Below, one piece after another: positions 1 to 64,000 of a stretch of 64,000 nt of DNA; positions within the stretch are counted from its first letter, which is position 1, and the number at the start of each line of letters is the position of its first letter. The notes under the pieces are model-generated. The model did not search any database, had not been told where the DNA came from, and worked only from the letters and a program-made list of their open reading frames with translations. The translations under genes and the position numbers were made by a program. Source of the stretch: Terriglobus albidus (lineage in GTDB: Bacteria; Acidobacteriota; Terriglobia; Terriglobales; Acidobacteriaceae); contig NZ_JAGTAS010000054.1 of NCBI RefSeq assembly GCF_025685425.1, positions 1 through 64,000 on the forward strand. The letters are read 5' to 3'.

Positions 1-1045
1 TCAGCAGCGTGTTGCCGGAGACAATGTGGTTCCACGTCGCGGCATAGATCCCGCGATTCCCTGTGTACGTCGTGCTGACGTAACCGGGATCCTGGTTGTC
101 CAACAGATTCGGGTGCAGGGCGATCTTATCGTTGCCACCGATATACAGGCCGAAGACCGTGTCCTTTCCAGTCGGATGCGTATCCACGCGTGCCAGTGTT
201 CCGGAATAGACCGGCGCACCGCCGATGCCGATGTCGTCCGTAAAGTAGTTGATCACGCTGCGGCGATACTGCGTGAGAAATGCAGCCTTCTTCCCCAGCG
301 GATGGCTGAAGATCGCACCCATGCCGGCATAGCCCATGTCCATCTGCAGATGCCGTTTCTGCGCAGCCGGCGCAGCGGTGTTCACACTGAGAACGGAGGA
401 CAGAGCGCCACTGTACTTTGTGCTGTAGAGCGCCTTATGCAGGCTGACCGATGAGACCGCGTCGGTATCAAGCATCGACACAAAGCCACCCGAAGAATTG
501 CTCGTGCTGAGGTGGTTGATGTTCGCAATTTCAACGCCGTCGACAACATACAGATTCTCGATCGGGTTACCACCATTCACCATGTAGGTGTTTCTGGAGT
601 CGGTATCGAAGGTTACGCCAGGTTCCGTCATCAGGAAGCGAGGGATGTCGTTATAGGTGCCAGGTGCTGCCTGCATCTCGGCGCTTGTTGCCTGCAATGT
701 GATAGCAGTGTCGGTCTGCAGAATCTCGTCTGCGGAGTGGCCTTCCACCGTGATGGAGGCGATTGCTGTGGGGATGACGGCGGCTGCGGGTGCAGCTTTC
801 GTTCCGCTTGATGCGCCTGCAGCGGTCGATACAGATGTTGAAGAGGATGCAGTTGCAGCAATTGCTGCTGCTTTGGTTTTCATCGCCAGCGAGGCTCGCT
901 CACCTGTAAGGCGCAATGGTATTGCGTTCTTCGCGATCTCCACCGGAGAGGGCGTCTTGTGTTTGGAAGTTTGTCCGACGACTGAAAATGGCAGCATAAC
1001 AACCAGTACAGCAACAGCTCGTATTTTTAATTTGTACGTAGTCAT
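1..1045 (-). CDS. TonB-dependent receptor, N-terminal part (3' end outside window)
   Basis: This is an open frame on the minus strand that runs off the left edge, so only the first 348 residues are seen. The ATG at 1043-1045 follows a GGAGAGG Shine-Dalgarno. A hydrophobic signal-like segment (residues about 8-25) is followed by an Ala/Thr/Ser-rich low-complexity stretch to about residue 90. Then comes a TonB plug-like domain: 'MTEPGVTFD', 'YMVNGGNPIENLYVVDGVEI' and 'LYSTKYSGALSSVLSVNT' are typical plug strands, after which the barrel begins. The family imports large nutrients across the outer membrane, or serves as an Oar-like outer-membrane protein. The substrate cannot be read from this part. 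No partner gene lies upstream. Confidence 0.85.
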   Translation of the reverse strand, partial: MTTYKLKIRAVAVLVVMLPFSVVGQTSKHKTPSPVEIAKNAIPLRLTGERASLAMKTKAAAIAATASSSTSVSTAAGASSGTKAAPAAAVIPTAIASITVEGHSADEILQTDTAITLQATSAEMQAAPGTYNDIPRFLMTEPGVTFDTDSRNTYMVNGGNPIENLYVVDGVEIANINHLSTSNSSGGFVSMLDTDAVSSVSLHKALYSTKYSGALSSVLSVNTAAPAAQKRHLQMDMGYAGMGAIFSHPLGKKAAFLTQYRRSVINYFTDDIGIGGAPVYSGTLARVDTHPTGKDTVFGLYIGGNDKIALHPNLLDNQDPGYVSTTYTGNRGIYAATWNHIVSGNTLL

Positions 1046-1399
1046 CTTGTCCTCTCCTTCAAAAGAACGGGGGAGACCATGCAGCAAGCTGCTAGTGGCA
1101 GCTAACGAAGCAATCGCTATGCCACGGACACACGACTCCATAGAGACGCAGGGATCAAGTCCCTTACGCCTGCAGGCTACGTGCAATCTTTTGCAGACTT
1201 TTTCCCCTGCCTAGCGGCAGCGTCTGATCCAGAACGGAGCAGTCGGTCAGAGGAGAATTTGTTGCAGCATCTTCTTCCGCTGCTTATTTCTTCGGCGCGG
1301 AACAGCGAGACTTTAGGCGTGACTCGTTTCGCTCAACTTTTTGCGATCGACATTTCAACTGCAATAGTGGCAAAGACTTGCAGTGCGGCAAGCATAGAA
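1046..1399. other. Intergenic region without a convincing gene
   Basis: This stretch holds the 5' leader of the minus-strand TonB-dependent receptor gene and the space up to the msrP terminator. The short open frames in it have no recognisable motif or Shine-Dalgarno. A promoter for the receptor gene is expected here, but none could be placed with confidence. Confidence 0.5.
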
Positions 1400-1423
1400 A
1401 ATGCGCCCTCGGTCGGGCGCATT
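1400..1423 (-). terminator. Rho-independent terminator of msrP
   Basis: There is a perfect 9-bp stem (AATGCGCCC with GGGCGCATT) and a 6-nt loop. Read on the minus strand it is followed by TTTTCT. It lies about 60 bp after the msrP stop codon. Confidence 0.8.
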
Positions 1424-1481
1424 ACGTTACATCTGACTAATTTCACGCAAAACAGTTGTAATGAACTGCAGCTAATTACTT

Positions 1482-2423
1482 CTAATAATTCTTATGAAGA
1501 TCCATACCGCTGTATAAGCCGGCAACTTCATTACCGTAACCATTGAATGGGAGGGTCGGTACCGTTCTGGGAAAGAGGGAAGCATCGATCTTGCGTTCAT
1601 TCGCCTGGCTCCAGCGCGGATGGTTGTGCTGCGGATTCACGTTGGCGTAAAAGCCGTATTCCGTTGGAGCAAGATCATTCCACGATGTGTGCGGCTGCTT
1701 ATCGAGGAAGCGAATCTTCACGATCGACTTTGCAGACTTGAAGCCATACTTCCATGGAATGATGATGCGAATCGGAGCCCCCTGCTGATTCTCGAGCGTC
1801 TGTCCATATGAGCCGAAGGTAAGCAGCGTGAGCGGATGCATCGCCTCGTCCATACGCAGCCCTTCCGAATACGGCCACGAGATTCCAGCAGAATCCGGCA
1901 GGTCCATCTGCTTCCGATCCGCCAACGAGATGAACTGAATGTACCTGGCGCTTGGCAGAGGGTTGCATGCCTTCACAAACTCTGAGAACGAATAGCCTAC
2001 CCAGGGAATCACCATGCTCCACGCCTCAACACAGCGAAAGCGATAGACCCGATCTTCCAGCGGACGGTAGTTCATGATGGTGTCGATGTCAAAGGTCAGG
2101 GGCTTCTGAATCTGACCCTCCACCTGCACGGTCCACGGGCGTGGCTTCAAACGGTGCGCGTTGGCCGCAGGATCACCCTTGTCGACTCCGTACTCATAAA
2201 AGTTGTTGTAGCTGATTGCCTTCTTCAAAGGCGTCGGCGTTTCACTGAGTGAGAACTTTCCCGGGGTCGTCTGCAGCTTGGTTGCACCCCAGAGCCCCTG
2301 TGGCGCTATCACGCCGGCGCCCGCCACGGCAGCCGCTCCCGCCAGGAACCCTCGACGGCTCAAGAACTTCTCCTGCGGAGTGATCTCGGAAGATGGAATC
2401 GCGGTAGTGGTGTTGATCAACAT
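1482..2423 (-). CDS. msrP: Protein-methionine-sulfoxide reductase catalytic subunit MsrP (YedY family)
   Basis: This is a molybdopterin-dependent periplasmic reductase that repairs oxidised methionines in exported proteins. The 313 residues match the family length. A Tat signal, 'SRRGFLAGAAAVAGAG' (about residues 22-37), exports the folded enzyme with its cofactor. The Mo-binding cysteine is in 'RCVEAWSMVIPW', and the oxidoreductase molybdopterin-binding fold continues through 'GAPIRIIIPWKYGFKS' to the C-terminal 'NPQHNHPRWSQANE'. A GAGGAG Shine-Dalgarno precedes the ATG. The usual membrane haem partner MsrQ is not next to it: a TonB receptor lies on one side and divergent glcD on the other. 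Its expression may respond to oxidative stress, but no operator was identified. Confidence 0.95.
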   Translation of the reverse strand: MLINTTTAIPSSEITPQEKFLSRRGFLAGAAAVAGAGVIAPQGLWGATKLQTTPGKFSLSETPTPLKKAISYNNFYEYGVDKGDPAANAHRLKPRPWTVQVEGQIQKPLTFDIDTIMNYRPLEDRVYRFRCVEAWSMVIPWVGYSFSEFVKACNPLPSARYIQFISLADRKQMDLPDSAGISWPYSEGLRMDEAMHPLTLLTFGSYGQTLENQQGAPIRIIIPWKYGFKSAKSIVKIRFLDKQPHTSWNDLAPTEYGFYANVNPQHNHPRWSQANERKIDASLFPRTVPTLPFNGYGNEVAGLYSGMDLHKNY

Positions 2424-2538
2424 GGCTGTCTCCTCGTTCGGTTGTCTGACGCTCTGGACGGCTTTTTCGTTACAGTACGCTTTTGGGTGGGTTCGAATGT
2501 CACCAAATCATAGTGTCGGCCAGTATGCTAGGTGTGCC

Positions 2539-3993
2539 ATGCTTTCGGCAGAACTTCTTACCGCCTTTTCCCAGATTGTCGGTCCGCGCGGCCTGATTAC
2601 CGCTCAGAACCAGTTGCAGACCTATGAATGTGATGGCCTTACGGCCTTCCGTGAAGCCCCCTCTGCCGTCCTGCTGCCGGAGACCACCGAACAGGTACAG
2701 GCAATCCTGCGTCTCTGTAGCCGCCACAAAGTTCCATTTGTGGCGCGCGGTGCCGGCACGGGACTGTCGGGCGGTGCGTTGCCGACTCACGGTTGCGTCG
2801 TCATCGGCTTCTCCCGCATGGCGAAGGTCCTGAACATCGATCTCGTCAACCATCAGGTGACGGTGCAGCCCGGAGTCATCAACGCGAACGTTACCGCCGC
2901 GGTCGCAGGCGCCGGATTCTTCTACGCTCCGGACCCCTCTTCGCAGACGGTGTGCACTATTGGCGGCAATGTTGCCGAGAACGCCGGCGGAGCCCACTGC
3001 CTGAAATACGGCTTCACCGTCACTCACGTTCTGGAAGCGACAGTGGTTCTACCATCCGGCGAGCTGGTAACGCTGGGCAGCAAATCGCCCGATGCTCCCG
3101 GCTACGATCTTCTCGGTGTCTTTATCGGAAGCGAAGGGACGCTCGGTATCGCCACCGAGATGACCCTACGCATCGTACGGAAACCCGAAGCCATCCAGGT
3201 GCTTCTGGCGGCCTTCCCCTCCATCTCAGCCGCGGCGCAGACGGTCAGCGACATCATCGCTGCCGGGCTTCTGCCCTCGGCGATGGAGATTATGGACCGG
3301 CTCGCCATCGTTGCCGCGGAAGCAGCCGTACATCCTAACTATCCGATGTGTGACGGTCTGCTGATTGTCGAGGTCGACGGTCCGTCCGCTGAGGTCAAGC
3401 TGCAGGCGGAGCAGGTGCTGGAACTCTGCGGTAAAAACGGAGCTCTCGAGACACGCCATGCCGTCGACGAAGCTGATCGTCTTCTGATCTGGAAAGGTCG
3501 CAAGGCAGCCTTCGCCGCCGCCGGCCGCCTGAGCCCGAACTACATCGTCCAGGATGGCGTCATTCCCCGGACGACGCTTCCTGTCGTTCTGGAGAAGATT
3601 GCCGCCATGGCCAACGCGGAAGGTCTGCGTGTTACGAATGTCTTTCACGCCGGAGATGGCAATCTGCATCCTATCGTGCTCTATAACCGTGACAATCCGG
3701 GGGAAGAGGAACGCGCCATTGATCTCTCGATGCGCATCCTCGATCTTTGTGTCGAAGCCGGTGGCTCCATCACCGGGGAACACGGCGTCGGCCGCGAGAA
3801 GCAGTGCAGCATGAGCTACATGTATGCCCCCGCCGATCTGGCGACGATGCAGCGCGTGCGCCGCGCCTTCGATCCCAACAACATTGCCAACCCGGAGAAG
3901 CTCTTCCCCACGCCACGTCTCTGCGGTGAACAGAGCCGTGGTCACTATGTCCCACACCCGGTGGAAGCCTCCGGCATTGCGGAGGTCTTCTAG
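2539..3993 (+). CDS. glcD: Glycolate oxidase FAD subunit GlcD
   Basis: This is the FAD-linked catalytic subunit that oxidises glycolate to glyoxylate, passing electrons through GlcF to the respiratory chain. The 484-residue product is close to the usual GlcD length. The FAD_binding_4 signature 'RGAGTGLSGGALP' is at residues 70-82, and the C-terminal FAD-oxidase 'GEHGVGREKQ' is near residue 414. I chose the ATG at 2539: the frame is open further upstream, but that part overlaps msrP in antisense and is not GlcD-like; an ATG at 2497 is an alternative. The stop codon TAG (3991-3993) is also the first three bases of a palindromic repeat element. It is the first gene of glcDEF. Confidence 0.95.
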   Translation: MLSAELLTAFSQIVGPRGLITAQNQLQTYECDGLTAFREAPSAVLLPETTEQVQAILRLCSRHKVPFVARGAGTGLSGGALPTHGCVVIGFSRMAKVLNIDLVNHQVTVQPGVINANVTAAVAGAGFFYAPDPSSQTVCTIGGNVAENAGGAHCLKYGFTVTHVLEATVVLPSGELVTLGSKSPDAPGYDLLGVFIGSEGTLGIATEMTLRIVRKPEAIQVLLAAFPSISAAAQTVSDIIAAGLLPSAMEIMDRLAIVAAEAAVHPNYPMCDGLLIVEVDGPSAEVKLQAEQVLELCGKNGALETRHAVDEADRLLIWKGRKAAFAAAGRLSPNYIVQDGVIPRTTLPVVLEKIAAMANAEGLRVTNVFHAGDGNLHPIVLYNRDNPGEEERAIDLSMRILDLCVEAGGSITGEHGVGREKQCSMSYMYAPADLATMQRVRRAFDPNNIANPEKLFPTPRLCGEQSRGHYVPHPVEASGIAEVF

Positions 3994-4106
3994 AGCATTT
4001 CTCCTGTTCCTGGGTAGCCCGGAAGAGGAGTTCAGTGGCGTTCTCATTGCGGAAAACGCCCATAAATGCGGAAGCCCTACTCTACACCCACAGGAGAAAT
4101 GCTCTA
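3991..4106 (+). repeat. TAGAGCA palindromic element, copy A (116 bp), between glcD and glcE
   Basis: The element has terminal inverted repeats TAGAGCATTTCTCCTG and CAGGAGAAATGCTCTA, with a central GGCGTT/AACGCC hairpin. It fills the glcD-glcE junction exactly. Its first bases TAG stop glcD, and its AGGAG (4092-4096) is the Shine-Dalgarno of glcE, whose ATG follows immediately at 4107. Copy B (25155-25270) has the same length and is closely similar in inverted orientation. Confidence 0.9.
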
Positions 4107-5318
4107 ATGCCGGTAATCACCCATCTCGCTGAACATCTGGCTCCACTCGTTGGCCATGAGTTTGTCAGAGAAGACAACGGCGTCTTCGTCGTTTCTCCCA
4201 AAGACACGCACGAGGTTGCCGCGGTGATAGGCTTCGCCGACCACCATGGACTCAAGGTACGGCCCACCGGAGGCCGTACGAAACTTGCCTGGGGGGCCGC
4301 GGCCGAGCCGCAGATTGAGCTCTCTCTCCAGCGGCTGAATCAGGTTGTCGATCATCCATGGCAGGACCTCACCTGCACCGTACAAGCGGGTTGTACCTGG
4401 GAGACGCTGCAGCAGACACTCGCGCGGCATGGCCAGTTTGTGGCGCTGGACCCGCTATGGCCGGCTACAGCAACGGTTGGGGGAATCTGCGCCACCAACG
4501 ACTCCGGAGCTTTGCGCCATCGCTACGGGTCTCTACGCGATCTGGTGCTTGGCATGACGATCGTATTGGCCGATGGGACCATTGCCCGCACCGGCGGCCG
4601 CGTGGTGAAGAATGTCGCCGGTTATGATCTGCCGAAGCTGATGGTCGGCTCGCGCGGCACATTGGCCGTCATCACCGAGGTGACCTTCCGTTTGTATGCT
4701 TTGCCGCGCTACGCGCAAAGCTTCACGGTAACCGCTGAAATCGCCAGGAAACTTGCGGCTCTGATGCAGGCGATTCGCGATAGCCACCTGGCGACACAGG
4801 CTCTACAGTTACGTGGAGATGCGTCTGGTTTCGCGTTGGATATTCAACTCAATGCGCATCCCGAAGCGAAGCAGGAGGCTATGCTGGCAGTCCTCGCCCG
4901 ACAACATGGCGTGACGATCCATCCGTCATCGCCCGATGTATGGAGATCCCGCGAAGACCTGATGAATACGCCAAATGCCTTTCTGGTGAAGGTGACCGGA
5001 AAGGCGTCCGAGCTTTCATCCAATGCAGCGGAAGTTGTCCAGCTTGGAGGGCGCTGCGTTGCGCAAGCGATAGGCATTCTCTACGCCAGTTTCCCGAATA
5101 TAAGCCAAACGTATTCCGCGCTGGGAAGCCTCTATGCGCATACCGATGCCGGTTCCATGACAGTCTTGTCGGTTCCTCAAAATCCACAGGACGATTCAAT
5201 GCCGCCGTGGGGCGCGAAAGAGCCTTCTCCACTGACGATGCTCGTCAAACAGCAGTTCGATCCCAACCAGACACTCAATCCGCTGGCCATTGAGCCAGCA
5301 CCGCAACCGGTCCGCTAG
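4107..5318 (+). CDS. glcE: Glycolate oxidase subunit GlcE
   Basis: This is the second FAD-binding subunit of the glycolate oxidase complex (403 residues). It carries the FAD_binding_4 domain with 'PTGGRTKLAWG' and the strongly conserved block 'GGRVVKNVAGYDLPKLMVGS' typical of GlcE, and ends with a short cap-like C-terminal region containing 'QFDPNQTLNPL'. The start at 4107 is set by the AGGAG at 4092-4096, inside the TAGAGCA repeat. The frame stays open upstream through the repeat, but that part is not protein-like. glcF begins 5 bp after the stop codon, so the two are co-transcribed. Confidence 0.93.
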   Translation: MPVITHLAEHLAPLVGHEFVREDNGVFVVSPKDTHEVAAVIGFADHHGLKVRPTGGRTKLAWGAAAEPQIELSLQRLNQVVDHPWQDLTCTVQAGCTWETLQQTLARHGQFVALDPLWPATATVGGICATNDSGALRHRYGSLRDLVLGMTIVLADGTIARTGGRVVKNVAGYDLPKLMVGSRGTLAVITEVTFRLYALPRYAQSFTVTAEIARKLAALMQAIRDSHLATQALQLRGDASGFALDIQLNAHPEAKQEAMLAVLARQHGVTIHPSSPDVWRSREDLMNTPNAFLVKVTGKASELSSNAAEVVQLGGRCVAQAIGILYASFPNISQTYSALGSLYAHTDAGSMTVLSVPQNPQDDSMPPWGAKEPSPLTMLVKQQFDPNQTLNPLAIEPAPQPVR

Positions 5319-5323
5319 CCATC

Positions 5324-6679
5324 ATGTCTCATCTGCACCAAATCGAACCTCCTGCCAAGCCCTCGGCCTTTGACCCGCATCATCCGCCATCAAAGGAACT
5401 GCTCTCCGACTGCGTTCATTGCGGCTTTTGTCTTCCCGCATGTCCCACCTATGTTCTGTGGAGCGAAGAGATGGACTCTCCTCGTGGACGCATCTATATG
5501 ATGACGAAGGCCGCGCAGGGCGAAGCCGGCCTGGATCAGAACTTCCGCACACACATGGACAATTGCCTGGGGTGCATGGCCTGCGTGACCGCTTGCCCCT
5601 CCGGCGTGCAGTACAACAAGCTCATCGAGGATACGCGCTCCCAAATCGAGCGCAACATCCCGCGCTCGACCGATGACTCTCTCTTCCGCAAGCTGCTCTT
5701 CGCCACCTTTCCTCATCCGGCGCGGCTGCGTCTGATGGCCTATCCTATGCTGGCCTATCAGCGGCTTGGGTTGCAGAAGCTTGTCCGTGCCACGGGGCTT
5801 CTGAAGCTGCTACCCAAACGTCTGCAGGCGATGGAAGCGCTGCTGCCTCGCGTGCCTGACTCGCTCTTCCGCAGCCACATCACGCTCTCCAATAAGGCGA
5901 AGACGGCCGACCGACCGCGCGTTGGCCTTCTGACCGGTTGCGTACAGCAGGTCTTCTTCCAGCATGTGAACGAAGCCACGGCACGGGTACTGGAGGCCGA
6001 GGGATGCCAGGTCGTCGTTCCTGAGAACCAGCAATGCTGCGGAGCCCTGATGGTGCACACCGGTGTCGAGGATGAAGCTCTGCGAATGGCCAAACAGACC
6101 ATCGCCCAGTTCGAGGCGGCCAACGTCGACTACATCGCCATCAATGCCGCCGGGTGCGGTTCCACGATGAAAGAGTACGGTTTTCTGCTGCGCGACGACC
6201 CACAATGGGCGGAACGAGCTGCGGCTTTTAGTGCTAAGTGCCGCGATATCTCGGAGCTACTGAGCGTCCTCGAACCCCGCAGCCCAAGGCATCCCCTGCC
6301 CTTGCGGGTCGCCTACCAGGATGCCTGCCACCTACGCCATGCCCAGGGTATCTATGCCGAACCGCGCGGTCTGCTGAAGACCATCCCCGGTCTCGATCTC
6401 CGCGAGGTGCCCGAGGCCAATCTCTGCTGCGGTTCGGCGGGTATCTATAACCTGGTTCAGCCAGACCCGGCGGCCGAGCTTGGTGACCGTAAGGTCGATA
6501 ACCTGCTCTCGACCGAGGCCGAGGCGTTGATCTCCGCCAACCCTGGCTGCCTGCTGCAGCTCCAGGCTGGATTGCGCCGCCGTGGTCATGCGGAGATTCC
6601 AACCTTTCACATGGTGGAGCTGCTGGACGCGAGCATCCGCAATCTCTCAGCAGAAGAGCTGCTGCATCGCCGCGCCTGA
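5324..6679 (+). CDS. glcF: Glycolate oxidase iron-sulfur subunit GlcF
   Basis: This is the electron-transfer subunit that links the GlcD/GlcE flavins to the quinone pool. Two 4Fe-4S clusters are bound by 'CVHCGFCLPACP' (about residues 29-40) and 'CLGCMACVTACP' (about residues 81-92). Two CCG cysteine-rich domains follow ('QQCCGALMVHTG' near 238, 'NLCCGSAGIYN' near 367). The length (451 residues) is slightly longer than E. coli GlcF. It is the last gene of glcDEF and is followed by a repeat-derived terminator. The convergent downstream gene, malate synthase, consumes the glyoxylate made by this complex. Confidence 0.95.
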   Translation: MSHLHQIEPPAKPSAFDPHHPPSKELLSDCVHCGFCLPACPTYVLWSEEMDSPRGRIYMMTKAAQGEAGLDQNFRTHMDNCLGCMACVTACPSGVQYNKLIEDTRSQIERNIPRSTDDSLFRKLLFATFPHPARLRLMAYPMLAYQRLGLQKLVRATGLLKLLPKRLQAMEALLPRVPDSLFRSHITLSNKAKTADRPRVGLLTGCVQQVFFQHVNEATARVLEAEGCQVVVPENQQCCGALMVHTGVEDEALRMAKQTIAQFEAANVDYIAINAAGCGSTMKEYGFLLRDDPQWAERAAAFSAKCRDISELLSVLEPRSPRHPLPLRVAYQDACHLRHAQGIYAEPRGLLKTIPGLDLREVPEANLCCGSAGIYNLVQPDPAAELGDRKVDNLLSTEAEALISANPGCLLQLQAGLRRRGHAEIPTFHMVELLDASIRNLSAEELLHRRA

Positions 6680-6746
6680 TAATGGAACTCCGATCTTCCC
6701 GTCAGCCAGGTAACCGTTGCCGGCATTATGCCTGTGTAGACCGAAT

Positions 6747-6776
6747 CGGTGGGAGCCGTGCGCTTTCAGCCCACCG
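6747..6776 (+). terminator. Repeat-derived terminator after glcF
   Basis: CGGTGGG pairs with CCCACCG across a 16-nt loop and is followed directly by six T residues (6777-6782). The hairpin has the form of the GTGGGAGCC...GGCTTCAGCCCAC repeat also present near 13.7 kb, so a dispersed palindrome appears to serve as terminator. Confidence 0.7.
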
Positions 6777-6873
6777 TTTTTTCGGCTCTATAGATAATGG
6801 CTTTCAGCTCTGGCCTTTTCTCCATCAAAGCTAGACCCAGGGCTAAATCCCGGTTTTTCTATAAGCTCAAATC

Positions 6874-6891
6874 AGCGGGCTGAAGCCCGCT
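6874..6891. repeat. GGGCTGAAGCCC palindrome
   Basis: AGCGGGC-TGAA-GCCCGCT is a perfect 7-bp hairpin with a TGAA loop, between the convergent glcF and aceB. It belongs to the dispersed palindromes also seen at 9.9-10.1, 13.6-13.7 and 40.1-40.4 kb. It has no T-run and so is not called a terminator. Confidence 0.75.
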
Positions 6892-6918
6892 GCTCCCATC
6901 CTTTATGCCTTCCCTAGC

Positions 6919-8523
6919 CTAAGCGAACGTCTCTTCCCGCAGCACCTGCGTATACGCCGGCAATGTAAGGAACTCCGGGAACTTCTCTGCCCGGACAAGG
7001 TCCCGCATCAACACTGCGGCTTTTTGGTAGGACTCACTCCGCTCCGCATCCAGTGTCGGCTTCAGCTTCTCCAGCTCCTCATCGATGATCTGCTCGACAA
7101 GTTCTGCGGTTACTTCACGGTCATCGTTCAGCTTTGCATGATGGTGAATCCACTGCCAGAGCTGCGCGCGGGAGATCTCTGCTGTGGCCGCATCCTCCAT
7201 CAGGTTGAAGAGCGGCACGCAGCCGATGCCGCGCAGCCAGGCTTCCACGTATCCAAGACCAACGGCAACGTTCTGGCGCAAACCTGCTTCTGTAATCTCT
7301 CCAGTCGGTATCTCCAGCAGATCGGCAGCGGTCGCAGTGTAGTCCGGCAGCTGTTTCGCAATCTGGTTGGGTTGCGGCATGATGCGGTTGAAGACCTCGA
7401 GCGCTACCGGCACCAGGCCGGGATGCGCCACCCAGGTGCCGTCGTGTCCGTCGGTGGCTTCGCGCTCCTTATCGGCGCGCACCTGCGCCAGGGCCTTCTC
7501 GTTCGCGACCGGATCTGACTTGATGGGAATATAGGCGGACATGCCGCCCATCGCATGAATCTGGCGGCGATGGCAGGTCTTGATGCAGAGCTTCGAGTAG
7601 CTGCGCATGAAGTGCGTCGTCATGGTTACCTGGCCGCGGTCTGGCAACAATACGCTGGTATCGGCAGCGAGCTTCTTGATGAACGAGAAGATGTAGTCCC
7701 AGCGGCCACAGTTCAGACCTGCCGAGTGGTCGCGCAGCTCGTAAAGAATCTCATCCATCTCAAAGGTCGCGAGAATGGTCTCGATCAGCACCGTCGCGCG
7801 GATGGTGCCCTGCGGAACCCCCAGCAGATCCTGTGCCTTCACAAAGATCTCGTTCCACAGGCGAGCTTCAAGATGCGACTCCATCTTCGGCAGGTAGAAG
7901 TACGGCCCGCTGCCGCGTGCCACAAGCTCCTTGGCATTGTGGAAGAAGTACAGACCGAAATCGAAGATCGAGCCCGACATCGGCTCACCATCCACGATGA
8001 TATGCCGCTCCTCCATGTGCCATCCGCGCGCGCGGACGAACAGTACTGCCGTCTGCTCATTGAGCTTGTAGCTCTTGCCCGTCTTCGCATCCTCGAAGGT
8101 GATGGTGCGTCGGATCGCATCGCGCAGATTCGCCTGGCCATCAAGCAGGTTGTTCCACAGAGGTGTGGACGAGTCTTCAAAGTCTGCCATGAAGACCTTT
8201 GCGCCGGAGTTCAGCGCGTTGATGATCATCTTCCGGTCGACCGGACCGGTGATCTCCACGCGGCGGTCCTGGATATCGGCCGGGATCGGAGCGCAGCGCC
8301 AGTCTCCCATGCGGATATGCGCGGTCTCATGCAGAAAGTCAGGCTTCTCCCCGGCGTCCAGACGAGCCTGGCGCGCAACGCGCGCCGCCAGCAGCTCCTT
8401 ACGGCGCGGATTAAAGGCGCGGTGAAGCTCAACGATGAAAGTAAGTGCTTCAGGAGTGAGGATTTCGGCGTGAGCGGCTGAGACGGGGGCGTTGATCGTG
8501 ACACCGGCGATGTTCGGATTCAT
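6919..8523 (-). CDS. aceB: Malate synthase A
   Basis: The enzyme condenses glyoxylate with acetyl-CoA to form malate in the glyoxylate/glycolate route. At 534 residues it has the usual size of isoform A. Recognisable blocks are '[14 protein letters not shown]', '[19 protein letters not shown]', '[18 protein letters not shown]', '[17 protein letters not shown]' and '[13 protein letters not shown]'. I start at the ATG at 8523 ('MNPNIAGV'). A GTG at 8547 would add eight residues, and neither start has a strong Shine-Dalgarno. The gene converges on glcDEF, which makes its substrate. No isocitrate lyase gene is in the window. The large antisense open frame over this gene is a shadow. Confidence 0.95.
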
Positions 8524-8625
8524 GACTTGGATATAGTACTTCGCCACGGAATATCATGCGAAGCGAAGGCATGTGAGCCAATCTTCGTCCGTCAGAAGGT
8601 TGGACCACACGCCCAGGGAGATTGG

Positions 8626-9837
8626 ATGGATCGGCGTGAGTTTGTGACAGGTGCAGGACTGGCTCTGGCAGCCGGTATGGCGCGTGGTGAGAAAACAGGA
8701 ACAACCGAACCCACCACTGACATCCGGCAAGAGTGGATTGCGAGGGTGGAAAAGACCGCAGGTCCCGTACTCACAGCCCTGAGCCAGCGCCGCCTGAAAC
8801 AGGTAATGCCGGTCGAATGCAAACCGGGTCAGGAAGAGTCGCGCAGGCTCTGCACCTATCTCGAAGCCCTGGGACGCACGCTCTGTGGCATCAGCCCATG
8901 GCTCGAGAGCGGCACCGCAGGCAAATACGCCGAGCTGGCGCGGGAAGCCATCGCCGCCGGCGTCGATTCCGCATCGCCCGACTACATGCCCTTCGGTTCC
9001 ATCGCGCAGACTCTGGTGGATGCCGCCTTCCTGAGCCTGGGCATTCTGCGAGCTCCGAAAGAGCTGAACCAGAAGCTCCCCGAGAAGACGAAGCAACTGC
9101 TGATCAAAGGATTGCAGCAGACGCGCACGCAGAAAGCGGGTATGAGCAACTGGTTGCTCTTCGCAGCGACCGTTGAAGCCGCGATTGAGGCCTTAGGCGG
9201 CGACTGGGAGAAGGCTCCCGTGGAGCTGGCCCTTGCAAAACACAAGGAGTGGTACCTCGGCGACGGTGTCTACGGCGACGGCCCTCACTTTCATGCCGAC
9301 TACTACGACAGCTTCGTTATCCATCCCTTCATGCTGGCTGTTCTAGAAAGCCCGGTCGGCAAAGTGGGCGTCGGGCCAGAGCTCGCCGAGGTCGAGCCGA
9401 AACGCGCCATGCGCTACGCCGCCATCCAGGAACGAATGATCGCCCGTGACGGCACCTGGCCGGTCGTAGGCCGGTCTATCGCATATCGTTGCGGAGCCTT
9501 CCATCTACTCGCTGACATGGCACTGCGGCAACAGCTCCCGGAGCATGTGGCTCCCGCCCAGGTCCGCGGTGCGCTCACAGCAGCCATGCGCGCCTCTCTG
9601 GGAGCACGCGGCACTTACGATTCCAACGGCTGGCTGACGATTGGCCTGGCTGGGCACCAGCCATCACTGGGAGAGCCCTACATCTCCACCGGTAGCCTGT
9701 ATCTATGCCTGGAGGCTTTTCTCCCGCTTGGTCTGCTGAAAGATGCGCCATTCTGGAAGGATGCTCCCGCAGAGTGGACGACACGGAAGGTCTGGGCCGG
9801 GCAGGATCTGCCGAATGATCATGCGGTGGATGTTTAA
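8626..9837 (+). CDS. Exported DUF2264 domain protein
   Basis: The 403-residue protein begins with a Tat-like signal 'MDRREFVTGAGLALAAG', followed by a DUF2264 domain over the rest ('YLEALGRTLCGISPWLE', 'YGDGPHFHADYYDSFVIHPFML', 'RYAAIQERMIARDGTWPVVGRSIAYR', 'GSLYLCLEAFLPLGL'). The family is poorly characterised. Its helical layout and common genomic contexts suggest a role in polysaccharide or glycoside metabolism; this is inference. I chose the start at 8626 because of GGGAG six to seven bases upstream and the signal peptide. The frame is open back to 8527 without protein-like content. It stands alone between aceB (divergent) and a repeat block. Confidence 0.85.
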   Translation: MDRREFVTGAGLALAAGMARGEKTGTTEPTTDIRQEWIARVEKTAGPVLTALSQRRLKQVMPVECKPGQEESRRLCTYLEALGRTLCGISPWLESGTAGKYAELAREAIAAGVDSASPDYMPFGSIAQTLVDAAFLSLGILRAPKELNQKLPEKTKQLLIKGLQQTRTQKAGMSNWLLFAATVEAAIEALGGDWEKAPVELALAKHKEWYLGDGVYGDGPHFHADYYDSFVIHPFMLAVLESPVGKVGVGPELAEVEPKRAMRYAAIQERMIARDGTWPVVGRSIAYRCGAFHLLADMALRQQLPEHVAPAQVRGALTAAMRASLGARGTYDSNGWLTIGLAGHQPSLGEPYISTGSLYLCLEAFLPLGLLKDAPFWKDAPAEWTTRKVWAGQDLPNDHAVDV

Positions 9838-9917
9838 AGAAGAATCGTCTCCGGACATCCTTTGCAGATCGAAGCAGGACGCAAGAGAAGCCTTCGAAAC
9901 CTTATCGGCGCTTCCTG

Positions 9918-10150
9918 TTTCGCACCGCAGGTGCGAATGCCGTGCTTAAGGGGACGGCTTCAGCCGTCCCGTAGGAATCTCTACGCAATGGCGGCTTTTT
10001 AGCCGCTGAGGTGAGGTTTTGTTTGTCATTTCGGAGCGCCGCTGAGGGACATACATCGCCCTCAGCGGCTGAAGCCGCTTTCTCGTCAGGGCAGATACGG
10101 GACGGCTGAAGCCGTCCCCTTAAGCAAGGCATTCGCGCTACAGCGCGAAA
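9918..10150. repeat. Composite palindromic repeat with 55-bp inverted arms
   Basis: The 9918-9973 arm and the 10096-10150 arm are near-perfect inverted copies of about 55 nt. Each holds a GGGACGGCTTCAGCCGTCCC hairpin next to a GCTTAAG and GCGAATGCC segment. Between them lie further hairpins of the GCGGCTGAAGCCGC type and a TTTGTCATTTCGGAGCGCC piece. The block fills the space between the DUF2264 gene and the cytochrome gene, and resembles the block at 40.09-40.43 kb. No gene is visible inside. Confidence 0.8.
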
Positions 10151-10223
10151 TGGTTGTGCTACGCACAACGTTGTTTGAATCGCTCTTCTTTGTGATTCCG
10201 AGCGAAGGCGAATGAATCTATTC

Positions 10224-10763
10224 CTATTTCCCGATCGGCTTCGATACAGCCTCTTCCGCCGCGGCAGGAAGTGGTTTGTCAGCCTTTGAGAGCAGCAATG
10301 AGACCTGCCAGAGTTGGGTATCGCTCAACAACTTCTGATACGAGGGCATACCCGTCAGCCGGATACCATTCTTCGCTCGCCAGTAGGTCATGCCTGGCTC
10401 ATCATCGCTGACGCCCACCACGCCGTTCTTGTGCTTCTCCCAGAGCTGCGGTGCGCGCGGATACATGGACGCGCCAAACGACGAAGGATGCTCCTTCAAA
10501 CCGTGGCACGAGGCACACTGCTCTCGATAGATAGTTGCTCCTGCAACCAGATTCTCATCGCTTGCAGGAATGGCCGGCTGCTTCGGCATCTCCGCCTCCA
10601 TACGAGCGTGCAGCGGAACACGAACAATCTGCTTTTCAAAGGGAAACGCATCATCGGCAACGGCGACCGGGGGACGTCCGAAGGCGAAGTACGCGTAAGC
10701 GATTGCAGGCAGCACCAGAAGACCGGCGACGATTCCGAGGATGAAAACGATAGCGGAGCGCAT
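10224..10763 (-). CDS. c-type cytochrome, single haem, membrane-anchored
   Basis: The 179-residue protein has one N-terminal membrane anchor ('AIVFILGIVAGLLVLPAIAY', about residues 4-23) and one haem-binding motif 'CASCH' near residue 82. The later 'GMPSY' methionine may be the sixth ligand. It would act as a periplasmic electron carrier or oxidase partner. It starts 6 bp after the stop of the upstream hydratase gene, so they are probably co-transcribed. It resembles the second cytochrome at 28864-29502 ('MYPRAPQLW' here, 'MYPRPPDM' there), which lies in the copper operon. The physiological partner is unknown. Confidence 0.85.
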   Translation of the reverse strand: MRSAIVFILGIVAGLLVLPAIAYAYFAFGRPPVAVADDAFPFEKQIVRVPLHARMEAEMPKQPAIPASDENLVAGATIYREQCASCHGLKEHPSSFGASMYPRAPQLWEKHKNGVVGVSDDEPGMTYWRAKNGIRLTGMPSYQKLLSDTQLWQVSLLLSKADKPLPAAAEEAVSKPIGK

Positions 10764-10769
10764 AGAAGG

Positions 10770-11558
10770 CTAGCTTGCGAAAGAAAGCTTAACCGATCCT
10801 GAACTTGTAAATCGAACAGCCGCTTCGGATCCAGGCGTCGCGGGCGTATTCCCGGTCCACGATCCCGTTGTGATCCACTGCCCGGCGCGAATGCCGCCGG
10901 TGCGCTTCGCTCCCTCATTCACCACCCAGGAGAGCAGGCGCATCAGGTCCGTGCCGCCGGGGTTCGAGCCCGTACGCTCTACGCGGATCACCCCGTCCAC
11001 CGCCAGTTCGACCGATTCCAGCGCCCAGTCAACGCTCTTCCAGTTCTCGATCGCCGGCCCGTGCACAAAGGCGCCGTGGAACTGCATGTCGGCAGAGACC
11101 GCAAGACGAGGCTGCTTCCCAGGCTCGGTATAGGCCGACTCCAGCACCTCGATGACGGCGTGTGCGGAAGAGATCGCCTCAGCGATCTCTTGGTTCGCAT
11201 AACGCATCGCTCGCGCCGGAAGATCCTTGGCAAAGTGGAAGGCGATTTCACCCTCCAGAATCCGCAGGCGATGCATTGGATTGATCAGGGTCGATCCGGA
11301 CGCAGCCATCCAGATGAGCGGCATGGGAGCGAAGAACGGCTCGGCATCGGGCGAAGCCGCGCCTACCTTGTACCCACCTACATCACCGTAGGCGGCCATC
11401 ATCTCGTCCTGTACGAAGTACGCCTCCTCCATGGAGGACGGAACAAGATGCTCCGGCAATGCATCGATCGTCTTGCCCGTGCGGCGGGCATCCAGCAGCA
11501 GGTCGGCCAATGAACGAAGGTGTGACTCACGTTCCGCGGTGAGGATGTTCTGCGACAT
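10770..11558 (-). CDS. 2-keto-4-pentenoate hydratase family protein
   Basis: The product (262 residues) belongs to the MhpD/fumarylacetoacetate-hydrolase-like hydratases, which hydrate or decarboxylate 2-oxo-pentenoates in aromatic breakdown. Family blocks seen are 'YKVGAASPDAEPFFAPM', 'LEGEIAFHFAKDLP', the catalytic-region 'VIEVLESAY', and the C-terminal 'RAGQWITTGSWTG'. I chose the ATG at 11558 because of AGGAG upstream and because the protein begins to look like the family there. The frame is open far upstream over the uracil-DNA glycosylase gene in another frame. No other aromatic-degradation genes are nearby, so the substrate is unknown. Confidence 0.85.
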   Translation of the reverse strand: MSQNILTAERESHLRSLADLLLDARRTGKTIDALPEHLVPSSMEEAYFVQDEMMAAYGDVGGYKVGAASPDAEPFFAPMPLIWMAASGSTLINPMHRLRILEGEIAFHFAKDLPARAMRYANQEIAEAISSAHAVIEVLESAYTEPGKQPRLAVSADMQFHGAFVHGPAIENWKSVDWALESVELAVDGVIRVERTGSNPGGTDLMRLLSWVVNEGAKRTGGIRAGQWITTGSWTGNTPATPGSEAAVRFTSSGSVKLSFAS

Positions 11559-11570
11559 AGCGTCTCTTTT

Positions 11571-11612
11571 CTCCTGAACTACTGCTTCGCGCTCCTGAAC
11601 TACTGCTTCGCG
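11571..11612. repeat. 21-bp perfect tandem duplication at the udg-hydratase junction
   Basis: Positions 11571-11591 and 11592-11612 are identical. The unit covers the end of the uracil-DNA glycosylase gene, including its stop codon, and the CAGGAG Shine-Dalgarno of the next gene, so the Shine-Dalgarno is present twice upstream of the hydratase start. Confidence 0.9.
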
Positions 11613-12493
11613 GGAGGCTTCAGACCCAGTTCCCGCATCACCATCTGCAGGTCTTTCCAGGCTTCGCCCTTCATCCGGGGGTCGCGCAGCAGAAATGCGG
11701 GATGGTAAGTCACCGCCACTTTGGCTCCGCGCGCCGTGTGCCACGTGCCACGCAGCCCGGCCAGCGCCTGCTTCCGTCCCAGCAGGTACGTTGCCGCCGT
11801 GGAGCCGAGAGCCACAATCACCTTCGGCTGTACAACATCGATCTGTTTGATCAGGAACTGGGAACAGGTCGTGGCTTCCACGTACTCCGGCGTCCGGTTT
11901 GCCGGCGGACGGCACTTGACGATATTGGCGATATAAACCTGCTCACGCTTTATGCCCATCGCCGTGATCATGTTGTTGAGCAACTGCCCGGCCTTGCCCA
12001 CAAAGGGCAGCCCCTGTGCATCTTCATCGGCGCCGGGGCCTTCCCCGACAAACATGAGCGTAGCGTTCGGGTCGCCGTCGGCGAACACAATCTTGCGGCG
12101 TCCGCCATAGGCAAGCGGACAGCGGGTGCAGTCGCCGATCTCATCCTGGATCAGCTTCATCGCAGCCGCACGATCGGCGGCGGGAACCGTCGTCGTCGGC
12201 AAAGGAACCAGTTCATCAAAGGAATACAGCTTGGGAATGGGAGGCTCTCTCAGCTCCGGCGGCAGCATCTGCGCCGGTTGTGGCTCGCGGTCATCGATCT
12301 CCGGCGCAGTAGCAGCCGCCACCGGCACCGGTGTTGGTACGGGAGCGGAAGGCACAGGCTGCTCGATAACCGCAGAGGTCTGTTGCGTCTGCGGAGCCGG
12401 CTCGCTCCAGCGATAGAACTCATGTACGCCAAGGTCGCGGAAGTACGCGACATAGGCCCGCAGCCGCGCGGCGGCCTCAGGCGTGTAACTCAT
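11600..12493 (-). CDS. Type-4-like uracil-DNA glycosylase with iron-sulfur cluster
   Basis: This enzyme removes uracil from DNA to start base-excision repair. The N-terminal 100 residues are a Pro/Ala/Val-rich linker after a short helical start. The catalytic domain then shows 'CTRCPLAYGG', the type-4 motif 'GEGPGADEDAQGLPFVGKAGQ', 'NIVKCRPPANRTP', a fourth cysteine in 'TTCSQFL', and 'VTYHPAFLLR' (second active-site motif). The four cysteines are those that bind a 4Fe-4S cluster in this family. The protein (297 residues) is longer than archaeal homologues because of the linker. It follows rpoZ by 9 bp. Confidence 0.93.
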   Translation of the reverse strand: MSYTPEAAARLRAYVAYFRDLGVHEFYRWSEPAPQTQQTSAVIEQPVPSAPVPTPVPVAAATAPEIDDREPQPAQMLPPELREPPIPKLYSFDELVPLPTTTVPAADRAAAMKLIQDEIGDCTRCPLAYGGRRKIVFADGDPNATLMFVGEGPGADEDAQGLPFVGKAGQLLNNMITAMGIKREQVYIANIVKCRPPANRTPEYVEATTCSQFLIKQIDVVQPKVIVALGSTAATYLLGRKQALAGLRGTWHTARGAKVAVTYHPAFLLRDPRMKGEAWKDLQMVMRELGLKPPAKQ

Positions 12494-12502
12494 AGAACGA
12501 TC

Positions 12503-12706
12503 TTAAATCACAGACTCAATGTCGGGCTTCAACTCTGTTTTGGGAACGACGAACTTTACCTGCCCGGAGAGAATCTCGTCCTGGGCAACACGGCATGCCT
12601 TCATCGATTTGGATGCGATCAAGGGAGTGGCACCCGACTGCAGTTGACGTGCACGACGCGCCGCGCCCTTAACCAGGCTGTACTTATTGACGAGCTTTGT
12701 ATCCAT
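12503..12706 (-). CDS. rpoZ: RNA polymerase omega subunit
   Basis: This 67-residue protein is short but clearly omega: 'NKYSLVKGAARRARQLQ' corresponds to the conserved region that wraps the beta-prime C-terminus. It follows gmk and precedes the uracil-DNA glycosylase; the yicC-gmk-rpoZ order is widespread in bacteria. A GGAGG-like sequence lies just upstream of the ATG. Omega helps assemble RNA polymerase and can bind ppGpp in some bacteria. Confidence 0.93.
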   Translation of the reverse strand: MDTKLVNKYSLVKGAARRARQLQSGATPLIASKSMKACRVAQDEILSGQVKFVVPKTELKPDIESVI

Positions 12707-12817
12707 TGCTAGCCTCCGTATGCAAGCAATGTACCCGCTTGCACTGGACTCGCCAAGCAGGAATTTAAAGCTGTGGATATTTGAGGTCGAATTCGGGAAC
12801 GAAAATACCAGGACGAA

Positions 12818-13483
12818 CTATTCCGTCGCAAAGCTGCGGAGAGAATGCATCAGCCGCTCCGACATTGCCGAGGTGCGACAAGACTGTGCCAGTTCACGCA
12901 AATAGCGTCCCTCTTCCCCACGCTCGGTCACAACAACCGCCTTCAACTCCGTTACCGCCTGGTCCAGCACATCATTCACGACGGCGTACTTGTACTGCTC
13001 GAGGAACTGCAGTTCGTTCCGCGCCTCTGTCAGCCGCCGCTGAATCACCGTCTCGTCGCTCATGTTCTCGGCCAGCGACCGGTTACGCAGCCGCATCTCC
13101 AACACCTGCGGGCTGGGCGGCAGGATAAAGATCGAGACTGCGTCCGGCATCTTCTGCATCACCTGCATCGCCCCCTGCACATCGATATCGAGCAGAAGGT
13201 CGTGGTTGTGCTGCCGGGCATGATCCAACGCCGAACGCGCCGTTCCGTAGTAGTTGCCGAAGACCTCGGCCCACTCCAGGAACTCATCGCGGGCGATCAT
13301 CGCCTCAAAGTTCTCGCGCGTCGTGAAGTGATACGCCTCACCATCCACCTCTGACCCACGCGGTGCGCGGGTGGTGTAGGAGACCGAAAATTCAAGCCCC
13401 GCCACAAGCGAGCGAACGTTGGCCACAAGAGTCGACTTACCCGAGCCCGAAGGCGCGGAGATGATGAAGAGAATGCCTGCCAT
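12818..13483 (-). CDS. gmk: Guanylate kinase
   Basis: The enzyme phosphorylates GMP to GDP with ATP. The P-loop is 'SAPSGSGKSTL' (residues 8-18). The GMP-binding region 'SYTTRAPRGSEVDGEAYHF' and the 'LLDIDVQGAMQVM' and 'IFILPPS' segments are all present. At 221 residues the length is usual. It lies between yicC (across a repeat block) and rpoZ, and belongs to the same strand-wise block as the upstream lpt/rpoN genes. Confidence 0.96.
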   Translation of the reverse strand: MAGILFIISAPSGSGKSTLVANVRSLVAGLEFSVSYTTRAPRGSEVDGEAYHFTTRENFEAMIARDEFLEWAEVFGNYYGTARSALDHARQHNHDLLLDIDVQGAMQVMQKMPDAVSIFILPPSPQVLEMRLRNRSLAENMSDETVIQRRLTEARNELQFLEQYKYAVVNDVLDQAVTELKAVVVTERGEEGRYLRELAQSCRTSAMSERLMHSLRSFATE

Positions 13484-13583
13484 CAGAAGGAATGTTTCTT
13501 TTCAGAAGTGTACATAACGCGATTGTTGATCTGACAGATCCAACAGTTACGGGGCTGGGCTGAATGACTGAAACTGGTGGAAG

Positions 13584-13716
13584 CAGCGGGCTTCAGCCGC
13601 TGATAAAGGCGTTTAAAAACAAATAGGCTTTAGCCCTGGGCCTCCTCTGTCCGTCAGGCCCAGGACTAAAGCCTGTTCCTATGTGGTCTGATAGACCGTG
13701 GGCTGAAGCCCACGGC
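13584..13716. repeat. Cluster of palindromic repeats between gmk and yicC
   Basis: Three hairpins occur in a row: a CAGCGG/CCGCTG stem (13584-13602), a longer imperfect one built on AGGCTTTAG...CTGGGCC pairing with GGCCCAG...CTAAAGCC (about 13624-13674), and CCGTGGGCTGAAGCCCACGG (13697-13716). They occupy the otherwise empty 318-bp gap, and may stabilise or end transcripts. The last one matches the palindrome behind the glcF terminator. Confidence 0.75.
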
Positions 13717-13801
13717 TCCCACCGTTCGAACTTCGCTCGTATCCCAGTTCCGTGATAGAGACGAAATCTTATTCAATCATTCAATGATTCAATTTCCCTG
13801 T

Positions 13802-14707
13802 TTATTCAAGGTTCTGTACCTGTTCCCTTGCCTTTTCAATGACCGTCTTCAATTCCAGACCAAGCTCGGTGATCCGGAGACCGTTCGCCGTATTGGCTCC
13901 GCTGGTTTTGGAGAGGAGCGTATTTGATTCCCGGTTCAGCTCCTGCAGCAGGAAGTCGAGCTTCTTCCCCAGCTCCCCGCCGGCGGCGAGCAGTCCACGA
14001 AAGTGGTCGACATGGGTCTTCAGCCGGACGATCTCCTCTTCCACGTCACTGCGTTCAGCCATTACCGCAGCCTCGGAGAGCAGGCGTTCTTCGCTGATAT
14101 TGGCGCCTTCGGTCAGCTCTGCAATCCGGCTCCGGATACGTTCGTAATAGCTGGCGCGTACATCGCCACGCAGCGTGTTGACTTCATCCGCCACGGCTCC
14201 GATCCGCACCATGCAGGCATCGAGCTCGGCTACAAGGGCCGCGCCCTCCTGGGCCCGCATCGCTCGCAGCGAGGCGATCAGCGGTTCCACCTCCTGCAGC
14301 ACCGCCGCCTCAATCTGCTCCGGCTTCAGCTCAGAGTCTTCGCCATCTGAGCTGAAGACGCCGGGCATACGCAGAATGCTGGCGAGGTCCGGTTCCCCGG
14401 AGAGATTATTCTCCTCTGCCGCACGACGGTACGCCTCAACATACGCGGCCACGACGGCACGGTCGTACTGTAGTGTGCGCTGACGCTGGCGGTCGAGCTG
14501 CAGCGTTACCTCGACGTGGCCGCGGCGCAACTGCTCTTTGAGCAGCTTGCGAAGCTGCATCTCCAACGCATCGCAACCGGCCGGAAGGCGCATGTGCAGA
14601 TCGAGGAAACGGTGGTTGACACTCTTCAACGAGAGCGTAAATCCAACGCCCTCAGCCACACTGCCTTGAACACGGGCAAAGCCCGTCATCGAATATGCAA
14701 GACTCAT
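13802..14707 (-). CDS. yicC: YicC/YloC-family endoribonuclease
   Basis: The 301-residue protein has the diagnostic YicC start 'SMTGFARVQG' with 'LSLKSVNHRFLDLHMRLP'. The C-terminal DUF1732 part contains 'RLKTHVDHFRGLL', 'GKKLDFLLQELNRESNTLLSK' and the ending 'LKTVIEKAREQVQN'. The family has endoribonuclease activity and is linked to sRNA turnover and stationary-phase physiology. The start codon overlaps the stop of the msbA-like gene by four bases (ATGA), so they are translationally coupled. Gmk follows after the repeat cluster. Confidence 0.95.
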   Translation of the reverse strand: MSLAYSMTGFARVQGSVAEGVGFTLSLKSVNHRFLDLHMRLPAGCDALEMQLRKLLKEQLRRGHVEVTLQLDRQRQRTLQYDRAVVAAYVEAYRRAAEENNLSGEPDLASILRMPGVFSSDGEDSELKPEQIEAAVLQEVEPLIASLRAMRAQEGAALVAELDACMVRIGAVADEVNTLRGDVRASYYERIRSRIAELTEGANISEERLLSEAAVMAERSDVEEEIVRLKTHVDHFRGLLAAGGELGKKLDFLLQELNRESNTLLSKTSGANTANGLRITELGLELKTVIEKAREQVQNLE

Positions 14708-16551
14708 GCGGTTCCTTCCGCAACAGTTTCAACAGCCCGGTCGTTCACGAACTGCAGATCATACAGCCGCTTGTACGTTCCGGAGAGCTGTAGCAACTCC
14801 TCGTGCGACCCAATCTCGGTGATCTGCCCTTGTTCGATCACGACGATACGATCGGCACGGCGAACCGTGCTCAGCCGATGCGCGATCACAAAGACGGTAC
14901 GTCCCTGCATCAGATTAGCCAGAGCGGCCTGTACCAGGGCCTCGCTCTCCGTATCCAGAGCCGAGGTGGCCTCGTCCAGAATCAGGATCGGCGCATCCTT
15001 CAACAGCGCTCGCGCAATGGCCAGCCGCTGCCGTTCACCACCGGAGAGGCGCGCGCCCTTTTCGCCGATCATCGTGTCGTAGCCGTTCGGCAACCGCTCA
15101 ATGAAATCGTGCGCCAGAGCCGCTTTCGCAGCCTCCTGTACCCGGGCTAACGGGACATCAGGCTGCCCATACGCGATGTTGTTGCGTACCGTGTCATTGA
15201 ACAGAACGGTCTCCTGGGTCACCTTGCCGATCAACTTGCGCAAGGATGCGATGGTGACATCGCGCAGATCGTGGCCATCGACCGTAATCGCGCCTTCGGT
15301 CACATCGAAGAAGCGTGGAATCAGATTTACCAGAGTCGACTTTCCTGCGCCGCTGGGGCCGACAAACGCGATCACCTCGCCACGCCGAACTTCCAGATCG
15401 ATGTCCCGCAGTACCTGCTTCTGCTCATGATCGACCTCATACGCAAAGCCGACATGCTCGAAACGGATCTCGTTCTGGAAGCCTGGCAACACAAAAGCCT
15501 TCTTCTTCTCGCGGACATCGTCCTGTGCGTCCATGAAATGGAAGATCTCTTCGCTGGCGCCCAGGGCCTGCTGAAAACTGTTGTAAAACATCGCGCACTT
15601 CCGCACCGGGTCATACAGAGTGAAAACAGCAATCAGGAACGAGATGAACGAACCGGCAGTCATCTCATGTGACCGGATGAGGCCGCGGCCCAGCAACAGC
15701 AATAAAGCAATCGCCACGGAGCCGATGGCATCCATCAGCGGAGAACTGATCGCCTGCACACTGACGCTCTTCAGGTTGGCGCGGAACAGACGCCGTGCCG
15801 CTGTGCGGAAACGGTCCATCTCCCAAAGTTCCATCCCGAAGGCCTTCACGATGCGGTTGCCGGTGATGGTCTCGTGCAGGATGTTCTGAATCTCGGCCAG
15901 CTTGTCCTGTCCCTTACGAGTCGTAGACCTGACGCTGCGCCCGATGCGACGTGCCGACGAAAGGACTACCGGCACGAAAAGCAGCAACACCCAGCTCAGC
16001 TTGCCGCCCATCAGGATGACGACGACAACCGTCCACACCAGAGTGAAGAACTGCTGCAGCAGTTCACTCAACACGGCGGACATAGCGACCTGTACTTTTT
16101 CGATGTCGTTGATCAGCGTCGAAAGGAGTGTGCCCGTTGAGTGCCGCTGAAAGAACGCGACCGAGCGCCGCAGCACGGCGTTATACAGGTCGTTTCGAAG
16201 ATCGGTGATCATGCCAAAGCCGGCATAGTTCACCAGATAAGTTCCTACGTAATCACAGACGCTCTTTAAAATCGCCGAGCAGACCAGAGCGTAGGCGATT
16301 ACCGTCCAGGCATTGTGGAAATGGCTGGGAACGAGCCATTGCAGATTCAGCGAGATATTCCGATGGGGGATCGGGATATTCAGTACATTGGGCGACGGAG
16401 AATCCGGCGCAAGCACGTTATCGAAGATCGGCTTGACCAGCAGAATGCGGAAGGCCGCCATGGCGCCGACCGTCGCCATCAACACGACAGAAGCCAGCGA
16501 GTAAAGCATGTATGGCCGCGCATACAGCAGCAGCCTCCAGATGCGCCTCAA
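14704..16551 (-). CDS. msbA: MsbA-like ABC exporter (fused membrane and ATPase domains)
   Basis: A half-transporter of 615 residues. The N-terminal membrane domain has about six segments (residues 15-330). The ATPase domain carries Walker A 'GPSGAGKST', signature 'LSGGERQRLAIARALLKDAPILILDEATSALD', and H-loop 'IAHRLSTV'. By context (lpt genes and rapZ upstream) it is probably the lipid A-core flippase MsbA, although multidrug exporters look alike. The start codon appears to be TTG at 16551 ('MRRIWRLLLYARPY'); no good in-frame ATG lies nearby. It follows rapZ by 67 bp and overlaps yicC. Confidence 0.88.
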   Translation of the reverse strand: MRRIWRLLLYARPYMLYSLASVVLMATVGAMAAFRILLVKPIFDNVLAPDSPSPNVLNIPIPHRNISLNLQWLVPSHFHNAWTVIAYALVCSAILKSVCDYVGTYLVNYAGFGMITDLRNDLYNAVLRRSVAFFQRHSTGTLLSTLINDIEKVQVAMSAVLSELLQQFFTLVWTVVVVILMGGKLSWVLLLFVPVVLSSARRIGRSVRSTTRKGQDKLAEIQNILHETITGNRIVKAFGMELWEMDRFRTAARRLFRANLKSVSVQAISSPLMDAIGSVAIALLLLLGRGLIRSHEMTAGSFISFLIAVFTLYDPVRKCAMFYNSFQQALGASEEIFHFMDAQDDVREKKKAFVLPGFQNEIRFEHVGFAYEVDHEQKQVLRDIDLEVRRGEVIAFVGPSGAGKSTLVNLIPRFFDVTEGAITVDGHDLRDVTIASLRKLIGKVTQETVLFNDTVRNNIAYGQPDVPLARVQEAAKAALAHDFIERLPNGYDTMIGEKGARLSGGERQRLAIARALLKDAPILILDEATSALDTESEALVQAALANLMQGRTVFVIAHRLSTVRRADRIVVIEQGQITEIGSHEELLQLSGTYKRLYDLQFVNDRAVETVAEGTA

Positions 16552-16618
16552 GTGCGCACCCCCAGCCCGGCGTTGGTGATGGGAGACATCGGTTTTATTC
16601 TAATCAGCCCGCTGCCGG

Positions 16619-17521
16619 TCAACGCGGCATATCCCTGTGGCCGCTCTTGACGCGATAACCCGCGGCCTCCAGCCGTTTCTTCATCTCTTCGGCGATTGCG
16701 ACCGACCGGTGCTGGCCACCGGTACATCCGAAGGCGATCGTCAGGTAACTTTTCCCTTCCTTGACGTAGAACGGCAGCAGAAATTTCAGCAGATCGGTGG
16801 TCTTGTCCAGGAACTCCTTGGTCTGGGGAAAGCGTTTGACGTAGCGCGCCACCTTCGGGTTCAGCCCCGTTTCTTTCCGGAACTCGGGGATGAAGTGCGG
16901 ATTCGGCAGAAAACGCACATCGAAGACAAGATCCGCTTCCGGCGGCACACCATTCTTGAAACCGAAGCTGATGGCGCTTACCAGCAGGTTCTGATCGGTA
17001 TCTCCACGATCAAACTGCTGGTTGATGTGGGTGCGCAGCTCGTGGACATTGAACTTGGTGGTATCCAGAATGACGTCGGCCACATTCCGGAGTGGGTCGA
17101 GGCGCTTCCGTTCCCGCTGAATCGACTGCAACACCGTATCGTTCCGTCCCAGCGGATGTGGCCTGCGCGTCTCACTGAAGCGACGCAACAGTACCTCATC
17201 GGTCGCCTCCAGAAAGACAACCCGCGTATCCAGCACCTTGCGGACTTCTTTCAGGATTGCGGGAAACGCGTCGAGCTTCATGCCCTCGCGCACATCCACT
17301 ACCAGAGCGGCACGGTCAATCTCGTGCGACTGTCGCACCAGGTCGGCAAACCTGGGGACCAGTTCCAGCGGCAGATTGTCGACCGAGTAGAATCCAAGGT
17401 CCTCAAATGCCTTCAGAGCGCTGAGCTTGCCGGAACCGGACAAGCCCGTCAGAATGACGAGCCTGTCCTTTCCGTCCGATTTTTTCTTTGGGGATGCCGC
17501 CCGCGTACCCTTCTTTGGCAT
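16619..17521 (-). CDS. rapZ: RapZ-like nucleotide-binding RNase adapter
   Basis: The protein (300 residues) has an N-terminal P-loop region 'GLSGSGKLSALKAFEDLGFYSVDNLP' split across residues 26-51. The C-terminal domain includes 'FLPNPHFIPEFRKETGLNPKV' (split), 'LTIAFGCTGGQHRSVAIAE' and 'GHRDMPR'. In E. coli RapZ controls amino-sugar synthesis through the GlmZ sRNA; elsewhere the role is less clear. The residue after the Walker lysine is leucine instead of the usual Ser/Thr. It sits 12 bp after the hibernation-factor gene, in the common rpoN-hpf-rapZ order, but no ptsN is between them. Confidence 0.93.
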   Translation of the reverse strand: MPKKGTRAASPKKKSDGKDRLVILTGLSGSGKLSALKAFEDLGFYSVDNLPLELVPRFADLVRQSHEIDRAALVVDVREGMKLDAFPAILKEVRKVLDTRVVFLEATDEVLLRRFSETRRPHPLGRNDTVLQSIQRERKRLDPLRNVADVILDTTKFNVHELRTHINQQFDRGDTDQNLLVSAISFGFKNGVPPEADLVFDVRFLPNPHFIPEFRKETGLNPKVARYVKRFPQTKEFLDKTTDLLKFLLPFYVKEGKSYLTIAFGCTGGQHRSVAIAEEMKKRLEAAGYRVKSGHRDMPR

Positions 17522-17533
17522 GCAGAGATGCTA

Positions 17534-18193
17534 CTACGCCGGCGTCTCAATCAGCTCCATCTTGCCATCACGCATACGATGCAGCACCAGCAACTGCCCC
17601 GTCCGGTTACGGAAGATAAAGATGTCTTTATCGCGAAAGTGTGCTTCCTTCAGCGCTTCCTCCAGCGTCATAGGGCGCATCGCCACCGAATCCAGAGAGC
17701 GAACGACGTGTGGCTCCGGCAGGCTGGCTGTTTGCGGAAAGCTATGCGCTATCACGGCGACCTTGCCGTTGGCGTGGCCGTTCAGCTTCGATTTTCTAGC
17801 CGCCGGCACTGTTGGGGCCTTGTCCGACGCGGCGCGGGCTTCGTCACCGCTCAGCCGGACGGTGCCCGCCGTCAGCTTATCTCCCTGAGGATGACGTTTC
17901 CGTGTCACGATGGTCTTCTTCAACTTCAAGATCTGCTTCTCGATCTTGTCCAGAGCGTCGCGCAACGCGATCTCCACTTCCGGTGAGACGCACAAGGCGG
18001 CGATGTCTTTCAGCTTGGTCTTCAACGTGATTTCCACGCTGCAGCGATACTTTTCGCAGTTTAAAAAGATGTGGACTTTGGCCGTATCATCAACCAGCTT
18101 TTCAATGCGCTTCAAACCCTCTTCAGCCTGGGCCTTCAGCTTTTTTGTAACAACGACCTTTCGTGCGGTGTATTCCACGTGCATCTTGGGCAC
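17534..18193 (-). CDS. hpf: Long-form ribosome hibernation promoting factor
   Basis: The N-terminal domain (residues 1-100; 'MHVEYTARKVVVTKKLKAQA', 'VEITLKTKLKDIAALCVSPEVE', 'ALRDALDKIEKQILKLKKT') is the ribosome-binding part that dimerises 70S particles in stationary phase. A variable Ala-rich linker leads to the C-terminal domain 'MTLEEALKEAHFRDKDIFIFRNRTGQLLVLHRMRDGKMELIE' (quoted only as landmarks MTLEEA and LHRMRDG). With 219 residues it is a long HPF. The gene is 27 bp downstream of rpoN, a typical position. M1 or M4 could be the start. Confidence 0.92.
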   Translation of the reverse strand: MPKMHVEYTARKVVVTKKLKAQAEEGLKRIEKLVDDTAKVHIFLNCEKYRCSVEITLKTKLKDIAALCVSPEVEIALRDALDKIEKQILKLKKTIVTRKRHPQGDKLTAGTVRLSGDEARAASDKAPTVPAARKSKLNGHANGKVAVIAHSFPQTASLPEPHVVRSLDSVAMRPMTLEEALKEAHFRDKDIFIFRNRTGQLLVLHRMRDGKMELIETPA

Positions 18194-18220
18194 CTCTTTC
18201 TAAGGTCTGGTTAGACGCGA

Positions 18221-19801
18221 TTAGCGTACTCTGCGTTTATGCGTACTGGGAATCTGCATTTCTTCCCGGTACTTTGCTACGGTACGACGAGTAATCTGGA
18301 TTCCCTGACGCTGCAGCTCGGCAGCCAGGTAGTCGTCCGTATAAGGTTGGCGCGGATCTTCTTCTTCAATCAGCTTCTTTACCTTCCGTTTGAGCAATAC
18401 GAGGGGAAGGTCGCCACCTTCAGGCCCATTCACTCCTTCCGAGAAAAAGAAGCGAAGCTCATATACGCCCTGCGGCGTATGGACATATTTGTTCGACACC
18501 GCGCGACTGACCGTAGAAGGATGCACGCCGATCTCCTCGGCGACCTCCTTGATCATCATCGGCCGCAAACCATCGATGCCCTTTTCGAGAAAGTCATGCT
18601 GGCGGCGCACAATCGCCTCGCAGGTGCGCACGATCGTATTCTTCCGCTGCTCGATGTTCCGCAATAGCTGAATCGCCGAACGATACCGCTCCTTGACGTA
18701 CTCCTTCAGATCACGGTCGGCATCCTTCTGATGCATCATGCGGCGATAGCCCGCATTCAACCGCAGCGCCGGCATATCCTCCTCATTCATCACCACCACG
18801 TACTCATCGCCGCGCTTTACAAAGGCGACATCGGGTTCAATCAGCCGCGTCTCCGTATTGTTGTAGCGCTGGCCTGGACGAGGATCGAGCGAGCGAATAA
18901 CATCCACCGCCTCCTGCACGGTCTCAGGAGATTGCGCGCACTCCTTCACCAGCTCGCGCATGTCCTTCTTCTGCAGCAGAGCCAGATGCTGCTGCACGAT
19001 CGCATCAGCAATCCTCATGACACAACCACGGTGCTCTGCCGCCAGCTTCTCAACATCCTCGACCCGGCGATCGATCTCGACGGAGAAGTCGTCCTCATGC
19101 TCCTTCTGTGCCCGATAAGCGGCACGCCGCTCGGCAGCCGCCTCGGCCTCGCGTTCACGGGCGGCGAGCTGCATCAGCAGGCATTCCTTGAGATCACGCG
19201 CTCCCACACCTGCAGGGTCGAGTGTCCCGATCACCTTGTGGGCTTCCTCCAGTGCAGCCTCGGGATGCTCAATCCCCTGCTCTCGTAAAGCCGTGGCCAG
19301 CTCTTCGTCGGTAGCGACAAGATATCCGTTCTCGTCCAGGTTGCCGATCATCAGCTCCGCGGCAGCCCGAACCTCATCCAGCAAGTGGACAGAGCCGAGC
19401 TGCCACAGCAGATGGTCTGTCAGCGTGCTTGGTTTGGAAAGGAAGTTTTCGAAGGAGGGCTTGTCCAGCTCCTCACCGCCGAGATTGCCCGTCCGGAAGC
19501 CGGGGTCAAGATATTCCTGGAAGTAGCTGCCGAAGTCGATCTCTTCAAAGGGATCTTTCTCTTCCTTGGCGGCAGTCTCTTCGACGGTTCGCTCGCGGTC
19601 GCCCTCGCGCCCGGCGAGCTCTTCGAAAGAAGGATCGTGGCTCTCGATCTCCTCAAGGACAGGATTCTCGACGATCTCAGTATTGATCATCTCCTTGAGT
19701 TCAAGCTTGTTCAGCGCCAACACGCTGACCATCTGCATCAACCCAGGGGTCAGTACCTGGCGTTGGGAGATCTTTACGTTGAGCTTGGGTTGGAGGAGCA
19801 C
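18221..19801 (-). CDS. rpoN: RNA polymerase sigma-54 factor
   Basis: This sigma factor directs RNA polymerase to -24/-12 promoters and needs AAA+ activators. Region I is at the N-terminus ('LLQPKLNVKISQRQVLTPGL', residues 2-21), followed by an acidic region II. The core-binding domain contains 'LRDPAGVGARDLKECLLMQL'-like text (here 'LDPAGVGARDLKECL'), then the HTH ('IGVHPSTVSRAVSNKYVHTP'), and the RpoN box 'TRRTVAKYREEMQIPS' closes the protein. The length (526) is slightly above average. The start is GTG at 19801. No bacterial enhancer-binding protein is encoded in the window. Confidence 0.96.
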   Translation of the reverse strand: MLLQPKLNVKISQRQVLTPGLMQMVSVLALNKLELKEMINTEIVENPVLEEIESHDPSFEELAGREGDRERTVEETAAKEEKDPFEEIDFGSYFQEYLDPGFRTGNLGGEELDKPSFENFLSKPSTLTDHLLWQLGSVHLLDEVRAAAELMIGNLDENGYLVATDEELATALREQGIEHPEAALEEAHKVIGTLDPAGVGARDLKECLLMQLAAREREAEAAAERRAAYRAQKEHEDDFSVEIDRRVEDVEKLAAEHRGCVMRIADAIVQQHLALLQKKDMRELVKECAQSPETVQEAVDVIRSLDPRPGQRYNNTETRLIEPDVAFVKRGDEYVVVMNEEDMPALRLNAGYRRMMHQKDADRDLKEYVKERYRSAIQLLRNIEQRKNTIVRTCEAIVRRQHDFLEKGIDGLRPMMIKEVAEEIGVHPSTVSRAVSNKYVHTPQGVYELRFFFSEGVNGPEGGDLPLVLLKRKVKKLIEEEDPRQPYTDDYLAAELQRQGIQITRRTVAKYREEMQIPSTHKRRVR

Positions 19802-19913
19802 TCTTTGTTACTGGATCCCTTTCTTTATCTCCGCGGCAGGGGTGTCTCCGACCGTGTGCCGTAGTCTACACCCGCATGCAGGCTTGTAAAGTGGTTGCCA
19901 TCGCGTGGTTGTA

Positions 19914-20639
19914 CTACAACGAAAAACCCTCTCCCAAATAGATTCGCTTGACCTCTGGATCGCGTCCAAGTTCCCCGGGAGTTCCCTCCCGGAAGATTTT
20001 GCCCTCATTAATGATGTAAGCGCGGTCGGTGACACTCAGCGTCTCACGAACATTATGATCTGTGATCAAAACTCCGATCCCACTTGTCTTCAGGTCAAAG
20101 ATAATCTCCTGCAAATCCAGTACCGCGATGGGATCGATTCCCGAAAATGGCTCATCCAAAAGGATGAAAGCCGGCTGGATGCACAGGCACCGGGCGATCT
20201 CCACGCGACGGCGCAGACCGCCGGAGAGCGCATACCCCTGCGTCTTGCGGACAGGCCCCAGGTTGAGCTGCTCGATCAGCTTTTCCAGGCGCGTCCGGCG
20301 GGTCTCCGGCGAGAGCTGTTGCGCCTCCAGAACCGCCATAATGTTTTCTTCGACCGAGAGTTTGCGGAAGACCGAAGGCTCCTGCGGCAGGTAGCTGATA
20401 CCGAACTTCCGGGCTCGCATGTACATGGGAATCCGGCTGATGTCCGCTCCGTCTGAGAGCACCCGGCCGATATCTGGCCGAACCAGACCCACCATCATGT
20501 AGAAACTAGTGGTCTTTCCCGCACCGTTGGGGCCCAGCAGGCCGACGACCTCGCCCTGGCTGACGTGCAGGCTGACGCCGCGTACTACTGGCCGGCCGCC
20601 ATAGCTCTTCCCGATCTCATCTGTTGACAGCCTGCGCAT
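19914..20639 (-). CDS. lptB: LPS export ABC transporter ATP-binding protein LptB
   Basis: The ATPase powers LPS extraction from the inner membrane through LptFG. Walker A is '[11 protein letters not shown]' (about residues 37-47), the Q-loop region '[18 protein letters not shown]' is typical of LptB, and Walker B is '[16 protein letters not shown]'. The signature motif reads '[13 protein letters not shown]', with Leu where Glu is common. The start overlaps the stop of the upstream LptC/LptA gene by one base (TAATG). LptF/LptG are not in the window. Confidence 0.95.
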
Positions 20640-22825
20640 TACTTCACCTGCGTTTCGGTGCGCACACGCCGGTCGCTCGCGCCCGATACAACCACGCTAC
20701 CATCCGCTGCGTGGAAGCTCAATTGCGTCCCGGTGATCGTCCCCTGTTGCGGATCTACCACTTTGGGAGATCCCGTAAGAACGGCCAGTCCATCGGCCGC
20801 CGTATAGACCAACTGGCTCCCCGTACCCCGGCGCTGGCCTTGTTCAATCACAACATCTTCTTTGGCCACTACCCGTTCCACATTGCCGCTGAAGTCAGCC
20901 GTTTTTGCCTTGGAGGGGGAAAGAAAGACCGTCGCCTGTCGCGCGCTGACGGTACCGTCGGCGCTCTCCATCCGGACAGGTCCGGCAAACTCCACCTGAT
21001 GTTGCGCTTCGCTGAAGCTCATCTGGCGGGCCGCGATGCGATAGACCGTCGAGGGACGCTTCGGCGTAGCCGCCGAGACCAGCACCGCCCGCACCATACC
21101 GTTGCCTGCCGCAGCCAGAGCCGTATGTTTGCCGCGGTCGAGCGTGATCGTGGGAGCCTCCACCTGAGAATTCGACTGCCACATACGCGCGGGGCGGGCT
21201 CCGCCGGTAAAGATCACCAGTTCGTCCTGGGGCTTCCATTCAGCCCGGTCCGCGATGACGTGCATAGGATCGTTGCCGCGGGTATAGTTCGCCTTTACAT
21301 TGCCAGTGGCCCAGGCCTGCTGCGTCTGACGCTGCATCTGGATCCGTTGCGCCTCTACGCTTCCGTCTCCATCGCCGACACGGGGATGGCCGGTCAGCTC
21401 AATGAGGCCATCCTGTTTCAAGACGGCCAGGTCTCCCGTGGCTTTGGTCTGGCGGGACTGCCCCTTCACCACGCTGGCCTGCGTCACCGTCACGCCACCG
21501 GACATTGTGCCCGATTCCACTTCACTGGCGGCATTCAGAGTGGCATCGATGCGATCCGAAGCGCCGGTCTGAGTAACACCCTTCGCCGAGAGCGACTCCA
21601 TGCGGGCATGCCCCTCACCATGGACGTGGGACGCACGAGGCCGCCGGTCGCCGGCAAACTGCGCCGTCAGCAGTTCAGCCTGGAAGTGGCTGCGGGCGCC
21701 ATCGGCAACGCTCAACACATTGGCATCTCCCTGGGCGACTGCGGAGCGCAGCACTGAATTCTTCTCCACCTGCTCGAAGTGCAGGTCCACTTTGGCGGCA
21801 CGCAAATCTCGCGAAGTTCTCTTCCCCTCCGCATCCGTCAGCTGCACGCCGCCAATCAGGTGGGCCACCTTTGCCACGCCGCCTGGCCCGAACTCCACCA
21901 GAGCCTCTGCCGCATCGCCGCGTGAAATCCGTTCGCCCGTGTTCTGCTCCGTGTGCACTGCCCCCTGAAGCCGAACCCGTTCCGGTTCGCTGCGGGCGCT
22001 CAGCCATGTCTCACTCCGCTGTGCGGTCAGCAAACGGCCATTGTCTGAGGTTATCTTTAGCCCACCGGAGGTCTCAATCCGCTCGGCCGACCCATCCCGG
22101 CGGAGATGCACGATCGCCTCAGCCGCTTCTCCGACGGAGTCACCCTGCACCATCCGGGTCTGCTTCAGTTGCGCAATCTGTCCCTTGCGGTCGAGCTGGG
22201 CCCAGCCGGCGAACATCTGGATCTGACGGCCCTTGGCCTCGGTCGTCGCATCCACGGCCGAATGCAGTACCAGCAGCCCGGTATCGGTGCTGTAATCCGC
22301 GCCTGTAGCGTGGCCGCTTACCCCTTTGGCGGCAAATTCGATTGGTTTCTCAGTAGCGGCGAGACCCAATTTCTGCAGAAAGACCAGGCCACTGGTCTTC
22401 ACATGAACAGCCGCTTGATCTTCTTTGCCTTCGGGAGAATCAAGGTCAAGGTGCACCTCGCCATCCGCCTGGATGACACCATTGTTCTGGTCGTAAACGA
22501 ACTCATTGCTGCTGATGCGATCGATCCGGGAGCCGTCATGCACGGTAATACTGACGTCGTGCAGCGTTACTTTTCCATCGGTTCGCTGAATCATCTTCGA
22601 CGCATGCACGGTAAACATCGTGCGGCCCTTGATGCTCTGCGAGTAGGTGAATCCATTCGTCGACTGCTTGATGTCGGCTCCGAGCTGCTGCGGCAGCCGT
22701 TTTAGAAAACTGCCCGTCCGGTATCGCGCATAGCCAATGAAGCCGGCCACCAGCAAGAGCAGCGCGCCCGCACCGATCAGCAGCCACATCCGCAATCGCT
22801 CAATCGTTATCCGCATTCGTGCCAC
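20639..22825 (-). CDS. Large LptC/LptA (OstA-like) periplasmic bridge protein
   Basis: The 728-residue protein has one N-terminal membrane anchor ('[20 protein letters not shown]', about residues 13-32). An LptC-like part follows ('[21 protein letters not shown]' region, '[11 protein letters not shown]', '[21 protein letters not shown]'). After that come many beta-jellyroll repeats of the OstA/LptA type up to the end ('[20 protein letters not shown]', '[15 protein letters not shown]'). In proteobacteria LptC and LptA are separate proteins of about 190 residues, so this looks like a built-in periplasmic bridge. The start is GTG 22825 or ATG 22816. It is co-transcribed with lptB. Confidence 0.85.
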
Positions 22826-22855
22826 ATCTATTCTCTCACCGGCCTACAATGAAGC

Positions 22856-23482
22856 ATGAGCGATCAACTCTATCTTTCCCTCTGGTTCCCGAACTTCCGG
22901 CTGGAGGCGTTGCCCGCCGCTCTGATCAGCGTCCTGCAGCAGTTTGCCCGTATCTCAGGCGATAGCCGCGTCTCCGCGGCATCCGCGATTCCCATTGACT
23001 GGACCGAGTCGCCCATTTATCAGCGCATCTATGTCAACGACGAGCGTTCGGAGGAAAGCGATGACGCCAAAATCGAAAATGCCATCCGTGAAGCCACCGA
23101 ACAGCTCCACGACGACACCGCCTACGAGTTCGAGATGAAGTGGCAGCTCTGGCTGCCCGAGTCCGTCGAGGGATTCGACACCACCTGGCGGTTGCAGCCC
23201 TATACCGTCAAGATCACCGGCTTTGGACCGGAGTTCGACGAAGGCGCCTACGACCAGAACGGCCACATCCGCGTTGACTTTGGACTTGACACCCCCTGGG
23301 TTCTGGAAGACGAGGAACTCGACAAGACGGCCCAGCAGAAGATCCAGCAAAACATCGAGAAACTTCTGGCCTTCACTCTGTCGGTTGAGAAACATAGCGG
23401 CATCTCCAGCCGTCTGCTCTGGACCGAATCCGGAGAGCCGTTGGCCGAAAAGCTGGTTGCCAGCCTGCAACGGCTGAACTAG
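22856..23482 (+). CDS. Conserved-looking protein of unknown function
   Basis: I do not recognise the family. The 208-residue product is soluble and acidic, with no signal peptide or membrane segment, and is rich in Trp, Glu and Asp ('YLSLWFPNFRLEALP', 'MKWQLWLPESVEGFDTTWRLQP', 'VDFGLDTPWVLEDEELD'). The segment 'QKIQQNIEKLLAFTLSVEKHSG' looks helical. Codon use resembles its neighbours, and the start ATG at 22856 lies 30 bp from the divergent LptC/LptA-like gene. It ends about 160 bp before guaB. A cytoplasmic role is all that can be said. Confidence 0.75.
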   Translation: MSDQLYLSLWFPNFRLEALPAALISVLQQFARISGDSRVSAASAIPIDWTESPIYQRIYVNDERSEESDDAKIENAIREATEQLHDDTAYEFEMKWQLWLPESVEGFDTTWRLQPYTVKITGFGPEFDEGAYDQNGHIRVDFGLDTPWVLEDEELDKTAQQKIQQNIEKLLAFTLSVEKHSGISSRLLWTESGEPLAEKLVASLQRLN

Positions 23483-23639
23483 GCCCGATCCACAGGGACG
23501 AGCAGGATCAGTAGCTTAGACACGATTGGCGGGGATCCGGCACACCTGTTTGACCCAAGTACGGTAAGCTATCAGGAAACTTTTTCGTCAACACCCCTCA
23601 ACCCGGCGCGCAACGGCGCCACGAGGAATCTCACACTTT

Positions 23640-25157
23640 ATGATCGTGTCACCCGTACCTGAGGCACTTACCTTCGACGACGTCCTGCTCGTTCCTGCGT
23701 ACTCCGACGTTGTCCCTACGCAGGTTTCCACGCAGGTCCGTCTTACCGCCAACATCATGCTGAACATTCCGCTGATGTCGGCCGCGATGGACACCGTAAC
23801 CGAGTCCCGTCTGGCCATCGCGATGGCACAACAGGGCGGTATGGGCGTTGTCCACCGCAACCTCTCCATTGAGGCCCAGGCAAGCGAGATCGATAAGGTC
23901 AAGCGCTCTGAGTCCGGCATGATCGTCGACCCGGTCACCATCGGACCCGATCAACCCATCTCCGCCGCCCTTGAGGTCATGCGCCGCTACAAGATCTCCG
24001 GCGTTCCGGTGACGCAGAATCGCAAGCTGGTCGGCATTCTGACGAACCGCGACCTCCGTTTCGTCTCCCGTACCGACCTCCGCATCGACGAGGTGATGAC
24101 CAAGAGCAACCTCATCACTGTCCCGGTCGGCACGACATTGGGACAGGCGGAAGAGATCCTCCACCAGCACCGCGTGGAGAAGCTTCTGGTGGTCAACGAC
24201 GCCTACGAACTGAAGGGTCTGATCACTGTCAAAGATATCCAGAAGAAGTTGAAGTATCCCAACGCCTGCAAAGACGGCCAGGGCCGTCTGCGTGTTGCCG
24301 GAGCCATCGGCGCCACGGGCGACTTTCTGGAGCGCGCGGCTGAGTTGATCAAGGCGCGCGTCGACGCGTTGGCCATCGACTCCGCCCACGGCCATTCCAG
24401 CCGCGTTCTCGAAGCCGTCGCCGAGTGCAAGAAGCGCTTCCCTAACGTTGATCTGATTGCCGGCAACATTGCCACCTACGAAGGCTGCGCTGCTCTCATC
24501 GAAGCCGGCGCCGACGCCGTGAAGGTAGGCATTGGGCCTGGCTCCATCTGCACCACCCGCATGGTAACCGGCGCGGGCATGCCCCAGATCACCGCAATCT
24601 CTGAGGCCTACCGTGCCGCCGATGAGCGCGGTATCTCCGTCATCGCTGACGGCGGTATCAAGTACTCCGGTGATATCACCAAGGCCATCGCCGCGGGCGC
24701 CTCCATCGTCATGATGGGTTCGCTCTTCGCCGGCGTGGACGAGTCCCCGGGTGAGACCATCCTCTACCAGGGCCGCAGCTTCAAAGCTTACCGCGGCATG
24801 GGTTCACTCTCTGCAATGGCGCAGGGATCGGGCGAGCGCTACTTCCAGGGCAAGGACGACATGACTCCGTCTGAACGGCAATCCATCACGGCTCCCGAAC
24901 AAACGAACTCCAACCGCCTGGCCAAGTTCGTTCCTGAAGGTATTGAAGGCCGCGTCCCACATCGCGGACCGCTGGAGAACATGGTCTACCAGCTCGTCGG
25001 CGGACTGCGCTCCGGCATGGGCTATCTGGGTTGCGGCACGATTCCGGACCTGCAGAAGAATGGGCGCTTTATTCGTATCTCCGGCGCAGGTTTACGCGAG
25101 TCGCACGTCCACGATGTCATCATCACGCGCGAAGCGCCCAACTATCACGTCGAATAG
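23640..25157 (+). CDS. guaB: IMP dehydrogenase
   Basis: The enzyme oxidises IMP to XMP with NAD+, the committed step of GMP synthesis. The 505 residues contain the N-terminal '[17 protein letters not shown]' and '[13 protein letters not shown]', a central pair of CBS domains (about residues 95-215), 'ANIATYEG'-type loop '[24 protein letters not shown]' (landmarks only), the catalytic loop '[15 protein letters not shown]' with the active-site Cys near residue 304, and the flap '[10 protein letters not shown]'. Its stop codon TAG coincides with the first bases of TAGAGCA repeat copy B. Gmk, a later enzyme of the same pathway, is encoded at 12.8-13.5 kb. Confidence 0.97.
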
Positions 25158-25270
25158 AGCATTTCTCCTGAAGGTGTAGTGCAGGGTTTATGCATCTGTG
25201 GGCGTTTTCCTCAATGAAAACGCCGCTGCACACTCCTCACGGGATGCCCAGCAACAGGAGAAATGCTCTA
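25155..25270 (-). repeat. TAGAGCA palindromic element, copy B (116 bp), between guaB and the VanZ gene
   Basis: It has the same termini as copy A (TAGAGCATTTCTCCTG / CAGGAGAAATGCTCTA) and a central GGCGTTTTC...GAAAACGCC hairpin. Read on the minus strand it closely matches copy A. Its first bases TAG are the guaB stop codon. Its AGGAG (25256-25260) lies 11 nt before the ATG of the next gene at 25272. Confidence 0.92.
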
Positions 25271-25271
25271 G

Positions 25272-25793
25272 ATGACTGTTTTCCGCAAAAGACCTTCCAA
25301 TCTGGAATCACGCACTGGTGTGCGATGGCTCCTCTATGCCTGGCTTCCGGCCATCATCATGGTCGCCGCCATCATCACGGAGTCCACACACACCTTCTCC
25401 GCGGCCAACACCGACGGCATGTTCAGGCCGATCTGGGAGGCCATCTTTGGCAGGGTGGATAACGCCCGCTGGCAGGAGATTCATCACTATATCCGCAAAA
25501 CCGGTCACTTTACCGGATATGGCCTGCTTTGTATTACCAGCCTGCGCGGCTGGTTGCTGACCTTCGCCCGCAGCCTGCGGCATATGCCTATCGGCGCATG
25601 GCGCGCACGCTCTGCGCTCATGGCGATCTGCACGACGGTCTTTGTCGCATCCAGCGATGAGCTGCACCAGTACTTTATGCCAGACCGCACCGGAACCATC
25701 GTTGATGTCGGACTGGATACGTTTGGCGGCCTCTGCTTCCTTGGCGTCGTTGCGCTGTTGTTCTGGCGTAGAGGTTCTCGCTCCGGTAACTAG
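25272..25793 (+). CDS. VanZ-like family membrane protein
   Basis: The 173-residue protein has about four hydrophobic segments: 'LLYAWLPAIIMVAAIITES' (about residues 20-38), one around 'HFTGYGLLCITSL' (about 75-90), 'ALMAICTTVFVASSDELHQ' (about 115-133) and 'TFGGLCFLGVVALLFW' (about 149-164). The 'DELHQYFMPDRTGTIVDVGLDTFGG' region is the VanZ-family hallmark. The family's best-known member gives low-level teicoplanin resistance; most members have no known function. Its Shine-Dalgarno comes from the TAGAGCA element. Read-through from guaB is possible. Confidence 0.85.
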   Translation: MTVFRKRPSNLESRTGVRWLLYAWLPAIIMVAAIITESTHTFSAANTDGMFRPIWEAIFGRVDNARWQEIHHYIRKTGHFTGYGLLCITSLRGWLLTFARSLRHMPIGAWRARSALMAICTTVFVASSDELHQYFMPDRTGTIVDVGLDTFGGLCFLGVVALLFWRRGSRSGN

Positions 25794-25806
25794 GGCTTAT
25801 CGACAA

Positions 25807-26073
25807 GCCCATACACTCGGTGCCTCATCCATCGCAAATCGGGGTCTCCGGCGAACTTGTTCGTTGGGGTGACTCGTGATGGGTGGGATATTCGAGCGAA
25901 GCTCGAACCGTCTTTCCTCGTCGTTTCGTAGCAAACGGGTGCTGCGTCAGCTTCGCTCGCTGTGAATGATCCGCTCTTCTCGAACCCTTCGGACGCCTAA
26001 GATCAATCGAATTCGAGCTCCGCTCGAACGTTCCACTCACGCTGCGCGTGAATGGGGCACCCAGTGTATGGGC
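25807..26073. repeat. Composite palindromic repeat, 267 bp, GCCCATACAC termini
   Basis: The outer 18-nt arms (25807-25824 and 26056-26073) match as inverted repeats at 17 of 18 positions. Inside are a GGCGAAC..GTTCG hairpin near 25855, several TTCGAGC/GCTCGAA hairpins and a GATGGGTGG segment. Related pieces recur at 57.67-57.9 kb, and the small hairpin at 34.97 kb. No open frame inside looks real. Confidence 0.75.
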
Positions 26074-26437
26074 TACCAAAATTTCTAAAAGCCCTTAGAA
26101 CCTTTCAAGTCTACAAAGCGTTTGGACAAACGTTTGGGACAGTGCCCCACGCCGTCTAGAGACAGTAATCAACGTCACATCTTTGGCATAGGTCATTTGC
26201 CTGTGGCGTGGTGTTTGCCGTAAAGGGCACACTACGCGAAATTTCGGATTCGAGCTGTATCCGTGCGGAAGATCTTGATTTGTCTGCCAGACATAGTCAT
26301 TTCCCGATCTAATCATCGGCTTCAGCATGTCGGCTAGGCCATGTTTTCTGCCGGGCACTGCCAGTACAAACCCCAACGGTTTCGGAAATAAGGCAGGTCG
26401 CTTTCGACCAAAACGATACAAAGGAGGATTTCTTTCA
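26074..26437. other. Upstream region of the RidA-family gene
   Basis: No gene is supported here. A small perfect palindrome CGTTTG-GA-CAAACG (26119-26132), followed directly by a second CGTTTGG, could be a regulator site. The strong AAGGAGG Shine-Dalgarno of the next gene is at 26421-26427. Antisense open frames in this interval have no motifs. Confidence 0.4.
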
Positions 26438-27013
26438 GTGATCGACAATTTCGCGGAGACCAACTCACGGCGCAGCTTCTTTGGGAAGCTCGCGGCGATG
26501 ATGACTATCCTGACGGGCACGTCCAGACTTTCTGCACAACAATCTGCCCCGGCACAACCATCCACTCCATCCGGCGCCGCGCCTTCGTCCCCGGAAGGCA
26601 ACAGACCCAGCCCCACCAGCAACCACACCTACAACGGCATCTATTACTTTTCGGGAACCGGATCGAATGACGGGTATCCCAAAGACGACCACGTCACCGT
26701 GACCGATCCCTTCGAGAAGCACGTCACCCGAACCATGGATGCGCTGAAGCGATCGCTCGAGCGCAATGGTTGCAGCATGGACAGCATTCTCAACCTGCAG
26801 GTCTTTCTCTGCCTGCCGCTTGCGGAAAGCACTCCCACGCCTACCGGGAAGGCCAGATTTGATGCGCACAAGGCACAGTATGACGCGTTAAATAAGATCT
26901 ATGCGACCTACTTCACCCCGGGAAAAGCCCCTTCCCGTGCCTGTATGGCCGTGGAATGGATTCCTGGCGATTCCCTCATTGAAATTGTCGGCAGCGCGCG
27001 CGTGATTGCCTGA
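26438..27013 (+). CDS. Tat-exported RidA (Rid/YjgF) family protein
   Basis: RidA proteins hydrolyse reactive enamines/imines such as 2-aminoacrylate released by PLP enzymes. This 191-residue version carries a Tat signal 'NSRRSFFGKLAAMMTIL' (about residues 8-24) and a Pro/Ser-rich linker. The Rid domain then runs from 'YNGIYYFSGTG' to 'IEIVGSARVIA', keeping the substrate-binding arginine region 'APSRACMAVEWIPGDSLIEI'. GTG at 26438 is chosen because AAGGAGG lies 10 nt upstream and the signal peptide starts there. It is followed 52 bp later by a Tat-exported PLP enzyme, its likely partner. Export of a Rid protein is unusual, since most act in the cytoplasm. Confidence 0.85.
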   Translation: MIDNFAETNSRRSFFGKLAAMMTILTGTSRLSAQQSAPAQPSTPSGAAPSSPEGNRPSPTSNHTYNGIYYFSGTGSNDGYPKDDHVTVTDPFEKHVTRTMDALKRSLERNGCSMDSILNLQVFLCLPLAESTPTPTGKARFDAHKAQYDALNKIYATYFTPGKAPSRACMAVEWIPGDSLIEIVGSARVIA

Positions 27014-27065
27014 CCGGCTCTTTCCGAGAAACCCCAAACGCAAGAAGAACCTGAAGGAGTAACGA

Positions 27066-28451
27066 ATGAATCTCGGATCCGGCTGGAATCGCCGTTCTTT
27101 TCTATCCATGCTTGCGGCGGCAACCGGCAATCTGCTCAGCCCTGCCAGGCTGAATGCCGAAGGGATGTTTTCCAAAAAAGGCAAACAATCTATTCCCCCT
27201 GTCGATGGACATCCCATCGTTCCCATTACAAGTGGTCTTGGTTCTACCGGCGATATCTACGCCGAGCTTGGAGTCACACCTCTCATCAATATCAATGGAA
27301 CGGTAACCGTGATTGGCGGCTCAGTGATGAGGCCAGAGGTCATGGAGTTGATGCGCCAGGGCAACCAGCACTTCGTCCTGATCAATGAGCTGGAAGTTGC
27401 TGCCGGGAAGTTTATTGCGAAGCTATGCAAGTCGCCTGAGGGCTATACCGGCCTGGTAACGGCCGGCGCGGCTGCTGCGATGGTGGTCGGCTATGCGGGC
27501 ATGATGACGGAAGATCTGGAACCACGCATTACTTCCTGCCCAGACGTGAGTGGCTTCCCCAGGACGGAGGTCATCATTCAAAAAAGTCACCGTTATCCAT
27601 TCGATCATCAGATTCGCCAGACAGGCGCAAAGCTGGTCGAAGTGGAGACGCGTGAAGAGATGATCGCCGCCATCAACCCCAAGACACTGGCCATCCACTT
27701 CACGAACATCCTGTCAGACCGCGGTAAAGTCAGCGGCCCCGAAACTGTTGCCATCGCCAAGGCGCATAACATCTATACCTTCAACGATGCCTCCGCCGAT
27801 GTGCCGCCGAAAGAACGCCTGTGGGAGTATCCCGCACTTGGCTTCGACATGGTCACGTTCAGCGGCGGCAAGGATATCTGCGGTCCGCAGGCCTCCGGTG
27901 TTCTCATTGGAAAAGAAGAACTGATCCGCTGGGCAATGCTCAACATGAGTCCGCAGGAAGACCGCATCGGTCGTCCCTGCAAAGTAGGCAAAGAAACGAT
28001 CTTCGCGCTGTTGAAGGCTCTGGAGCTCTTCGTCAACCAGGACTACGACGCAGTGCTTAAGATGTACGATGCGCGGGCACAGGTGATTACTGATGCCATC
28101 AAGAAGTTTGGCGTAACGGCTCTTCCAAGGGAGTTCAATCCGCAAGCTCTGGGGAATGTGACACCGCACTATAGCTGGCATATCGATCCGGCAAAGCTGA
28201 GGATTACCGGACCGGAGGTCATGCAGAAGCTCGCCGATACGCGGCCGATAGGAATCGGAAGCATGGGCGCCGGTGCAAGCGGCCTTCGCGGACGCAATCC
28301 CGACGCTCCCGAGAAGCCGGCCACTGAACGCCGACGTCGTCCGTCTGATCCAAGTGTCTTTGGTTTCGCTCTCTGGCAGATCAAAGATGGCGAAGACAAG
28401 ATCATTGCGGACCGGCTTGTACAGATCTTCAGCGAAGCACCAAAGGCTTGA
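27066..28451 (+). CDS. Tat-exported SelA-like PLP-dependent enzyme
   Basis: The 461-residue protein belongs to the fold-type I PLP enzymes related to SelA and to D-glucosaminate-6-phosphate ammonia-lyase (DgaE). An N-terminal 'NRRSFLSMLAAATGNLL' (residues 8-24) is a Tat-type signal. The fold shows 'INGTVTVIGGSVMRPEVM', 'GLVTAGAAAAMVVGYAG', 'NDASADVPP' and the cofactor lysine motif 'FSGGKDICGPQASG'. Expected chemistry is elimination or racemisation of an amino acid or amino sugar; the substrate is unknown. AAGGAG precedes the ATG. It is paired with the RidA-family gene upstream and ends at a strong terminator. A C-terminal insert of Arg/Pro-rich sequence ('ATERRRRPSDPS') is unusual. Confidence 0.82.
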   Translation: MNLGSGWNRRSFLSMLAAATGNLLSPARLNAEGMFSKKGKQSIPPVDGHPIVPITSGLGSTGDIYAELGVTPLININGTVTVIGGSVMRPEVMELMRQGNQHFVLINELEVAAGKFIAKLCKSPEGYTGLVTAGAAAAMVVGYAGMMTEDLEPRITSCPDVSGFPRTEVIIQKSHRYPFDHQIRQTGAKLVEVETREEMIAAINPKTLAIHFTNILSDRGKVSGPETVAIAKAHNIYTFNDASADVPPKERLWEYPALGFDMVTFSGGKDICGPQASGVLIGKEELIRWAMLNMSPQEDRIGRPCKVGKETIFALLKALELFVNQDYDAVLKMYDARAQVITDAIKKFGVTALPREFNPQALGNVTPHYSWHIDPAKLRITGPEVMQKLADTRPIGIGSMGAGASGLRGRNPDAPEKPATERRRRPSDPSVFGFALWQIKDGEDKIIADRLVQIFSEAPKA

Positions 28452-28463
28452 GCACAATCGTGA

Positions 28464-28499
28464 ATGCCCGGGCGCGCCGGCTACAGTGCACCCGGGCAT
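28464..28499 (+). terminator. Hairpin after the SelA-like gene
   Basis: The 9-bp perfect stem ATGCCCGGG/CCCGGGCAT (28464-28472, 28491-28499) is followed by CGCTATTTTGATTT. It ends the RidA/PLP-enzyme unit, and may also block transcripts from the convergent copper operon. Confidence 0.7.
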
Positions 28500-28501
28500 C
28501 G

Positions 28502-28867
28502 CTATTTTGATTTGGCTCCCGACATATCCATTCCGTTCATGTCACCGTGCATTCCCTTCATATCGCCCATCCCATGCGCGGTCCCAAGCTTGATTTCGGC
28601 AGCAATCAACTGGTCTCGTTTTTTGGCAGCGTGCACCACGACATGATCGCCGACCTTGACGTCTTTCTGCGCGATCACAGATGTGCCTTTGGCGTACTTC
28701 GTCTGGCTGTTGAGGACCACCATCTGTGTTGTTCCGTTTGTGGCTTTGACCGTCAGGCTGTTCTCGGTAATGGCCACCACTGTACCCATCACGTGCTGCA
28801 TGCCTTCATGGGCATACGCCAGGCCGGCAAACAGAACGACTACGACTAATGCGACAAGACGCTTCAT
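28502..28867 (-). CDS. Small periplasmic Met/His-rich protein of the copper operon (DUF5666-like)
   Basis: A 121-residue protein with a cleavable signal ('MKRLVALVVVVLFAGLAYAH'). A small beta-barrel-like region follows ('VMGTVVAITENSLTVKATNG', 'VKVGDHVVVHAA'), then a metal-binding tail rich in Met, His and Asp ('GMGDMKGMHGDMNGMDMSG'). It likely buffers copper in the periplasm. It overlaps the upstream cytochrome gene by four bases (ATGA), making it the last gene of the operon that starts with the multicopper oxidase. The DUF5666 assignment rests on appearance only. Confidence 0.75.
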   Translation of the reverse strand: MKRLVALVVVVLFAGLAYAHEGMQHVMGTVVAITENSLTVKATNGTTQMVVLNSQTKYAKGTSVIAQKDVKVGDHVVVHAAKKRDQLIAAEIKLGTAHGMGDMKGMHGDMNGMDMSGAKSK

Positions 28868-29502
28868 GGAATCTCCGTATTCCTTTTGTGGTGCGTAGTA
28901 GAAGTCTTTGGTGACGCGGAGCCTCCATCACTGTTCAGAAACTGATGTTCTTCGCGTTCTTCCTGGAACTCTTCCGGAGTCTTCGGATTTAGCTGCTCCA
29001 TCTGCAGCTCCTCCTGTTCCGTCAGCTTTGGAAGATGACGGATGAAGGCGACGAGCTTCCAACTATCAATGTCATCGTCGCCCGGCTCTCCGAAGGCGGG
29101 CATTCCGCTCAGCCTCACGCCGTTTTTGATGGTGTAGTAGAGCTCTCCGTCTGAGAGTTCCTGAGTCGATGCGAGCCGCATATCCGGAGGACGCGGATAC
29201 ATCGTCTTTCCATACATAGTCTCGCCGCCGCCATTATTTCCATGACATGACGCACAATGATCTGCCCAATGCGCCATGCCTTCACGAAGGACATCAGGTG
29301 TCCCCTTCACGGGCATCTTCAACTCCCTCTCATGAGAGGGAATGGCCGCGCGGCGAAGGGTTGTCGCAAGCATCGCTTCGATCTTGCCGGGTTGATTGCG
29401 CGTACTAAAGCCGCGATGCACGAAATACCATGTCACGAAGCCAGCGCCTGCCAGCAGCAGAATAACCGACGAGACAATCGACACGACCAGCCGGTATCGC
29501 AT
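28864..29502 (-). CDS. Membrane-anchored cytochrome c of the copper operon
   Basis: The 212-residue product has one N-terminal membrane segment ('LVVSIVSSVILLLAGAGFVTW', about residues 5-25) and one haem site 'CASCH' near residue 82. A conserved 'GKTMYPRPPDMR' and 'GVRLSGMPAFGEPGDDD' follow, and the C-terminal tail is acidic. It may pass electrons to or from the multicopper oxidase. The ATG at 29502 is chosen because the signal anchor begins there and it lies 5 bp after the TolC-like stop. Upstream residues in the open frame overlap that gene and are not family-like. Confidence 0.85.
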   Translation of the reverse strand: MRYRLVVSIVSSVILLLAGAGFVTWYFVHRGFSTRNQPGKIEAMLATTLRRAAIPSHERELKMPVKGTPDVLREGMAHWADHCASCHGNNGGGETMYGKTMYPRPPDMRLASTQELSDGELYYTIKNGVRLSGMPAFGEPGDDDIDSWKLVAFIRHLPKLTEQEELQMEQLNPKTPEEFQEEREEHQFLNSDGGSASPKTSTTHHKRNTEIP

Positions 29503-29507
29503 AGCTC

Positions 29508-31130
29508 TCACTCCTGCGCTCCAGTCGCATTTGGAAGATTGATCGTGGTGCTTGGCGTATCGCTTGAGACCGGAGCCTGAAGACCTCCCCTCAAGGTGTA
29601 GTTCTGAAGAGCAATCGCATTGCGCCAAACTTCACGCAAAGCTTTCACATAGCTGACTCGCAGTTGGAAGAGCGTCCGTTGCGAGACGAGAACCTGCGGA
29701 TACGCCTGTGCCATGTTCTGATACTTGTTCAGATAGAGCTGATAAGCGCGCTCGGCACGGGGAATGAGCTGGGTCTTGTAGCGGTCTGCTTCGAATCGAG
29801 CTGACTCGTACGACTGAGCAAGCGGCGCTGATTGTTGACGGAGCGATAACTGTTCACGGCGAAGCGACTGCTCGGCGCGCTCGATATCCGCCTTAGCCGC
29901 CTGCACGTTTCCCTGGTTCCGGTTCCACAGCGGAATATTCACGCCTGCACTGGCAAAGCTCTGTGGGCCGGTTGCCTTGTTGGGAATCCCGTCGACCCTC
30001 TCGAAGTTGTACTGTTCTCCTGCCCTCAACTGCAGGTCTGGTATCGCTTCTCGTTTTGCATCCTTAAGGCGTGCCTGGGCAACCACAATCTCCTGCTGCG
30101 CCCGCTTCACTGCAGGACTTTCGGAGACGAGGCTCTCAGTCATCTGTTCTGCGTTGAGATCAGGAGCCTTTTCAAGCTCTCCCTGCAAGGGACTAACGGG
30201 AAGATCGCCCCTGCCCGCGAGAGCAGAGAGTCCCCGGAAGCTTGCGAGATAGTCCCTCTGAGCGGTGGTGTAGTCCACCTTCGCCTGTTCCGCCTCGACC
30301 TCGGTCTGCAGAATGTCCGGCGCATCTGCTTGGCCTATATTCGCCAGCTGGTGCACGGTTTCGACTGCATCGAGCGCGATACTCAATAGCTGTTGGCGCA
30401 GGCGAACGGTCTCCTGCGCAGTCAAGGCGTCGAAGAATGCCTGCTGGATATCGGCATGGACGCGATAGGTTTGTTCCTGCACGCCGATCTGCTCCGAGCG
30501 GCTTTCCTGTGCGTGAATATCCCGCCGCAGCCCCAGCTTTCCTCCGAGGACTATCGTCTGCTGAACGAAGGCTCCTTGCTCGCCGCCGTGATAGGAGCCA
30601 CCTCGGATCTGTTCTCCCTGGTAGCCGACCGTAGGATTCGGATACAAACCTGCCTGCCGTGCTTTTTCCTGGGATCTGCGGACAAAGGCGCCTGCTTCCT
30701 TGATCGTGGGATTGTTCGCATCTGCCAGTTTCATGAAGTCATCCAGACTCATGGGCGGCCGTGCAGCAACCTCCTTGAGCAGTTCCGGCGCTGGCAGATT
30801 CGATCCTGTCTTGTGCGCAGGATTCTCAGGCTCCTGCAACGTCATACTGGCGTGTAAATTCGGGCCCTGCCCATTTTGCGGAGAGGAGGTCTGCGCCGGC
30901 GGATGTTGGTGCTGCATGCCCGGCATACTGTGCTCCTGATGCTCTTTGGATGGCGTCGCACCTTGCGGTTGTTGCTTCGGCTGCGGGTTGGGTGGCGTTT
31001 TGACCGGTATGCATCCGGGCATATCCATGCCCTCCATACACGGCATCGCATTGTGCTCCTGGCCCTGCGCGACGGAGATACCACTGAGGAGAGCGAGCAT
31101 CGCAAAGGGAACATAGAATTTCATCGTCAT
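29508..31130 (-). CDS. TolC-family outer-membrane channel protein (CusC/CzcC-like)
   Basis: This is a 540-residue outer-membrane efflux protein. After a signal peptide ('MTMKFYVPFAMLALLSGIS') there is an unusual linker of about 100 residues rich in Met, His, Pro and Gln ('HNAMPCMEGMDMPGC', 'HSMPGMQHQHPPAQ') that looks metal-binding. Two OEP repeats follow, with coiled-coil stretches such as 'ADIERAEQSLRREQLSLRQQ'. I chose the ATG at 31130 because of GAGGAG seven bases upstream. The next gene downstream encodes the cytochrome. No RND pump or membrane-fusion protein gene accompanies it here. Confidence 0.88.
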   Translation of the reverse strand: MTMKFYVPFAMLALLSGISVAQGQEHNAMPCMEGMDMPGCIPVKTPPNPQPKQQPQGATPSKEHQEHSMPGMQHQHPPAQTSSPQNGQGPNLHASMTLQEPENPAHKTGSNLPAPELLKEVAARPPMSLDDFMKLADANNPTIKEAGAFVRRSQEKARQAGLYPNPTVGYQGEQIRGGSYHGGEQGAFVQQTIVLGGKLGLRRDIHAQESRSEQIGVQEQTYRVHADIQQAFFDALTAQETVRLRQQLLSIALDAVETVHQLANIGQADAPDILQTEVEAEQAKVDYTTAQRDYLASFRGLSALAGRGDLPVSPLQGELEKAPDLNAEQMTESLVSESPAVKRAQQEIVVAQARLKDAKREAIPDLQLRAGEQYNFERVDGIPNKATGPQSFASAGVNIPLWNRNQGNVQAAKADIERAEQSLRREQLSLRQQSAPLAQSYESARFEADRYKTQLIPRAERAYQLYLNKYQNMAQAYPQVLVSQRTLFQLRVSYVKALREVWRNAIALQNYTLRGGLQAPVSSDTPSTTINLPNATGAQE

Positions 31131-31146
31131 GACACAGCTCCTCATC

Positions 31147-32628
31147 TCAGGCGCGCTCCAGAATGGTTTTGTAGGGATCGTTAGGACGGTTCGCCTGCTT
31201 CATGCGCGAAATCACTTCGTCGTATTTCTCCGGAGGCAGCACGCGGATGAAGGTCATCATGCCCTGCATGAAACCGCTCCAGCCGGCGTTGAGACCGTAG
31301 TTCTCCGGCCGTTCCACAGCTTCATCCATGGTCATCATCGCCCCTTCCATGTATGCGTCCTGCGGGAAGTTGGGAACGTCGTTGGCATTCGGGGCAACAT
31401 CACTTGCCATATCCGCCATCTGCTTCTCACTCATGTTGTGCTGCATGCCGGGCATCGCATCCATTGCCTTCTGTTGAGAGAGCGGCCCATTGGTGGATGG
31501 CGTCTCGTTCGCATTACCCACACCACCGAGACCACGACCGAGAGCGGGGCCATAGCCTTCTCCCATCGGGGCGCCGGGTTCCCCGGTCAGCATGCCCATT
31601 CCAGTATTCATGGCGCCGCCGGCCGGCGTTCCAGCGGTCCGGGTCATCTTGCCGGCAACGGAGGACATCTGGTTCATCATGTGATGTGGAAGGTGACAGT
31701 GGATCATCCAGTCGCCTGGATTATTCGCCACGAACTCCACCGCACGAGCCTGGGCAACACCTACCAGCACCGTATTTCCCGGCCACCAGCCTGCCTCCGG
31801 GATGCGTCCGCCTTCCGTGCCTGTGGTGTAGAACGTGTGGCCATGCAGGTGCATCGGATGATGATCCATCCCAAGATTCACGAAGCGGATGCGCACGCGG
31901 TCGCCGAGCCGCACAATGAGTGGAGTTGATGCCGGGGCAGCCTTTCCGTTGAAGACCAGCCAGTTGAACTCCATGTTCATGGTGTTAGGGACGGTGTTAT
32001 TCGGAAGAACGGCATACTCCTGCAGATGGATCAGAAAGTCCTTATCGCAGTGAGGGCGATATGGTTCCTTCGGATGCATGATGAAGGCGCCAAGCATGCC
32101 GGCCATCTCCTGCATGGCCATGTGCGAGTGATAGAAGTAGGTTCCTTCCTGGTGGATATCGAACTCGTAGATGAAACGTCCGCCGGGCTTCACTGGAGGC
32201 TGACTGATGGAGGGCTGACCATCGTTCTGGATGGTGTCTTCAAATCCATGCCAGTGGATGGAGGTCGCCTCCGGCAGGTGGTTATCGAAGATGACACGGA
32301 CGTGGTCACCCTGATTCACCTGGATGGTCGGCCCGGGTGCGCTGCCGTTGAATCCCCAGAGATCGATCGTCTTATCCGGATGAATCTGTTGCTTCACTAC
32401 CTCAGCTACAAGGTGGAAGACCTTGGTATCGCCGTCCATCGTGTAGGGGAGATCGCCAACGTCCGTCGTAATAACCGGGACATTGAAGGCCGGACCGCGG
32501 TCGCGGATACGCTTGCGCTTCAGCTGTTCGGCAGCGGATTGAGGTGTGGATGCGGATAGCTTGTTTGCCGAAAGAAACGTGGCTCCCAGGCCAAATGCGC
32601 TCTGCAGAAACGAGCGACGGTTCGCCAT
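31147..32628 (-). CDS. Tat-exported two-domain multicopper oxidase
   Basis: A periplasmic copper oxidase, probably for Cu(I) detoxification. A Tat signal 'NRRSFLQSAFGLGATFL' (residues 3-19) is followed by only two cupredoxin domains. Domain 1 has 'HWHG' (125-128) and 'HSH' (167-169). Domain 2 has 'HPMHLHGH' (257-264) and 'HCHLPHHM' (310-317), which carries the type-1 copper Cys. A Met-rich tail of about 170 residues ('MDAMPGMQHNMSEKQMADM', 'QGMMTFIRVLPPEKYDEV') follows. Classical CopA/CueO enzymes have three domains. It is the first gene of a tight operon with the TolC-like gene 16 bp on. Confidence 0.92.
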   Translation of the reverse strand: MANRRSFLQSAFGLGATFLSANKLSASTPQSAAEQLKRKRIRDRGPAFNVPVITTDVGDLPYTMDGDTKVFHLVAEVVKQQIHPDKTIDLWGFNGSAPGPTIQVNQGDHVRVIFDNHLPEATSIHWHGFEDTIQNDGQPSISQPPVKPGGRFIYEFDIHQEGTYFYHSHMAMQEMAGMLGAFIMHPKEPYRPHCDKDFLIHLQEYAVLPNNTVPNTMNMEFNWLVFNGKAAPASTPLIVRLGDRVRIRFVNLGMDHHPMHLHGHTFYTTGTEGGRIPEAGWWPGNTVLVGVAQARAVEFVANNPGDWMIHCHLPHHMMNQMSSVAGKMTRTAGTPAGGAMNTGMGMLTGEPGAPMGEGYGPALGRGLGGVGNANETPSTNGPLSQQKAMDAMPGMQHNMSEKQMADMASDVAPNANDVPNFPQDAYMEGAMMTMDEAVERPENYGLNAGWSGFMQGMMTFIRVLPPEKYDEVISRMKQANRPNDPYKTILERA

Positions 32629-32759
32629 AAAAACTCCCTTGAATAAGGACAGACAGTGGGCGCCACCGGCGCGGGGTGCTGTGCCGCTTCAAGACAAATG
32701 GAAGCAAAACGGCGCACTTCGGCCAGCGACAGAGGTATGTCGCAGGAAAAGGACTATGC

Positions 32760-33218
32760 CTAGACGCGCTGGATAGAGCTCAGTTCGAGAGCGGTAAGAG
32801 GGTCTGGAGGCGGCTCTTCCGTGGAAAGCGATGCGTATGAAGCCTGAAGAACAGGTTGCTGTGTGACGCCTGCGACAACAGCTGCATTGACTGTCCAGCT
32901 TGGCTGCCAGTCACGCATCGATTCGGCAATTGCTGCATCGTTATGCCCGCAGAGATGATGTCCGGAGCTTACGATGTAGCATCCTGCATCGCTTTGGCGC
33001 TCCGTCATGTGCATGGACCCGCAGTCAGCCATGTCGCCCATCTCATCCGATTGGGCTTTGGCTGCAACCTGCTCTTGGGTGGATGCGCCTGAACCTGCTA
33101 CGCCAGCAGCTTTCATCTGCCCCAGATCACAGAGCGCTTCACAACGAGCAGAGACGCAGGAAAAGATCAGGGCCAGGATGACCGCAAGTGTGCCGACGAT
33201 GGTTCGAACCCTGTGCAT
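32760..33218 (-). CDS. Small secreted Cys/Met/His-containing protein, function unknown
   Basis: The 152-residue protein has a hydrophobic signal ('IVGTLAVILALIFSCVSA', about residues 7-24). A short mature part follows with scattered Cys, Met and His ('CEALCDLGQM', 'MADCGSMHMTERQSDAGCYIVSSGHHLCGH'). The ending 'EEPPPDPLTALELSSIQ' resembles small DUF2946-like proteins found in copper loci. It lies 131 bp upstream of the multicopper oxidase and may be the first gene of that unit. Metal binding is inferred from composition and position. Confidence 0.65.
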   Translation of the reverse strand: MHRVRTIVGTLAVILALIFSCVSARCEALCDLGQMKAAGVAGSGASTQEQVAAKAQSDEMGDMADCGSMHMTERQSDAGCYIVSSGHHLCGHNDAAIAESMRDWQPSWTVNAAVVAGVTQQPVLQASYASLSTEEPPPDPLTALELSSIQRV

Positions 33219-33316
33219 TTCCGTTTTGACTCTCTGCGTTGTTTAACGCAGAAGATCACTCTCCGTTTCAGTTGTACCACCTTCCGCTGGAGATTTCCTT
33301 CCCGGACGGGGGTGGG

Positions 33317-34849
33317 TTACTTGTTCCGATTCGATTCTGCTGAGGAAGGTATACCTGGCTCGATCAACAGCCACGCCGTGAGCGAGCTCAAAACCGCAAG
33401 CGCCGACGCGATCCAGATCACCGCACGGTAGCCGCTCAGAAACGACTCGGTAATTGCCTGCTGAACCGCGGGAGCAGGATTGTGAGCGGCTGCCAACTGG
33501 GCCCTGGCGGCATCGACCTGCGCACGAATATCGGGGCTTACGGCTAGTTGAGAGAGGTTTTGATCGAGAGAGTGGTTGAACACCGTTGCCAGGACCGCGC
33601 CGAATGCGGCCACGGCAAGCAGAGCGGCCAGACGCGAGACCGCGTTATTGACGCCTGAGGCAAGCCCGGACTCGGAGTCCGGAACAGCGTTCATGACCGT
33701 CGTCGTCAAAGGAGCGACGCTGATCGCCATTCCCAGCCCCATGACGACCACGGCCGGGAAGAACGCGGTCCAGTAGCTCCCATTCTGCGGAACGACCGCG
33801 AAGAGTGCGATGCCACCAGCTGCCACCAGGGGTCCAATGGTCAACGGAAGCCGGGAGCCGTAGTGTGCCACCAGGCCGCCGGCCCAGCGCGATAGACCGA
33901 ACATGATCACAACAAAGGGAAGGAACGCCGCTCCTGCCTGCGTTGCTGTGTAGTGCTGGATCTGGATCAGGTCCATCGGGAAGAAGAACATGAGCCCGCC
34001 GAGCGATGCATACAGGAAGAGGGTCAGCAGGTTTGCACCCGTGAAGTTTCGCGAGCGAAACAGCGTGAGCGAAACCATTGGAGCCCGGGAGTAATATTCG
34101 ACCGCTACAAACGCCATCAGCAGAAGGACGCCCAGACCGATGGCCGCTGCAATCGTACCGTGGCCATGATGCGCTCGGCTGGGCAACTCGATGAGGCCAT
34201 AGGTGATACCACCAAGCCCCAGCGTGACCAGGAGAGCACCGGACCAATCGACACGATGCGAGATCTCACCATTGCGGCTTTCGGGAATTCTGACCGACAA
34301 CAGAATAACTGCCAGTGCAAGTGGAAGGTTCAGGAAAAAGACCCAGCGCCATGTGGAATGCTCAATCAACCAGCCGCCGATGACGGGCCCGATGGCGGAA
34401 GTAATCGCGGAAAACCCGGACCATGTACCGATAGCCTGCCCTCTCGTACTAAGCGGAAAAGTGGCTGTGATAATCGCCAGACTCCCTGGCACCAGCAATG
34501 CCGCTCCGAACCCCTGCAGGGAACGAGCCCAGATCAGCATGTGGATATCCCGGGCCAGACCGCACCATGCAGAGGCGACGGCAAACACAGCAACGCCGCA
34601 CACGTAGATCTTGCGGCGCCCGAAGATATCTCCCAGGGAACCACCAACCAGAAGCAGGGCGGCCAGCAAAAGAGCGTACGCCTCGACCACCCACTGGACG
34701 TCCGCAAGAGATGCATGGAAAGCATTCTGCAGCGCAGGAAGCGCAACATTGACGACCGTACCGTCAAGAAACGCCATACTTGACCCAAGAATGGTGGCCG
34801 CCAGAACAACCCGCTCACTCGTTTGCGAATTAGAGTCGCTCTTTCTCAT
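33317..34849 (-). CDS. DHA2-family (EmrB/QacA-type) MFS efflux transporter
   Basis: A proton-driven multidrug exporter with about 14 predicted membrane segments in 510 residues. Motifs are 'LDGTVVNVALPALQ' (TM1), 'GGSLGDIFGRRKIY' (motif A) and 'GPVIGGWLIEHSTWRWVFFLNLPL' (motif C region, shown as landmarks). A loop of about 40 residues before the last segment ('DQNLSQLAVSPDIRAQVDAARAQLAAAHNP') is typical of the family. The start is ATG 34849; a TTG further upstream is less likely. It is separated from the copper genes by 98 bp and from the cupin gene by a repeat. No TetR-type regulator is adjacent. Confidence 0.92.
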   Translation of the reverse strand: MRKSDSNSQTSERVVLAATILGSSMAFLDGTVVNVALPALQNAFHASLADVQWVVEAYALLLAALLLVGGSLGDIFGRRKIYVCGVAVFAVASAWCGLARDIHMLIWARSLQGFGAALLVPGSLAIITATFPLSTRGQAIGTWSGFSAITSAIGPVIGGWLIEHSTWRWVFFLNLPLALAVILLSVRIPESRNGEISHRVDWSGALLVTLGLGGITYGLIELPSRAHHGHGTIAAAIGLGVLLLMAFVAVEYYSRAPMVSLTLFRSRNFTGANLLTLFLYASLGGLMFFFPMDLIQIQHYTATQAGAAFLPFVVIMFGLSRWAGGLVAHYGSRLPLTIGPLVAAGGIALFAVVPQNGSYWTAFFPAVVVMGLGMAISVAPLTTTVMNAVPDSESGLASGVNNAVSRLAALLAVAAFGAVLATVFNHSLDQNLSQLAVSPDIRAQVDAARAQLAAAHNPAPAVQQAITESFLSGYRAVIWIASALAVLSSLTAWLLIEPGIPSSAESNRNK

Positions 34850-34930
34850 GGATGGAGTCTCGGCGGTCCTCCTCAACCTGGATTATCCATCCTTACAGAT
34901 AGCCACGGATAAAGACGGGCTGTAACGGCT

Positions 34931-35081
34931 CGAGCAGTTCTCCTAATGGTATAGAGCGGATTATTGGGGTCCCCAGCGAACTCGTTCGCTGGGTGACGTC
35001 TTGGCAGTTTGCGCCGTTTTCTTTCGGAGAAAACGGATTCACATATTTATCCAACGGTACAGTATTAGAAGAATTGCTCTA
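34931..35081 (-). repeat. TAGAGCA-type element, copy D, with an inserted small hairpin repeat
   Basis: The ends are GAGCAGTTCTCCTAAT and ATTAGAAGAATTGCTCTA, and the core GCCGTTTTCT...AGAAAACGG matches copy C (42751-42865) in the opposite orientation. Relative to copy C, about 38 bp are inserted near 34961-34998. They contain the perfect hairpin CCCAGCGAAC-TC-GTTCGCTGGG (34972-34993), a small repeat also seen near 25.85 and 57.71 kb. The element lies between the cupin and MFS genes. Confidence 0.8.
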
Positions 35082-35116
35082 AACGACATAGTCCACAAGA
35101 ATGAACCACTTTGCGT

Positions 35117-35503
35117 TTAGTTCACGGGTGTCAGTACAGGAGCGCCCTTTTCCTTCACGAGGAAGACAACGAACTTCGCCGGTTTGGTCTTGCTTGCATT
35201 GCGTCCGACAGAGTGAATATCTTCCGGACCTTCATAGAAGGTCTGACCAGGCGTTAGAGTCACCTCTTTCCCACCCTTGACCTGCATAATGATGGAGCCT
35301 TCTAGCACATACACGAATGCATGCGCATAGTGGCGATGGGCGGGATCAGAACTGCCCGGCGGGTAGACCACCGTAATCATCAGGCCCTCTTTGTTGATGT
35401 CCTTCAGATCTTTCGTCATTAGCTCCGAGACCTGAGCTTGTTGCCCGACCAGTAAGCCAGGCGTGAACCACGCCAGGCACAAGATCAACTTTGCGAACGT
35501 CAT
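35117..35503 (-). CDS. Secreted cupin-domain protein
   Basis: A 128-residue protein with a signal ('FAKLILCLAWFTPGLLVG') and a single cupin barrel. Motif 1 is 'HRHYAHAFVYVLEGSIIMQ' and motif 2 'GPEDIHSVGRNAS'. The metal ligands His-X-His and a later His are kept. The reaction is unknown; small periplasmic cupins are often dioxygenases or metal buffers. I chose ATG 35503 because of GAGGAGG six bases upstream. It follows the NmrA-like reductase gene by 72 bp. Confidence 0.85.
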   Translation of the reverse strand: MTFAKLILCLAWFTPGLLVGQQAQVSELMTKDLKDINKEGLMITVVYPPGSSDPAHRHYAHAFVYVLEGSIIMQVKGGKEVTLTPGQTFYEGPEDIHSVGRNASKTKPAKFVVFLVKEKGAPVLTPVN

Positions 35504-35575
35504 ACTTAACCTCCTCGCGTATTGCTTCCTGTTTTTGCTTCCGGCATAGGAGCCGGTCAAATCCCGGCTCCTGTT

Positions 35576-36409
35576 TCACCGTGCCGCGGCTACTGCTTTC
35601 TCTGCGGACGGGGAAGCCGTGTTCACGGCCGGCTTTGCGGACTCTTTGAGCCAGGTGTCGAAATGAATTTCTCCAAGCCGAGCGTCGTTATCGGGAACCA
35701 GAGCGCGTTCATCGACTTCAACTCCGTAGTACCCGGCAGCGGGGTCGGCAACGACAGTGCGTGAATCATTACGCGCACGCAGGCCCTCCCGGACAAATTC
35801 ATCCAGGCGGAACTGCTGTGGGCCTCCGACTTCGACGATGCCATTTACCGGTGATCCGACAGCAACTCTGCCGACAGCGCTTGCAACATCGTCAGCCGCC
35901 ATAGGCTGAATGAGCACCGGCGCTACACGGACGGTGGTTCCGCTGGTGGATGCATCCGCGATGCTCTTGACGAACTCGAAGAACTGGGTTGCATGGACAA
36001 TGGAATAAGGAATCGAAGATTCGGCGATCAGCTTCTCTTGCATGAGCTTCGCTCGGAAATATCCGCGAATTGTCTTCTCCGCATCGGACGGTTTTCTCTC
36101 TGCAAGACGATCGGTTCCCACCACAGACAACGCAACGTGGTGCAGAATGCCTGCAGCCTTTTCATACCGAATGAGGTTGTTGGTGGCGGTGGTGAAGAAC
36201 TTCATCGCCTCCGCTTCTTCAAAGGAAGGAGAGTTCGATACATCCACAACGACTGAAGCGCCTTTCAACACTTCAGCAAGTCCTTCGCCGGTGAGCGTGT
36301 TGACACCTGAATTGGGCGATGCTGGTACGGCCTCGTGCCCGTGCTCACGAAGCTTGCTGACAAGCTTGGATCCGATAAGGCCGGTTCCGCCGATCACTAC
36401 GATTTTCAT
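35576..36409 (-). CDS. NmrA-like NAD(P)-binding reductase (atypical SDR)
   Basis: The 277-residue protein begins with the Rossmann motif 'VIGGTGLIGSKLV' (residues 5-17) and continues with 'VVDVSNSPSFEE', 'HHVALSVVGTDRL' and 'YSIVHATQFFEF', as in the NmrA/YwnB branch of atypical SDRs. Its substrate is unknown. These proteins often act as NAD(P)H sensors or reductases in stress and secondary-metabolite clusters. The ATG at 36409 sits after AAGGGG. It lies 95 bp downstream of the haem peroxidase gene on the same strand, so a common transcript is possible. Confidence 0.88.
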   Translation of the reverse strand: MKIVVIGGTGLIGSKLVSKLREHGHEAVPASPNSGVNTLTGEGLAEVLKGASVVVDVSNSPSFEEAEAMKFFTTATNNLIRYEKAAGILHHVALSVVGTDRLAERKPSDAEKTIRGYFRAKLMQEKLIAESSIPYSIVHATQFFEFVKSIADASTSGTTVRVAPVLIQPMAADDVASAVGRVAVGSPVNGIVEVGGPQQFRLDEFVREGLRARNDSRTVVADPAAGYYGVEVDERALVPDNDARLGEIHFDTWLKESAKPAVNTASPSAEKAVAAAR

Positions 36410-36504
36410 AATGGTTCCCCTTCGTTTCCGAACGGCCATTTCAGGTTGGCGTTCGTGTCAGCTAAGACCAGATACGACGGGATTTTGTGACAGGTCCCTC
36501 TGCC

Positions 36505-37836
36505 TTAGGAGACAAGTAGTTCAATCAGTGTCTTCGAGGGTTGCCAAGCCGGAGAGCTCCGGCGAAATGACATCTCATCAGCGTCGATAAGACCGACCAG
36601 CACCTCCGCAACGATCAGGCCGCCAACCGGACCAAGCCGGTGACCGCCGGTCCGGACATCAGCTTCACGCAGAATGTAGTACCAGAGGGGCGTCTCACCG
36701 GGCCAGCCGGTAGAGGCGATGCCAACTTCCTCCGCTGTAAGTGGAGTAAATCCAAGGTACCGCGCAAGGGCTTCGCCTGACGGAAGCCCGACGCCTTGCC
36801 CGCGCTGCAGGTCACGGACAGCGAGAGAGTGATAGTCGTCAATCTCGACAGCTCCCGTAAAGTCTATCGGCAACTTGATAAGCGAAGGTACGAGCTTCCC
36901 ATCAATCTTCTTGGAGCGCTGCGCTGATGCTCCCCCCGCACGATCGAAGAACAATTTCCAGTCAACTGCCCGATCACGCGGTACCGGGCGAAAGCCCAGG
37001 AGGTCAGGAAAGAGCGGCACCGGCTCCGTCTGCAGGTTAAGTTGGTAGCGATGGCGGATCTGAGAGTGACCATAGCGGTAGGCTGCATCGGCAAACTCGA
37101 GCGGAATGAATCCCTTCTGACCAGGATGAAACCATTGCGGGCCATTCCGCAGCACCTGCTCTGCAAGCTCCTGCCCTACAAGCACAGGTAGAAATTCGTT
37201 AAGAACAAACCATTGATAGTGCCACCGCAACTGCCGAGCTGCCTCGTCAAAAACGCGATCGTTCGCAACGCCGGCACGCCGCGCTTCCTCAACAAACATA
37301 TTGTGAGCCTTGAGCATGGCAAGATGCAGTTGCGACATAAGCAAATGCGAATCGTTGCGCGGATCGCCTATTATGGCGATGCCCTCGCTATTTCGCTGAA
37401 GATCCGCTCCTCCTGAGCCCAGCAAAAACTTCGCCGCGTCGTCTCTCTGATAGAGAAATGGATGGCCTACAGGTCCGTCGCCGTACAGGCACTCGAGATT
37501 GAGTTGTGGACTGCGAGCGTTACGCAACTCAGACGTATTAGTATTCGCACGCAAAGCTGACCGGTCTGCGGTGATGTCGTGGGCGACAAATTGACCAAAG
37601 ACCGGCCAGCCGGCTGCAACCTCTCCCAGAGATTCCGGCGAATCGTTGACGTCTCCGCAATCGCAGATCCCACCGGCGCGGCCGAGTGCGTGCAGGAACG
37701 ACTCCTCGGCACGAAATGATGGAAGCTCCGGAAACATCCTTGCGTAGGCTGGAGGTACAAGTGGCGCATCGATTGCCACACGTGCCCGCGCTGACGATAG
37801 ACAATGACTTGGGATGAATGCTGTGCTTTGACTCAT
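36505..37836 (-). CDS. Bacterial haem peroxidase (animal-peroxidase superfamily)
   Basis: A 443-residue peroxidase of the peroxidase-cyclooxygenase superfamily. The distal histidine is His86 in 'FGQFVAHDIT' (80-89), next to the calcium-binding Asp. The proximal histidine is His257 in 'YRYGHSQIRH'. The segment that usually reads 'REHN' or 'RFHN' is 'LKAHN' (175-179), so the catalytic arginine is apparently lysine. No signal peptide was seen. These enzymes oxidise halides, phenols or fatty acids with H2O2. The start is ATG 37836, just after GAGGTGG. It is 10 bp after the TMEM175-like gene, in an apparent Rieske-TMEM175-peroxidase operon. Confidence 0.88.
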   Translation of the reverse strand: MSQSTAFIPSHCLSSARARVAIDAPLVPPAYARMFPELPSFRAEESFLHALGRAGGICDCGDVNDSPESLGEVAAGWPVFGQFVAHDITADRSALRANTNTSELRNARSPQLNLECLYGDGPVGHPFLYQRDDAAKFLLGSGGADLQRNSEGIAIIGDPRNDSHLLMSQLHLAMLKAHNMFVEEARRAGVANDRVFDEAARQLRWHYQWFVLNEFLPVLVGQELAEQVLRNGPQWFHPGQKGFIPLEFADAAYRYGHSQIRHRYQLNLQTEPVPLFPDLLGFRPVPRDRAVDWKLFFDRAGGASAQRSKKIDGKLVPSLIKLPIDFTGAVEIDDYHSLAVRDLQRGQGVGLPSGEALARYLGFTPLTAEEVGIASTGWPGETPLWYYILREADVRTGGHRLGPVGGLIVAEVLVGLIDADEMSFRRSSPAWQPSKTLIELLVS

Positions 37837-37846
37837 AGCCACCTCT

Positions 37847-38422
37847 TCATTTGGCGAGACGCTTCTCGATGCGCCGGTCCGGAATCATCCAGATTAGCGC
37901 CGCGATGACAAAGATCGCCTGGGCAATCCATGAAAAATAGAGGGTCGTAATGATTGCAAGCACATACAGTAATAACGATGCCTTCCCTTTCCAATCGCTC
38001 CCAATGGCCTGCAGGAGAAGCGAATCCTCCCCTTGCGCATGAATGATTGTCTGCTGGAGCACGTAGTATGCGGCTGCAGCCATGAACAGCACTCCCCCAT
38101 AGAGCGCGGTAGGAACACTGGTGAAGTGGTTTTCGCCCATCCATCCGGTAGCAAATGGCAACAGCGAGAGCCAGAACAAGAGGTGCAGATTGGCCCAGAG
38201 AACTCCACCTGTCACCGCCGTACATAGATGGAAAAGGTGATGGTGATTGTTCCAGTAGATGCCGACATAGATAAAACTCAGGACATAGCTGAGAAACACG
38301 GGCAGGAGCGGCCTAAGGTCCTGCAGGCCGCCCCCATGGGGAACCTTCAACTCCAGCACCATGATCGTGATGATGATTGCGATGACTCCATCGCTGAATG
38401 CTTCCAGTCGCCCTGCGGTCAT
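37847..38422 (-). CDS. TMEM175-family potassium channel-like protein (DUF1211)
   Basis: The 191-residue protein has six hydrophobic segments and the family signature Arg-x-x-x-Phe-Ser-Asp in 'RLEAFSDGVIAIIITIMVLEL' (landmark residues 5-11). 'YWNNHHHLFHL' lies in the third segment region. Bacterial members form potassium-selective channels without the usual selectivity filter. Its presence between a Rieske protein gene (19 bp upstream) and a haem peroxidase gene (10 bp downstream) is unexpected and suggests a role in ion balance under oxidative stress; this is inference. Confidence 0.9.
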   Translation of the reverse strand: MTAGRLEAFSDGVIAIIITIMVLELKVPHGGGLQDLRPLLPVFLSYVLSFIYVGIYWNNHHHLFHLCTAVTGGVLWANLHLLFWLSLLPFATGWMGENHFTSVPTALYGGVLFMAAAAYYVLQQTIIHAQGEDSLLLQAIGSDWKGKASLLLYVLAIITTLYFSWIAQAIFVIAALIWMIPDRRIEKRLAK

Positions 38423-38441
38423 CTTTGCGCTCCTCCTGCGT

Positions 38442-38792
38442 TCAAACCGTTTCTACATGGCCGGTCTCACCTTCCACAACAACCTTGTAGGCCTTAAGTG
38501 GTTCAACGGCGGGTCCACGCAATACGGCGCCAGAGCACACATCGAATTGGGAGCCATGCCATGGACATGTCACGATCGATCCATCGAACCCGCCTTCATT
38601 CAGAGGACCCTGTTTGTGTGGACACTTCGCCTGTGTGGCACAGAAGCGTTCTCCGACGTTGAACACGACCGTGTCTCCAACCAGCAACGACCTCTCCACA
38701 GAGACATCTTTGATATGAAACTGATTTCCATTTCCGGCTTCGGATTGGATGGAAGCGGTCGCGGTATCCACCAATTGCGATTCGATTTCCAT
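38442..38792 (-). CDS. Rieske [2Fe-2S] ferredoxin-like protein
   Basis: A 116-residue soluble protein with the Rieske cluster motifs 'CPHKQG' and 'CPWHGSQFD' (two Cys, two His), inside the usual beta fold ('LLVGDTVVFNVGERFCATQAK', landmark only). It resembles the small Rieske ferredoxins that feed oxygenases or reductases. Met 38792 is the likely start, since the protein becomes Rieske-like there; an upstream extension in the same frame overlaps the divergent gene's promoter. It is the first gene of the Rieske-TMEM175-peroxidase unit, and divergent from the ferritin-like gene. Confidence 0.9.
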   Translation of the reverse strand: MEIESQLVDTATASIQSEAGNGNQFHIKDVSVERSLLVGDTVVFNVGERFCATQAKCPHKQGPLNEGGFDGSIVTCPWHGSQFDVCSGAVLRGPAVEPLKAYKVVVEGETGHVETV

Positions 38793-38970
38793 GGCGGGCC
38801 TTTCAGATTTTGAAGATGAAATGACACTTTGTCGCCACCTAAGACAAGACGGCCCTTGCAAATGTGACAACGATCGACTCCAGCTGATTGCACCCGGCAT
38901 GTGTCACAAATCAAAGCTCTGCGCGGTCATTGCCTGCGAGATTCAATGCTTGCCCAGCCGGAGTACTTCC

Positions 38971-40095
38971 ATGAACACATCTGATTCGATATCCACCATG
39001 GAGACAGCATCCAGCGCTGGAACCATCACGACCCTGGAGAGCCTTCGGGAGCACCTGCAGTGGGCCCTCGAACTGGAGCACTCGACCATTCCGCCGTATC
39101 TATGTGCGCTGTACTCCATCAAGGCCGGACATAACACCGAGGCGATTGAGGTATTGAACAGCATTCTTGTCGAGGAGATGCTGCACCTTACGCTCGCGGC
39201 CAATCTTCTGAACGCAGTTGGCGGGCAGCCGCGGCTGGACACACCGCAGATGCTGCAGAGTTATCCGGGACCATTGCCGCACAGCGCGGATTCCTTTGAG
39301 GTCTCTCTCCTCCGTTTCAGTCCGGAGGCGCTCGAGACATTCCTCAAGATCGAACAGCCCTCGTCGAGGAGAGGCTCCGCCGAGGGCAATCACTACGAAA
39401 CAATCGGTCAGTTCTATGAGGCGATCGAACAGGGATTCCGTGACCTGTCGGCCAGCCTGGGTGAGAGCAACGTCTTCTGCGGCGATCCGGCTCGGCAGAT
39501 CACCAACCATCCCTTCTATAGTGGCGGCGGCAGCATTGTGGCGGTGAACGATCTTGCCTCCGCGTTGACGGCATTGGCAGAGATCATCGAGCAAGGTGAA
39601 GGCGCCGGGCACACGCAGGTGTGGGACGGAGACTCGGACGTCTTTCATCCGGAGCGGGACCAGGTCGCTCACTATTACCGGTTCCAGGAGCTGAAGCTAG
39701 GCAGGCGATATTGCCGCGGCGATACTCCGCGATCAGGCCCGACGGGCGAGCCGGTCGTGGTCGACTGGAATGCCGTGCACCCTATGCGGGCGAATCCGAA
39801 ATCCTCTGATCACCTTGCCGGCACTCCGGCCCGCCTGGCTCAGGAGGAGTTCAATCGTTCCTATTGCACTTTGCTGCAACTTCTCGAACAGGTATTCAAT
39901 GGAGCGCCTCAGATGCTTGGAAACGCGTTTGGAGGAATGTATACCTTGAAAAGCCAAGCCCAGAACCTGATGCAGATGCCCAATGAAGACGGAGGCACAA
40001 CTGCCGGCCCGTCCTTCGAATACGTCGCCCCGGAACTACGCACAGCAATAGTGCAGCAGTCACAACCGGTATCGCGCGGGGGCCTCAGCGGCTAA
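38971..40095 (+). CDS. Ferritin-like protein of the VioB/RebD iminophenylpyruvate-dimer-synthase type
   Basis: The 374-residue protein starts with a ferritin-like four-helix domain: 'ALELEHSTIPPYLCALYSI' and 'ILVEEMLHLTLAANLLNAVGG' carry the metal-binding Glu...Glu-x-x-His set of PF12902-type proteins. A second half follows ('HYYRFQELKLGRRYC', 'CTLLQLLEQVFNGAPQMLGNAFGGM'). In VioB, RebD and StaD this domain couples two indolepyruvate imines; free-standing copies are uncharacterised. The start ATG at 38971 fits the domain border. The stop codon TAA lies inside a GCGGCTAAAGCCGC palindrome, so the last residues ('GGLSG') are encoded by the repeat. It is divergent from the Rieske gene. Confidence 0.82.
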   Translation: MNTSDSISTMETASSAGTITTLESLREHLQWALELEHSTIPPYLCALYSIKAGHNTEAIEVLNSILVEEMLHLTLAANLLNAVGGQPRLDTPQMLQSYPGPLPHSADSFEVSLLRFSPEALETFLKIEQPSSRRGSAEGNHYETIGQFYEAIEQGFRDLSASLGESNVFCGDPARQITNHPFYSGGGSIVAVNDLASALTALAEIIEQGEGAGHTQVWDGDSDVFHPERDQVAHYYRFQELKLGRRYCRGDTPRSGPTGEPVVVDWNAVHPMRANPKSSDHLAGTPARLAQEEFNRSYCTLLQLLEQVFNGAPQMLGNAFGGMYTLKSQAQNLMQMPNEDGGTTAGPSFEYVAPELRTAIVQQSQPVSRGGLSG

Positions 40096-40430
40096 AGCCG
40101 CGTTTCTTCTGAGGCCTGGTACGGCACAGCTAAAGCTGTGCCCTTAAGCAAGGCATTCGCGCGTTGCGCGAACAAGAGACAAGCTTTTGTTTTGCTTAAG
40201 GGCATGGCTTCACAGGCTGCGGAAAAACTCCGTATGAGGGTTTAATCGGGTCAAATTTGGGGATAGAAAATCATCACCTAATGTCTACGGATCGCTTATA
40301 GGCATTCTGACGCGATCGATTTTTCGCGCTTTTTGAAAAATTGAGTTTTTCCGCAGCATGTTCAGCCATGCCGCACATAAGCGGAGGAGGAGCGCGGCTT
40401 AGCCGCTGAGGTACTGCGCCAACCGCACAC
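40084..40430. repeat. Composite palindromic repeat block interrupted by a MITE-like element
   Basis: This block resembles that at 9918-10150: a GCGGCTAAAGCCGC hairpin, GGCACAGCTAAAGCTGTGCC, CTTAAGCAAGGCATTCGCGC, then GCTTAAGGGCATGGC TTCA and, after an insertion, TTCA GCCATGCC, ending with GCGCGGCTTAGCCGCTGAG. It fills the gap between the ferritin-like gene and the convergent regulator gene. Confidence 0.8.
40213..40360. mobile_element. 148-bp MITE-like element inside a palindrome loop
   Basis: The terminal inverted repeats CAGGCTGCGGAAAAACTC (40213-40230) and GAGTTTTTCCGCAGCATG (40343-40360) match at 17 of 18 positions. The element is flanked by TTCA on both sides (40209-40212 and 40361-40364). 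Removing it with one TTCA restores the perfect hairpin GGCATGGC-TTCA-GCCATGCC. It has no open frame, so it would need a transposase encoded elsewhere. The ends look like those of IS1182-type transposons; this is from memory and unverified. Confidence 0.8.
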
Positions 40431-40438
40431 CAAATACG

Positions 40439-41062
40439 CTAACCGTCGATAAAGCCACGCTTGATCGCAATGGTTACTGCGTGTGTGCGGTCGTTGGCGC
40501 CAAGCTTGGAAAGAATGCTTTTCATGTGACCTTTGATCGTGGCTTCGGACACTGACAACTGGGCGCCAATGATTTTGTTGGAGTTTCCATTTGCGACGCG
40601 TTGCAACACTTCAATCTCTCGATCGCTGAGCGCGTCCTGGGTCATATGCTCTGCAAGTTCAGCCGCTATTTCGGGCGGGATCCTTCTCTTCCCGGAGTTC
40701 ACCGCGCGGATCGTCTCCAGCAGGTCTTTCCGCAACATGCTCTTCAGAAGATACCCGGAGGCTCCTGCCTTCAGCGCACGGAAGGCCTGCACGTCACCCT
40801 GATAGGTTGTAAGCACTACAAATCGAGCATCCGGGAACTCGGACCGGATGGCAACGATCGTCTCAATACCGTTCATCCCCGGCATCTGCAGGTCCATCAA
40901 CGTGACATCAGGACGGTGGAGACGGAAGAGCTCGATCGCCTCCTGTCCATTGGCGGCCTCGGCGACAAGCTCGATATCCTGCTCACCTTCGATGACGGCT
41001 GCTATCCCTTCACGTAACAGGGGATGGTCGTCTACGGTGAGAACCTTAATGGTCTTTGCCAT
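40439..41062 (-). CDS. NarL/LuxR-family response regulator
   Basis: This 207-residue regulator has a receiver domain with phospho-acceptor Asp in 'DVTLMDLQMPGMNG' and the switch/Lys segment 'SGYLLKSMLRKD'. A LuxR-type HTH follows ('LSDREIEVLQRVANGNSNKIIGAQL', 'SEATIKGHMKSILSKLG'). I chose ATG 41062 because of GGAGG immediately upstream. No histidine kinase gene adjoins it. It converges on the repeat block and is divergent from a small membrane-protein gene. Confidence 0.92.
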   Translation of the reverse strand: MAKTIKVLTVDDHPLLREGIAAVIEGEQDIELVAEAANGQEAIELFRLHRPDVTLMDLQMPGMNGIETIVAIRSEFPDARFVVLTTYQGDVQAFRALKAGASGYLLKSMLRKDLLETIRAVNSGKRRIPPEIAAELAEHMTQDALSDREIEVLQRVANGNSNKIIGAQLSVSEATIKGHMKSILSKLGANDRTHAVTIAIKRGFIDG

Positions 41063-41216
41063 AATTGCCTCCAATTTGCGACCACCGCGCGACTCTCAGA
41101 AAATCCTGATATCTAACGATACGCCGGGATCGCCACGGATTCAGTCTCCGAATGGATGGCAAACGACCACTACTTTGGAGATTGCCTGGCAGCCCCGCCG
41201 TCGTTAGCCTTCGGGT

Positions 41217-41585
41217 GTGCAGCGACTCTTTTCAATGTTTCCTACCGGGCTGGTGGGGGTGGCGCTCCTGGTATTACGAGTCTCGATAGCTACCTCAATG
41301 CTCATCCATGCAGCCGACCGCTGGTCCCAGGTAACGTCCTGCTGGATGACAATCGGGTTCGTCCTGACTGCATTGCCGTTATGCCTTGGTTTGTTCACTC
41401 CATACGTCGCTGTATTTTCAGGAGTGCTGCAGCTTTTGGCGCTTACGTCAGAAGGCGGCAATCGACCACAGCTCATTACATCGATTGTCGACAGCGGAGT
41501 ACTCTCGGTTCTGGGCCCGGGCGCCTATTCGATCGATTCCCGGCTCTTCGGTCGAAAGCTTCTCCAACTCCCACCTAAAAAGTAG
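41217..41585 (+). CDS. Small four-helix membrane protein, DoxX-like
   Basis: A 122-residue protein with about four hydrophobic segments ('GLVGVALLVLRVSIATSML', 'MTIGFVLTALPLCLGLFTPY', 'VAVFSGVLQLLAL', 'GVLSVLGPGAYSID'). The layout resembles DoxX-family proteins, but no diagnostic motif was seen. The start is GTG at 41217, or ATG seven codons on. It is divergent from the response regulator gene and 204 bp upstream of the ECF sigma gene. The function is unknown. Confidence 0.65.
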   Translation: MQRLFSMFPTGLVGVALLVLRVSIATSMLIHAADRWSQVTSCWMTIGFVLTALPLCLGLFTPYVAVFSGVLQLLALTSEGGNRPQLITSIVDSGVLSVLGPGAYSIDSRLFGRKLLQLPPKK

Positions 41586-41788
41586 TACGGCGCGCCTGTA
41601 ACAGCTCACTGCAACAGCTCGCTGCAACAGAGGCCGATGCGCAGTACCCCGCTGTTGCTTCGCAGCATTGGTGGCGTTCCCGCGGTATCCGAAAGAGGTG
41701 GATTCGCCAGCACGAATGGGGATGTTGGCGAAGTCGCAACGAGCCGGATACTCCAATCAAAAGCAGCCATAGAGAGGAGATTCCCCAA

Positions 41789-42694
41789 ATGATCCAACTT
41801 GAGAAAGTCCAATACACAGCAGATGGCTTTCTATCTCCGACCGATCCGCATCTTAAATGGAATAGACAGACCAGTGAATACGATGACGGCCTTTCGGCAT
41901 TTCTCCATTTGCGGCGCAACCTGTTTGGCGTCGCCTATCGCATACTGAAAAGCGCTGCCGAGGCAGAGGATATTGTTCAGGACGTCTGGTTGCGTTGGCA
42001 GGCCACGGATCGGAGCCTGGTACTCGATCCTCCGGCATTCCTGATGACGATTACAACCCGCATGTGCATCAACCTGTGCAAATCTGCCCGCTCGCGCCGC
42101 GAGACCTACGTCGGGACATGGTTTTCAGAGCCGGTTGATCCAACCACTGATCCCCGCCTGGGCGCAGAACGCAAGGAGGCCTTGAAGAACGCTGTCCTGG
42201 TTCTCCTCGCAAAGCTCCGTCCGACAGAACGTGCCGCGTATGTCCTTCGCGAGGCCTTCGACTACTCCTATTGCCAGATCGCAGAGATCCTTCAGCTGAA
42301 GGAGACCAATGTTCGCCAACTACTCACCCGGGCTCGCAAACATATCGCGGCGCGGCAGCCCGCGGCTGTGAGCTCGGCGGAACGGAGGCGCTTCCTGGCG
42401 GCGTTTACCGCCGCAGCCCAGAACGGAGACCTGGTCAAACTGGAAGGTCTCTTCGCCCCAGGTGTCGTTCCAGACGCGAAAGAAAATACCGCGGCCGATC
42501 TGGAGCCTCCTCCCATGGAACAAAATCTGACATGCTGTCACAAAACGGCGGGATACACGGTCTTAACCAGCGCAACCGTCCGCTGTGAGGCTGATCGAAA
42601 GGAAGGTCTTGACCACATGGACCCGGGGCCGAGCAGCATTGGCCCACTGGCAACTCATGGACTGGTTCGCGCTGTAAATATCGGCTGCAAATAA
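41789..42694 (+). CDS. ECF sigma factor, SigJ/ECF41-like, with divergent C-terminus
   Basis: Sigma-2 ('LFGVAYRILKSAAEAEDIVQDVWLRW') and sigma-4 ('LRPTERAAYVLREAFDYSYCQIAEIL', 'TNVRQLLTRARKHI') regions are clear and match SigJ/ECF41 factors, which are normally held or tuned by a C-terminal SnoaL-like domain. Here the first helix of that domain is present ('RRFLAAFTAAAQNGDLVKLEGLFAPGVV'). After about residue 232 the sequence loses the usual Asp-Gly-Gly motif and barrel, and becomes Cys/Pro-rich and unlike the family. GAGGAG precedes the ATG. No adjacent anti-sigma or decarboxylase gene was seen. Confidence 0.88.
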   Translation: MIQLEKVQYTADGFLSPTDPHLKWNRQTSEYDDGLSAFLHLRRNLFGVAYRILKSAAEAEDIVQDVWLRWQATDRSLVLDPPAFLMTITTRMCINLCKSARSRRETYVGTWFSEPVDPTTDPRLGAERKEALKNAVLVLLAKLRPTERAAYVLREAFDYSYCQIAEILQLKETNVRQLLTRARKHIAARQPAAVSSAERRRFLAAFTAAAQNGDLVKLEGLFAPGVVPDAKENTAADLEPPPMEQNLTCCHKTAGYTVLTSATVRCEADRKEGLDHMDPGPSSIGPLATHGLVRAVNIGCK

Positions 42695-42750
42695 GACAAA
42701 TTGGTGCTTATTCGCTTTAGAGATTGCCACAGCTCGCTTTGGGGCTCGGC

Positions 42751-42865
42751 TAGAGCAATTCTCCTAATACTGTAGCTCTGGATAAACCTGCAAATGCCGT
42801 TTTCTTCGAAGGAAAACGGCGTAAACAGCCGAGACTCCGCTCTACGCCTTTAGGAGACTTGCTCT
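42751..42865. repeat. TAGAGCA-type palindromic element, copy C (115 bp)
   Basis: It starts TAGAGCAATTCTCCTAAT and ends AGGAGACTTGCTCTA, around the hairpin GCCGTTTTC..GAAAACGGC. It belongs to the same family as copies A and B but forms a sub-type with copy D. Here it does not touch a coding region. Confidence 0.85.
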
Positions 42866-43196
42866 ATGGCATGCGCACGCAGAGGAGCTGGGTTTTCGCG
42901 ATTTCTCCAGCTTGTCTCTGGTGAAGGAGAATCGCAGGCAACTGGGGAACTCTGCGTGTTGCATTTAAAAACGATTAGCGACTTTTGCTCTTGTCTTTGC
43001 TCTTGTTCACGATAGGTATCTCGTGGTTAAATTGCCGGTCCAATACGCGGCGCACGCAAGACGGTATGCGAGCTGCTGCGCAACGAGGAGCGGGCCTGGT
43101 TGGAAAAGGCGCGTTGCCAATTGAGGCCTCGCCCGCGTGATCGGGGAAAGGCGGAATCTTGAAAGCCCCTCAATGCATGAAAGGAGGAATGACGGC
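42866..43196. other. Intergenic region without a supported gene
   Basis: Between repeat copy C and the small acidic protein I found no gene with motifs or good translation signals. The end of the interval holds AAGGAGG, which sets the next start. Antisense open frames are Arg/Ser-rich shadows. Confidence 0.45.
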
Positions 43197-43472
43197 ATGG
43201 ATATCTACGCACGTACGGATGAAACCATTCTGATCCAGACGGATGCTTACTACGAGAAGCAGGCCAGCCAGGAGGAGGTATATCTCGAGGAGACAGAGGA
43301 AGAACTACGCATGATCTTATGTGCGGACGATCTGCCCTCATCGCAAAGCGAGTGTGTCAACGAAGAACCGGATGATGATGATGCGGTCGAAGAACTCATC
43401 ACCGGCGATGCCGACGATCCTCCTCTCAGCGAACAGAAGGTCAGGGAGATGCTCAATCTGTGCCCTGAATAA
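43197..43472 (+). CDS. Small acidic protein of unknown function
   Basis: The 91-residue product is strikingly acidic, with runs such as 'YLEETEEEL' and 'NEEPDDDDAVEELITGDADD', two Cys and no signal peptide or membrane segment. AAGGAGG lies about nine bases upstream of the ATG, a stronger ribosome-binding site than most in the window, which supports a real gene. It stands alone, 24 bp from the end of a convergent secreted-protein gene. The function is unknown; highly acidic small proteins can act as protein- or nucleic-acid mimics, but nothing shows this here. Confidence 0.65.
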   Translation: MDIYARTDETILIQTDAYYEKQASQEEVYLEETEEELRMILCADDLPSSQSECVNEEPDDDDAVEELITGDADDPPLSEQKVREMLNLCPE

Positions 43473-43496
43473 CCGGAGCAAGGAAGAGGGCAGTAT

Positions 43497-44012
43497 CTAG
43501 GGCTTACACAGCTCCTGTTCCGTCATCGCCTTCAACAATGGTCTGGTCGGAAAACTCCAGCTCGTGTCGCGATCCTTGAAGACCGTCATCGTAGTTGTCG
43601 ATCCCATGAACTTCAGATAGAAGTCCACCGGCTCCATATTGCCGGAGTGCGTGCCCGGGCGGTTGTATAGAAACTGGTTGTTACGCACTTCCACCCACTC
43701 CCGTCGCATCGGTTTGTAGGCATCGAAGGTAAATGTCAGCTTCGTCAGCGGCAGAGGCTGTTCCGTGGCCTGCTGCTCATGCGGCATCCAGAAGGCGGAC
43801 GTCTGCCCGATCTCAAAGAAAATATCCGCCTGTTTCACGCCTTCTACCGTCTTGATGCACTGCAATGTCAGCCAGGCATCTTCCGGCTCGCCACGTACGC
43901 TGATACGCGTCCAGGCGGCCCGGCTGGTAGCGGCTACACCGCTGGTCACAGAAAGATTGGGCGCCTGGGCTATGGCGGCACAGGCAAACAGCATCCAGGC
44001 AAAGCGGCGCAT
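43497..44012 (-). CDS. Secreted protein of unknown function
   Basis: A 171-residue protein with a short signal ('RRFAWMLFACAAIAQA', cleavage near residue 17) and a mature part that looks beta-rich ('AAWTRISVRGEPEDAWLTLQC', 'LPLTKLTFTFDAYKPMRREWVEVRNNQFLYN', landmarks only). I see no known family motif. The start follows repeat remnant E by about 10 bp, and the VWA protein gene ends at the other side of that remnant, so the two may be co-transcribed. Confidence 0.7.
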   Translation of the reverse strand: MRRFAWMLFACAAIAQAPNLSVTSGVAATSRAAWTRISVRGEPEDAWLTLQCIKTVEGVKQADIFFEIGQTSAFWMPHEQQATEQPLPLTKLTFTFDAYKPMRREWVEVRNNQFLYNRPGTHSGNMEPVDFYLKFMGSTTTMTVFKDRDTSWSFPTRPLLKAMTEQELCKP

Positions 44013-44022
44013 ATGGCCACTT

Positions 44023-44064
44023 TAGAGCATTTCCCTGTTGCTGGGTATCCCGCAAGATGCTCTA
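44023..44064 (+). repeat. TAGAGCA element remnant E (42 bp)
   Basis: TAGAGCATTTCCCTGTTGCT matches the left end of the type A/B element; after about 30 bp it jumps to a terminal ATGCTCTA, so the middle is deleted. The CTA at 44062-44064 is the stop codon TAG of the minus-strand VWA gene. This is the third case of the element end coinciding with a stop. Confidence 0.8.
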
Positions 44065-45243
44065 CCGCGAAGGCTCGCCGACATAATAGCCGTCGCGCGT
44101 CTGCACGAAGAGTTTGTTGTCCTTCGTAGTCAGATCGATCTGGTGGTAGCCGTCGCTGCCGGTCGCCTGGTCCGGGGTGAACTCGATGCGGTATTGGCTG
44201 CGGAGCTCGCGGGCGATCTCCTTATAGATCTCGTCGACCGGATGCTTCTTGCTGACCTCGAAGACCTGCCCCCCGGTCTCCTGGGTCATACGTTCCAATA
44301 CCTTCTTGCCATCTCCGTTACGGTTCCCCGCTCCGCCACCTGGGCCTGGCCAGCTGCCGCGAGGTCCGCCGCCGAAGCCGCGCTGTCCGCGGCTCTCGTC
44401 ACCCTTGTAGTAGATCGCATAAATGATGGTGTCGGAACGTTGCGCAGCTTCCAGGGAGCGCGCCAGCGTTACCTTACTGCCACGGTCCTCACCGTCAGTC
44501 AGCAGGATCAGCGCCTTGCGCCCGGTCTGCTTCTTCATCAGCTCATCGCTTCCCAGAAAGACAGCGTCGTACAGCACCGTTCCACCACCGCCGAAGCCGC
44601 CACGTCCACCCTGGCTGCCTCCCTGCCCGCCGCGACGGCCGCTGCGGCCGCCGCCATCGCCGGGAAACTGGAAGAAGCTCCGCGATCCCTGGCGGTCGTC
44701 GTCGGGCGGAGGCCCCCCATTTCGATCTCCAGGACCCCGATCTCCCGGCCCCCTATCGCCAGGACCGCTACCGCTTCCGGGCCGGTCGCCTTCGAGCTGC
44801 TTCAAGCCTTCCTGCAGCTTGCCCCGCTCATGCGTCAGATCGGCCAACAGGTCGGCCTTGTGACCGAACTGGATGACGAACGCGCGATCATCGTTCGAGG
44901 TGAGCATGTCGTCCAGGAATGCCGAACTTGCGCGCCGCTCATCGTCCAGCCGGCTGGCGACACTGCCGCTGACATCCACCAGAAGCCCCAACGTTAACGG
45001 CAGGTTGGCGTCATTGCTGAAATAACGAATCTCCTGGGGCTTGCCGTCGACCTTGAGGATGAAATCTTCTTTTTTCAGGGTCAGGATAAGCGCACCCTTC
45101 TTGTCATGCACCACCGTCGGTACATGGACAAGTTTCGCGCCAACGCCCTGAATCGGCTTAGGCGAGTCCTGGGCAATTAATACCTGCGCACACCACACAC
45201 ACGAAGAACTGAGGACGAGGGAAAGGAGCAGTCTGCGCGTCAT
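44062..45243 (-). CDS. Secreted VWA-domain protein of the acidobacterial type
   Basis: The 393-residue protein has a signal peptide ('LLLSLVLSSSCVWCAQVLIA') and a small leading domain ('VTVVHDKKGALILTLKKEDFILKVDG', landmark). A VWA fold with the metal-site motif 'DVSGSV' follows, later 'LLTDGEDRGS'. The C-terminal part 'LRSQYRIEFTPD' is typical of this acidobacterial protein group. Its VWA domain is interrupted by a low-complexity Gly/Arg/Asp-rich insert (about residues 155-225) with GPGDR repeats, and a second Gly-rich patch lies near 305-325. The stop codon is part of repeat remnant E. The role may be adhesion or surface assembly; the ligand is unknown. Confidence 0.88.
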   Translation of the reverse strand: MTRRLLLSLVLSSSCVWCAQVLIAQDSPKPIQGVGAKLVHVPTVVHDKKGALILTLKKEDFILKVDGKPQEIRYFSNDANLPLTLGLLVDVSGSVASRLDDERRASSAFLDDMLTSNDDRAFVIQFGHKADLLADLTHERGKLQEGLKQLEGDRPGSGSGPGDRGPGDRGPGDRNGGPPPDDDRQGSRSFFQFPGDGGGRSGRRGGQGGSQGGRGGFGGGGTVLYDAVFLGSDELMKKQTGRKALILLTDGEDRGSKVTLARSLEAAQRSDTIIYAIYYKGDESRGQRGFGGGPRGSWPGPGGGAGNRNGDGKKVLERMTQETGGQVFEVSKKHPVDEIYKEIARELRSQYRIEFTPDQATGSDGYHQIDLTTKDNKLFVQTRDGYYVGEPSR

Positions 45244-45308
45244 GGCATCTTTCTTAGACGGTTGTGCGCAGAAGTGGAGTACCGTACCCGTCTTAGGCAG
45301 AGGAAGAG

Positions 45309-47954
45309 CTACTGATCCCGCAAGGTCTTCATAGGGTCAAGGCGCGCGGCTCGATAGGCAGGCATGCTGCTGGCCGCGATGCTGACCATTAAAAACAATG
45401 CCGCGGTCAGTGCAAACGTTATCGGGTCGATCGGCCGGATGTGGAACAACATTCCCTCCATTAAGCGGGTCAGCAAGGCGGAAACAGCCAGCCCAATCCC
45501 TACCCCGGCCAATGACAGCAGCAAACCTCGACGAACAATCATCCTCAGAACGTCAGCCCGTCGCGCCCCAAGCGCCATCCTTAAGCCGATTTCCAGAGTA
45601 CGCAGTGTAACCATGTAGGAAAGCAACCCATACAATCCGATTGCCGCCAGAACTAACGCAACTCCCGCAAAACCGGTCAGCAGGAATGCTTGAAAACGCG
45701 GCTGTGCCGCTGATTTCGAGAGATAGTCCTCCATCGTAGAGACCTGGTAAACAGGCACATTCTTGTCAAGATCATGAATTACCGCATAGATAGTTCTCTC
45801 CATTGCAGCCGGATCTGTACTGGTGCGAACTACCAGATACGGATTCGTCACAACTGCCTGCGCGTAAGAAAGATAGAACTGCGGCTCGGCATCCGCGCTC
45901 AACGCTTTGGTTCTGATATCACCGACAATACCAACGACCTCACGAATGGGCTGCTCAAAGAAGCCGTCGCCGATGCGAACCTGGATGTGCTGACGGATGG
46001 GATTCTCTTGCGGAAAATATTTCCTCGCGAAGGCCTGATTAATGAGGATGGTTGGCGGCCCGGTAAGACCGTCCTGGGTGCCGAAGCTGCGTCCCGCGAT
46101 GAGGGGAATCTGCATCGTCTCCAGGTAGCCAGGCATGATGACGCTCAATGCCCCACTCGGCTCGTCCCCCTTCGCCACCGGATGGCCTTGAATGTTGAAC
46201 GAGATACTGGCTGAGTTGTGGCTCATCGGTAGCGGCCATCCTGCCGACACGGACTGAACGCCGGGGACTGCTGAGAGACGTGTGAGCAACTGCTGATAAA
46301 AAAGAACGTGCTGGTCGCGATTCAGCTTGTCAAACGAGATACCTACGCGGCCGGTAAGGACATGCCTCGAATTGAATCCGGGATCGACATTCAGAATGCG
46401 AAGGAAGCTACGCATCATCAGCCCCGAGGCAATCAGCAGCACCATTCCAATCGCCGTCTGAGAGATGACAAGCCCATTGTGGAGTCGATGTTGACCTCTA
46501 CCACCGGCGACGCTGCGAGCTCCCTCGCGCAGAGCGTTGGCCGGAGCCCAACGTAATATGCGCCATGCCGGAAATACACCAAAGAGAAGTCCGGTAACCA
46601 GCGATAGGATGAGGACAAAGCCGAGCACGCCTGCATCGACCGTGGCTCCCTGCATGCGTGGAATTTCAACCGGCATGAGCTGAAGGAAGACTCTTACAAG
46701 ACCGACAGCAAGCGCTACTCCGGCCGCGCCGCCACAGAGTGCAAGCACGATTGCCTCCATCAACAATTGCCGCAGGATAGCTGCGCGGCTTGCCCCAATG
46801 GCCGCGCGCAACGCAAACTCCGCACTACGACGTGAGCCGCGTGCAAGCAGCAGACCGGCAACGTTGGCGCAGACCAACAACAGAACCAGGACTACGGCCC
46901 CGAAGAGCATGCGCAATGCCGGCCTTGTATCTCCGGTCATGTGCTCAAGCTCCGGCTCAACCAGGGCAGAGCTGTATTGCTTATTGTTGTCTGGATACTG
47001 CCGGGCGAGATTGTCCGCGATCAAGCTGAGATCTGCTTTCACCTGATCGATGGTGACACCAGGTTTCACCCTGCCGATTACATCGAGGACGTCAAATCCG
47101 CGCTGTTCTGTCTTGGGATTTTTGCCTTCCGCATCCCCGGAAAGTGACCTCCAAAAAGCAGGCGTGGGATGTTCAAAGGGAAACTGAAATCCCTTCGGCA
47201 TAACTCCCACCACCGTATAACTGCGGTCATCGATCTGGATGGTTCTGCCGACGATATCTCTCGCCGAACCGAACTCAGACTGCCAGAAGGAATAACTCAG
47301 CATGACAACATGATGGCCGGGTTTCTCATCTTCCCAATTGAAGTCTCTGCCCAGCATGGGAGCAACACCCAGCACATCAAAGAAGTTGGCGGAGACAGAC
47401 TGAGCATCGAGATGCTGCGATGTACCGTCATGCTGAAACGTGACTCCACCGCCCAAATAGGAAGCCATTCCGCTCAGCGTGTGGTTCTGTACACGCCAGT
47501 CAAAGTAATCCGGATAGCTGAGCGACTCCGGCACAACTCCGGGCGCTGAATGGTCTTGCTGGCTAAGCCACACCAGCCGATCCGGTTCAGGAAATGGCAG
47601 TGGCCGCAACAGCACCGCATTCACAAGGCTGAAGATAGCTGCCGTCGCGCCTATACCCAGCGCCAGAATCAGAATAACGGTCGAAGCAAATCCAAAATTC
47701 TTCAGAATCTGCCGGAAGGCGAACTTCGTATCCGCGCATAGATTTTCTACCAGCGGCCACATCCAGGCTTCCCGTCCACGCTCCTCGATATGTGTCACGT
47801 TGCCGAACTCACGTTTTGCCGCACGCTCCGCCTCTTCACGGCTCATTCCATCCGCGATCAGAGCTTCGGTCTTCTCGTCGATGTGCTGCCGAATCTCTTC
47901 GGCGAGATCGTCGTAGATGCTTTTTCGAGTTAGTAGCTGTTTGATCCAGATCAT
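45309..47954 (-). CDS. MacB/FtsX-like ABC permease of the large acidobacterial type (ADOP)
   Basis: This 881-residue protein starts with a short cytoplasmic prefix domain ('DDLAEEIRQHIDEKTEALIADGMSREEAERAAKREFGNV', landmark only) typical of permeases paired with PadR. A first membrane segment (near 95-115) is followed by a MacB-like periplasmic core domain, three FtsX segments, a second periplasmic domain and three more segments at the end ('GLYGLLSYMVTLRTLEIGLRMALGARR'). No ATPase gene accompanies it, as is usual for these orphan permeases. It follows the PadR gene by nine bases and is probably co-regulated by it. The exported substrate is unknown. Confidence 0.92.
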   Translation of the reverse strand: MIWIKQLLTRKSIYDDLAEEIRQHIDEKTEALIADGMSREEAERAAKREFGNVTHIEERGREAWMWPLVENLCADTKFAFRQILKNFGFASTVILILALGIGATAAIFSLVNAVLLRPLPFPEPDRLVWLSQQDHSAPGVVPESLSYPDYFDWRVQNHTLSGMASYLGGGVTFQHDGTSQHLDAQSVSANFFDVLGVAPMLGRDFNWEDEKPGHHVVMLSYSFWQSEFGSARDIVGRTIQIDDRSYTVVGVMPKGFQFPFEHPTPAFWRSLSGDAEGKNPKTEQRGFDVLDVIGRVKPGVTIDQVKADLSLIADNLARQYPDNNKQYSSALVEPELEHMTGDTRPALRMLFGAVVLVLLLVCANVAGLLLARGSRRSAEFALRAAIGASRAAILRQLLMEAIVLALCGGAAGVALAVGLVRVFLQLMPVEIPRMQGATVDAGVLGFVLILSLVTGLLFGVFPAWRILRWAPANALREGARSVAGGRGQHRLHNGLVISQTAIGMVLLIASGLMMRSFLRILNVDPGFNSRHVLTGRVGISFDKLNRDQHVLFYQQLLTRLSAVPGVQSVSAGWPLPMSHNSASISFNIQGHPVAKGDEPSGALSVIMPGYLETMQIPLIAGRSFGTQDGLTGPPTILINQAFARKYFPQENPIRQHIQVRIGDGFFEQPIREVVGIVGDIRTKALSADAEPQFYLSYAQAVVTNPYLVVRTSTDPAAMERTIYAVIHDLDKNVPVYQVSTMEDYLSKSAAQPRFQAFLLTGFAGVALVLAAIGLYGLLSYMVTLRTLEIGLRMALGARRADVLRMIVRRGLLLSLAGVGIGLAVSALLTRLMEGMLFHIRPIDPITFALTAALFLMVSIAASSMPAYRAARLDPMKTLRDQ

Positions 47955-47963
47955 GCGACGCTC

Positions 47964-48320
47964 CTATGATTCCAAGGGAGAAAGCACCCGTGTGATTCCT
48001 TCGAGCATTTGTTCAAAACTGGATACTTCCTGTTCGAGGTGCCTCTTGCCGGCCTGCGTAATGCGATACGTACGTACCTTGCGCTTAGAGGCAGAGATTT
48101 CCCACTCCGCCTTCACCAGACCTGCCTTGAGCAACCGCTGCAATGCAGGGTAGAGAGAACCCTCTTCCACTTGGAGAAGCTCATTGGACCTCTGCTTAAT
48201 GTGCTGCACCAAGGCATAGCCATGCATCGGCTCATCCATCAGCGAGCGAAGAATCATCATCTCCAATGCGCCGCGAAACAGATCGCGTTGTTCTGTTTTC
48301 TTAAGATTCGCCATAGGCAT
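47964..48320 (-). CDS. PadR-family transcriptional regulator
   Basis: A small winged-helix regulator (118 residues) with 'RGALEMMILRSLMDEPMHGYALVQHI', 'VEEGSLYPALQRLLKAGLVKAEWEISASKRKVRTYRITQAGKRHL' (landmarks only), the classic PadR layout, and a short C-terminal dimerisation helix. It is encoded directly upstream of the MacB-like permease, a recurrent acidobacterial pairing, and probably represses that operon. Either of two Met codons (48320 or 48314) could start it; AGGGG lies upstream of the first. Confidence 0.93.
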   Translation of the reverse strand: MPMANLKKTEQRDLFRGALEMMILRSLMDEPMHGYALVQHIKQRSNELLQVEEGSLYPALQRLLKAGLVKAEWEISASKRKVRTYRITQAGKRHLEQEVSSFEQMLEGITRVLSPLES

Positions 48321-48381
48321 ATCTCAAACACCCCTAGAGTAAACAGGTATAAGACATAAATCAAGTGCGGTCTTAAAAAGA

Positions 48382-48410
48382 AAGAGCCTCTCTGTGAGAG
48401 AGAAGCTCTT
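48382..48410 (-). terminator. Terminator after the DUF5060-type gene
   Basis: AAGAGC+CTCTCT pairs with AGAGAG+AA+GCTCTT around a GTG loop. Read on the minus strand it is followed by TCTTTCTTTTT. It lies 22 bp after the stop codon of the upstream gene on that strand. Confidence 0.8.
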
Positions 48411-48431
48411 TTGAAAATAGACCTTCTGCCC

Positions 48432-49976
48432 CTATATCCGTGTGAACCGGACTGCCATATAAGGCTTACCGGTCAGCTTCACCCGGCTCTTCCCGCTGAA
48501 CTCTCCGGTTACCGGCGTTATGGTCATGGCCCAGGGGTCGATCAACTCCGCGCGGTATTTGTCCTTCTCCGGCAGAGGAAAGTCATAGTAGAGCGGCTCA
48601 TGGAAGTCGAAGTAGAACAGGAATGCTTCGTCCTGATTCCGTTTCGCACTCGGATAGTACGGAGGCTCGATTTGGGTAAATCCGATCTGATTTCCACCGG
48701 CCGCAGCGGTCTCTTCCACGATCTTTCGCAGAAAGCCGATGCGGGCGGGACTTGTTCCCTTCAGCGTGCCGCCATGCGACCACCACAGCACAGCCTTATC
48801 GTTCTCAATATCTCCTTCAGTGACATAGGTCTCTCCGTGACCGGGATAGGCGCCAGCAACGATGCACAGCCAGAAGCGCCGCGTCATCTCCTCGCCTGAG
48901 AGGTTCCCCCAGCGCGAGTTGATATTGCCCTCATACATGCATTCATCGAAGATCACAGGCTTGCGCCACGACGAGCGCCAGCTTGCTGCTTTATCGAAGG
49001 CGTAGTCCTGCACACCGGCGTGGGTACACCAGACACGACTGTAGTCATATGGAGCCTTGCTGTAGTGGATCGACCGCAGATGACCATACGGATCGTTCTC
49101 AGTCACAATTTCCGCATAGCGGTCCCAGTCACCGGAGTTCTTTTTCTTCATCAGGTCGAACTCGTTGGCCAGTGACCACCACACGTTGCGATACGCCGCA
49201 AAGCGCGCAATCACATATCGCAGATAACGGTCGTCCACCTCTGCCGGCATCTCCTGGAAGCCCCAGTGATCGTATGGATGAAAGAGAATCAGGTCGGCCT
49301 CGATGTTCATCGCCCGCAGATCCAGAATGCGCTGCTCGATATGGCGGAAGTACTCCGGATTGAAGCGGGAGTAGTCGTTCGTCTCGCCCTGGCGCGGGAA
49401 TGGGAAGCGCGGTGGGACTCCGTGGTTGTACTGGTACCACTTGGGGAAGATGCACATGCGCATCTTGTTGAATGGTCCTGTCTTCAGCGTTGCCAGCGTC
49501 TCCCGCTCGCGCTCTTCGGTCTGGTGCACCCAGGCATAACAGGTCGTTCCGAACGGATAGTACGGTGTGCCGTCGGCATAGCCGAAGTGAAAGGTGTCAC
49601 GGACGCTTACCGGACCGTGATTGTTCCCGGCCGCAGGCCTCACCTCCAGGGAGCCTGTCTTGTCTTTCAGTCCGGGAGCATTGCTATCCGTGCTGTAGCT
49701 CCAGACTCCGACAGAGTCGGGCATGAAGCGCACCTTATAAACACCGTCACCATCGTAGAAGCCCTCAATGGTCATCTCGCGGCCGCCCTTGCGGAAGATG
49801 GCTCTCACCCAGACGTCCAGGAAGGGATTGCCTTCCTTCGGACCATTCAAAGTGACTTCAAAGACATCCCAGCGCTCGACCTTCGTTGCCGGTTGTACCG
49901 GTGCAGCTATACCGTTTGTCGATATCCCGGCAACCATGGCGGCGCCGCCGGCCTTCAGCATCTCTCTGCGATTCAT
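48432..49976 (-). CDS. Exported DUF5060/DUF4038-type putative glycoside hydrolase
   Basis: The 514-residue protein has a Tat-like signal ('NRREMLKAGGAAMVAGIS', residues 2-19) and a beta-sandwich DUF5060 domain (about 30-120; 'VERWDVFEVTLNGP', 'YKVRFMPDSVGVWSYST'). A TIM-barrel DUF4038-like domain follows ('FGTTCYAWVHQTEE', 'WWSLANEFDLM' with an apparent catalytic Asn-Glu, 'KPVIFDECMYEGN' with a second Glu), then a C-terminal beta domain. The pair of Glu residues fits a retaining glycoside hydrolase; the sugar is unknown. The start is ATG 49976, where the Tat signal begins. It is a single gene ending at a clear terminator. Confidence 0.87.
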   Translation of the reverse strand: MNRREMLKAGGAAMVAGISTNGIAAPVQPATKVERWDVFEVTLNGPKEGNPFLDVWVRAIFRKGGREMTIEGFYDGDGVYKVRFMPDSVGVWSYSTDSNAPGLKDKTGSLEVRPAAGNNHGPVSVRDTFHFGYADGTPYYPFGTTCYAWVHQTEERERETLATLKTGPFNKMRMCIFPKWYQYNHGVPPRFPFPRQGETNDYSRFNPEYFRHIEQRILDLRAMNIEADLILFHPYDHWGFQEMPAEVDDRYLRYVIARFAAYRNVWWSLANEFDLMKKKNSGDWDRYAEIVTENDPYGHLRSIHYSKAPYDYSRVWCTHAGVQDYAFDKAASWRSSWRKPVIFDECMYEGNINSRWGNLSGEEMTRRFWLCIVAGAYPGHGETYVTEGDIENDKAVLWWSHGGTLKGTSPARIGFLRKIVEETAAAGGNQIGFTQIEPPYYPSAKRNQDEAFLFYFDFHEPLYYDFPLPEKDKYRAELIDPWAMTITPVTGEFSGKSRVKLTGKPYMAVRFTRI

Positions 49977-50057
49977 GTCGAAGATTTTACTTGGATATGC
50001 ATAAAGATGCATAGAGGATCAAGGATGAAAACGTTTGCGCAAAGGAAAATAGATGGA

Positions 50058-50105
50058 CGAGAAGCAGATTTCTCCGCTCCCTTCGGGAGCTACGAAATGA
50101 CAAAG
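50058..50105. repeat. Short dispersed repeat ending GCTACGAAATGACAAA
   Basis: GAAGCAGATTTCTCCGCTC, a CCCTTCGGG hairpin and then GCTACGAAATGACAAA match the segment at about 57.79-57.87 kb, where extra sequence separates the two halves. It lies between the putative glycoside hydrolase gene and the two-component operon. Confidence 0.65.
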
Positions 50106-50110
50106 AAAAA

Positions 50111-50128
50111 AGGCAGCCGAGGCTGCCT
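50111..50128 (-). terminator. Terminator of the ABC/two-component operon
   Basis: AGGCAGCC-GA-GGCTGCCT is a perfect 8-bp hairpin. On the minus strand it is followed by TTTTTTCTTTG. It lies 40 bp after the response-regulator stop codon. Confidence 0.85.
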
Positions 50129-50167
50129 GCTAAAACCTGAAGTGTGTAGGAAGGCAAAAGTGGCTAT

Positions 50168-50779
50168 CTACAGCCAGCCTTTAGAGCGCGCGAGGCGGGC
50201 TGCCTCGATGCGGTTGGAGACACCCAATTTCGCGATCGATTCCGATAGGTAGTTCCGCACTGTGCCTTCACTCAACCCCAACTCCCGCGCCACATCGGCA
50301 GTAGACATTCCGTCCCCGGCGCGCTGCAGAATCTGCCGCTCGCGGTCCGTCAGAGGATCGGGGTCCGCCGTCCATGCCTCAGCGGCCAGATCTGGATCCA
50401 CGACCCGTAGACCGCGATGTACCCGGCGAATCGCTTCGGCCAGCTCGGCTGCGGGGCGGTCCTTTAATAGGTAACCCTGTGCTCCGGCATCGAGAGCGCG
50501 GCGCAGATAGCCGGGACGAGCGAAGGTAGTCAGAATCACCACACGCGTCTTCGGGAAGCGCTCTTTCACCTCCGCCGCCAACTCGAGACCGGTCATCTGC
50601 GGCATTTCAATATCAGTGACCAGCACCTGTGGCGGCTTCTTCGCCATAAGATCCAAAGCAACACGGCCATTACCGGCCGTGCCCGACACCGTGATGTCCG
50701 GCTCCGTGTTCAGCAAAGCCGCCAGAGCTCCCAGAACCATGCCCTGGTCTTCGACCAGCAGTACCTCAATCTTCATCAT
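50168..50779 (-). CDS. DesR-like response regulator
   Basis: A 203-residue NarL-family regulator. The receiver domain has the acceptor Asp in 'QVLVTDIEMPQMTGLELA' and 'TTFARPGYLRRALDAGAQGYLLKD', which is strongly like DesR. The C-terminal LuxR-type HTH is 'LTDRERQILQRAGDGMSTADVARELGL'. It overlaps the kinase gene by four bases and is the last gene of the operon ABC ATPase-permease-kinase-regulator. The perfect palindrome upstream of the operon (53711-53739) is its most likely target; this is inference. Confidence 0.93.
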   Translation of the reverse strand: MMKIEVLLVEDQGMVLGALAALLNTEPDITVSGTAGNGRVALDLMAKKPPQVLVTDIEMPQMTGLELAAEVKERFPKTRVVILTTFARPGYLRRALDAGAQGYLLKDRPAAELAEAIRRVHRGLRVVDPDLAAEAWTADPDPLTDRERQILQRAGDGMSTADVARELGLSEGTVRNYLSESIAKLGVSNRIEAARLARSKGWL

Positions 50780-51924
50780 GCCGTAGCCGCACCCTGCGGC
50801 AGATCGATCGTCAGTTGAGTGCCAACCTCAGACTGGATCGACAACCGCCCACCCAGTGCTTCCACACGCTCCCGCATACCGCGCAACCCTGATCCCTCTT
50901 CCTTGATTCCGCCTTTGCCATTATCGGCGACCGTCACGTGCAGCCTTCCATCACGAAAGCGGAACTGCATCCAGACCTCAGTAGCCTCAGAGTGACGCAT
51001 GATGTTGGTCACACTCTCCCGCACCGCCAGGCATAGTACCGTCTCTTCGGCGATGGGCAGTTCGTTCGGCAGACCATCGCAGACCAGCTTGACGCCGGCC
51101 GTCGCCAGGGCCTTACGTGCGCGGTCGATTTCGGCATTCAGCCCTTGCGAGCGATAGCCAAGTACTGCCTCGCGTACTTCGGCCAGTGCCTTACGCGAGG
51201 TCTGTTGAATCTCGGCAATCTCGGATGCCGCTGCATTGGGATCGCTGGTAATCAGTTTGCCGGCCAACTCGCTTTTCAAGGCAATCACCGTCAAGGTGTG
51301 CCCCAGAAGATCGTGCAGATCGCGGGCGATACGCTCCCGCTCGGCAACTGTCGCGAGATGTTCGATCTCTTCATTGGCAAGCTTCAGCCTTGCGTTGGCC
51401 CACTCCTGCTCCGCGTAGTACAGATTCGTTAGCGTGATGACCACGACGAAGAAGACTCCGACGCAAACCGCCCAGCGGCTCAGACCGAAGACCGCCATCT
51501 CCAGGAACATGCCGGAGACCTGTGCGCCCATCACGACCAATACTTTCCGCGGCCTCTTCAGCATGAACGGCAGCATCGCCACCGGATAGACGAATAATCC
51601 AGAGGCACTGGCGTTGAACGGCATGTACACATAGCCCACCGCAAACAGCACGGTATACGCGATCCACCGCGTGCGGCCCCTGGTCTCGGCTGCGACGATA
51701 AACGAGGCCAGGAAGATGGGGTATGCAATGGCCAACGCAAGCCAGGAGGCGCGTTTGTGGCTGAGAATTGGATCGATCAGGAAAAACAGGGTGTAGGTCA
51801 GCGAGATATAACGGAAGAAACGCCTCGCTTTACGCTCCTTCCATTTCTTTTCCCGAAGCGCCTGCTCCAGTCTTTCACTGTCGTTCTTCTCGTTGCAGTC
51901 GACCACCGCAGCCTCTCCTGACAT
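50776..51924 (-). CDS. DesK-like sensor histidine kinase
   Basis: The 382-residue kinase has an N-terminal cytoplasmic stretch and about five membrane segments (roughly residues 35-165) without a large periplasmic domain, as in membrane-state sensors. The HisKA_3 motif 'ERERIARDLHDLLGHTLTVIALKSE' carries the phosphorylated His. The HATPase follows ('VRESVTNIMRHSEATEVWMQF', 'VTVADNGKGGIKEEGSGLRGMRERVEALGG', landmarks). I chose ATG 51924, two bases after the permease stop; a start 21 bases earlier would overlap it. Its stimulus is unknown but probably membrane-related, or a compound moved by the linked ABC transporter. Confidence 0.92.
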   Translation of the reverse strand: MSGEAAVVDCNEKNDSERLEQALREKKWKERKARRFFRYISLTYTLFFLIDPILSHKRASWLALAIAYPIFLASFIVAAETRGRTRWIAYTVLFAVGYVYMPFNASASGLFVYPVAMLPFMLKRPRKVLVVMGAQVSGMFLEMAVFGLSRWAVCVGVFFVVVITLTNLYYAEQEWANARLKLANEEIEHLATVAERERIARDLHDLLGHTLTVIALKSELAGKLITSDPNAAASEIAEIQQTSRKALAEVREAVLGYRSQGLNAEIDRARKALATAGVKLVCDGLPNELPIAEETVLCLAVRESVTNIMRHSEATEVWMQFRFRDGRLHVTVADNGKGGIKEEGSGLRGMRERVEALGGRLSIQSEVGTQLTIDLPQGAATA

Positions 51925-51928
51925 CACC

Positions 51929-52699
51929 TTAACTCTTTGCGCCATTCCGCCGGAAGAGCACTATTGCGAGCCCCAGCATCAATACGGTAAATCCTGCGAG
52001 CGCAGCTATGTGGCCGGTCACCGAACCCTGGGTGCCAAACCCGATGCCGCCCAGTGCAATCTGCGCCAGATGATACGTCGGCCAGACCGGCGCAACCGTC
52101 TGCAGCCAGTGCGGCAGCACGGATATCGGCATCCACAAGCCGGAGCAGAAACTCATTGGCAGATAGATCAGGTTCAGAATGCCCGGCGCAGCCTGCGGAG
52201 GCACCACCATCGCCAGCATCAATCCCATGGAGGCAAACGGCAGCACCCCGCCAAGAATCGTCAGCGCCAGGTTGCGGATCTCCGCGCCTGTAATCACCAC
52301 ATGGCCCATCGTCAGACCAAGGGTCAGCAGCAGCCCGAAGATAATGGTCGCGAAGGCAAAGGCGGTCAGCAGCTTTGCCACCAGGTAGGCCGGAGCCGGC
52401 ATAGGGCTGGCCTGTTTCACCTCCAGCCACCCCAGATTGCGCTCATTCGACAGCGTCACACTGATGCCAAAGAGCGAACAACCGACCAGACCGAAGATCG
52501 AATATGTCGCCATCAGGTACTTGCTCGCTGACAAAATTTCGTGTCCCCTGCTGTTGACCACACCGAAGAGCAGATAGAACATCACCGGAAAGCCGATGGT
52601 CGCCAGGGTAAAGGTGCGAGCCCGCAGCAGGCGCAGAAACTCGTACTTTGCCTCTTTGCGGTACAACGGAAAACGGGGTGCTACGGTCATCGTCGTCAT
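51929..52699 (-). CDS. ABC-2 type transporter permease
   Basis: The 256-residue protein has six membrane segments in the ABC-2 pattern: 'IGFPVMFYLLFGVV', 'YSIFGLVGCSLFGISVTLS', 'LLTAFAFATIIFGLLLTLGLTM', 'LALTILGGVLPFASMGLML', 'GILNLIYLPMSFCSGLWMP' and 'IAALAGFTVLMLGLAIVLF'. The 'WMPISVLP' and 'YHLAQIALG' segments are common in antibiotic or lipid exporters linked to two-component systems. AAAGGAG precedes the ATG. It follows the ATPase gene by 2 bp. The substrate is unknown. Confidence 0.9.
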   Translation of the reverse strand: MTTMTVAPRFPLYRKEAKYEFLRLLRARTFTLATIGFPVMFYLLFGVVNSRGHEILSASKYLMATYSIFGLVGCSLFGISVTLSNERNLGWLEVKQASPMPAPAYLVAKLLTAFAFATIIFGLLLTLGLTMGHVVITGAEIRNLALTILGGVLPFASMGLMLAMVVPPQAAPGILNLIYLPMSFCSGLWMPISVLPHWLQTVAPVWPTYHLAQIALGGIGFGTQGSVTGHIAALAGFTVLMLGLAIVLFRRNGAKS

Positions 52700-52701
52700 T
52701 G

Positions 52702-53622
52702 CTACTCTCCTTTGGTCAATGCGAGGAAGGCATCTTCCAGTGCAGGGCTGCTGATCTCAAGGCTGTGGAGTCCCGTATCGAGCGCCAGCATCTGGCGCAC
52801 AGCATCTTCGACCTCCGCGGAACGCACGATCGTGGTTCCGTGTTTCACCTCCACTGAGGTAACGCCGGGCAGGCGCCGCAATAGGTCTTCATCCAGCGAA
52901 GTGACGCACTTGATCGTCCGTCCCGAGACCCTCGACTTGATCTGCGCCGGTGTCCCCTCGGCAATCACCGCTCCCTTGTTGATCACCACAATGCGGCTCG
53001 CCAGGCTGTCGGCCTCTTCCAGATAGTGTGTTGTCAGCAGCACCGTCTTTCCGCGGGCAGCCAGATCGCGCACCTGCTGCCACAGTCCATGGCGTGATTC
53101 AATATCCATGCCCAGCGTGGGCTCATCGAGAAAAACCAGGTCAGGATCCCCACAGATCGCCAAGGCAAACAGCAGACGCTGCTTCTGGCCTCCACTTAGC
53201 TGGCTGAACAGGCGATCTTCAATGCCGGCGAGACCGGCAACGCGCACGACATGCTCAACGGACAGCGGAGCGGGATAGTAGCTGCGGAAGAGGTCGAGGT
53301 ACTCCTTCACCTTCAGCGTCTCCGGAACGCGAGCTACCTGCAGCATTGCGCCGATGCGGGTCCGTGTCGCCGGGTCACGGGGATTTCCGCCGAAGACTCG
53401 AGCCTCACCGGCATCCGGACCAAGCAGCCCCAACAGCAATTTGATTGCGGTTGTCTTTCCCGCGCCGTTCGGCCCCAGCAGAGCAACCACCTCCCCGGCC
53501 GACAAGGAAAGCGATACCTCATCCAGGGCGCGATGCGCGCCGTAGCTCTTGGTCGCTCCTCGCAAGTAAGCCACCTCCACCGCCGGGGCAGACACCGCAC
53601 TCTTCTCTTCGACTGCAACCAT
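52702..53622 (-). CDS. ABC transporter ATP-binding protein of the ABC-2 exporter
   Basis: The 306-residue ATPase has Walker A '[17 protein letters not shown]', signature 'LSGGQKQRLLFALAIC', Walker B 'LVFLDEPTLGMD' and the H-loop 'LLTTHYLEEAD'. A C-terminal DUF4162-like tail ('DEDLLRRLPGVTSVEVKHG') is typical for drug-export ATPases of the CcmA type. The ATG at 53622 opens the four-gene unit with permease, kinase and regulator. Upstream, a large palindrome separates it from a divergent receptor gene. Confidence 0.93.
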   Translation of the reverse strand: MVAVEEKSAVSAPAVEVAYLRGATKSYGAHRALDEVSLSLSAGEVVALLGPNGAGKTTAIKLLLGLLGPDAGEARVFGGNPRDPATRTRIGAMLQVARVPETLKVKEYLDLFRSYYPAPLSVEHVVRVAGLAGIEDRLFSQLSGGQKQRLLFALAICGDPDLVFLDEPTLGMDIESRHGLWQQVRDLAARGKTVLLTTHYLEEADSLASRIVVINKGAVIAEGTPAQIKSRVSGRTIKCVTSLDEDLLRRLPGVTSVEVKHGTTIVRSAEVEDAVRQMLALDTGLHSLEISSPALEDAFLALTKGE

Positions 53623-53710
53623 CGCTGCACCTCCCAGAGATCGTCTTCAAACTCCTCAAGCATCGCGTTGATACTCCGCCGGCAACAGTGCCGGATGTCA
53701 TTCTTCGCGT

Positions 53711-53739
53711 ATGACATTTGTCATGCTGACAAATGTCAT
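53711..53739. promoter_or_regulatory. Perfect 13-bp-arm palindrome, probable response-regulator operator
   Basis: ATGACATTTGTCA (53711-53723) and TGACAAATGTCAT (53727-53739) are exact inverted copies separated by TGC, and each arm is itself a near-palindrome of TGACA/TGTCA half-sites. A further TGACA lies about 10 bp to the right. It is 89 bp upstream of the ABC operon start and 77 bp upstream of the divergent receptor gene, so one dimeric regulator could control both. Binding by the DesR-like protein is inferred from position. Confidence 0.75.
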
Positions 53740-53815
53740 GTTTTCCGCCTGACAACTCACACTGTTTTCCCCTTCCGCGCTCCGCGATGCTTGAGTTCGT
53801 CAAGGAGAAACCGCG

Positions 53816-56458
53816 ATGCACTTCAAGCTTTCAGCTTTCTGCCTTCTGTTCGCTGGTACCCTCGCCGCGCAGCAATGCTCACCCGTCACGGGTACAGTAC
53901 GTGATACTACCGGCGCGGTGATTCCGGATGCCACGTTGACAGTAGATGCCAATCCAGCGATCGTCTCCGACGCTCAGGGGCACTTCTCTTTAGGCTGCAT
54001 CAGCGGGAAGCATACGCTGCTGGTCGAGGCCGTCAGTTTCGCACCACAGACGATCATTCTGCCGGGCGCCGCAACGCTGAATATCACGCTGAAGCCCGAG
54101 ACCGTAACGACGGCGGTCGATGCGCAGATCGATGGCTCCGGCCTCGATACCAGCGCAAACGAAGCTGCCGGATCGCGCACCCTCAATCGCCAGGACCTCG
54201 CACAGATGGCTGACGATCCCGACGACCTGCAGCGTCAGCTGCAGGCGCTCGCCGCTGTCTCCGGCGGTGCTCCTGGAGCAGCGACCATCACGGTAGACGG
54301 CTTCCAGAACGGCAGCCGTATGCCTCCCAAGTCGTCTATCGCTTTCGTGCGTGTAAATCCCGACCTCTTTTCCGCGGAATACGAGCGTCCTCCTTATGAA
54401 GGCGGACGCATCGAGATCATCACCCGGCCTGGGCAGGACAAGTACCACGGCTCGCTCTTTCTCACGGACTCCGATACGCTGTTCAACGCACGCGATCCAT
54501 TCGCTACCAGTCGCGCCGCCATCGGCAAACGCCGCTACGGCTTCGATCTCTCCGGCCCTCTGCTCTCTAAGAAGCGCGACTTCACGCTCTCTCTGGAAAA
54601 GCGCGACATCGACGACTTCGCCGTCGTCAATGCCGTGAGCCTCGATACCCTGGGCAACCAGCAGATCATCAATCAGAACGTCCCAACGCCACAGCGATTG
54701 TGGATTGCAAGTGCTCGCGTCGGTATGATGCTTTCGCCGAAGAACAATTTCACGCTCAGCTATACCGCCAACGTGAATTCGCTGCGGAATCTTGCCGTCG
54801 GTGGGACCGTGCTTCCGGAGGCCGGCTACGACAGTCAACAGGCCGAACATATTATCCGGGTCACCAATGTCACGACCATCTCTCCCCGCATCGTGCACGA
54901 GGCGCGTGCGAGCTTCATGTGGCGTAACCGCGATGACACGCCACACTCCACCGCTGCTGCCCTGCAGGTTTCGGGGGCCTTCACCGCAGGCGGATACACC
55001 GGTGGGTACTTCGCCAGCCACGAGAAGGTCACCGAGATCGATGACGACGTCCTGTTCAGCAGCAAGAAGCACGCGCTCAAGCTCGGCCTGCAGATGATCG
55101 ACAACATCGAGCATCTCAATCAGCCCGACACCTTCAACGGGAGTTACGTCTTCAGCGGCGCTACTGTAGCAGGAAGCACGATTGGTGGCCTGGAGCAGTA
55201 CCGCCGCGCGATGCTCGGGCTCGCCGGCGGCACTGCAACCACCTACACCGTTAACCAGGGCTCGCCTACTGTCGACTTCAACCAGCTTCGCCTTGTGCTC
55301 TTCGCGCAGGACCAGTGGAAGCTGACATCTCGCGTCCAGATCGCTCTTGGCATGCGCTATGCACTGCAGACCTCGCCTTCTACCTTCTCCAACCTCGGAC
55401 CTCGCGCCGGCATTTCCTGGTCGGCAGACAAGAAGCAGAGGCTCATCTTGCGCGCACGTGCCGGTCTCTTCTTCTCCCCCATCGATACCAACACGACAGG
55501 AGTCACACTCCGGCTGAACGGTATCACCCAGCAGCAAAGCATCATCTACTTTGCCAACTACGGCGCGCCCTTCACGGGAGCTACGCCGATCCACACGCTT
55601 CGTAACTTTGCAGGCAGCGTGATGCAGACACCTTCCCTGCAGACGCACCTCGGCGCAGAGTACGAGTTACCCGGCCATTGGCATGTTCAGAGCAACCTCT
55701 ACATTGTGCGTGCCTGGGACACCATGCGCTCGCGGAATGTAAATGCTCCGCTCAACAACCAGCCCACCGGACCTCGTCCCTCACTGGCCAACACCAACAT
55801 CCTTGAGTATCAGCAGACCGGTCATTTGCACGGCAATGTCATGTTCGTTGGTGTGGATCAGCATAGCCTGCGCCGTTTCCAGATCTTCCTCGGCTATGTG
55901 CGTATGGATCTACGCGGCGACGCTGATGGCCCGAACACCTTCCAGCAATCAAACCTCAGCAAAGCCGGCGAGCTGGCACGTCCTACATGGACAAATACAC
56001 ACCGCATCATCAGCATCAGCCAGGTCAATCTGCCGAAGAAGTTCACGGTCAGCAATGTCTTCAACGCGACCTCGGGTGCGCCGCTCAATCTCACCACCGG
56101 CCTCGACGCCAACGGTGATGGCATCTTCAATGAGCGCCCGCAGTACGCCACCTCGACTGCGAATGCATACCAGACGCCCTTCGGCCTGCTGACCGCTGCG
56201 GGTGGAACCGGAGTCTTCCCGCGCAACGCCGCTACTCTCCCATGGTCGGTACAGCTCGATACCAACCTCAGCCGCAGCTTTGCGCTCTCGAAGAAAGACT
56301 CCGCTCGCACCATCACCTTCAATGCGCGTGCGGCCAACCTGCTGAACCACACGAACGTAACCGCAGTCGGAAGTGTTCTTGGCTCGCCGCTCTTCCTCAA
56401 GCCCTACGCTTCAGATGCCGGACGTCGCATTGAACTCGGCTTCCGCTACAACTTCTAA
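53816..56458 (+). CDS. Oar-like TonB-dependent receptor/outer-membrane protein
   Basis: This is an 880-residue outer-membrane barrel protein. After a signal peptide ('FKLSAFCLLFAGTLAAQ'), a carboxypeptidase-regulatory-like domain spans about residues 20-95 ('GTVRDTTGAVIPDATLTVD', 'SDAQGHFSLGCISGKHTL'). A degenerate plug ('TITVDGFQNGSRMP', 'GGRIEIITRPGQDKYHGSLF') and a long beta-barrel follow, ending 'RIELGFRYNF' with the terminal aromatic typical of outer-membrane proteins. AAGGAG precedes the ATG. It is divergent from the ABC/two-component operon, shares the palindrome region with it, and is followed by a secreted-protein gene 23 bp downstream. The ligand is unknown. Confidence 0.9.
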   Translation: MHFKLSAFCLLFAGTLAAQQCSPVTGTVRDTTGAVIPDATLTVDANPAIVSDAQGHFSLGCISGKHTLLVEAVSFAPQTIILPGAATLNITLKPETVTTAVDAQIDGSGLDTSANEAAGSRTLNRQDLAQMADDPDDLQRQLQALAAVSGGAPGAATITVDGFQNGSRMPPKSSIAFVRVNPDLFSAEYERPPYEGGRIEIITRPGQDKYHGSLFLTDSDTLFNARDPFATSRAAIGKRRYGFDLSGPLLSKKRDFTLSLEKRDIDDFAVVNAVSLDTLGNQQIINQNVPTPQRLWIASARVGMMLSPKNNFTLSYTANVNSLRNLAVGGTVLPEAGYDSQQAEHIIRVTNVTTISPRIVHEARASFMWRNRDDTPHSTAAALQVSGAFTAGGYTGGYFASHEKVTEIDDDVLFSSKKHALKLGLQMIDNIEHLNQPDTFNGSYVFSGATVAGSTIGGLEQYRRAMLGLAGGTATTYTVNQGSPTVDFNQLRLVLFAQDQWKLTSRVQIALGMRYALQTSPSTFSNLGPRAGISWSADKKQRLILRARAGLFFSPIDTNTTGVTLRLNGITQQQSIIYFANYGAPFTGATPIHTLRNFAGSVMQTPSLQTHLGAEYELPGHWHVQSNLYIVRAWDTMRSRNVNAPLNNQPTGPRPSLANTNILEYQQTGHLHGNVMFVGVDQHSLRRFQIFLGYVRMDLRGDADGPNTFQQSNLSKAGELARPTWTNTHRIISISQVNLPKKFTVSNVFNATSGAPLNLTTGLDANGDGIFNERPQYATSTANAYQTPFGLLTAAGGTGVFPRNAATLPWSVQLDTNLSRSFALSKKDSARTITFNARAANLLNHTNVTAVGSVLGSPLFLKPYASDAGRRIELGFRYNF

Positions 56459-56481
56459 CAATCTTTGCAAGGAGACCTCTC

Positions 56482-57594
56482 ATGAATCGCATCGCATCTC
56501 TGATCATCTCCGCCATTGTCGCCGCAATCCCCGCCATGACCGTCGTGCATGCACAGCAGGCAGCTATCGCTCCTCCGATCTCTGGCCTGATGATCAGCTA
56601 TCGTTACTGGCCCGAACAGTTCGTGCAGTGGACTGGTCCGGAGGTTCCCTACACCATGGTTGAGCTTGACTACGACGAGAACAACGGTAAGCCGCTCTAT
56701 GACTTCATCGTGACCAGCCGTACGAGCGGCAAGCGCATCCACTTCGCCAATCAGCCCCAGCTTGTAGCGATCGCCAAAGCGCAGGATGGTGAGGCGTATC
56801 TCACACAGATTGAGTTCACAAAGCCTGACAGCGAGGTGAACGGTGCAACCTTCGATCTTCGTCTTCGCCTCAATGACGGTACACCGGTCGAGTGGCGCTT
56901 CATTCAGGGCTCAGATGTCCTGCAGCAGGGTGGCGGTCTCACCGCTGTCGCCGAAGCCAAGTTACCTGTCTTTCCTTATCGGGAAGAATCCGCTGTCGCC
57001 GGTGAAGGTTCCGCCATTGTCGTTGGTGACAAAACCTCCGTCGCTGAGATGTGGAAGGAGATCTCCAGGCCTCCCTACTTCGTAGCCTGGCATGGAGCTT
57101 TGACGCATTCGGCCACGACGGCCGTGCTCGCGGCCGGCAACGAGAGCTTCAATATCGCCTCAGCTCCCAGCGAACTGAAACAGGGCGCTGCCTGGCAACT
57201 CACACAGGAGAGCGGCCGCTCCATCACCCTCAAGATTGAAAAGGCTGCAGCTCCGCACTACACCATCTCGGTCGAGAACAATCCGATGGTGAAACAGACC
57301 ATGGAGGCTACCTATGACGGAACCAACTGGGCCATTGAGAAGATCCGTTACGCTCCAATTCGTGCCGAAGATCACGGTTTGACGCTACAGTTCACCCCTG
57401 CCTTTGGCCAGACGGAGATCTCGACCGTCGACCTCATCATCGGGAAGAAGACGAAGATCGCGACCGCCACTCTCAGCGGCACTCCGGTGAAGTACCAGCT
57501 CGCCATGAAATCTCCTGAATGGGCCAAGGGTAAGACTCTGACCGGCGCGAACAGTATTACTCCGGAGAGCGTTACGCTCGCAGTTCATCCTTAG
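56482..57594 (+). CDS. Secreted protein of unknown function linked to the Oar-like receptor
   Basis: A 370-residue protein with a signal peptide ('ASLIISAIVAAIPAMTVVHA', cleavage about residue 25). The mature part looks beta-rich and has no cysteines apparent in the parts inspected ('ISYRYWPEQFVQWTGPEVPYTMVELDYDENNG', 'TFDLRLRLNDGTPVEWRFIQG', landmarks only). I do not recognise the family. AAGGAG precedes the ATG. The 23-bp spacing to the receptor gene indicates a shared transcript, so it may be a periplasmic or surface partner of that receptor. Confidence 0.8.
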   Translation: MNRIASLIISAIVAAIPAMTVVHAQQAAIAPPISGLMISYRYWPEQFVQWTGPEVPYTMVELDYDENNGKPLYDFIVTSRTSGKRIHFANQPQLVAIAKAQDGEAYLTQIEFTKPDSEVNGATFDLRLRLNDGTPVEWRFIQGSDVLQQGGGLTAVAEAKLPVFPYREESAVAGEGSAIVVGDKTSVAEMWKEISRPPYFVAWHGALTHSATTAVLAAGNESFNIASAPSELKQGAAWQLTQESGRSITLKIEKAAAPHYTISVENNPMVKQTMEATYDGTNWAIEKIRYAPIRAEDHGLTLQFTPAFGQTEISTVDLIIGKKTKIATATLSGTPVKYQLAMKSPEWAKGKTLTGANSITPESVTLAVHP

Positions 57595-57669
57595 TGTCCA
57601 GTCGCCTGAAGTTCACGACATAAATCATTAAGAGTTGTTGCTGAAGCGCCGAAAAGCAGGTCCTTCACG

Positions 57670-57908
57670 AATCACCCCATACACTGGGCGCTCCATCCAT
57701 CGTATCGGGGTGCCCGGCGAACTTGGTTCGCTGGGGTGAATCGCGATGGGTGGGGCATCTCTTCCATATCCCAGTCGGTATTGGTAGAGAAGCAGATTTC
57801 TCCGCTCAGCTTTACCCCAGGCAGCAAAGCTGACTGGGGACCCCGATCGCTACGAAATGACAAAAAGATCGAGCTTCGCTCGAACTACACCTCCAGGGAA
57901 ATGCTCTA
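57670..57908. repeat. Mosaic of dispersed repeats between convergent genes
   Basis: This 325-bp gap holds no gene. Seen in order: CCCATACACTGGGCGCTCC (related to the 25.8-kb composite), a GGCGAACTTGGTTCGC hairpin, GATGGGTGGGGCA, then AGAAGCAGATTTCTCCGCTC...GCTACGAAATGACAAA (as at 50.06 kb), TCGAGCTTCGCTCGA, and finally CAGGGAAATGCTCTA (57894-57908), a right-end remnant of the TAGAGCA element. Confidence 0.7.
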
Positions 57909-57919
57909 TCGTCCTCTCC

Positions 57920-58807
57920 TTACAGAGGCGTACGTCCTCCAGTCGCTCCGTAAACCTCACCAGACATATAGCTTGCGTCCTCTGATACCAGGAAAACGAA
58001 TAGACGAGCCAGCTCTACCGGCTGCGCCGGGCGTTCGAATAAGGTATTGCCGCCGAAGTTCTTCACCTTCTCCGGACTCATCGTCGACGGAATCAATGGA
58101 GTCCATACCGGTCCGGGAGCGACCGCATTCACCCGCACACCATTTTTTGCCGCCAGCTTGGCCAGCCCTTTGGTGATATTCGCGATTGCAGCTTTGGTTG
58201 CGGCATAAGCAAGCAGTCCCTCGCTGGGTTCAAATGCCTGAATCGACGTCGTGTTCACGATGGATGACCCCGGCTTTAGCTTTGGCAAGGCTGCACGGGT
58301 CAAATAGAACAGGCCAAAGACGTTGGTTCGGAAGGTATGCTCAAACTCTTCCGGCGTTATTTCCTCTATCGACTCATGCGTCATCTGGTAAGCCGCGTTG
58401 TTGATGACGATGTCTAAACGCCCCAGCTTCTCGAATGCTGTCTCAACCAGCGATGCAGCATACTCCGGTGACCCGATATCGCCTGGCATTCGAATGGCGG
58501 TTCGACCGGCAGCCTCAATCATCGCCGCGGTCTCTTTCGCGTCCGCCTCTTCTTCCGGCAGATAGGACATCACGATGGATGCTCCCTCATGCGCGAATGC
58601 GATGGCGGTCGCGCGCCCAATACCGCTGTCCGCGCCGGTAATAATCGCGACCTTCTCCAGCAGTTTTCCAGTCCCTTTGTAGGAGCTTTCGCCGTGATCC
58701 GCAGGAGGATCGAGCTTCCGCACCGACCCGGGCGGGCCCTGCTGTTGTTCTGGAAAAGGCGGTTTCGGACCAAGATTGCGCGGATCATTTTCCTTTTCCT
58801 TCGTCAT
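57920..58807 (-). CDS. SDR-family oxidoreductase with N-terminal extension (YghA-like)
   Basis: A 295-residue classical short-chain dehydrogenase. An N-terminal Pro/Gln-rich extension of about 45 residues precedes the cofactor motif 'TGADSGIG' (about 57-64). 'NNAAYQ', the catalytic Ser in 'VNTTSIQAF', and 'YAATKAA' (Tyr-x-x-x-Lys) follow. Such extended SDRs (YghA/YhxC group) are found in general-stress gene sets and act on sugars or aldehydes. It is divergent from a zinc alcohol dehydrogenase gene, with YciF beyond, which supports a stress role. Confidence 0.92.
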   Translation of the reverse strand: MTKEKENDPRNLGPKPPFPEQQQGPPGSVRKLDPPADHGESSYKGTGKLLEKVAIITGADSGIGRATAIAFAHEGASIVMSYLPEEEADAKETAAMIEAAGRTAIRMPGDIGSPEYAASLVETAFEKLGRLDIVINNAAYQMTHESIEEITPEEFEHTFRTNVFGLFYLTRAALPKLKPGSSIVNTTSIQAFEPSEGLLAYAATKAAIANITKGLAKLAAKNGVRVNAVAPGPVWTPLIPSTMSPEKVKNFGGNTLFERPAQPVELARLFVFLVSEDASYMSGEVYGATGGRTPL

Positions 58808-58990
58808 TGTTTGCCTCCATCGATATGGCCTTCGATCTCACATGGACGCAGAAAACTATTCACGGAGTTGGCACGATGGGATGCATTTCGCCAAAAAGAA
58901 AGATCGCGAGGCAACTCTCCCTAAATCAATACCGTCTGCTGTCCCGACTGGATTGATAAATCACTATAACGGACACGATTGGAGCAGCCT

Positions 58991-60217
58991 ATGAAAGCCG
59001 TTATCTACCACGGCGTCGGCAACGTCGCTCTTGAAGATGTACCTGAACCAAAAATCCAGAAGCCCACGGATGCAATCGTCCGGGTTACCTCCAGCGCCAT
59101 CTGCGGAACCGATCTCCATTTTGTGCGGGGCACCTTTCCTGGCATGAAAGAGGGCCGCATTCTGGGCCACGAAGCTGTTGGAATTGTCGAAGAGGTCGGC
59201 AAATCCGTCCGTAATCTTCGTAAGGGAGATCGAGTCGTTGTTCCTTCCACCGTTGGCTGCGGCAGTTGTGTCTATTGCCGCGCCGGATATCACTCACAGT
59301 GCAACGTCGCAAATCCCAACGGACCTTCCGCCGGAACAGTCTTCTTCGGAGGACCTGAGGCAGCCGGTGGATTGGATGGATTGCAGGCCGAGTTTGCGCG
59401 CATACCGTATGCCGGCGCGACTCTTGTGAGGCTTCCCGAAGAGATCACCGACGATCAGGCCGTACTGATGTCGGATATTCTTCCGACGTCCTACATGGCG
59501 GCCGTCATGGCCGAGATTACCCCATCCGACACGGTCGCCATCTTCGGCTGTGGCCCCGTCGGTCTCTTCGCTATCACCTATGCCCAGCATCTCGGGGCCG
59601 GCCGGGTCTTCGCCATTGATAATGTACCCTCGCGCCTGGAGATGGCACGCGAACGCGGCGCCGAGATCATTAACTTCGATCGGGAGGATCCCATCGCTGT
59701 GCTCAAGGACCTGACAGACGGCTCCGGTCCAGACAGAACGATCGATGCGGTCGGAGTGGACGCAGCTCCGGCGACGCGAGGGCCGGCATCCCGGAAAAAC
59801 AACGTGCGGGAGCTGCAAAGCGAACTTCAGGCGACTACGCCACAGGGACTTCCGCAGGACGAAGCCTTTCAACCTGGCGGAGCGCCCTCTCAGGCTCTCA
59901 AATGGGCCATCGAATCGGTTGCAAAGGCGGGAACCGTTTCCGTTATCGGCGTCTATTCATCCGCAGTCCAGGGCTTCCCTATTGAACAAATCCTGGAGAA
60001 AAATCTGACTCTCCGTGCAGGAAACTGCAACCATCGGCGTTACATGCCGGACATGATTGAACTTGTTCGCAGCGGGGTGATTCGCCCAGAGCAGTTCCTC
60101 ACCCAGAAAGCACCAATCCAGTCTGCTATCGACGCTTATCGTTCCTTTGTCCGCCATGAGCCGGGGTGGATCAAGGTCAAGCTCGAACCCTCGCTCAGCA
60201 AACAAAATGCGGCTTAG
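58991..60217 (+). CDS. Zinc-dependent alcohol dehydrogenase (glutathione-independent formaldehyde dehydrogenase-like)
   Basis: The 408-residue enzyme of the medium-chain family has catalytic-zinc residues in 'SAICGTDLHFV' and 'ILGHEAVGIV'. The structural-zinc cysteines are in 'GCGSCVYCRAGYHSQCN', the Rossmann fold in 'VAIFGCGPVGLFAITYAQ' and 'RVFAIDNVPSRLEMARERGA'. The insert around 'VGVDAAPATRGPA' and the overall length resemble formaldehyde-dismutase-like members. ATG 58991 follows GGAGC. It lies 30 bp before yciF, so the two are probably one transcript with a stress role. The true substrate is not known. Confidence 0.92.
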   Translation: MKAVIYHGVGNVALEDVPEPKIQKPTDAIVRVTSSAICGTDLHFVRGTFPGMKEGRILGHEAVGIVEEVGKSVRNLRKGDRVVVPSTVGCGSCVYCRAGYHSQCNVANPNGPSAGTVFFGGPEAAGGLDGLQAEFARIPYAGATLVRLPEEITDDQAVLMSDILPTSYMAAVMAEITPSDTVAIFGCGPVGLFAITYAQHLGAGRVFAIDNVPSRLEMARERGAEIINFDREDPIAVLKDLTDGSGPDRTIDAVGVDAAPATRGPASRKNNVRELQSELQATTPQGLPQDEAFQPGGAPSQALKWAIESVAKAGTVSVIGVYSSAVQGFPIEQILEKNLTLRAGNCNHRRYMPDMIELVRSGVIRPEQFLTQKAPIQSAIDAYRSFVRHEPGWIKVKLEPSLSKQNAA

Positions 60218-60247
60218 TCACCTTCACTGAAACCAAGGAGGATCTCC

Positions 60248-60757
60248 ATGAAATTCTTTTCGGCAAACCTCGCCAATCTTCGCGAACTCTATATCAATCA
60301 ACTTCAGATGTTGCTTTCCGCCGAGCGGCAGATCACAGAAGCGGTTCCCAAGATGATTGAGAAAGCCAGTGATCTTCAGCTCAAACAAGCCCTTCAATCT
60401 CACCTGCAGGAAACGGAGGTTCAGGTCACCCGTCTGGAGGAGATTCTGCAGCAGACAACCGGCGAAGTGGAGACAGTCAAATGCAAGGCTCTGGCGGCCT
60501 TAGTGGAAGAAGCGGAGGACATGATCAAAGACGCCTCGGACGAATCCGTCCGCGATGCCGCCATCATTGCAGCAGCCCAGCGCGTCGAACATTATGAAAT
60601 TGCCACCTACGGCGCTGTTCGTCACTTCGCCCAGATTCTGGGCGAAAGCACTCCGGCACAACTCCTCGACCAAACCATCAAGGAAGAGGGACACGCCGAT
60701 CATCTGCTGACCAGCATTGCCGATCGCGTCAATCCCTATGCCGAAAAAGCTGCATAG
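60248..60757 (+). CDS. YciF-type ferritin-like stress protein (DUF892)
   Basis: A 169-residue four-helix protein with the family's 'LYINQLQMLLSAERQITEAVPKM' opening, 'LQSHLQETEVQVTRLEEI', and a C-terminal 'EEGHADHLLTSIAD'. The conserved Glu and His residues that bind a metal pair are present. YciE/YciF proteins are induced by stress or bile in other bacteria, but their reaction is unknown. AAGGAGG precedes the ATG, and a strong terminator follows. Confidence 0.93.
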   Translation: MKFFSANLANLRELYINQLQMLLSAERQITEAVPKMIEKASDLQLKQALQSHLQETEVQVTRLEEILQQTTGEVETVKCKALAALVEEAEDMIKDASDESVRDAAIIAAAQRVEHYEIATYGAVRHFAQILGESTPAQLLDQTIKEEGHADHLLTSIADRVNPYAEKAA

Positions 60758-60773
60758 TTCCCCCTGCAGAACG

Positions 60774-60801
60774 GCCGGGCGCCCACTTCAGAGCGCCCGG
60801 C
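60774..60801 (+). terminator. Rho-independent terminator after yciF
   Basis: GCCGGGCGC pairs perfectly with GCGCCCGGC (10-nt loop) and is followed by six T residues. It lies 16 bp after the stop codon. Confidence 0.92.
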
Positions 60802-60807
60802 TTTTTT

Positions 60808-61184
60808 ATCCACCAGAATTTCACTTCCCTCGGAAAGAGAATGACGACGACCGGCGTATCGTCGCCTTGGGTGTCGAAGAACAATCCGGCGATAGGTCCA
60901 GGTGACGCATATTGGCGTCATGCGCGGTTCAATCGCTATTGCCTACGGGCAACGTCGCCTAACGGTCATTGACCAGAAACAACCAGGAAGGGCTAGAATG
61001 TGACCCATGATTGAGGAGATGTGAAAACTATTTCGCACTCGAACAATCTGGTTACGACTGTTCCTCTGCTACCTCTCATCCTTGGCAAGCCCATTCGTAG
61101 CGGTTCTCCTATGCCGTTGAACTTCTTTTCGCTGCTTCTTTGTATTTGCAGGCAGCGCTCATCGAAAGAATCGAGGTGAAGCAG
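60808..61184. other. Intergenic region without a supported gene
   Basis: No gene is visible. A short inverted repeat TGACGC...GCGTCA lies at about 60903-60920. The region should hold the promoter of the lone receiver gene; GAGGTGAAG at its end is the likely ribosome-binding site. Confidence 0.45.
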
Positions 61185-61574
61185 ATGACGAATGAAAATC
61201 GTCCGCTTATCTTCGTTGTTGACGACGAACCAATGATCTCCAGGTCTCTTGCAACTATTCTCAAGCAGCAGGGCTTTTCCACCTGCGACTTCAACGATCC
61301 ACGTCGCGCACTGGAAATGGCCCTGATCATGCCACCGGATCTCCTTCTCAGCGATGTGATGATGCCCTATCTCTCGGGCATAGAGCTCGCCATCGCGATG
61401 AAAAAGATCACTCCCTGCAAGGTGCTGCTCTTCTCTGGTCAAGCCGGCACCGTGGATCTCCTGGAGTCAGCTCGAAACCGGGGCTACGACTTCGAGCTGC
61501 TGCACAAACCAATCCACCCCGCGGAGCTGCTCCGCGAGATACGTCTCTCGCTGCCAGTAGAGGTTTGCAACTAG
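61185..61574 (+). CDS. Stand-alone receiver-domain protein
   Basis: The 129-residue protein is a single response-regulator receiver: acidic pocket 'VVDDEP' (about residues 11-16), phospho-acceptor Asp in 'LLLSDVMMPYLSG', Ser/Thr switch in 'LFSGQAG', and Lys in 'LLHKPIHPAEL'. There is no output domain, so it may act like CheY or in a phosphorelay. No kinase gene is adjacent. I chose ATG 61185 because the domain begins there and GAGGTG lies upstream. Confidence 0.9.
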   Translation: MTNENRPLIFVVDDEPMISRSLATILKQQGFSTCDFNDPRRALEMALIMPPDLLLSDVMMPYLSGIELAIAMKKITPCKVLLFSGQAGTVDLLESARNRGYDFELLHKPIHPAELLREIRLSLPVEVCN

Positions 61575-61617
61575 ATCTCTATCGGCGATAGTGTCTCGCA
61601 TCCATGACGGAAACGAC

Positions 61618-61653
61618 GATGCCCCGCATCTGAGACTGCAGATGCGGGGCATC
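61618..61653. terminator. Strong hairpin between convergent genes
   Basis: GATGCCCCGCATCTG and CAGATGCGGGGCATC form a perfect 15-bp stem with a 6-nt loop, between the stops of the receiver gene and the convergent glycosyltransferase gene. T-runs on either side are weak, so it is a possible bidirectional terminator only. Confidence 0.6.
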
Positions 61654-61659
61654 TCGTAT

Positions 61660-62973
61660 TTACAGATAGATAAAACCCGCCATCTCCTCTTCTTGGACGA
61701 TAGAACCATGCAGCAGTGGCTCTATTGCCAGTAGCGTATTCTGCAGCGCGTCGCAGCCTTCATAGGCACAGCTCATCGCCTGCGCCTTCTGGCGATAACT
61801 GCTCTCCGCCAGAACGGTGCGTACCGCATCGCGAATCTGCTCCGCGGTCGGTGTCCCTGTTTTCAGGTCGATGCCGCAGCCGCTCCAAGCTACCCGCGCC
61901 GAGACAAAGGGCTTATCCTCCGATGCTCCGGCGCTTACCAGAGGCACGCCCGCGCGCAAGGCCATCTGCACACCGTTGTAGCCTCCGTTGGTCACAAAGA
62001 CGGCGGTCTTCGGCAAAATGGCAGCGTACGAAAGATAACTCTCCAGACGGGCATTCGCAGGCACGCGCACACCGCTGGCATCACCGCCGCCGGCCGTTGC
62101 TATTACCTGCACCGGCTCATGGGCGAGACCATCCAGGGCAGGCTGCAACAACTGGTTAAAGTCGTAGTTGGCAATCGTTCCCTGAGTTACGAAGACAACA
62201 GGCTTTGCCGGGTCAAGCGAGTCGATCCATGACGGAGTTTCGACGTCATCGTGTTTCGGAATCATCGGTCCAACAAAGACGACGTTCCCTGGCAGTTCCT
62301 TCGTCGGGAACTCAAAGGCCGAGGTGGTGAACTGCAGAAACAGATCCGGACGCGCATACAGCTCATCGAAGAGGAAGGTGTCCAGACGCCGGCCGCAGCA
62401 GGCTTCGATTCTGTCGCTCACATAATCGGTCGCAGGCTGCAGCGCCGCGGCGATCTGCGCGTTGTGCTCCGCATTGCGCAGCAGACCCTCGGGGGAGCTG
62501 TCCGGCCCGGTGAACGGCGAAACTTCCGGATTGCGACACATGAACGGCACAATGCCGCAGGAGACGACCGCCGGCCGCTCCGCCCGGGGCGCCATCACCA
62601 AGGGAAAGATTCCCATGAACAACAGGTCTGCCATGACGACGTCGACGTCCTCAGTATCGACCAGGTGCTTCAACGCAACGTACTGCTCGGGAATAGCGTC
62701 ACCGAAGACGCGTTGCATGTCATAGGTAATCTGCGCCAGGCCGGGCTCGACGCTGCTGCGTTCCGGGAAGTAAATATCCTGATGGCGCATGTCATAGTTG
62801 GCGGCTCCGGTGAGTGGCACATAACCAAGACCGGCAGCCTCCACACGGTTCCGGTAGATCTCGCCGGTCAGTACGGTAATGCGATATCCATTCGCGGCCA
62901 GATGCTCGGCGACCGCCATCATGGGGTTGAAATGACCTGGGACGGGTGTAGCGGCAATCACAACGTGTTTCAT
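61660..62973 (-). CDS. UGT/MGT-family glycosyltransferase
   Basis: The 437-residue GT-B enzyme resembles macrolide- or flavonoid-type glycosyltransferases. It has N-terminal 'TPVPGHFNPMMAVAEHLAANGYRITVLTG' (landmark), a middle 'VFVTQGTIANYDFNQLLQP', and the donor-binding region 'AVFVTNGGYNGVQMALRAGVPLVSAG' and 'SEDKPFVSARVAWSGCG' (landmarks). The His of the first motif is the likely catalytic base. ATG 62973 lies 10 bases after AGGAG; the frame stays open upstream but is not protein-like. It is divergent from the GntR-type gene, which may regulate it. The acceptor is unknown. Confidence 0.9.
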   Translation of the reverse strand: MKHVVIAATPVPGHFNPMMAVAEHLAANGYRITVLTGEIYRNRVEAAGLGYVPLTGAANYDMRHQDIYFPERSSVEPGLAQITYDMQRVFGDAIPEQYVALKHLVDTEDVDVVMADLLFMGIFPLVMAPRAERPAVVSCGIVPFMCRNPEVSPFTGPDSSPEGLLRNAEHNAQIAAALQPATDYVSDRIEACCGRRLDTFLFDELYARPDLFLQFTTSAFEFPTKELPGNVVFVGPMIPKHDDVETPSWIDSLDPAKPVVFVTQGTIANYDFNQLLQPALDGLAHEPVQVIATAGGGDASGVRVPANARLESYLSYAAILPKTAVFVTNGGYNGVQMALRAGVPLVSAGASEDKPFVSARVAWSGCGIDLKTGTPTAEQIRDAVRTVLAESSYRQKAQAMSCAYEGCDALQNTLLAIEPLLHGSIVQEEEMAGFIYL

Positions 62974-63265
62974 CGAACAAAGAACTCCTGACAAGTAGAA
63001 ATAGGGCGCAAACGCATGGCAGCCTGCACGTGGCAACATCACACGCGCATACTGCCTTGCAAGAGCGCCGGAAAACTGCAACCGAAAGGGGACGTAAGAT
63101 CTTCTCGCGGGTCTCGAAGAAGCAGCACAGACAGACTGCCTTCCGACGGCGGAAGTACCTCCGGAATGAGCATACGCGCAAAGTATCTGAGTGGTTCCAT
63201 GAAAATCGATCAAACTTTCAGAAAAACGGTTCTCGCTCCTCCATCACGTACCATGGTGGCGAATC

Positions 63266-64000
63266 ATGTCCTCCAATAGCCATCCCATGCCGCGGCTCTA
63301 TCAGCGGGTAGCAGAACAGATCTCCGCCTACATCCGCGAACATCGCCTTGAGCCGGGGCAGCGTCTCCCGTCGGAGAAAGATCTTGCCCGCCGCCTCCAT
63401 GTCTCCCGGCCAACTATCCGGGAGGCAATGATAGCGCTGGAGATCGCCGGCCAGCTTGAGATCCGCGTTGGCTCCGGAGCCTATATCCGCCAGGCGCCAC
63501 ATCAGGTTCCGTTGCTGCTCGACGCCGGTCCGGGCCCCTTCGAGCTACTGCGGGCTCGTCTTTTGATCGAGGGCGAGATTGCCGCAGATGCCGCACTCAA
63601 CGCCTCGGCCGAACAGCTCAAACAGATCGAGGCCACCATTCAGGAGATGAAGGCGCTCGATGCGGCCGGACAGAACGCCCAGATCACCGACCGCCACTTC
63701 CATGTCGCCATCGCCGAAGCAGCGCGCAACAACGTTCTCGCCAGTATTGTGGATAGCCTGTGGGCGGGCATCTTCTCGCCCATCTTCCACTCCCTCTCAC
63801 ATCTTGCCGGACTGCAGCATCATCAACGGATGACGCTGCGCGACCATCAGGCGATCTTCGCCGCCATCAAAGCGCGTGATCCGCAAGCGGCCCGCGCCGC
63901 CATGCGCAACCACCTTCGCCATGTGGAAGACATCCTCGCCGGTCAGCCGGAAAAGGCAACACGTCCTAAAAAATCGTCCCGAAAACCCAGATCTTCTCAA
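63266..64000 (+). CDS. FadR/GntR-family transcriptional regulator (3' end at or beyond window)
   Basis: This frame is open to the last base of the window (245 codons). An N-terminal winged HTH ('AYIREHRLEPGQRLPSEKDLARRLHVSRPTIREAMIAL', landmarks PSEKDLA and SRPTIREA) is followed by an FCD effector domain. Its metal-binding His/Asp pattern is visible in 'DRHFHVAIAEAARNN', 'DHQAIFAAI' and 'MRNHLRHV'. A basic tail ('KATRPKKSSRKPRS') follows and is probably near the true end. It resembles UxuR/ExuR-type regulators of sugar-acid use. It starts at ATG 63266 or 63287, and is divergent from the glycosyltransferase gene. Confidence 0.88.
   Translation, partial: MSSNSHPMPRLYQRVAEQISAYIREHRLEPGQRLPSEKDLARRLHVSRPTIREAMIALEIAGQLEIRVGSGAYIRQAPHQVPLLLDAGPGPFELLRARLLIEGEIAADAALNASAEQLKQIEATIQEMKALDAAGQNAQITDRHFHVAIAEAARNNVLASIVDSLWAGIFSPIFHSLSHLAGLQHHQRMTLRDHQAIFAAIKARDPQAARAAMRNHLRHVEDILAGQPEKATRPKKSSRKPRSSQ

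Follow-up and report, generated by a model that had tools for sequence, protein, structure and literature searches.

A MITE-like repeat at the glcD–glcE junction of Terriglobus albidus supplies the glcD stop codon and probably the glcE ribosome-binding site

The glcD–glcE junction

The window, that is, the whole 64,000-nucleotide stretch of Terriglobus albidus DNA analysed here, contains a group of glc genes, which we named from their domains and gene order: glcD (FAD_binding_4 and FAD-oxidase_C), glcE (FAD_binding_4) and a GlcF-like gene (CCG and 4Fe-4S). A malate synthase gene is adjacent on the other strand. The features of the junction between the first two genes are as follows.

2539..3993, + strand: glcD, 484 aa; C terminus ...GIAEVF; the element's first three bases form its stop codon
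3991..4106, + strand: MITE-like element, full copy including the duplicated TA at each end
3991..3993, + strand: glcD stop codon TAG, consisting of the target TA and the element's first base, G; TAA in two empty sites
3991..4007, + strand: left terminal inverted repeat, TAGAGCATTTCTCCTGT
4090..4106, − strand: right terminal inverted repeat, fully complementary to the left arm
4105..4106, no strand assigned: second target dinucleotide TA, directly 5' of the glcE ATG
4107..5318, + strand: glcE, 403 aa; start conserved with congeners
5324-6679: GlcF-like gene, 3' of glcE

Direct reading of the sequence confirmed, with exact coordinates, the original prediction that the TAG opening the 116-bp element is the glcD stop codon; the 3' end of glcD reads ...GCG GAG GTC TTC TAG. 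The other end of the element was likewise found where it had been placed, its last base (4106, CAGGAGAAATGCTCTA) abutting the glcE ATG at 4107-4109, so that the distance from the glcD stop to the glcE start is now 113 nt. The two arms (3991-4007 and 4090-4106) are 17 nt each and 100% complementary. At 116 bp, the element has no room for a transposase of its own. We found neither a sigma-70-type promoter nor an intrinsic terminator inside 3991-4106, two terminator-like sites lying outside the element, and positions 3900-4300 had no Rfam match at E ≤ 1.

A dispersed repeat family

Sequences resembling the 17-bp end (at most 3 mismatches) occurred 5 times in the window, compared with 0.09 expected from shuffles, and 558 times in the genome from which the window comes (280 forward and 278 reverse; 6,104,258 bases in 58 contigs), compared with 3 and 0 for a reversed control pattern. 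These hundreds of end matches bear out the description of the element as a repeat and establish the family. By blast, the element had at least 51 matches in its own genome at E ≤ 0.01 (40 of 395 first-look candidates scored). It had matches in five of 41 genomes, namely its own, the congeners G002, G012 and G015 (247-298 first-look candidates) and G010 (one weak partial match), and was unmatched in the other 36.

Copies were sampled in three genomes: from the own genome 1,260,284 bases, counting the window, from G002 360 kb and from G015 a single contig. This sample held 156 copies, of which 26 were partial and 3 had poor ends; without these 29, 127 complete copies remained, 101 from the own genome, 25 from G002 and 1 from G015. 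By type, 118 belonged to the main family and 9 to a sister family. TA was present at the left end in 93 of the 127, at the right end in 101 and at both ends in 74; most copies without TA we take to have mutated there.

Sister-family copies have similar, TAGAGCAATTCTCCT-like ends and a different interior. One lies in the window at 42751-42866, and another, with a seemingly longer interior, spans about 152 bp at 34930-35081. Among 150 genomes drawn from the taxonomic family, the sister family matched four: over almost its whole length in the own genome and in G002, and as short pieces in G008 and G099; G015 carries a sister-family copy, yet is absent from that match list.

Empty sites and target duplication

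Element-free junctions from relatives allowed a direct comparison. The own genome reads GAGGTCTTC-TA[GAGC...GCTC]TA-ATGCCGG, compared with GAGGTCTTC-TA-ATGC at the orthologous loci of G015 and G002. Put otherwise, GAGGTCTTC-[element]-ATGCCGG stands against GAGGTCTTCTAATGC in these two congeners, and the alignment covered 602 columns for 602 bases in both. The net inserted unit is 114 bp, and the remaining 2 bp of the 116 are the duplicated TA. In the empty junction, TTC-TA-ATG, the glcD stop codon TAA overlaps the glcE ATG as TAATG, and glcE begins at the same ATG as in the own genome. For the conserved glcE start, both outcomes that would have spoken against the original prediction, a conserved single-copy 116 bp or a glcE start elsewhere, are contradicted by G015 and G002. 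The protein ends are unchanged: GlcD ends in ...GIAEVF in all three genomes, and GlcE has 403 aa in the own genome and in G015.

At the eight best-scoring named loci from further relatives (L039-L046; Granulicella and other Acidobacteriaceae), with junctions read by eye, the start that follows glcD likewise overlaps its stop or adjoins it. The insertion therefore disrupted a layout that is the rule in near relatives. Among other, more distant loci, some show overlap and others gaps of up to hundreds of bases.

We also joined the flanks of the sampled copies and compared them with sampled congener sequence, excluding matches that came from other repeat copies in the flanks, which left eight informative comparisons. 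Seven were gap-free at the junction, and in five of these seven the empty site was exactly TA: C55:3991 (matching two genomes), C55:25155, C55:84378, G015:564 and G002:194766. The G015:564 comparison has a 2-nt gap about 10 nt from the junction. C55:75759 was gap-free with CA at its empty site, and the comparison for G002:307391 was not clean. The copy at C55:93603-93718 (L186) carries TG at each end, and its gap-free empty site in G002 is likewise TG, which lends independent support to a 2-bp duplication and suggests that target choice may not be strictly TA. The empty sites thus establish a target-site duplication of 2 bp. The G015:564 copy (C316:564-679, L184) is of the sister family and lies in the TA of a TATG, so that the first base of the start codon, A, and an AGGAG preceding that codon both come from the element; its empty site is kept in the own genome.

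glcE has not visibly suffered. Its dN/dS between the own genome and G015 is 0.129, and the own and G015 copies are about equally distant from that of G002 (68.2% and 67.7% identity), whereas the own glcD is slightly more distant from G002 than that of G015 is (95.2% versus 96.9%). Judged from these values, glcE appears to stay constrained with no sign of decay, although an insertion too young to have left a mark would look alike.

The glcE ribosome-binding site

Three features bear on where glcE translation starts.

3981..3985, + strand: GGAGG, ancestral glcE Shine-Dalgarno sequence within the last glcD codons, now displaced
4092..4096, + strand: AGGAG in the right arm, proposed present glcE Shine-Dalgarno sequence, 10 nt before the ATG
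4026..4037, + strand: second AGGAG (4026-4030) and GTG (4035-4037), 4-nt spacing, in frame with glcE; possible alternative start

In G015 and G002, GGAGG lies 7 nt before the glcE ATG and gives a predicted duplex of −10.2 kcal/mol (the same on the joined flanks). The insertion moved the GGAGG of the own genome 114 bp further from this ATG. The AGGAG of the element gives −7.4 kcal/mol, weaker than the ancestral −10.2, compared with medians of −5.2 for called genes and −3.0 for random sites and with −4.9 for the family consensus end AGGGA; all of these energies presume a generic anti-Shine-Dalgarno sequence rather than this genome's own. The 10-nt spacing of AGGAG to the ATG is long. The claim that the element provides the only Shine-Dalgarno sequence stood for the 22 nt before the conserved ATG, where AGGAG is the sole such sequence that we saw, but not for the element as a whole, which has a second AGGAG (4026-4030) before the in-frame GTG at 4035. 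Similarly, AGGAG is present as the putative binding site that the element was said to supply; however, it replaced a stronger congener GGAGG inside glcD and filled no gap. With such corrections, the original interpretation is largely upheld. The most likely site from which glcE translation now starts is the AGGAG of the right arm. AGGAG arms were found at 4 of 17 ends near gene starts and at 7 of 219 others in the main family (p = 0.0045). We do not rely on this as a sign of selection for AGGAG near starts: the excess may reflect a subfamily, because both arms match in most such copies.

We propose that a non-autonomous MITE-like repeat inserted into the TA of TAATG and duplicated this TA. The glcD stop would thereby have changed from TAA to TAG while the glcE start remained ATG, and both reading frames would be unchanged because the element starts with G and the second TA abuts the ATG. 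The insertion would have removed the stop–start overlap and displaced the ancestral GGAGG in the end of glcD, and the AGGAG of the right arm would have taken over as the glcE Shine-Dalgarno sequence. We regard this account as a whole, with transposition into TAATG, a rebuilt stop and AGGAG as the new ribosome-binding site of glcE, as very probably correct.

Copies that supply stop codons

By our own gene calls, which are based on codon usage and are not curated annotation, the same outcome recurs at many genes. The terminal TAG is the stop codon of a called gene in 42 of the 127 complete copies (32 of 101 in the own genome, 10 of 25 in G002 and 0 of 1 in G015). The original prediction had called a repeat acting as a gene junction unusual, and this did not hold: stop supply is common, at 32 of 101 own copies, and published repeats act similarly. 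One copy ends two called genes, giving 43 stops, all 43 of which are TAG today. In 41 of the 43, the joined flanks already read TAA or TAG (TAT in the other 2), so nearly all of these copies landed in an existing stop; target preference alone would make about three quarters look so (p = 0.0012).

Stop codons account for 8.0% of the available TAs in the own genome and 11.7% in G002, and copies at stops are in excess of these shares (p = 5.6e-12 and 2.9e-4). The excess persisted after weighting for the YTAR target preference (p = 3.2e-6 and 1.8e-3), under a null that counts TA sites only, though just 74 of the 127 copies keep TA at both ends. In the own genome, the rate per TA was highest at stops (5.3%) and fell downstream of them to 2.9% within 1-20 nt, 1.4% within 21-50 nt and 0.7-1.0% farther on. 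The difference between stops and the next 20 nt was marginal (p = 0.068 in the own genome, 0.28 in G002 and 0.024 pooled).

One explanation is that the enrichment only reflects tolerance of insertions at the 3' ends of genes, not target choice, and that glcD–glcE was a lucky neutral hit. The steady fall of the per-TA rate away from stops in the own genome argues for it, as do the weak stop-versus-1-20-nt contrasts within each genome; on the other side, the pooled difference persists and YTAR preference alone leaves the excess unexplained. We lean towards this explanation, without much conviction. It addresses why the bias exists and does not conflict with the account of the junction given above. 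We read the stop enrichment as a gene-3'-end bias, mainly tolerance, that peaks at the stop codon.

The 42 stop-supplying copies comprise 29 between co-directional genes and 13 between convergent genes. Five copies both supply a stop and end 0-10 nt before a same-strand start: C55:3991, C55:25155, C28:19804, C28:552227 (sister family) and G002:194766. The second of these also lies in the window.

25155..25270, − strand: second window copy, same role; its TAG is the IMP dehydrogenase stop, AGGAG precedes the ATG of a VanZ-like gene (25272), and the empty site in G002 is GAATAAATG

TATG starts were hit as targets in 2 of 167 cases in the own genome and 2 of 50 in G002, which is not clearly raised. 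TAATG was hit in 3 of 20 and 0 of 6 cases, respectively, too few for a comparison.

RNA structure and translation of glcE

The RNA of the element folds with −50.7 kcal/mol (z = −4.7 against shuffles), and the 17-bp stem begins at the glcD stop; the DNA fold has z = −6.0. A stable structure therefore lies directly 3' of the stop codon, as in a ribosome termination structure (RTS). In the free RNA, AGGAG (4092-4096) is predicted to be fully paired within this stem. We aligned 29 copies (27 of the first 30 fetched, without L019, L023 and L028, and two window copies, one of which is sister-family). Of the 28 consensus pairs, seven, mostly in the arms, have both bases altered in one copy or more; one arm pair is C-G in 13 copies, U-A in 12 and broken in 4. 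The covariation energy term was small (−0.27), and the arms may match for reasons other than a function of the RNA, such as binding by a transposase or copying of one arm from the other. Tuning of the GlcD:GlcE ratio by the hairpin, also raised in the original prediction, is conjectural.

Energy calculations put the cost of opening the glcE ribosome-binding site at 21.7 kcal/mol in the free RNA, 16.0 with a ribosome on the glcD stop codon only and about 8 with a ribosome covering 6 nt past the stop. Without a ribosome, the joined flanks required 16.1 kcal/mol and the G015 junction 15.6. These energies suggest that glcE translation plausibly depends now on ribosomes that finish glcD: on reaching the glcD stop, a ribosome would pull the left arm out of the stem, and translation of glcE would stay dependent on that ribosome. 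When the left arm was blocked, however, the last four bases of AGGAG still paired with other partners (3-16% unpaired), so the arrival of a ribosome is predicted not to free AGGAG fully. A clean opening of the Shine-Dalgarno sequence by the ribosome, favoured by the opening energy alone, finds no support in the base-pair probabilities, and we set it aside.

The hairpin could instead insulate the two genes in the manner of an RTS, with ribosomes released at the stop, glcE translation lowered and uncoupled, and the intact junction being neutral debris of a young insertion. The strength of the fold and its start at the stop codon fit this possibility, as does a free-RNA opening cost above those of the joined flanks and G015, and published RTS work ties post-stop structure to control of re-initiation and to insulation (PMC7518266). 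Against it, glcE is not relaxed relative to G015, and the cost of opening its ribosome-binding site drops sharply with a ribosome on the stop. Moreover, GlcD and GlcE belong to a single complex, so a loss of coupling should carry a cost. We consider insulation possible, and less probable than its negation.

Returning to dependence of glcE on ribosomes that end glcD, a bolder form would make the whole family a portable joint for translational coupling, in which the arms rebuild TAG behind and provide AGGAG and TA ahead, the stem juxtaposes the stop with the next start, and the ribosome opens the stem and is handed over. This is a speculative reading that we think rather unlikely; if true, insertions into operons would be tolerated and the family would for this reason have accumulated at gene ends. 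Improbable, in our view, is that glcE starts at GTG 4035 inside the element from AGGAG 4026-4030, adding 24 residues to GlcE: the frame is open through the element to ATG 4107 (427-aa ORF), AGGAG lies 4 nt upstream and the GTG was created by a base deviating from the family consensus, but glcE begins at ATG in G015 and G002, the 4-nt spacing is short and GTG is usually a weaker start codon.

Relation to known repeats

BOX elements are modular and unrelated in sequence to the element described here. In Streptococcus pneumoniae ATCC 700669, 58 coding sequences overlap BOX and 36 of them have a BOX-encoded stop codon, with no strong evidence of truncation (PMC3049150). The likeness is that a repeat encodes the stop codons of genes; by contrast, the passages on BOX consulted describe no TA-target empty sites, no combined stop and ribosome-binding role and no enrichment per site (PMC3049150). 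According to a 2025 review, start codons are the insertion sites of MIRUs, mobile repeats whose internal ORF is coupled to the gene at −4 nt (PMC12548453). Both MIRUs and the present family are short, mobile-looking repeats at gene junctions, and in MIRUs, too, the next gene is reported to be little disturbed, through translational coupling; they differ in that MIRUs combine insertion at a start codon with a coupled ORF, whereas here the target is TA and the inverted repeats carry TAG and AGGAG (PMC12548453). The element contains no internal ORF of at least 20 aa with −4 spacing to glcE. In contrast to MIRUs, just a two-codon ATG-CTC-TAA in the right arm (4099-4107) overlaps the glcE ATG by 1 nt, its final base being the A of that ATG; it lies 2 nt from AGGAG, a spacing that makes its use unlikely, and the resemblance is faint.

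TA-target MITEs such as RUP and the QMITEs of Coxiella are similarly small and non-coding, with terminal inverted repeats ending in TA and transcripts that form stable stem-loops (PMC5896051, PMC2229807). The present family differs in that a third of the complete sampled copies supply a stop codon. With RTSs it shares a stable mRNA structure directly 3' of the stop (PMC7518266), the difference being that here a dispersed repeat brought the structure in, with the Shine-Dalgarno sequence of the next gene in the 3' arm. A term search of a 2024 review of prokaryotic MITEs gave no occurrence of 'stop codon', 'start codon' or 'Shine', and among the matches listed in the open-licence literature, titles and the beginnings of abstracts showed nothing on this family or on TA-MITEs enriched at stop codons. 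Given the MIRU and BOX precedents, the kind of element is already known; what is new is the route through the TA in TAATG, the TAG composed of target plus element, and a measured share of copies that supply stops.

The junction thus offers a base-by-base case of a mobile-looking repeat that entered an overlapping stop–start pair in an operon with neither protein changed, and the same has happened at many other genes of this genome. Congeners with and without the element form a natural test of whether a lost stop–start overlap has been replaced by structure-based coupling, which bears on how repeats shape operons.

Transposases and arrays

The element is short, has terminal inverted repeats, duplicates its target as judged from empty sites, is dispersed in many copies and encodes no transposase, all features of MITEs. 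We infer that it moved by transposition. IS630-type PF13358 gave 2 hits in the own genome, 3 in G002 and G015 and none in G012, with no fetched locus bracketed by repeat ends. PF13586 gave 0 hits in the own genome and G015 and 11 in G002 and G012, again with no fetched locus so bracketed, and PF13340 and PF01609 each gave 0 in the own genome. We use the term 'MITE-like' because none of these, the only DDE families tried, yielded a transposase with matching ends. The Y1 family PF01797 (Y1_Tnp) had 10 hits in the own genome, whose ten loci of 3.2-3.4 kb all lacked bracketing repeat ends; these loci give no link to a Y1 tyrosine transposase (RAYT) of the kind that REP palindromes have. Three Y1 loci (L225, L229 and L233) do hold matches to repeat ends, those in L229 being an inverted pair about 113 bp apart and away from the gene, and some of the transposase loci fetched have a single repeat end or a repeat copy nearby. 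Pairs of otherwise unpaired ends, sought at 135-4000 bp in the sampled sequence, numbered nine (152-2426 bp apart), none of which looked autonomous by eye.

A separate multi-copy element on G002:C1 (ten loci, L242-L251) contains a transposase-like frame of 361 codons that matches PF13586 below threshold; a stretch of about 1.3 kb of L242 recurs at >99% in L246 and again in L247.

The own genome also contains arrays in which the element repeats head to tail about every 114 bp, at C55:219871-220284, C42:15898-16237, C50:419173-419515 and C56:101691-102036. The joint between units is TAATCGCATTTTC in the copies read at C55, C56 and C28. The C55 array extends to the end of the contig and is perhaps the cause of the assembly break.
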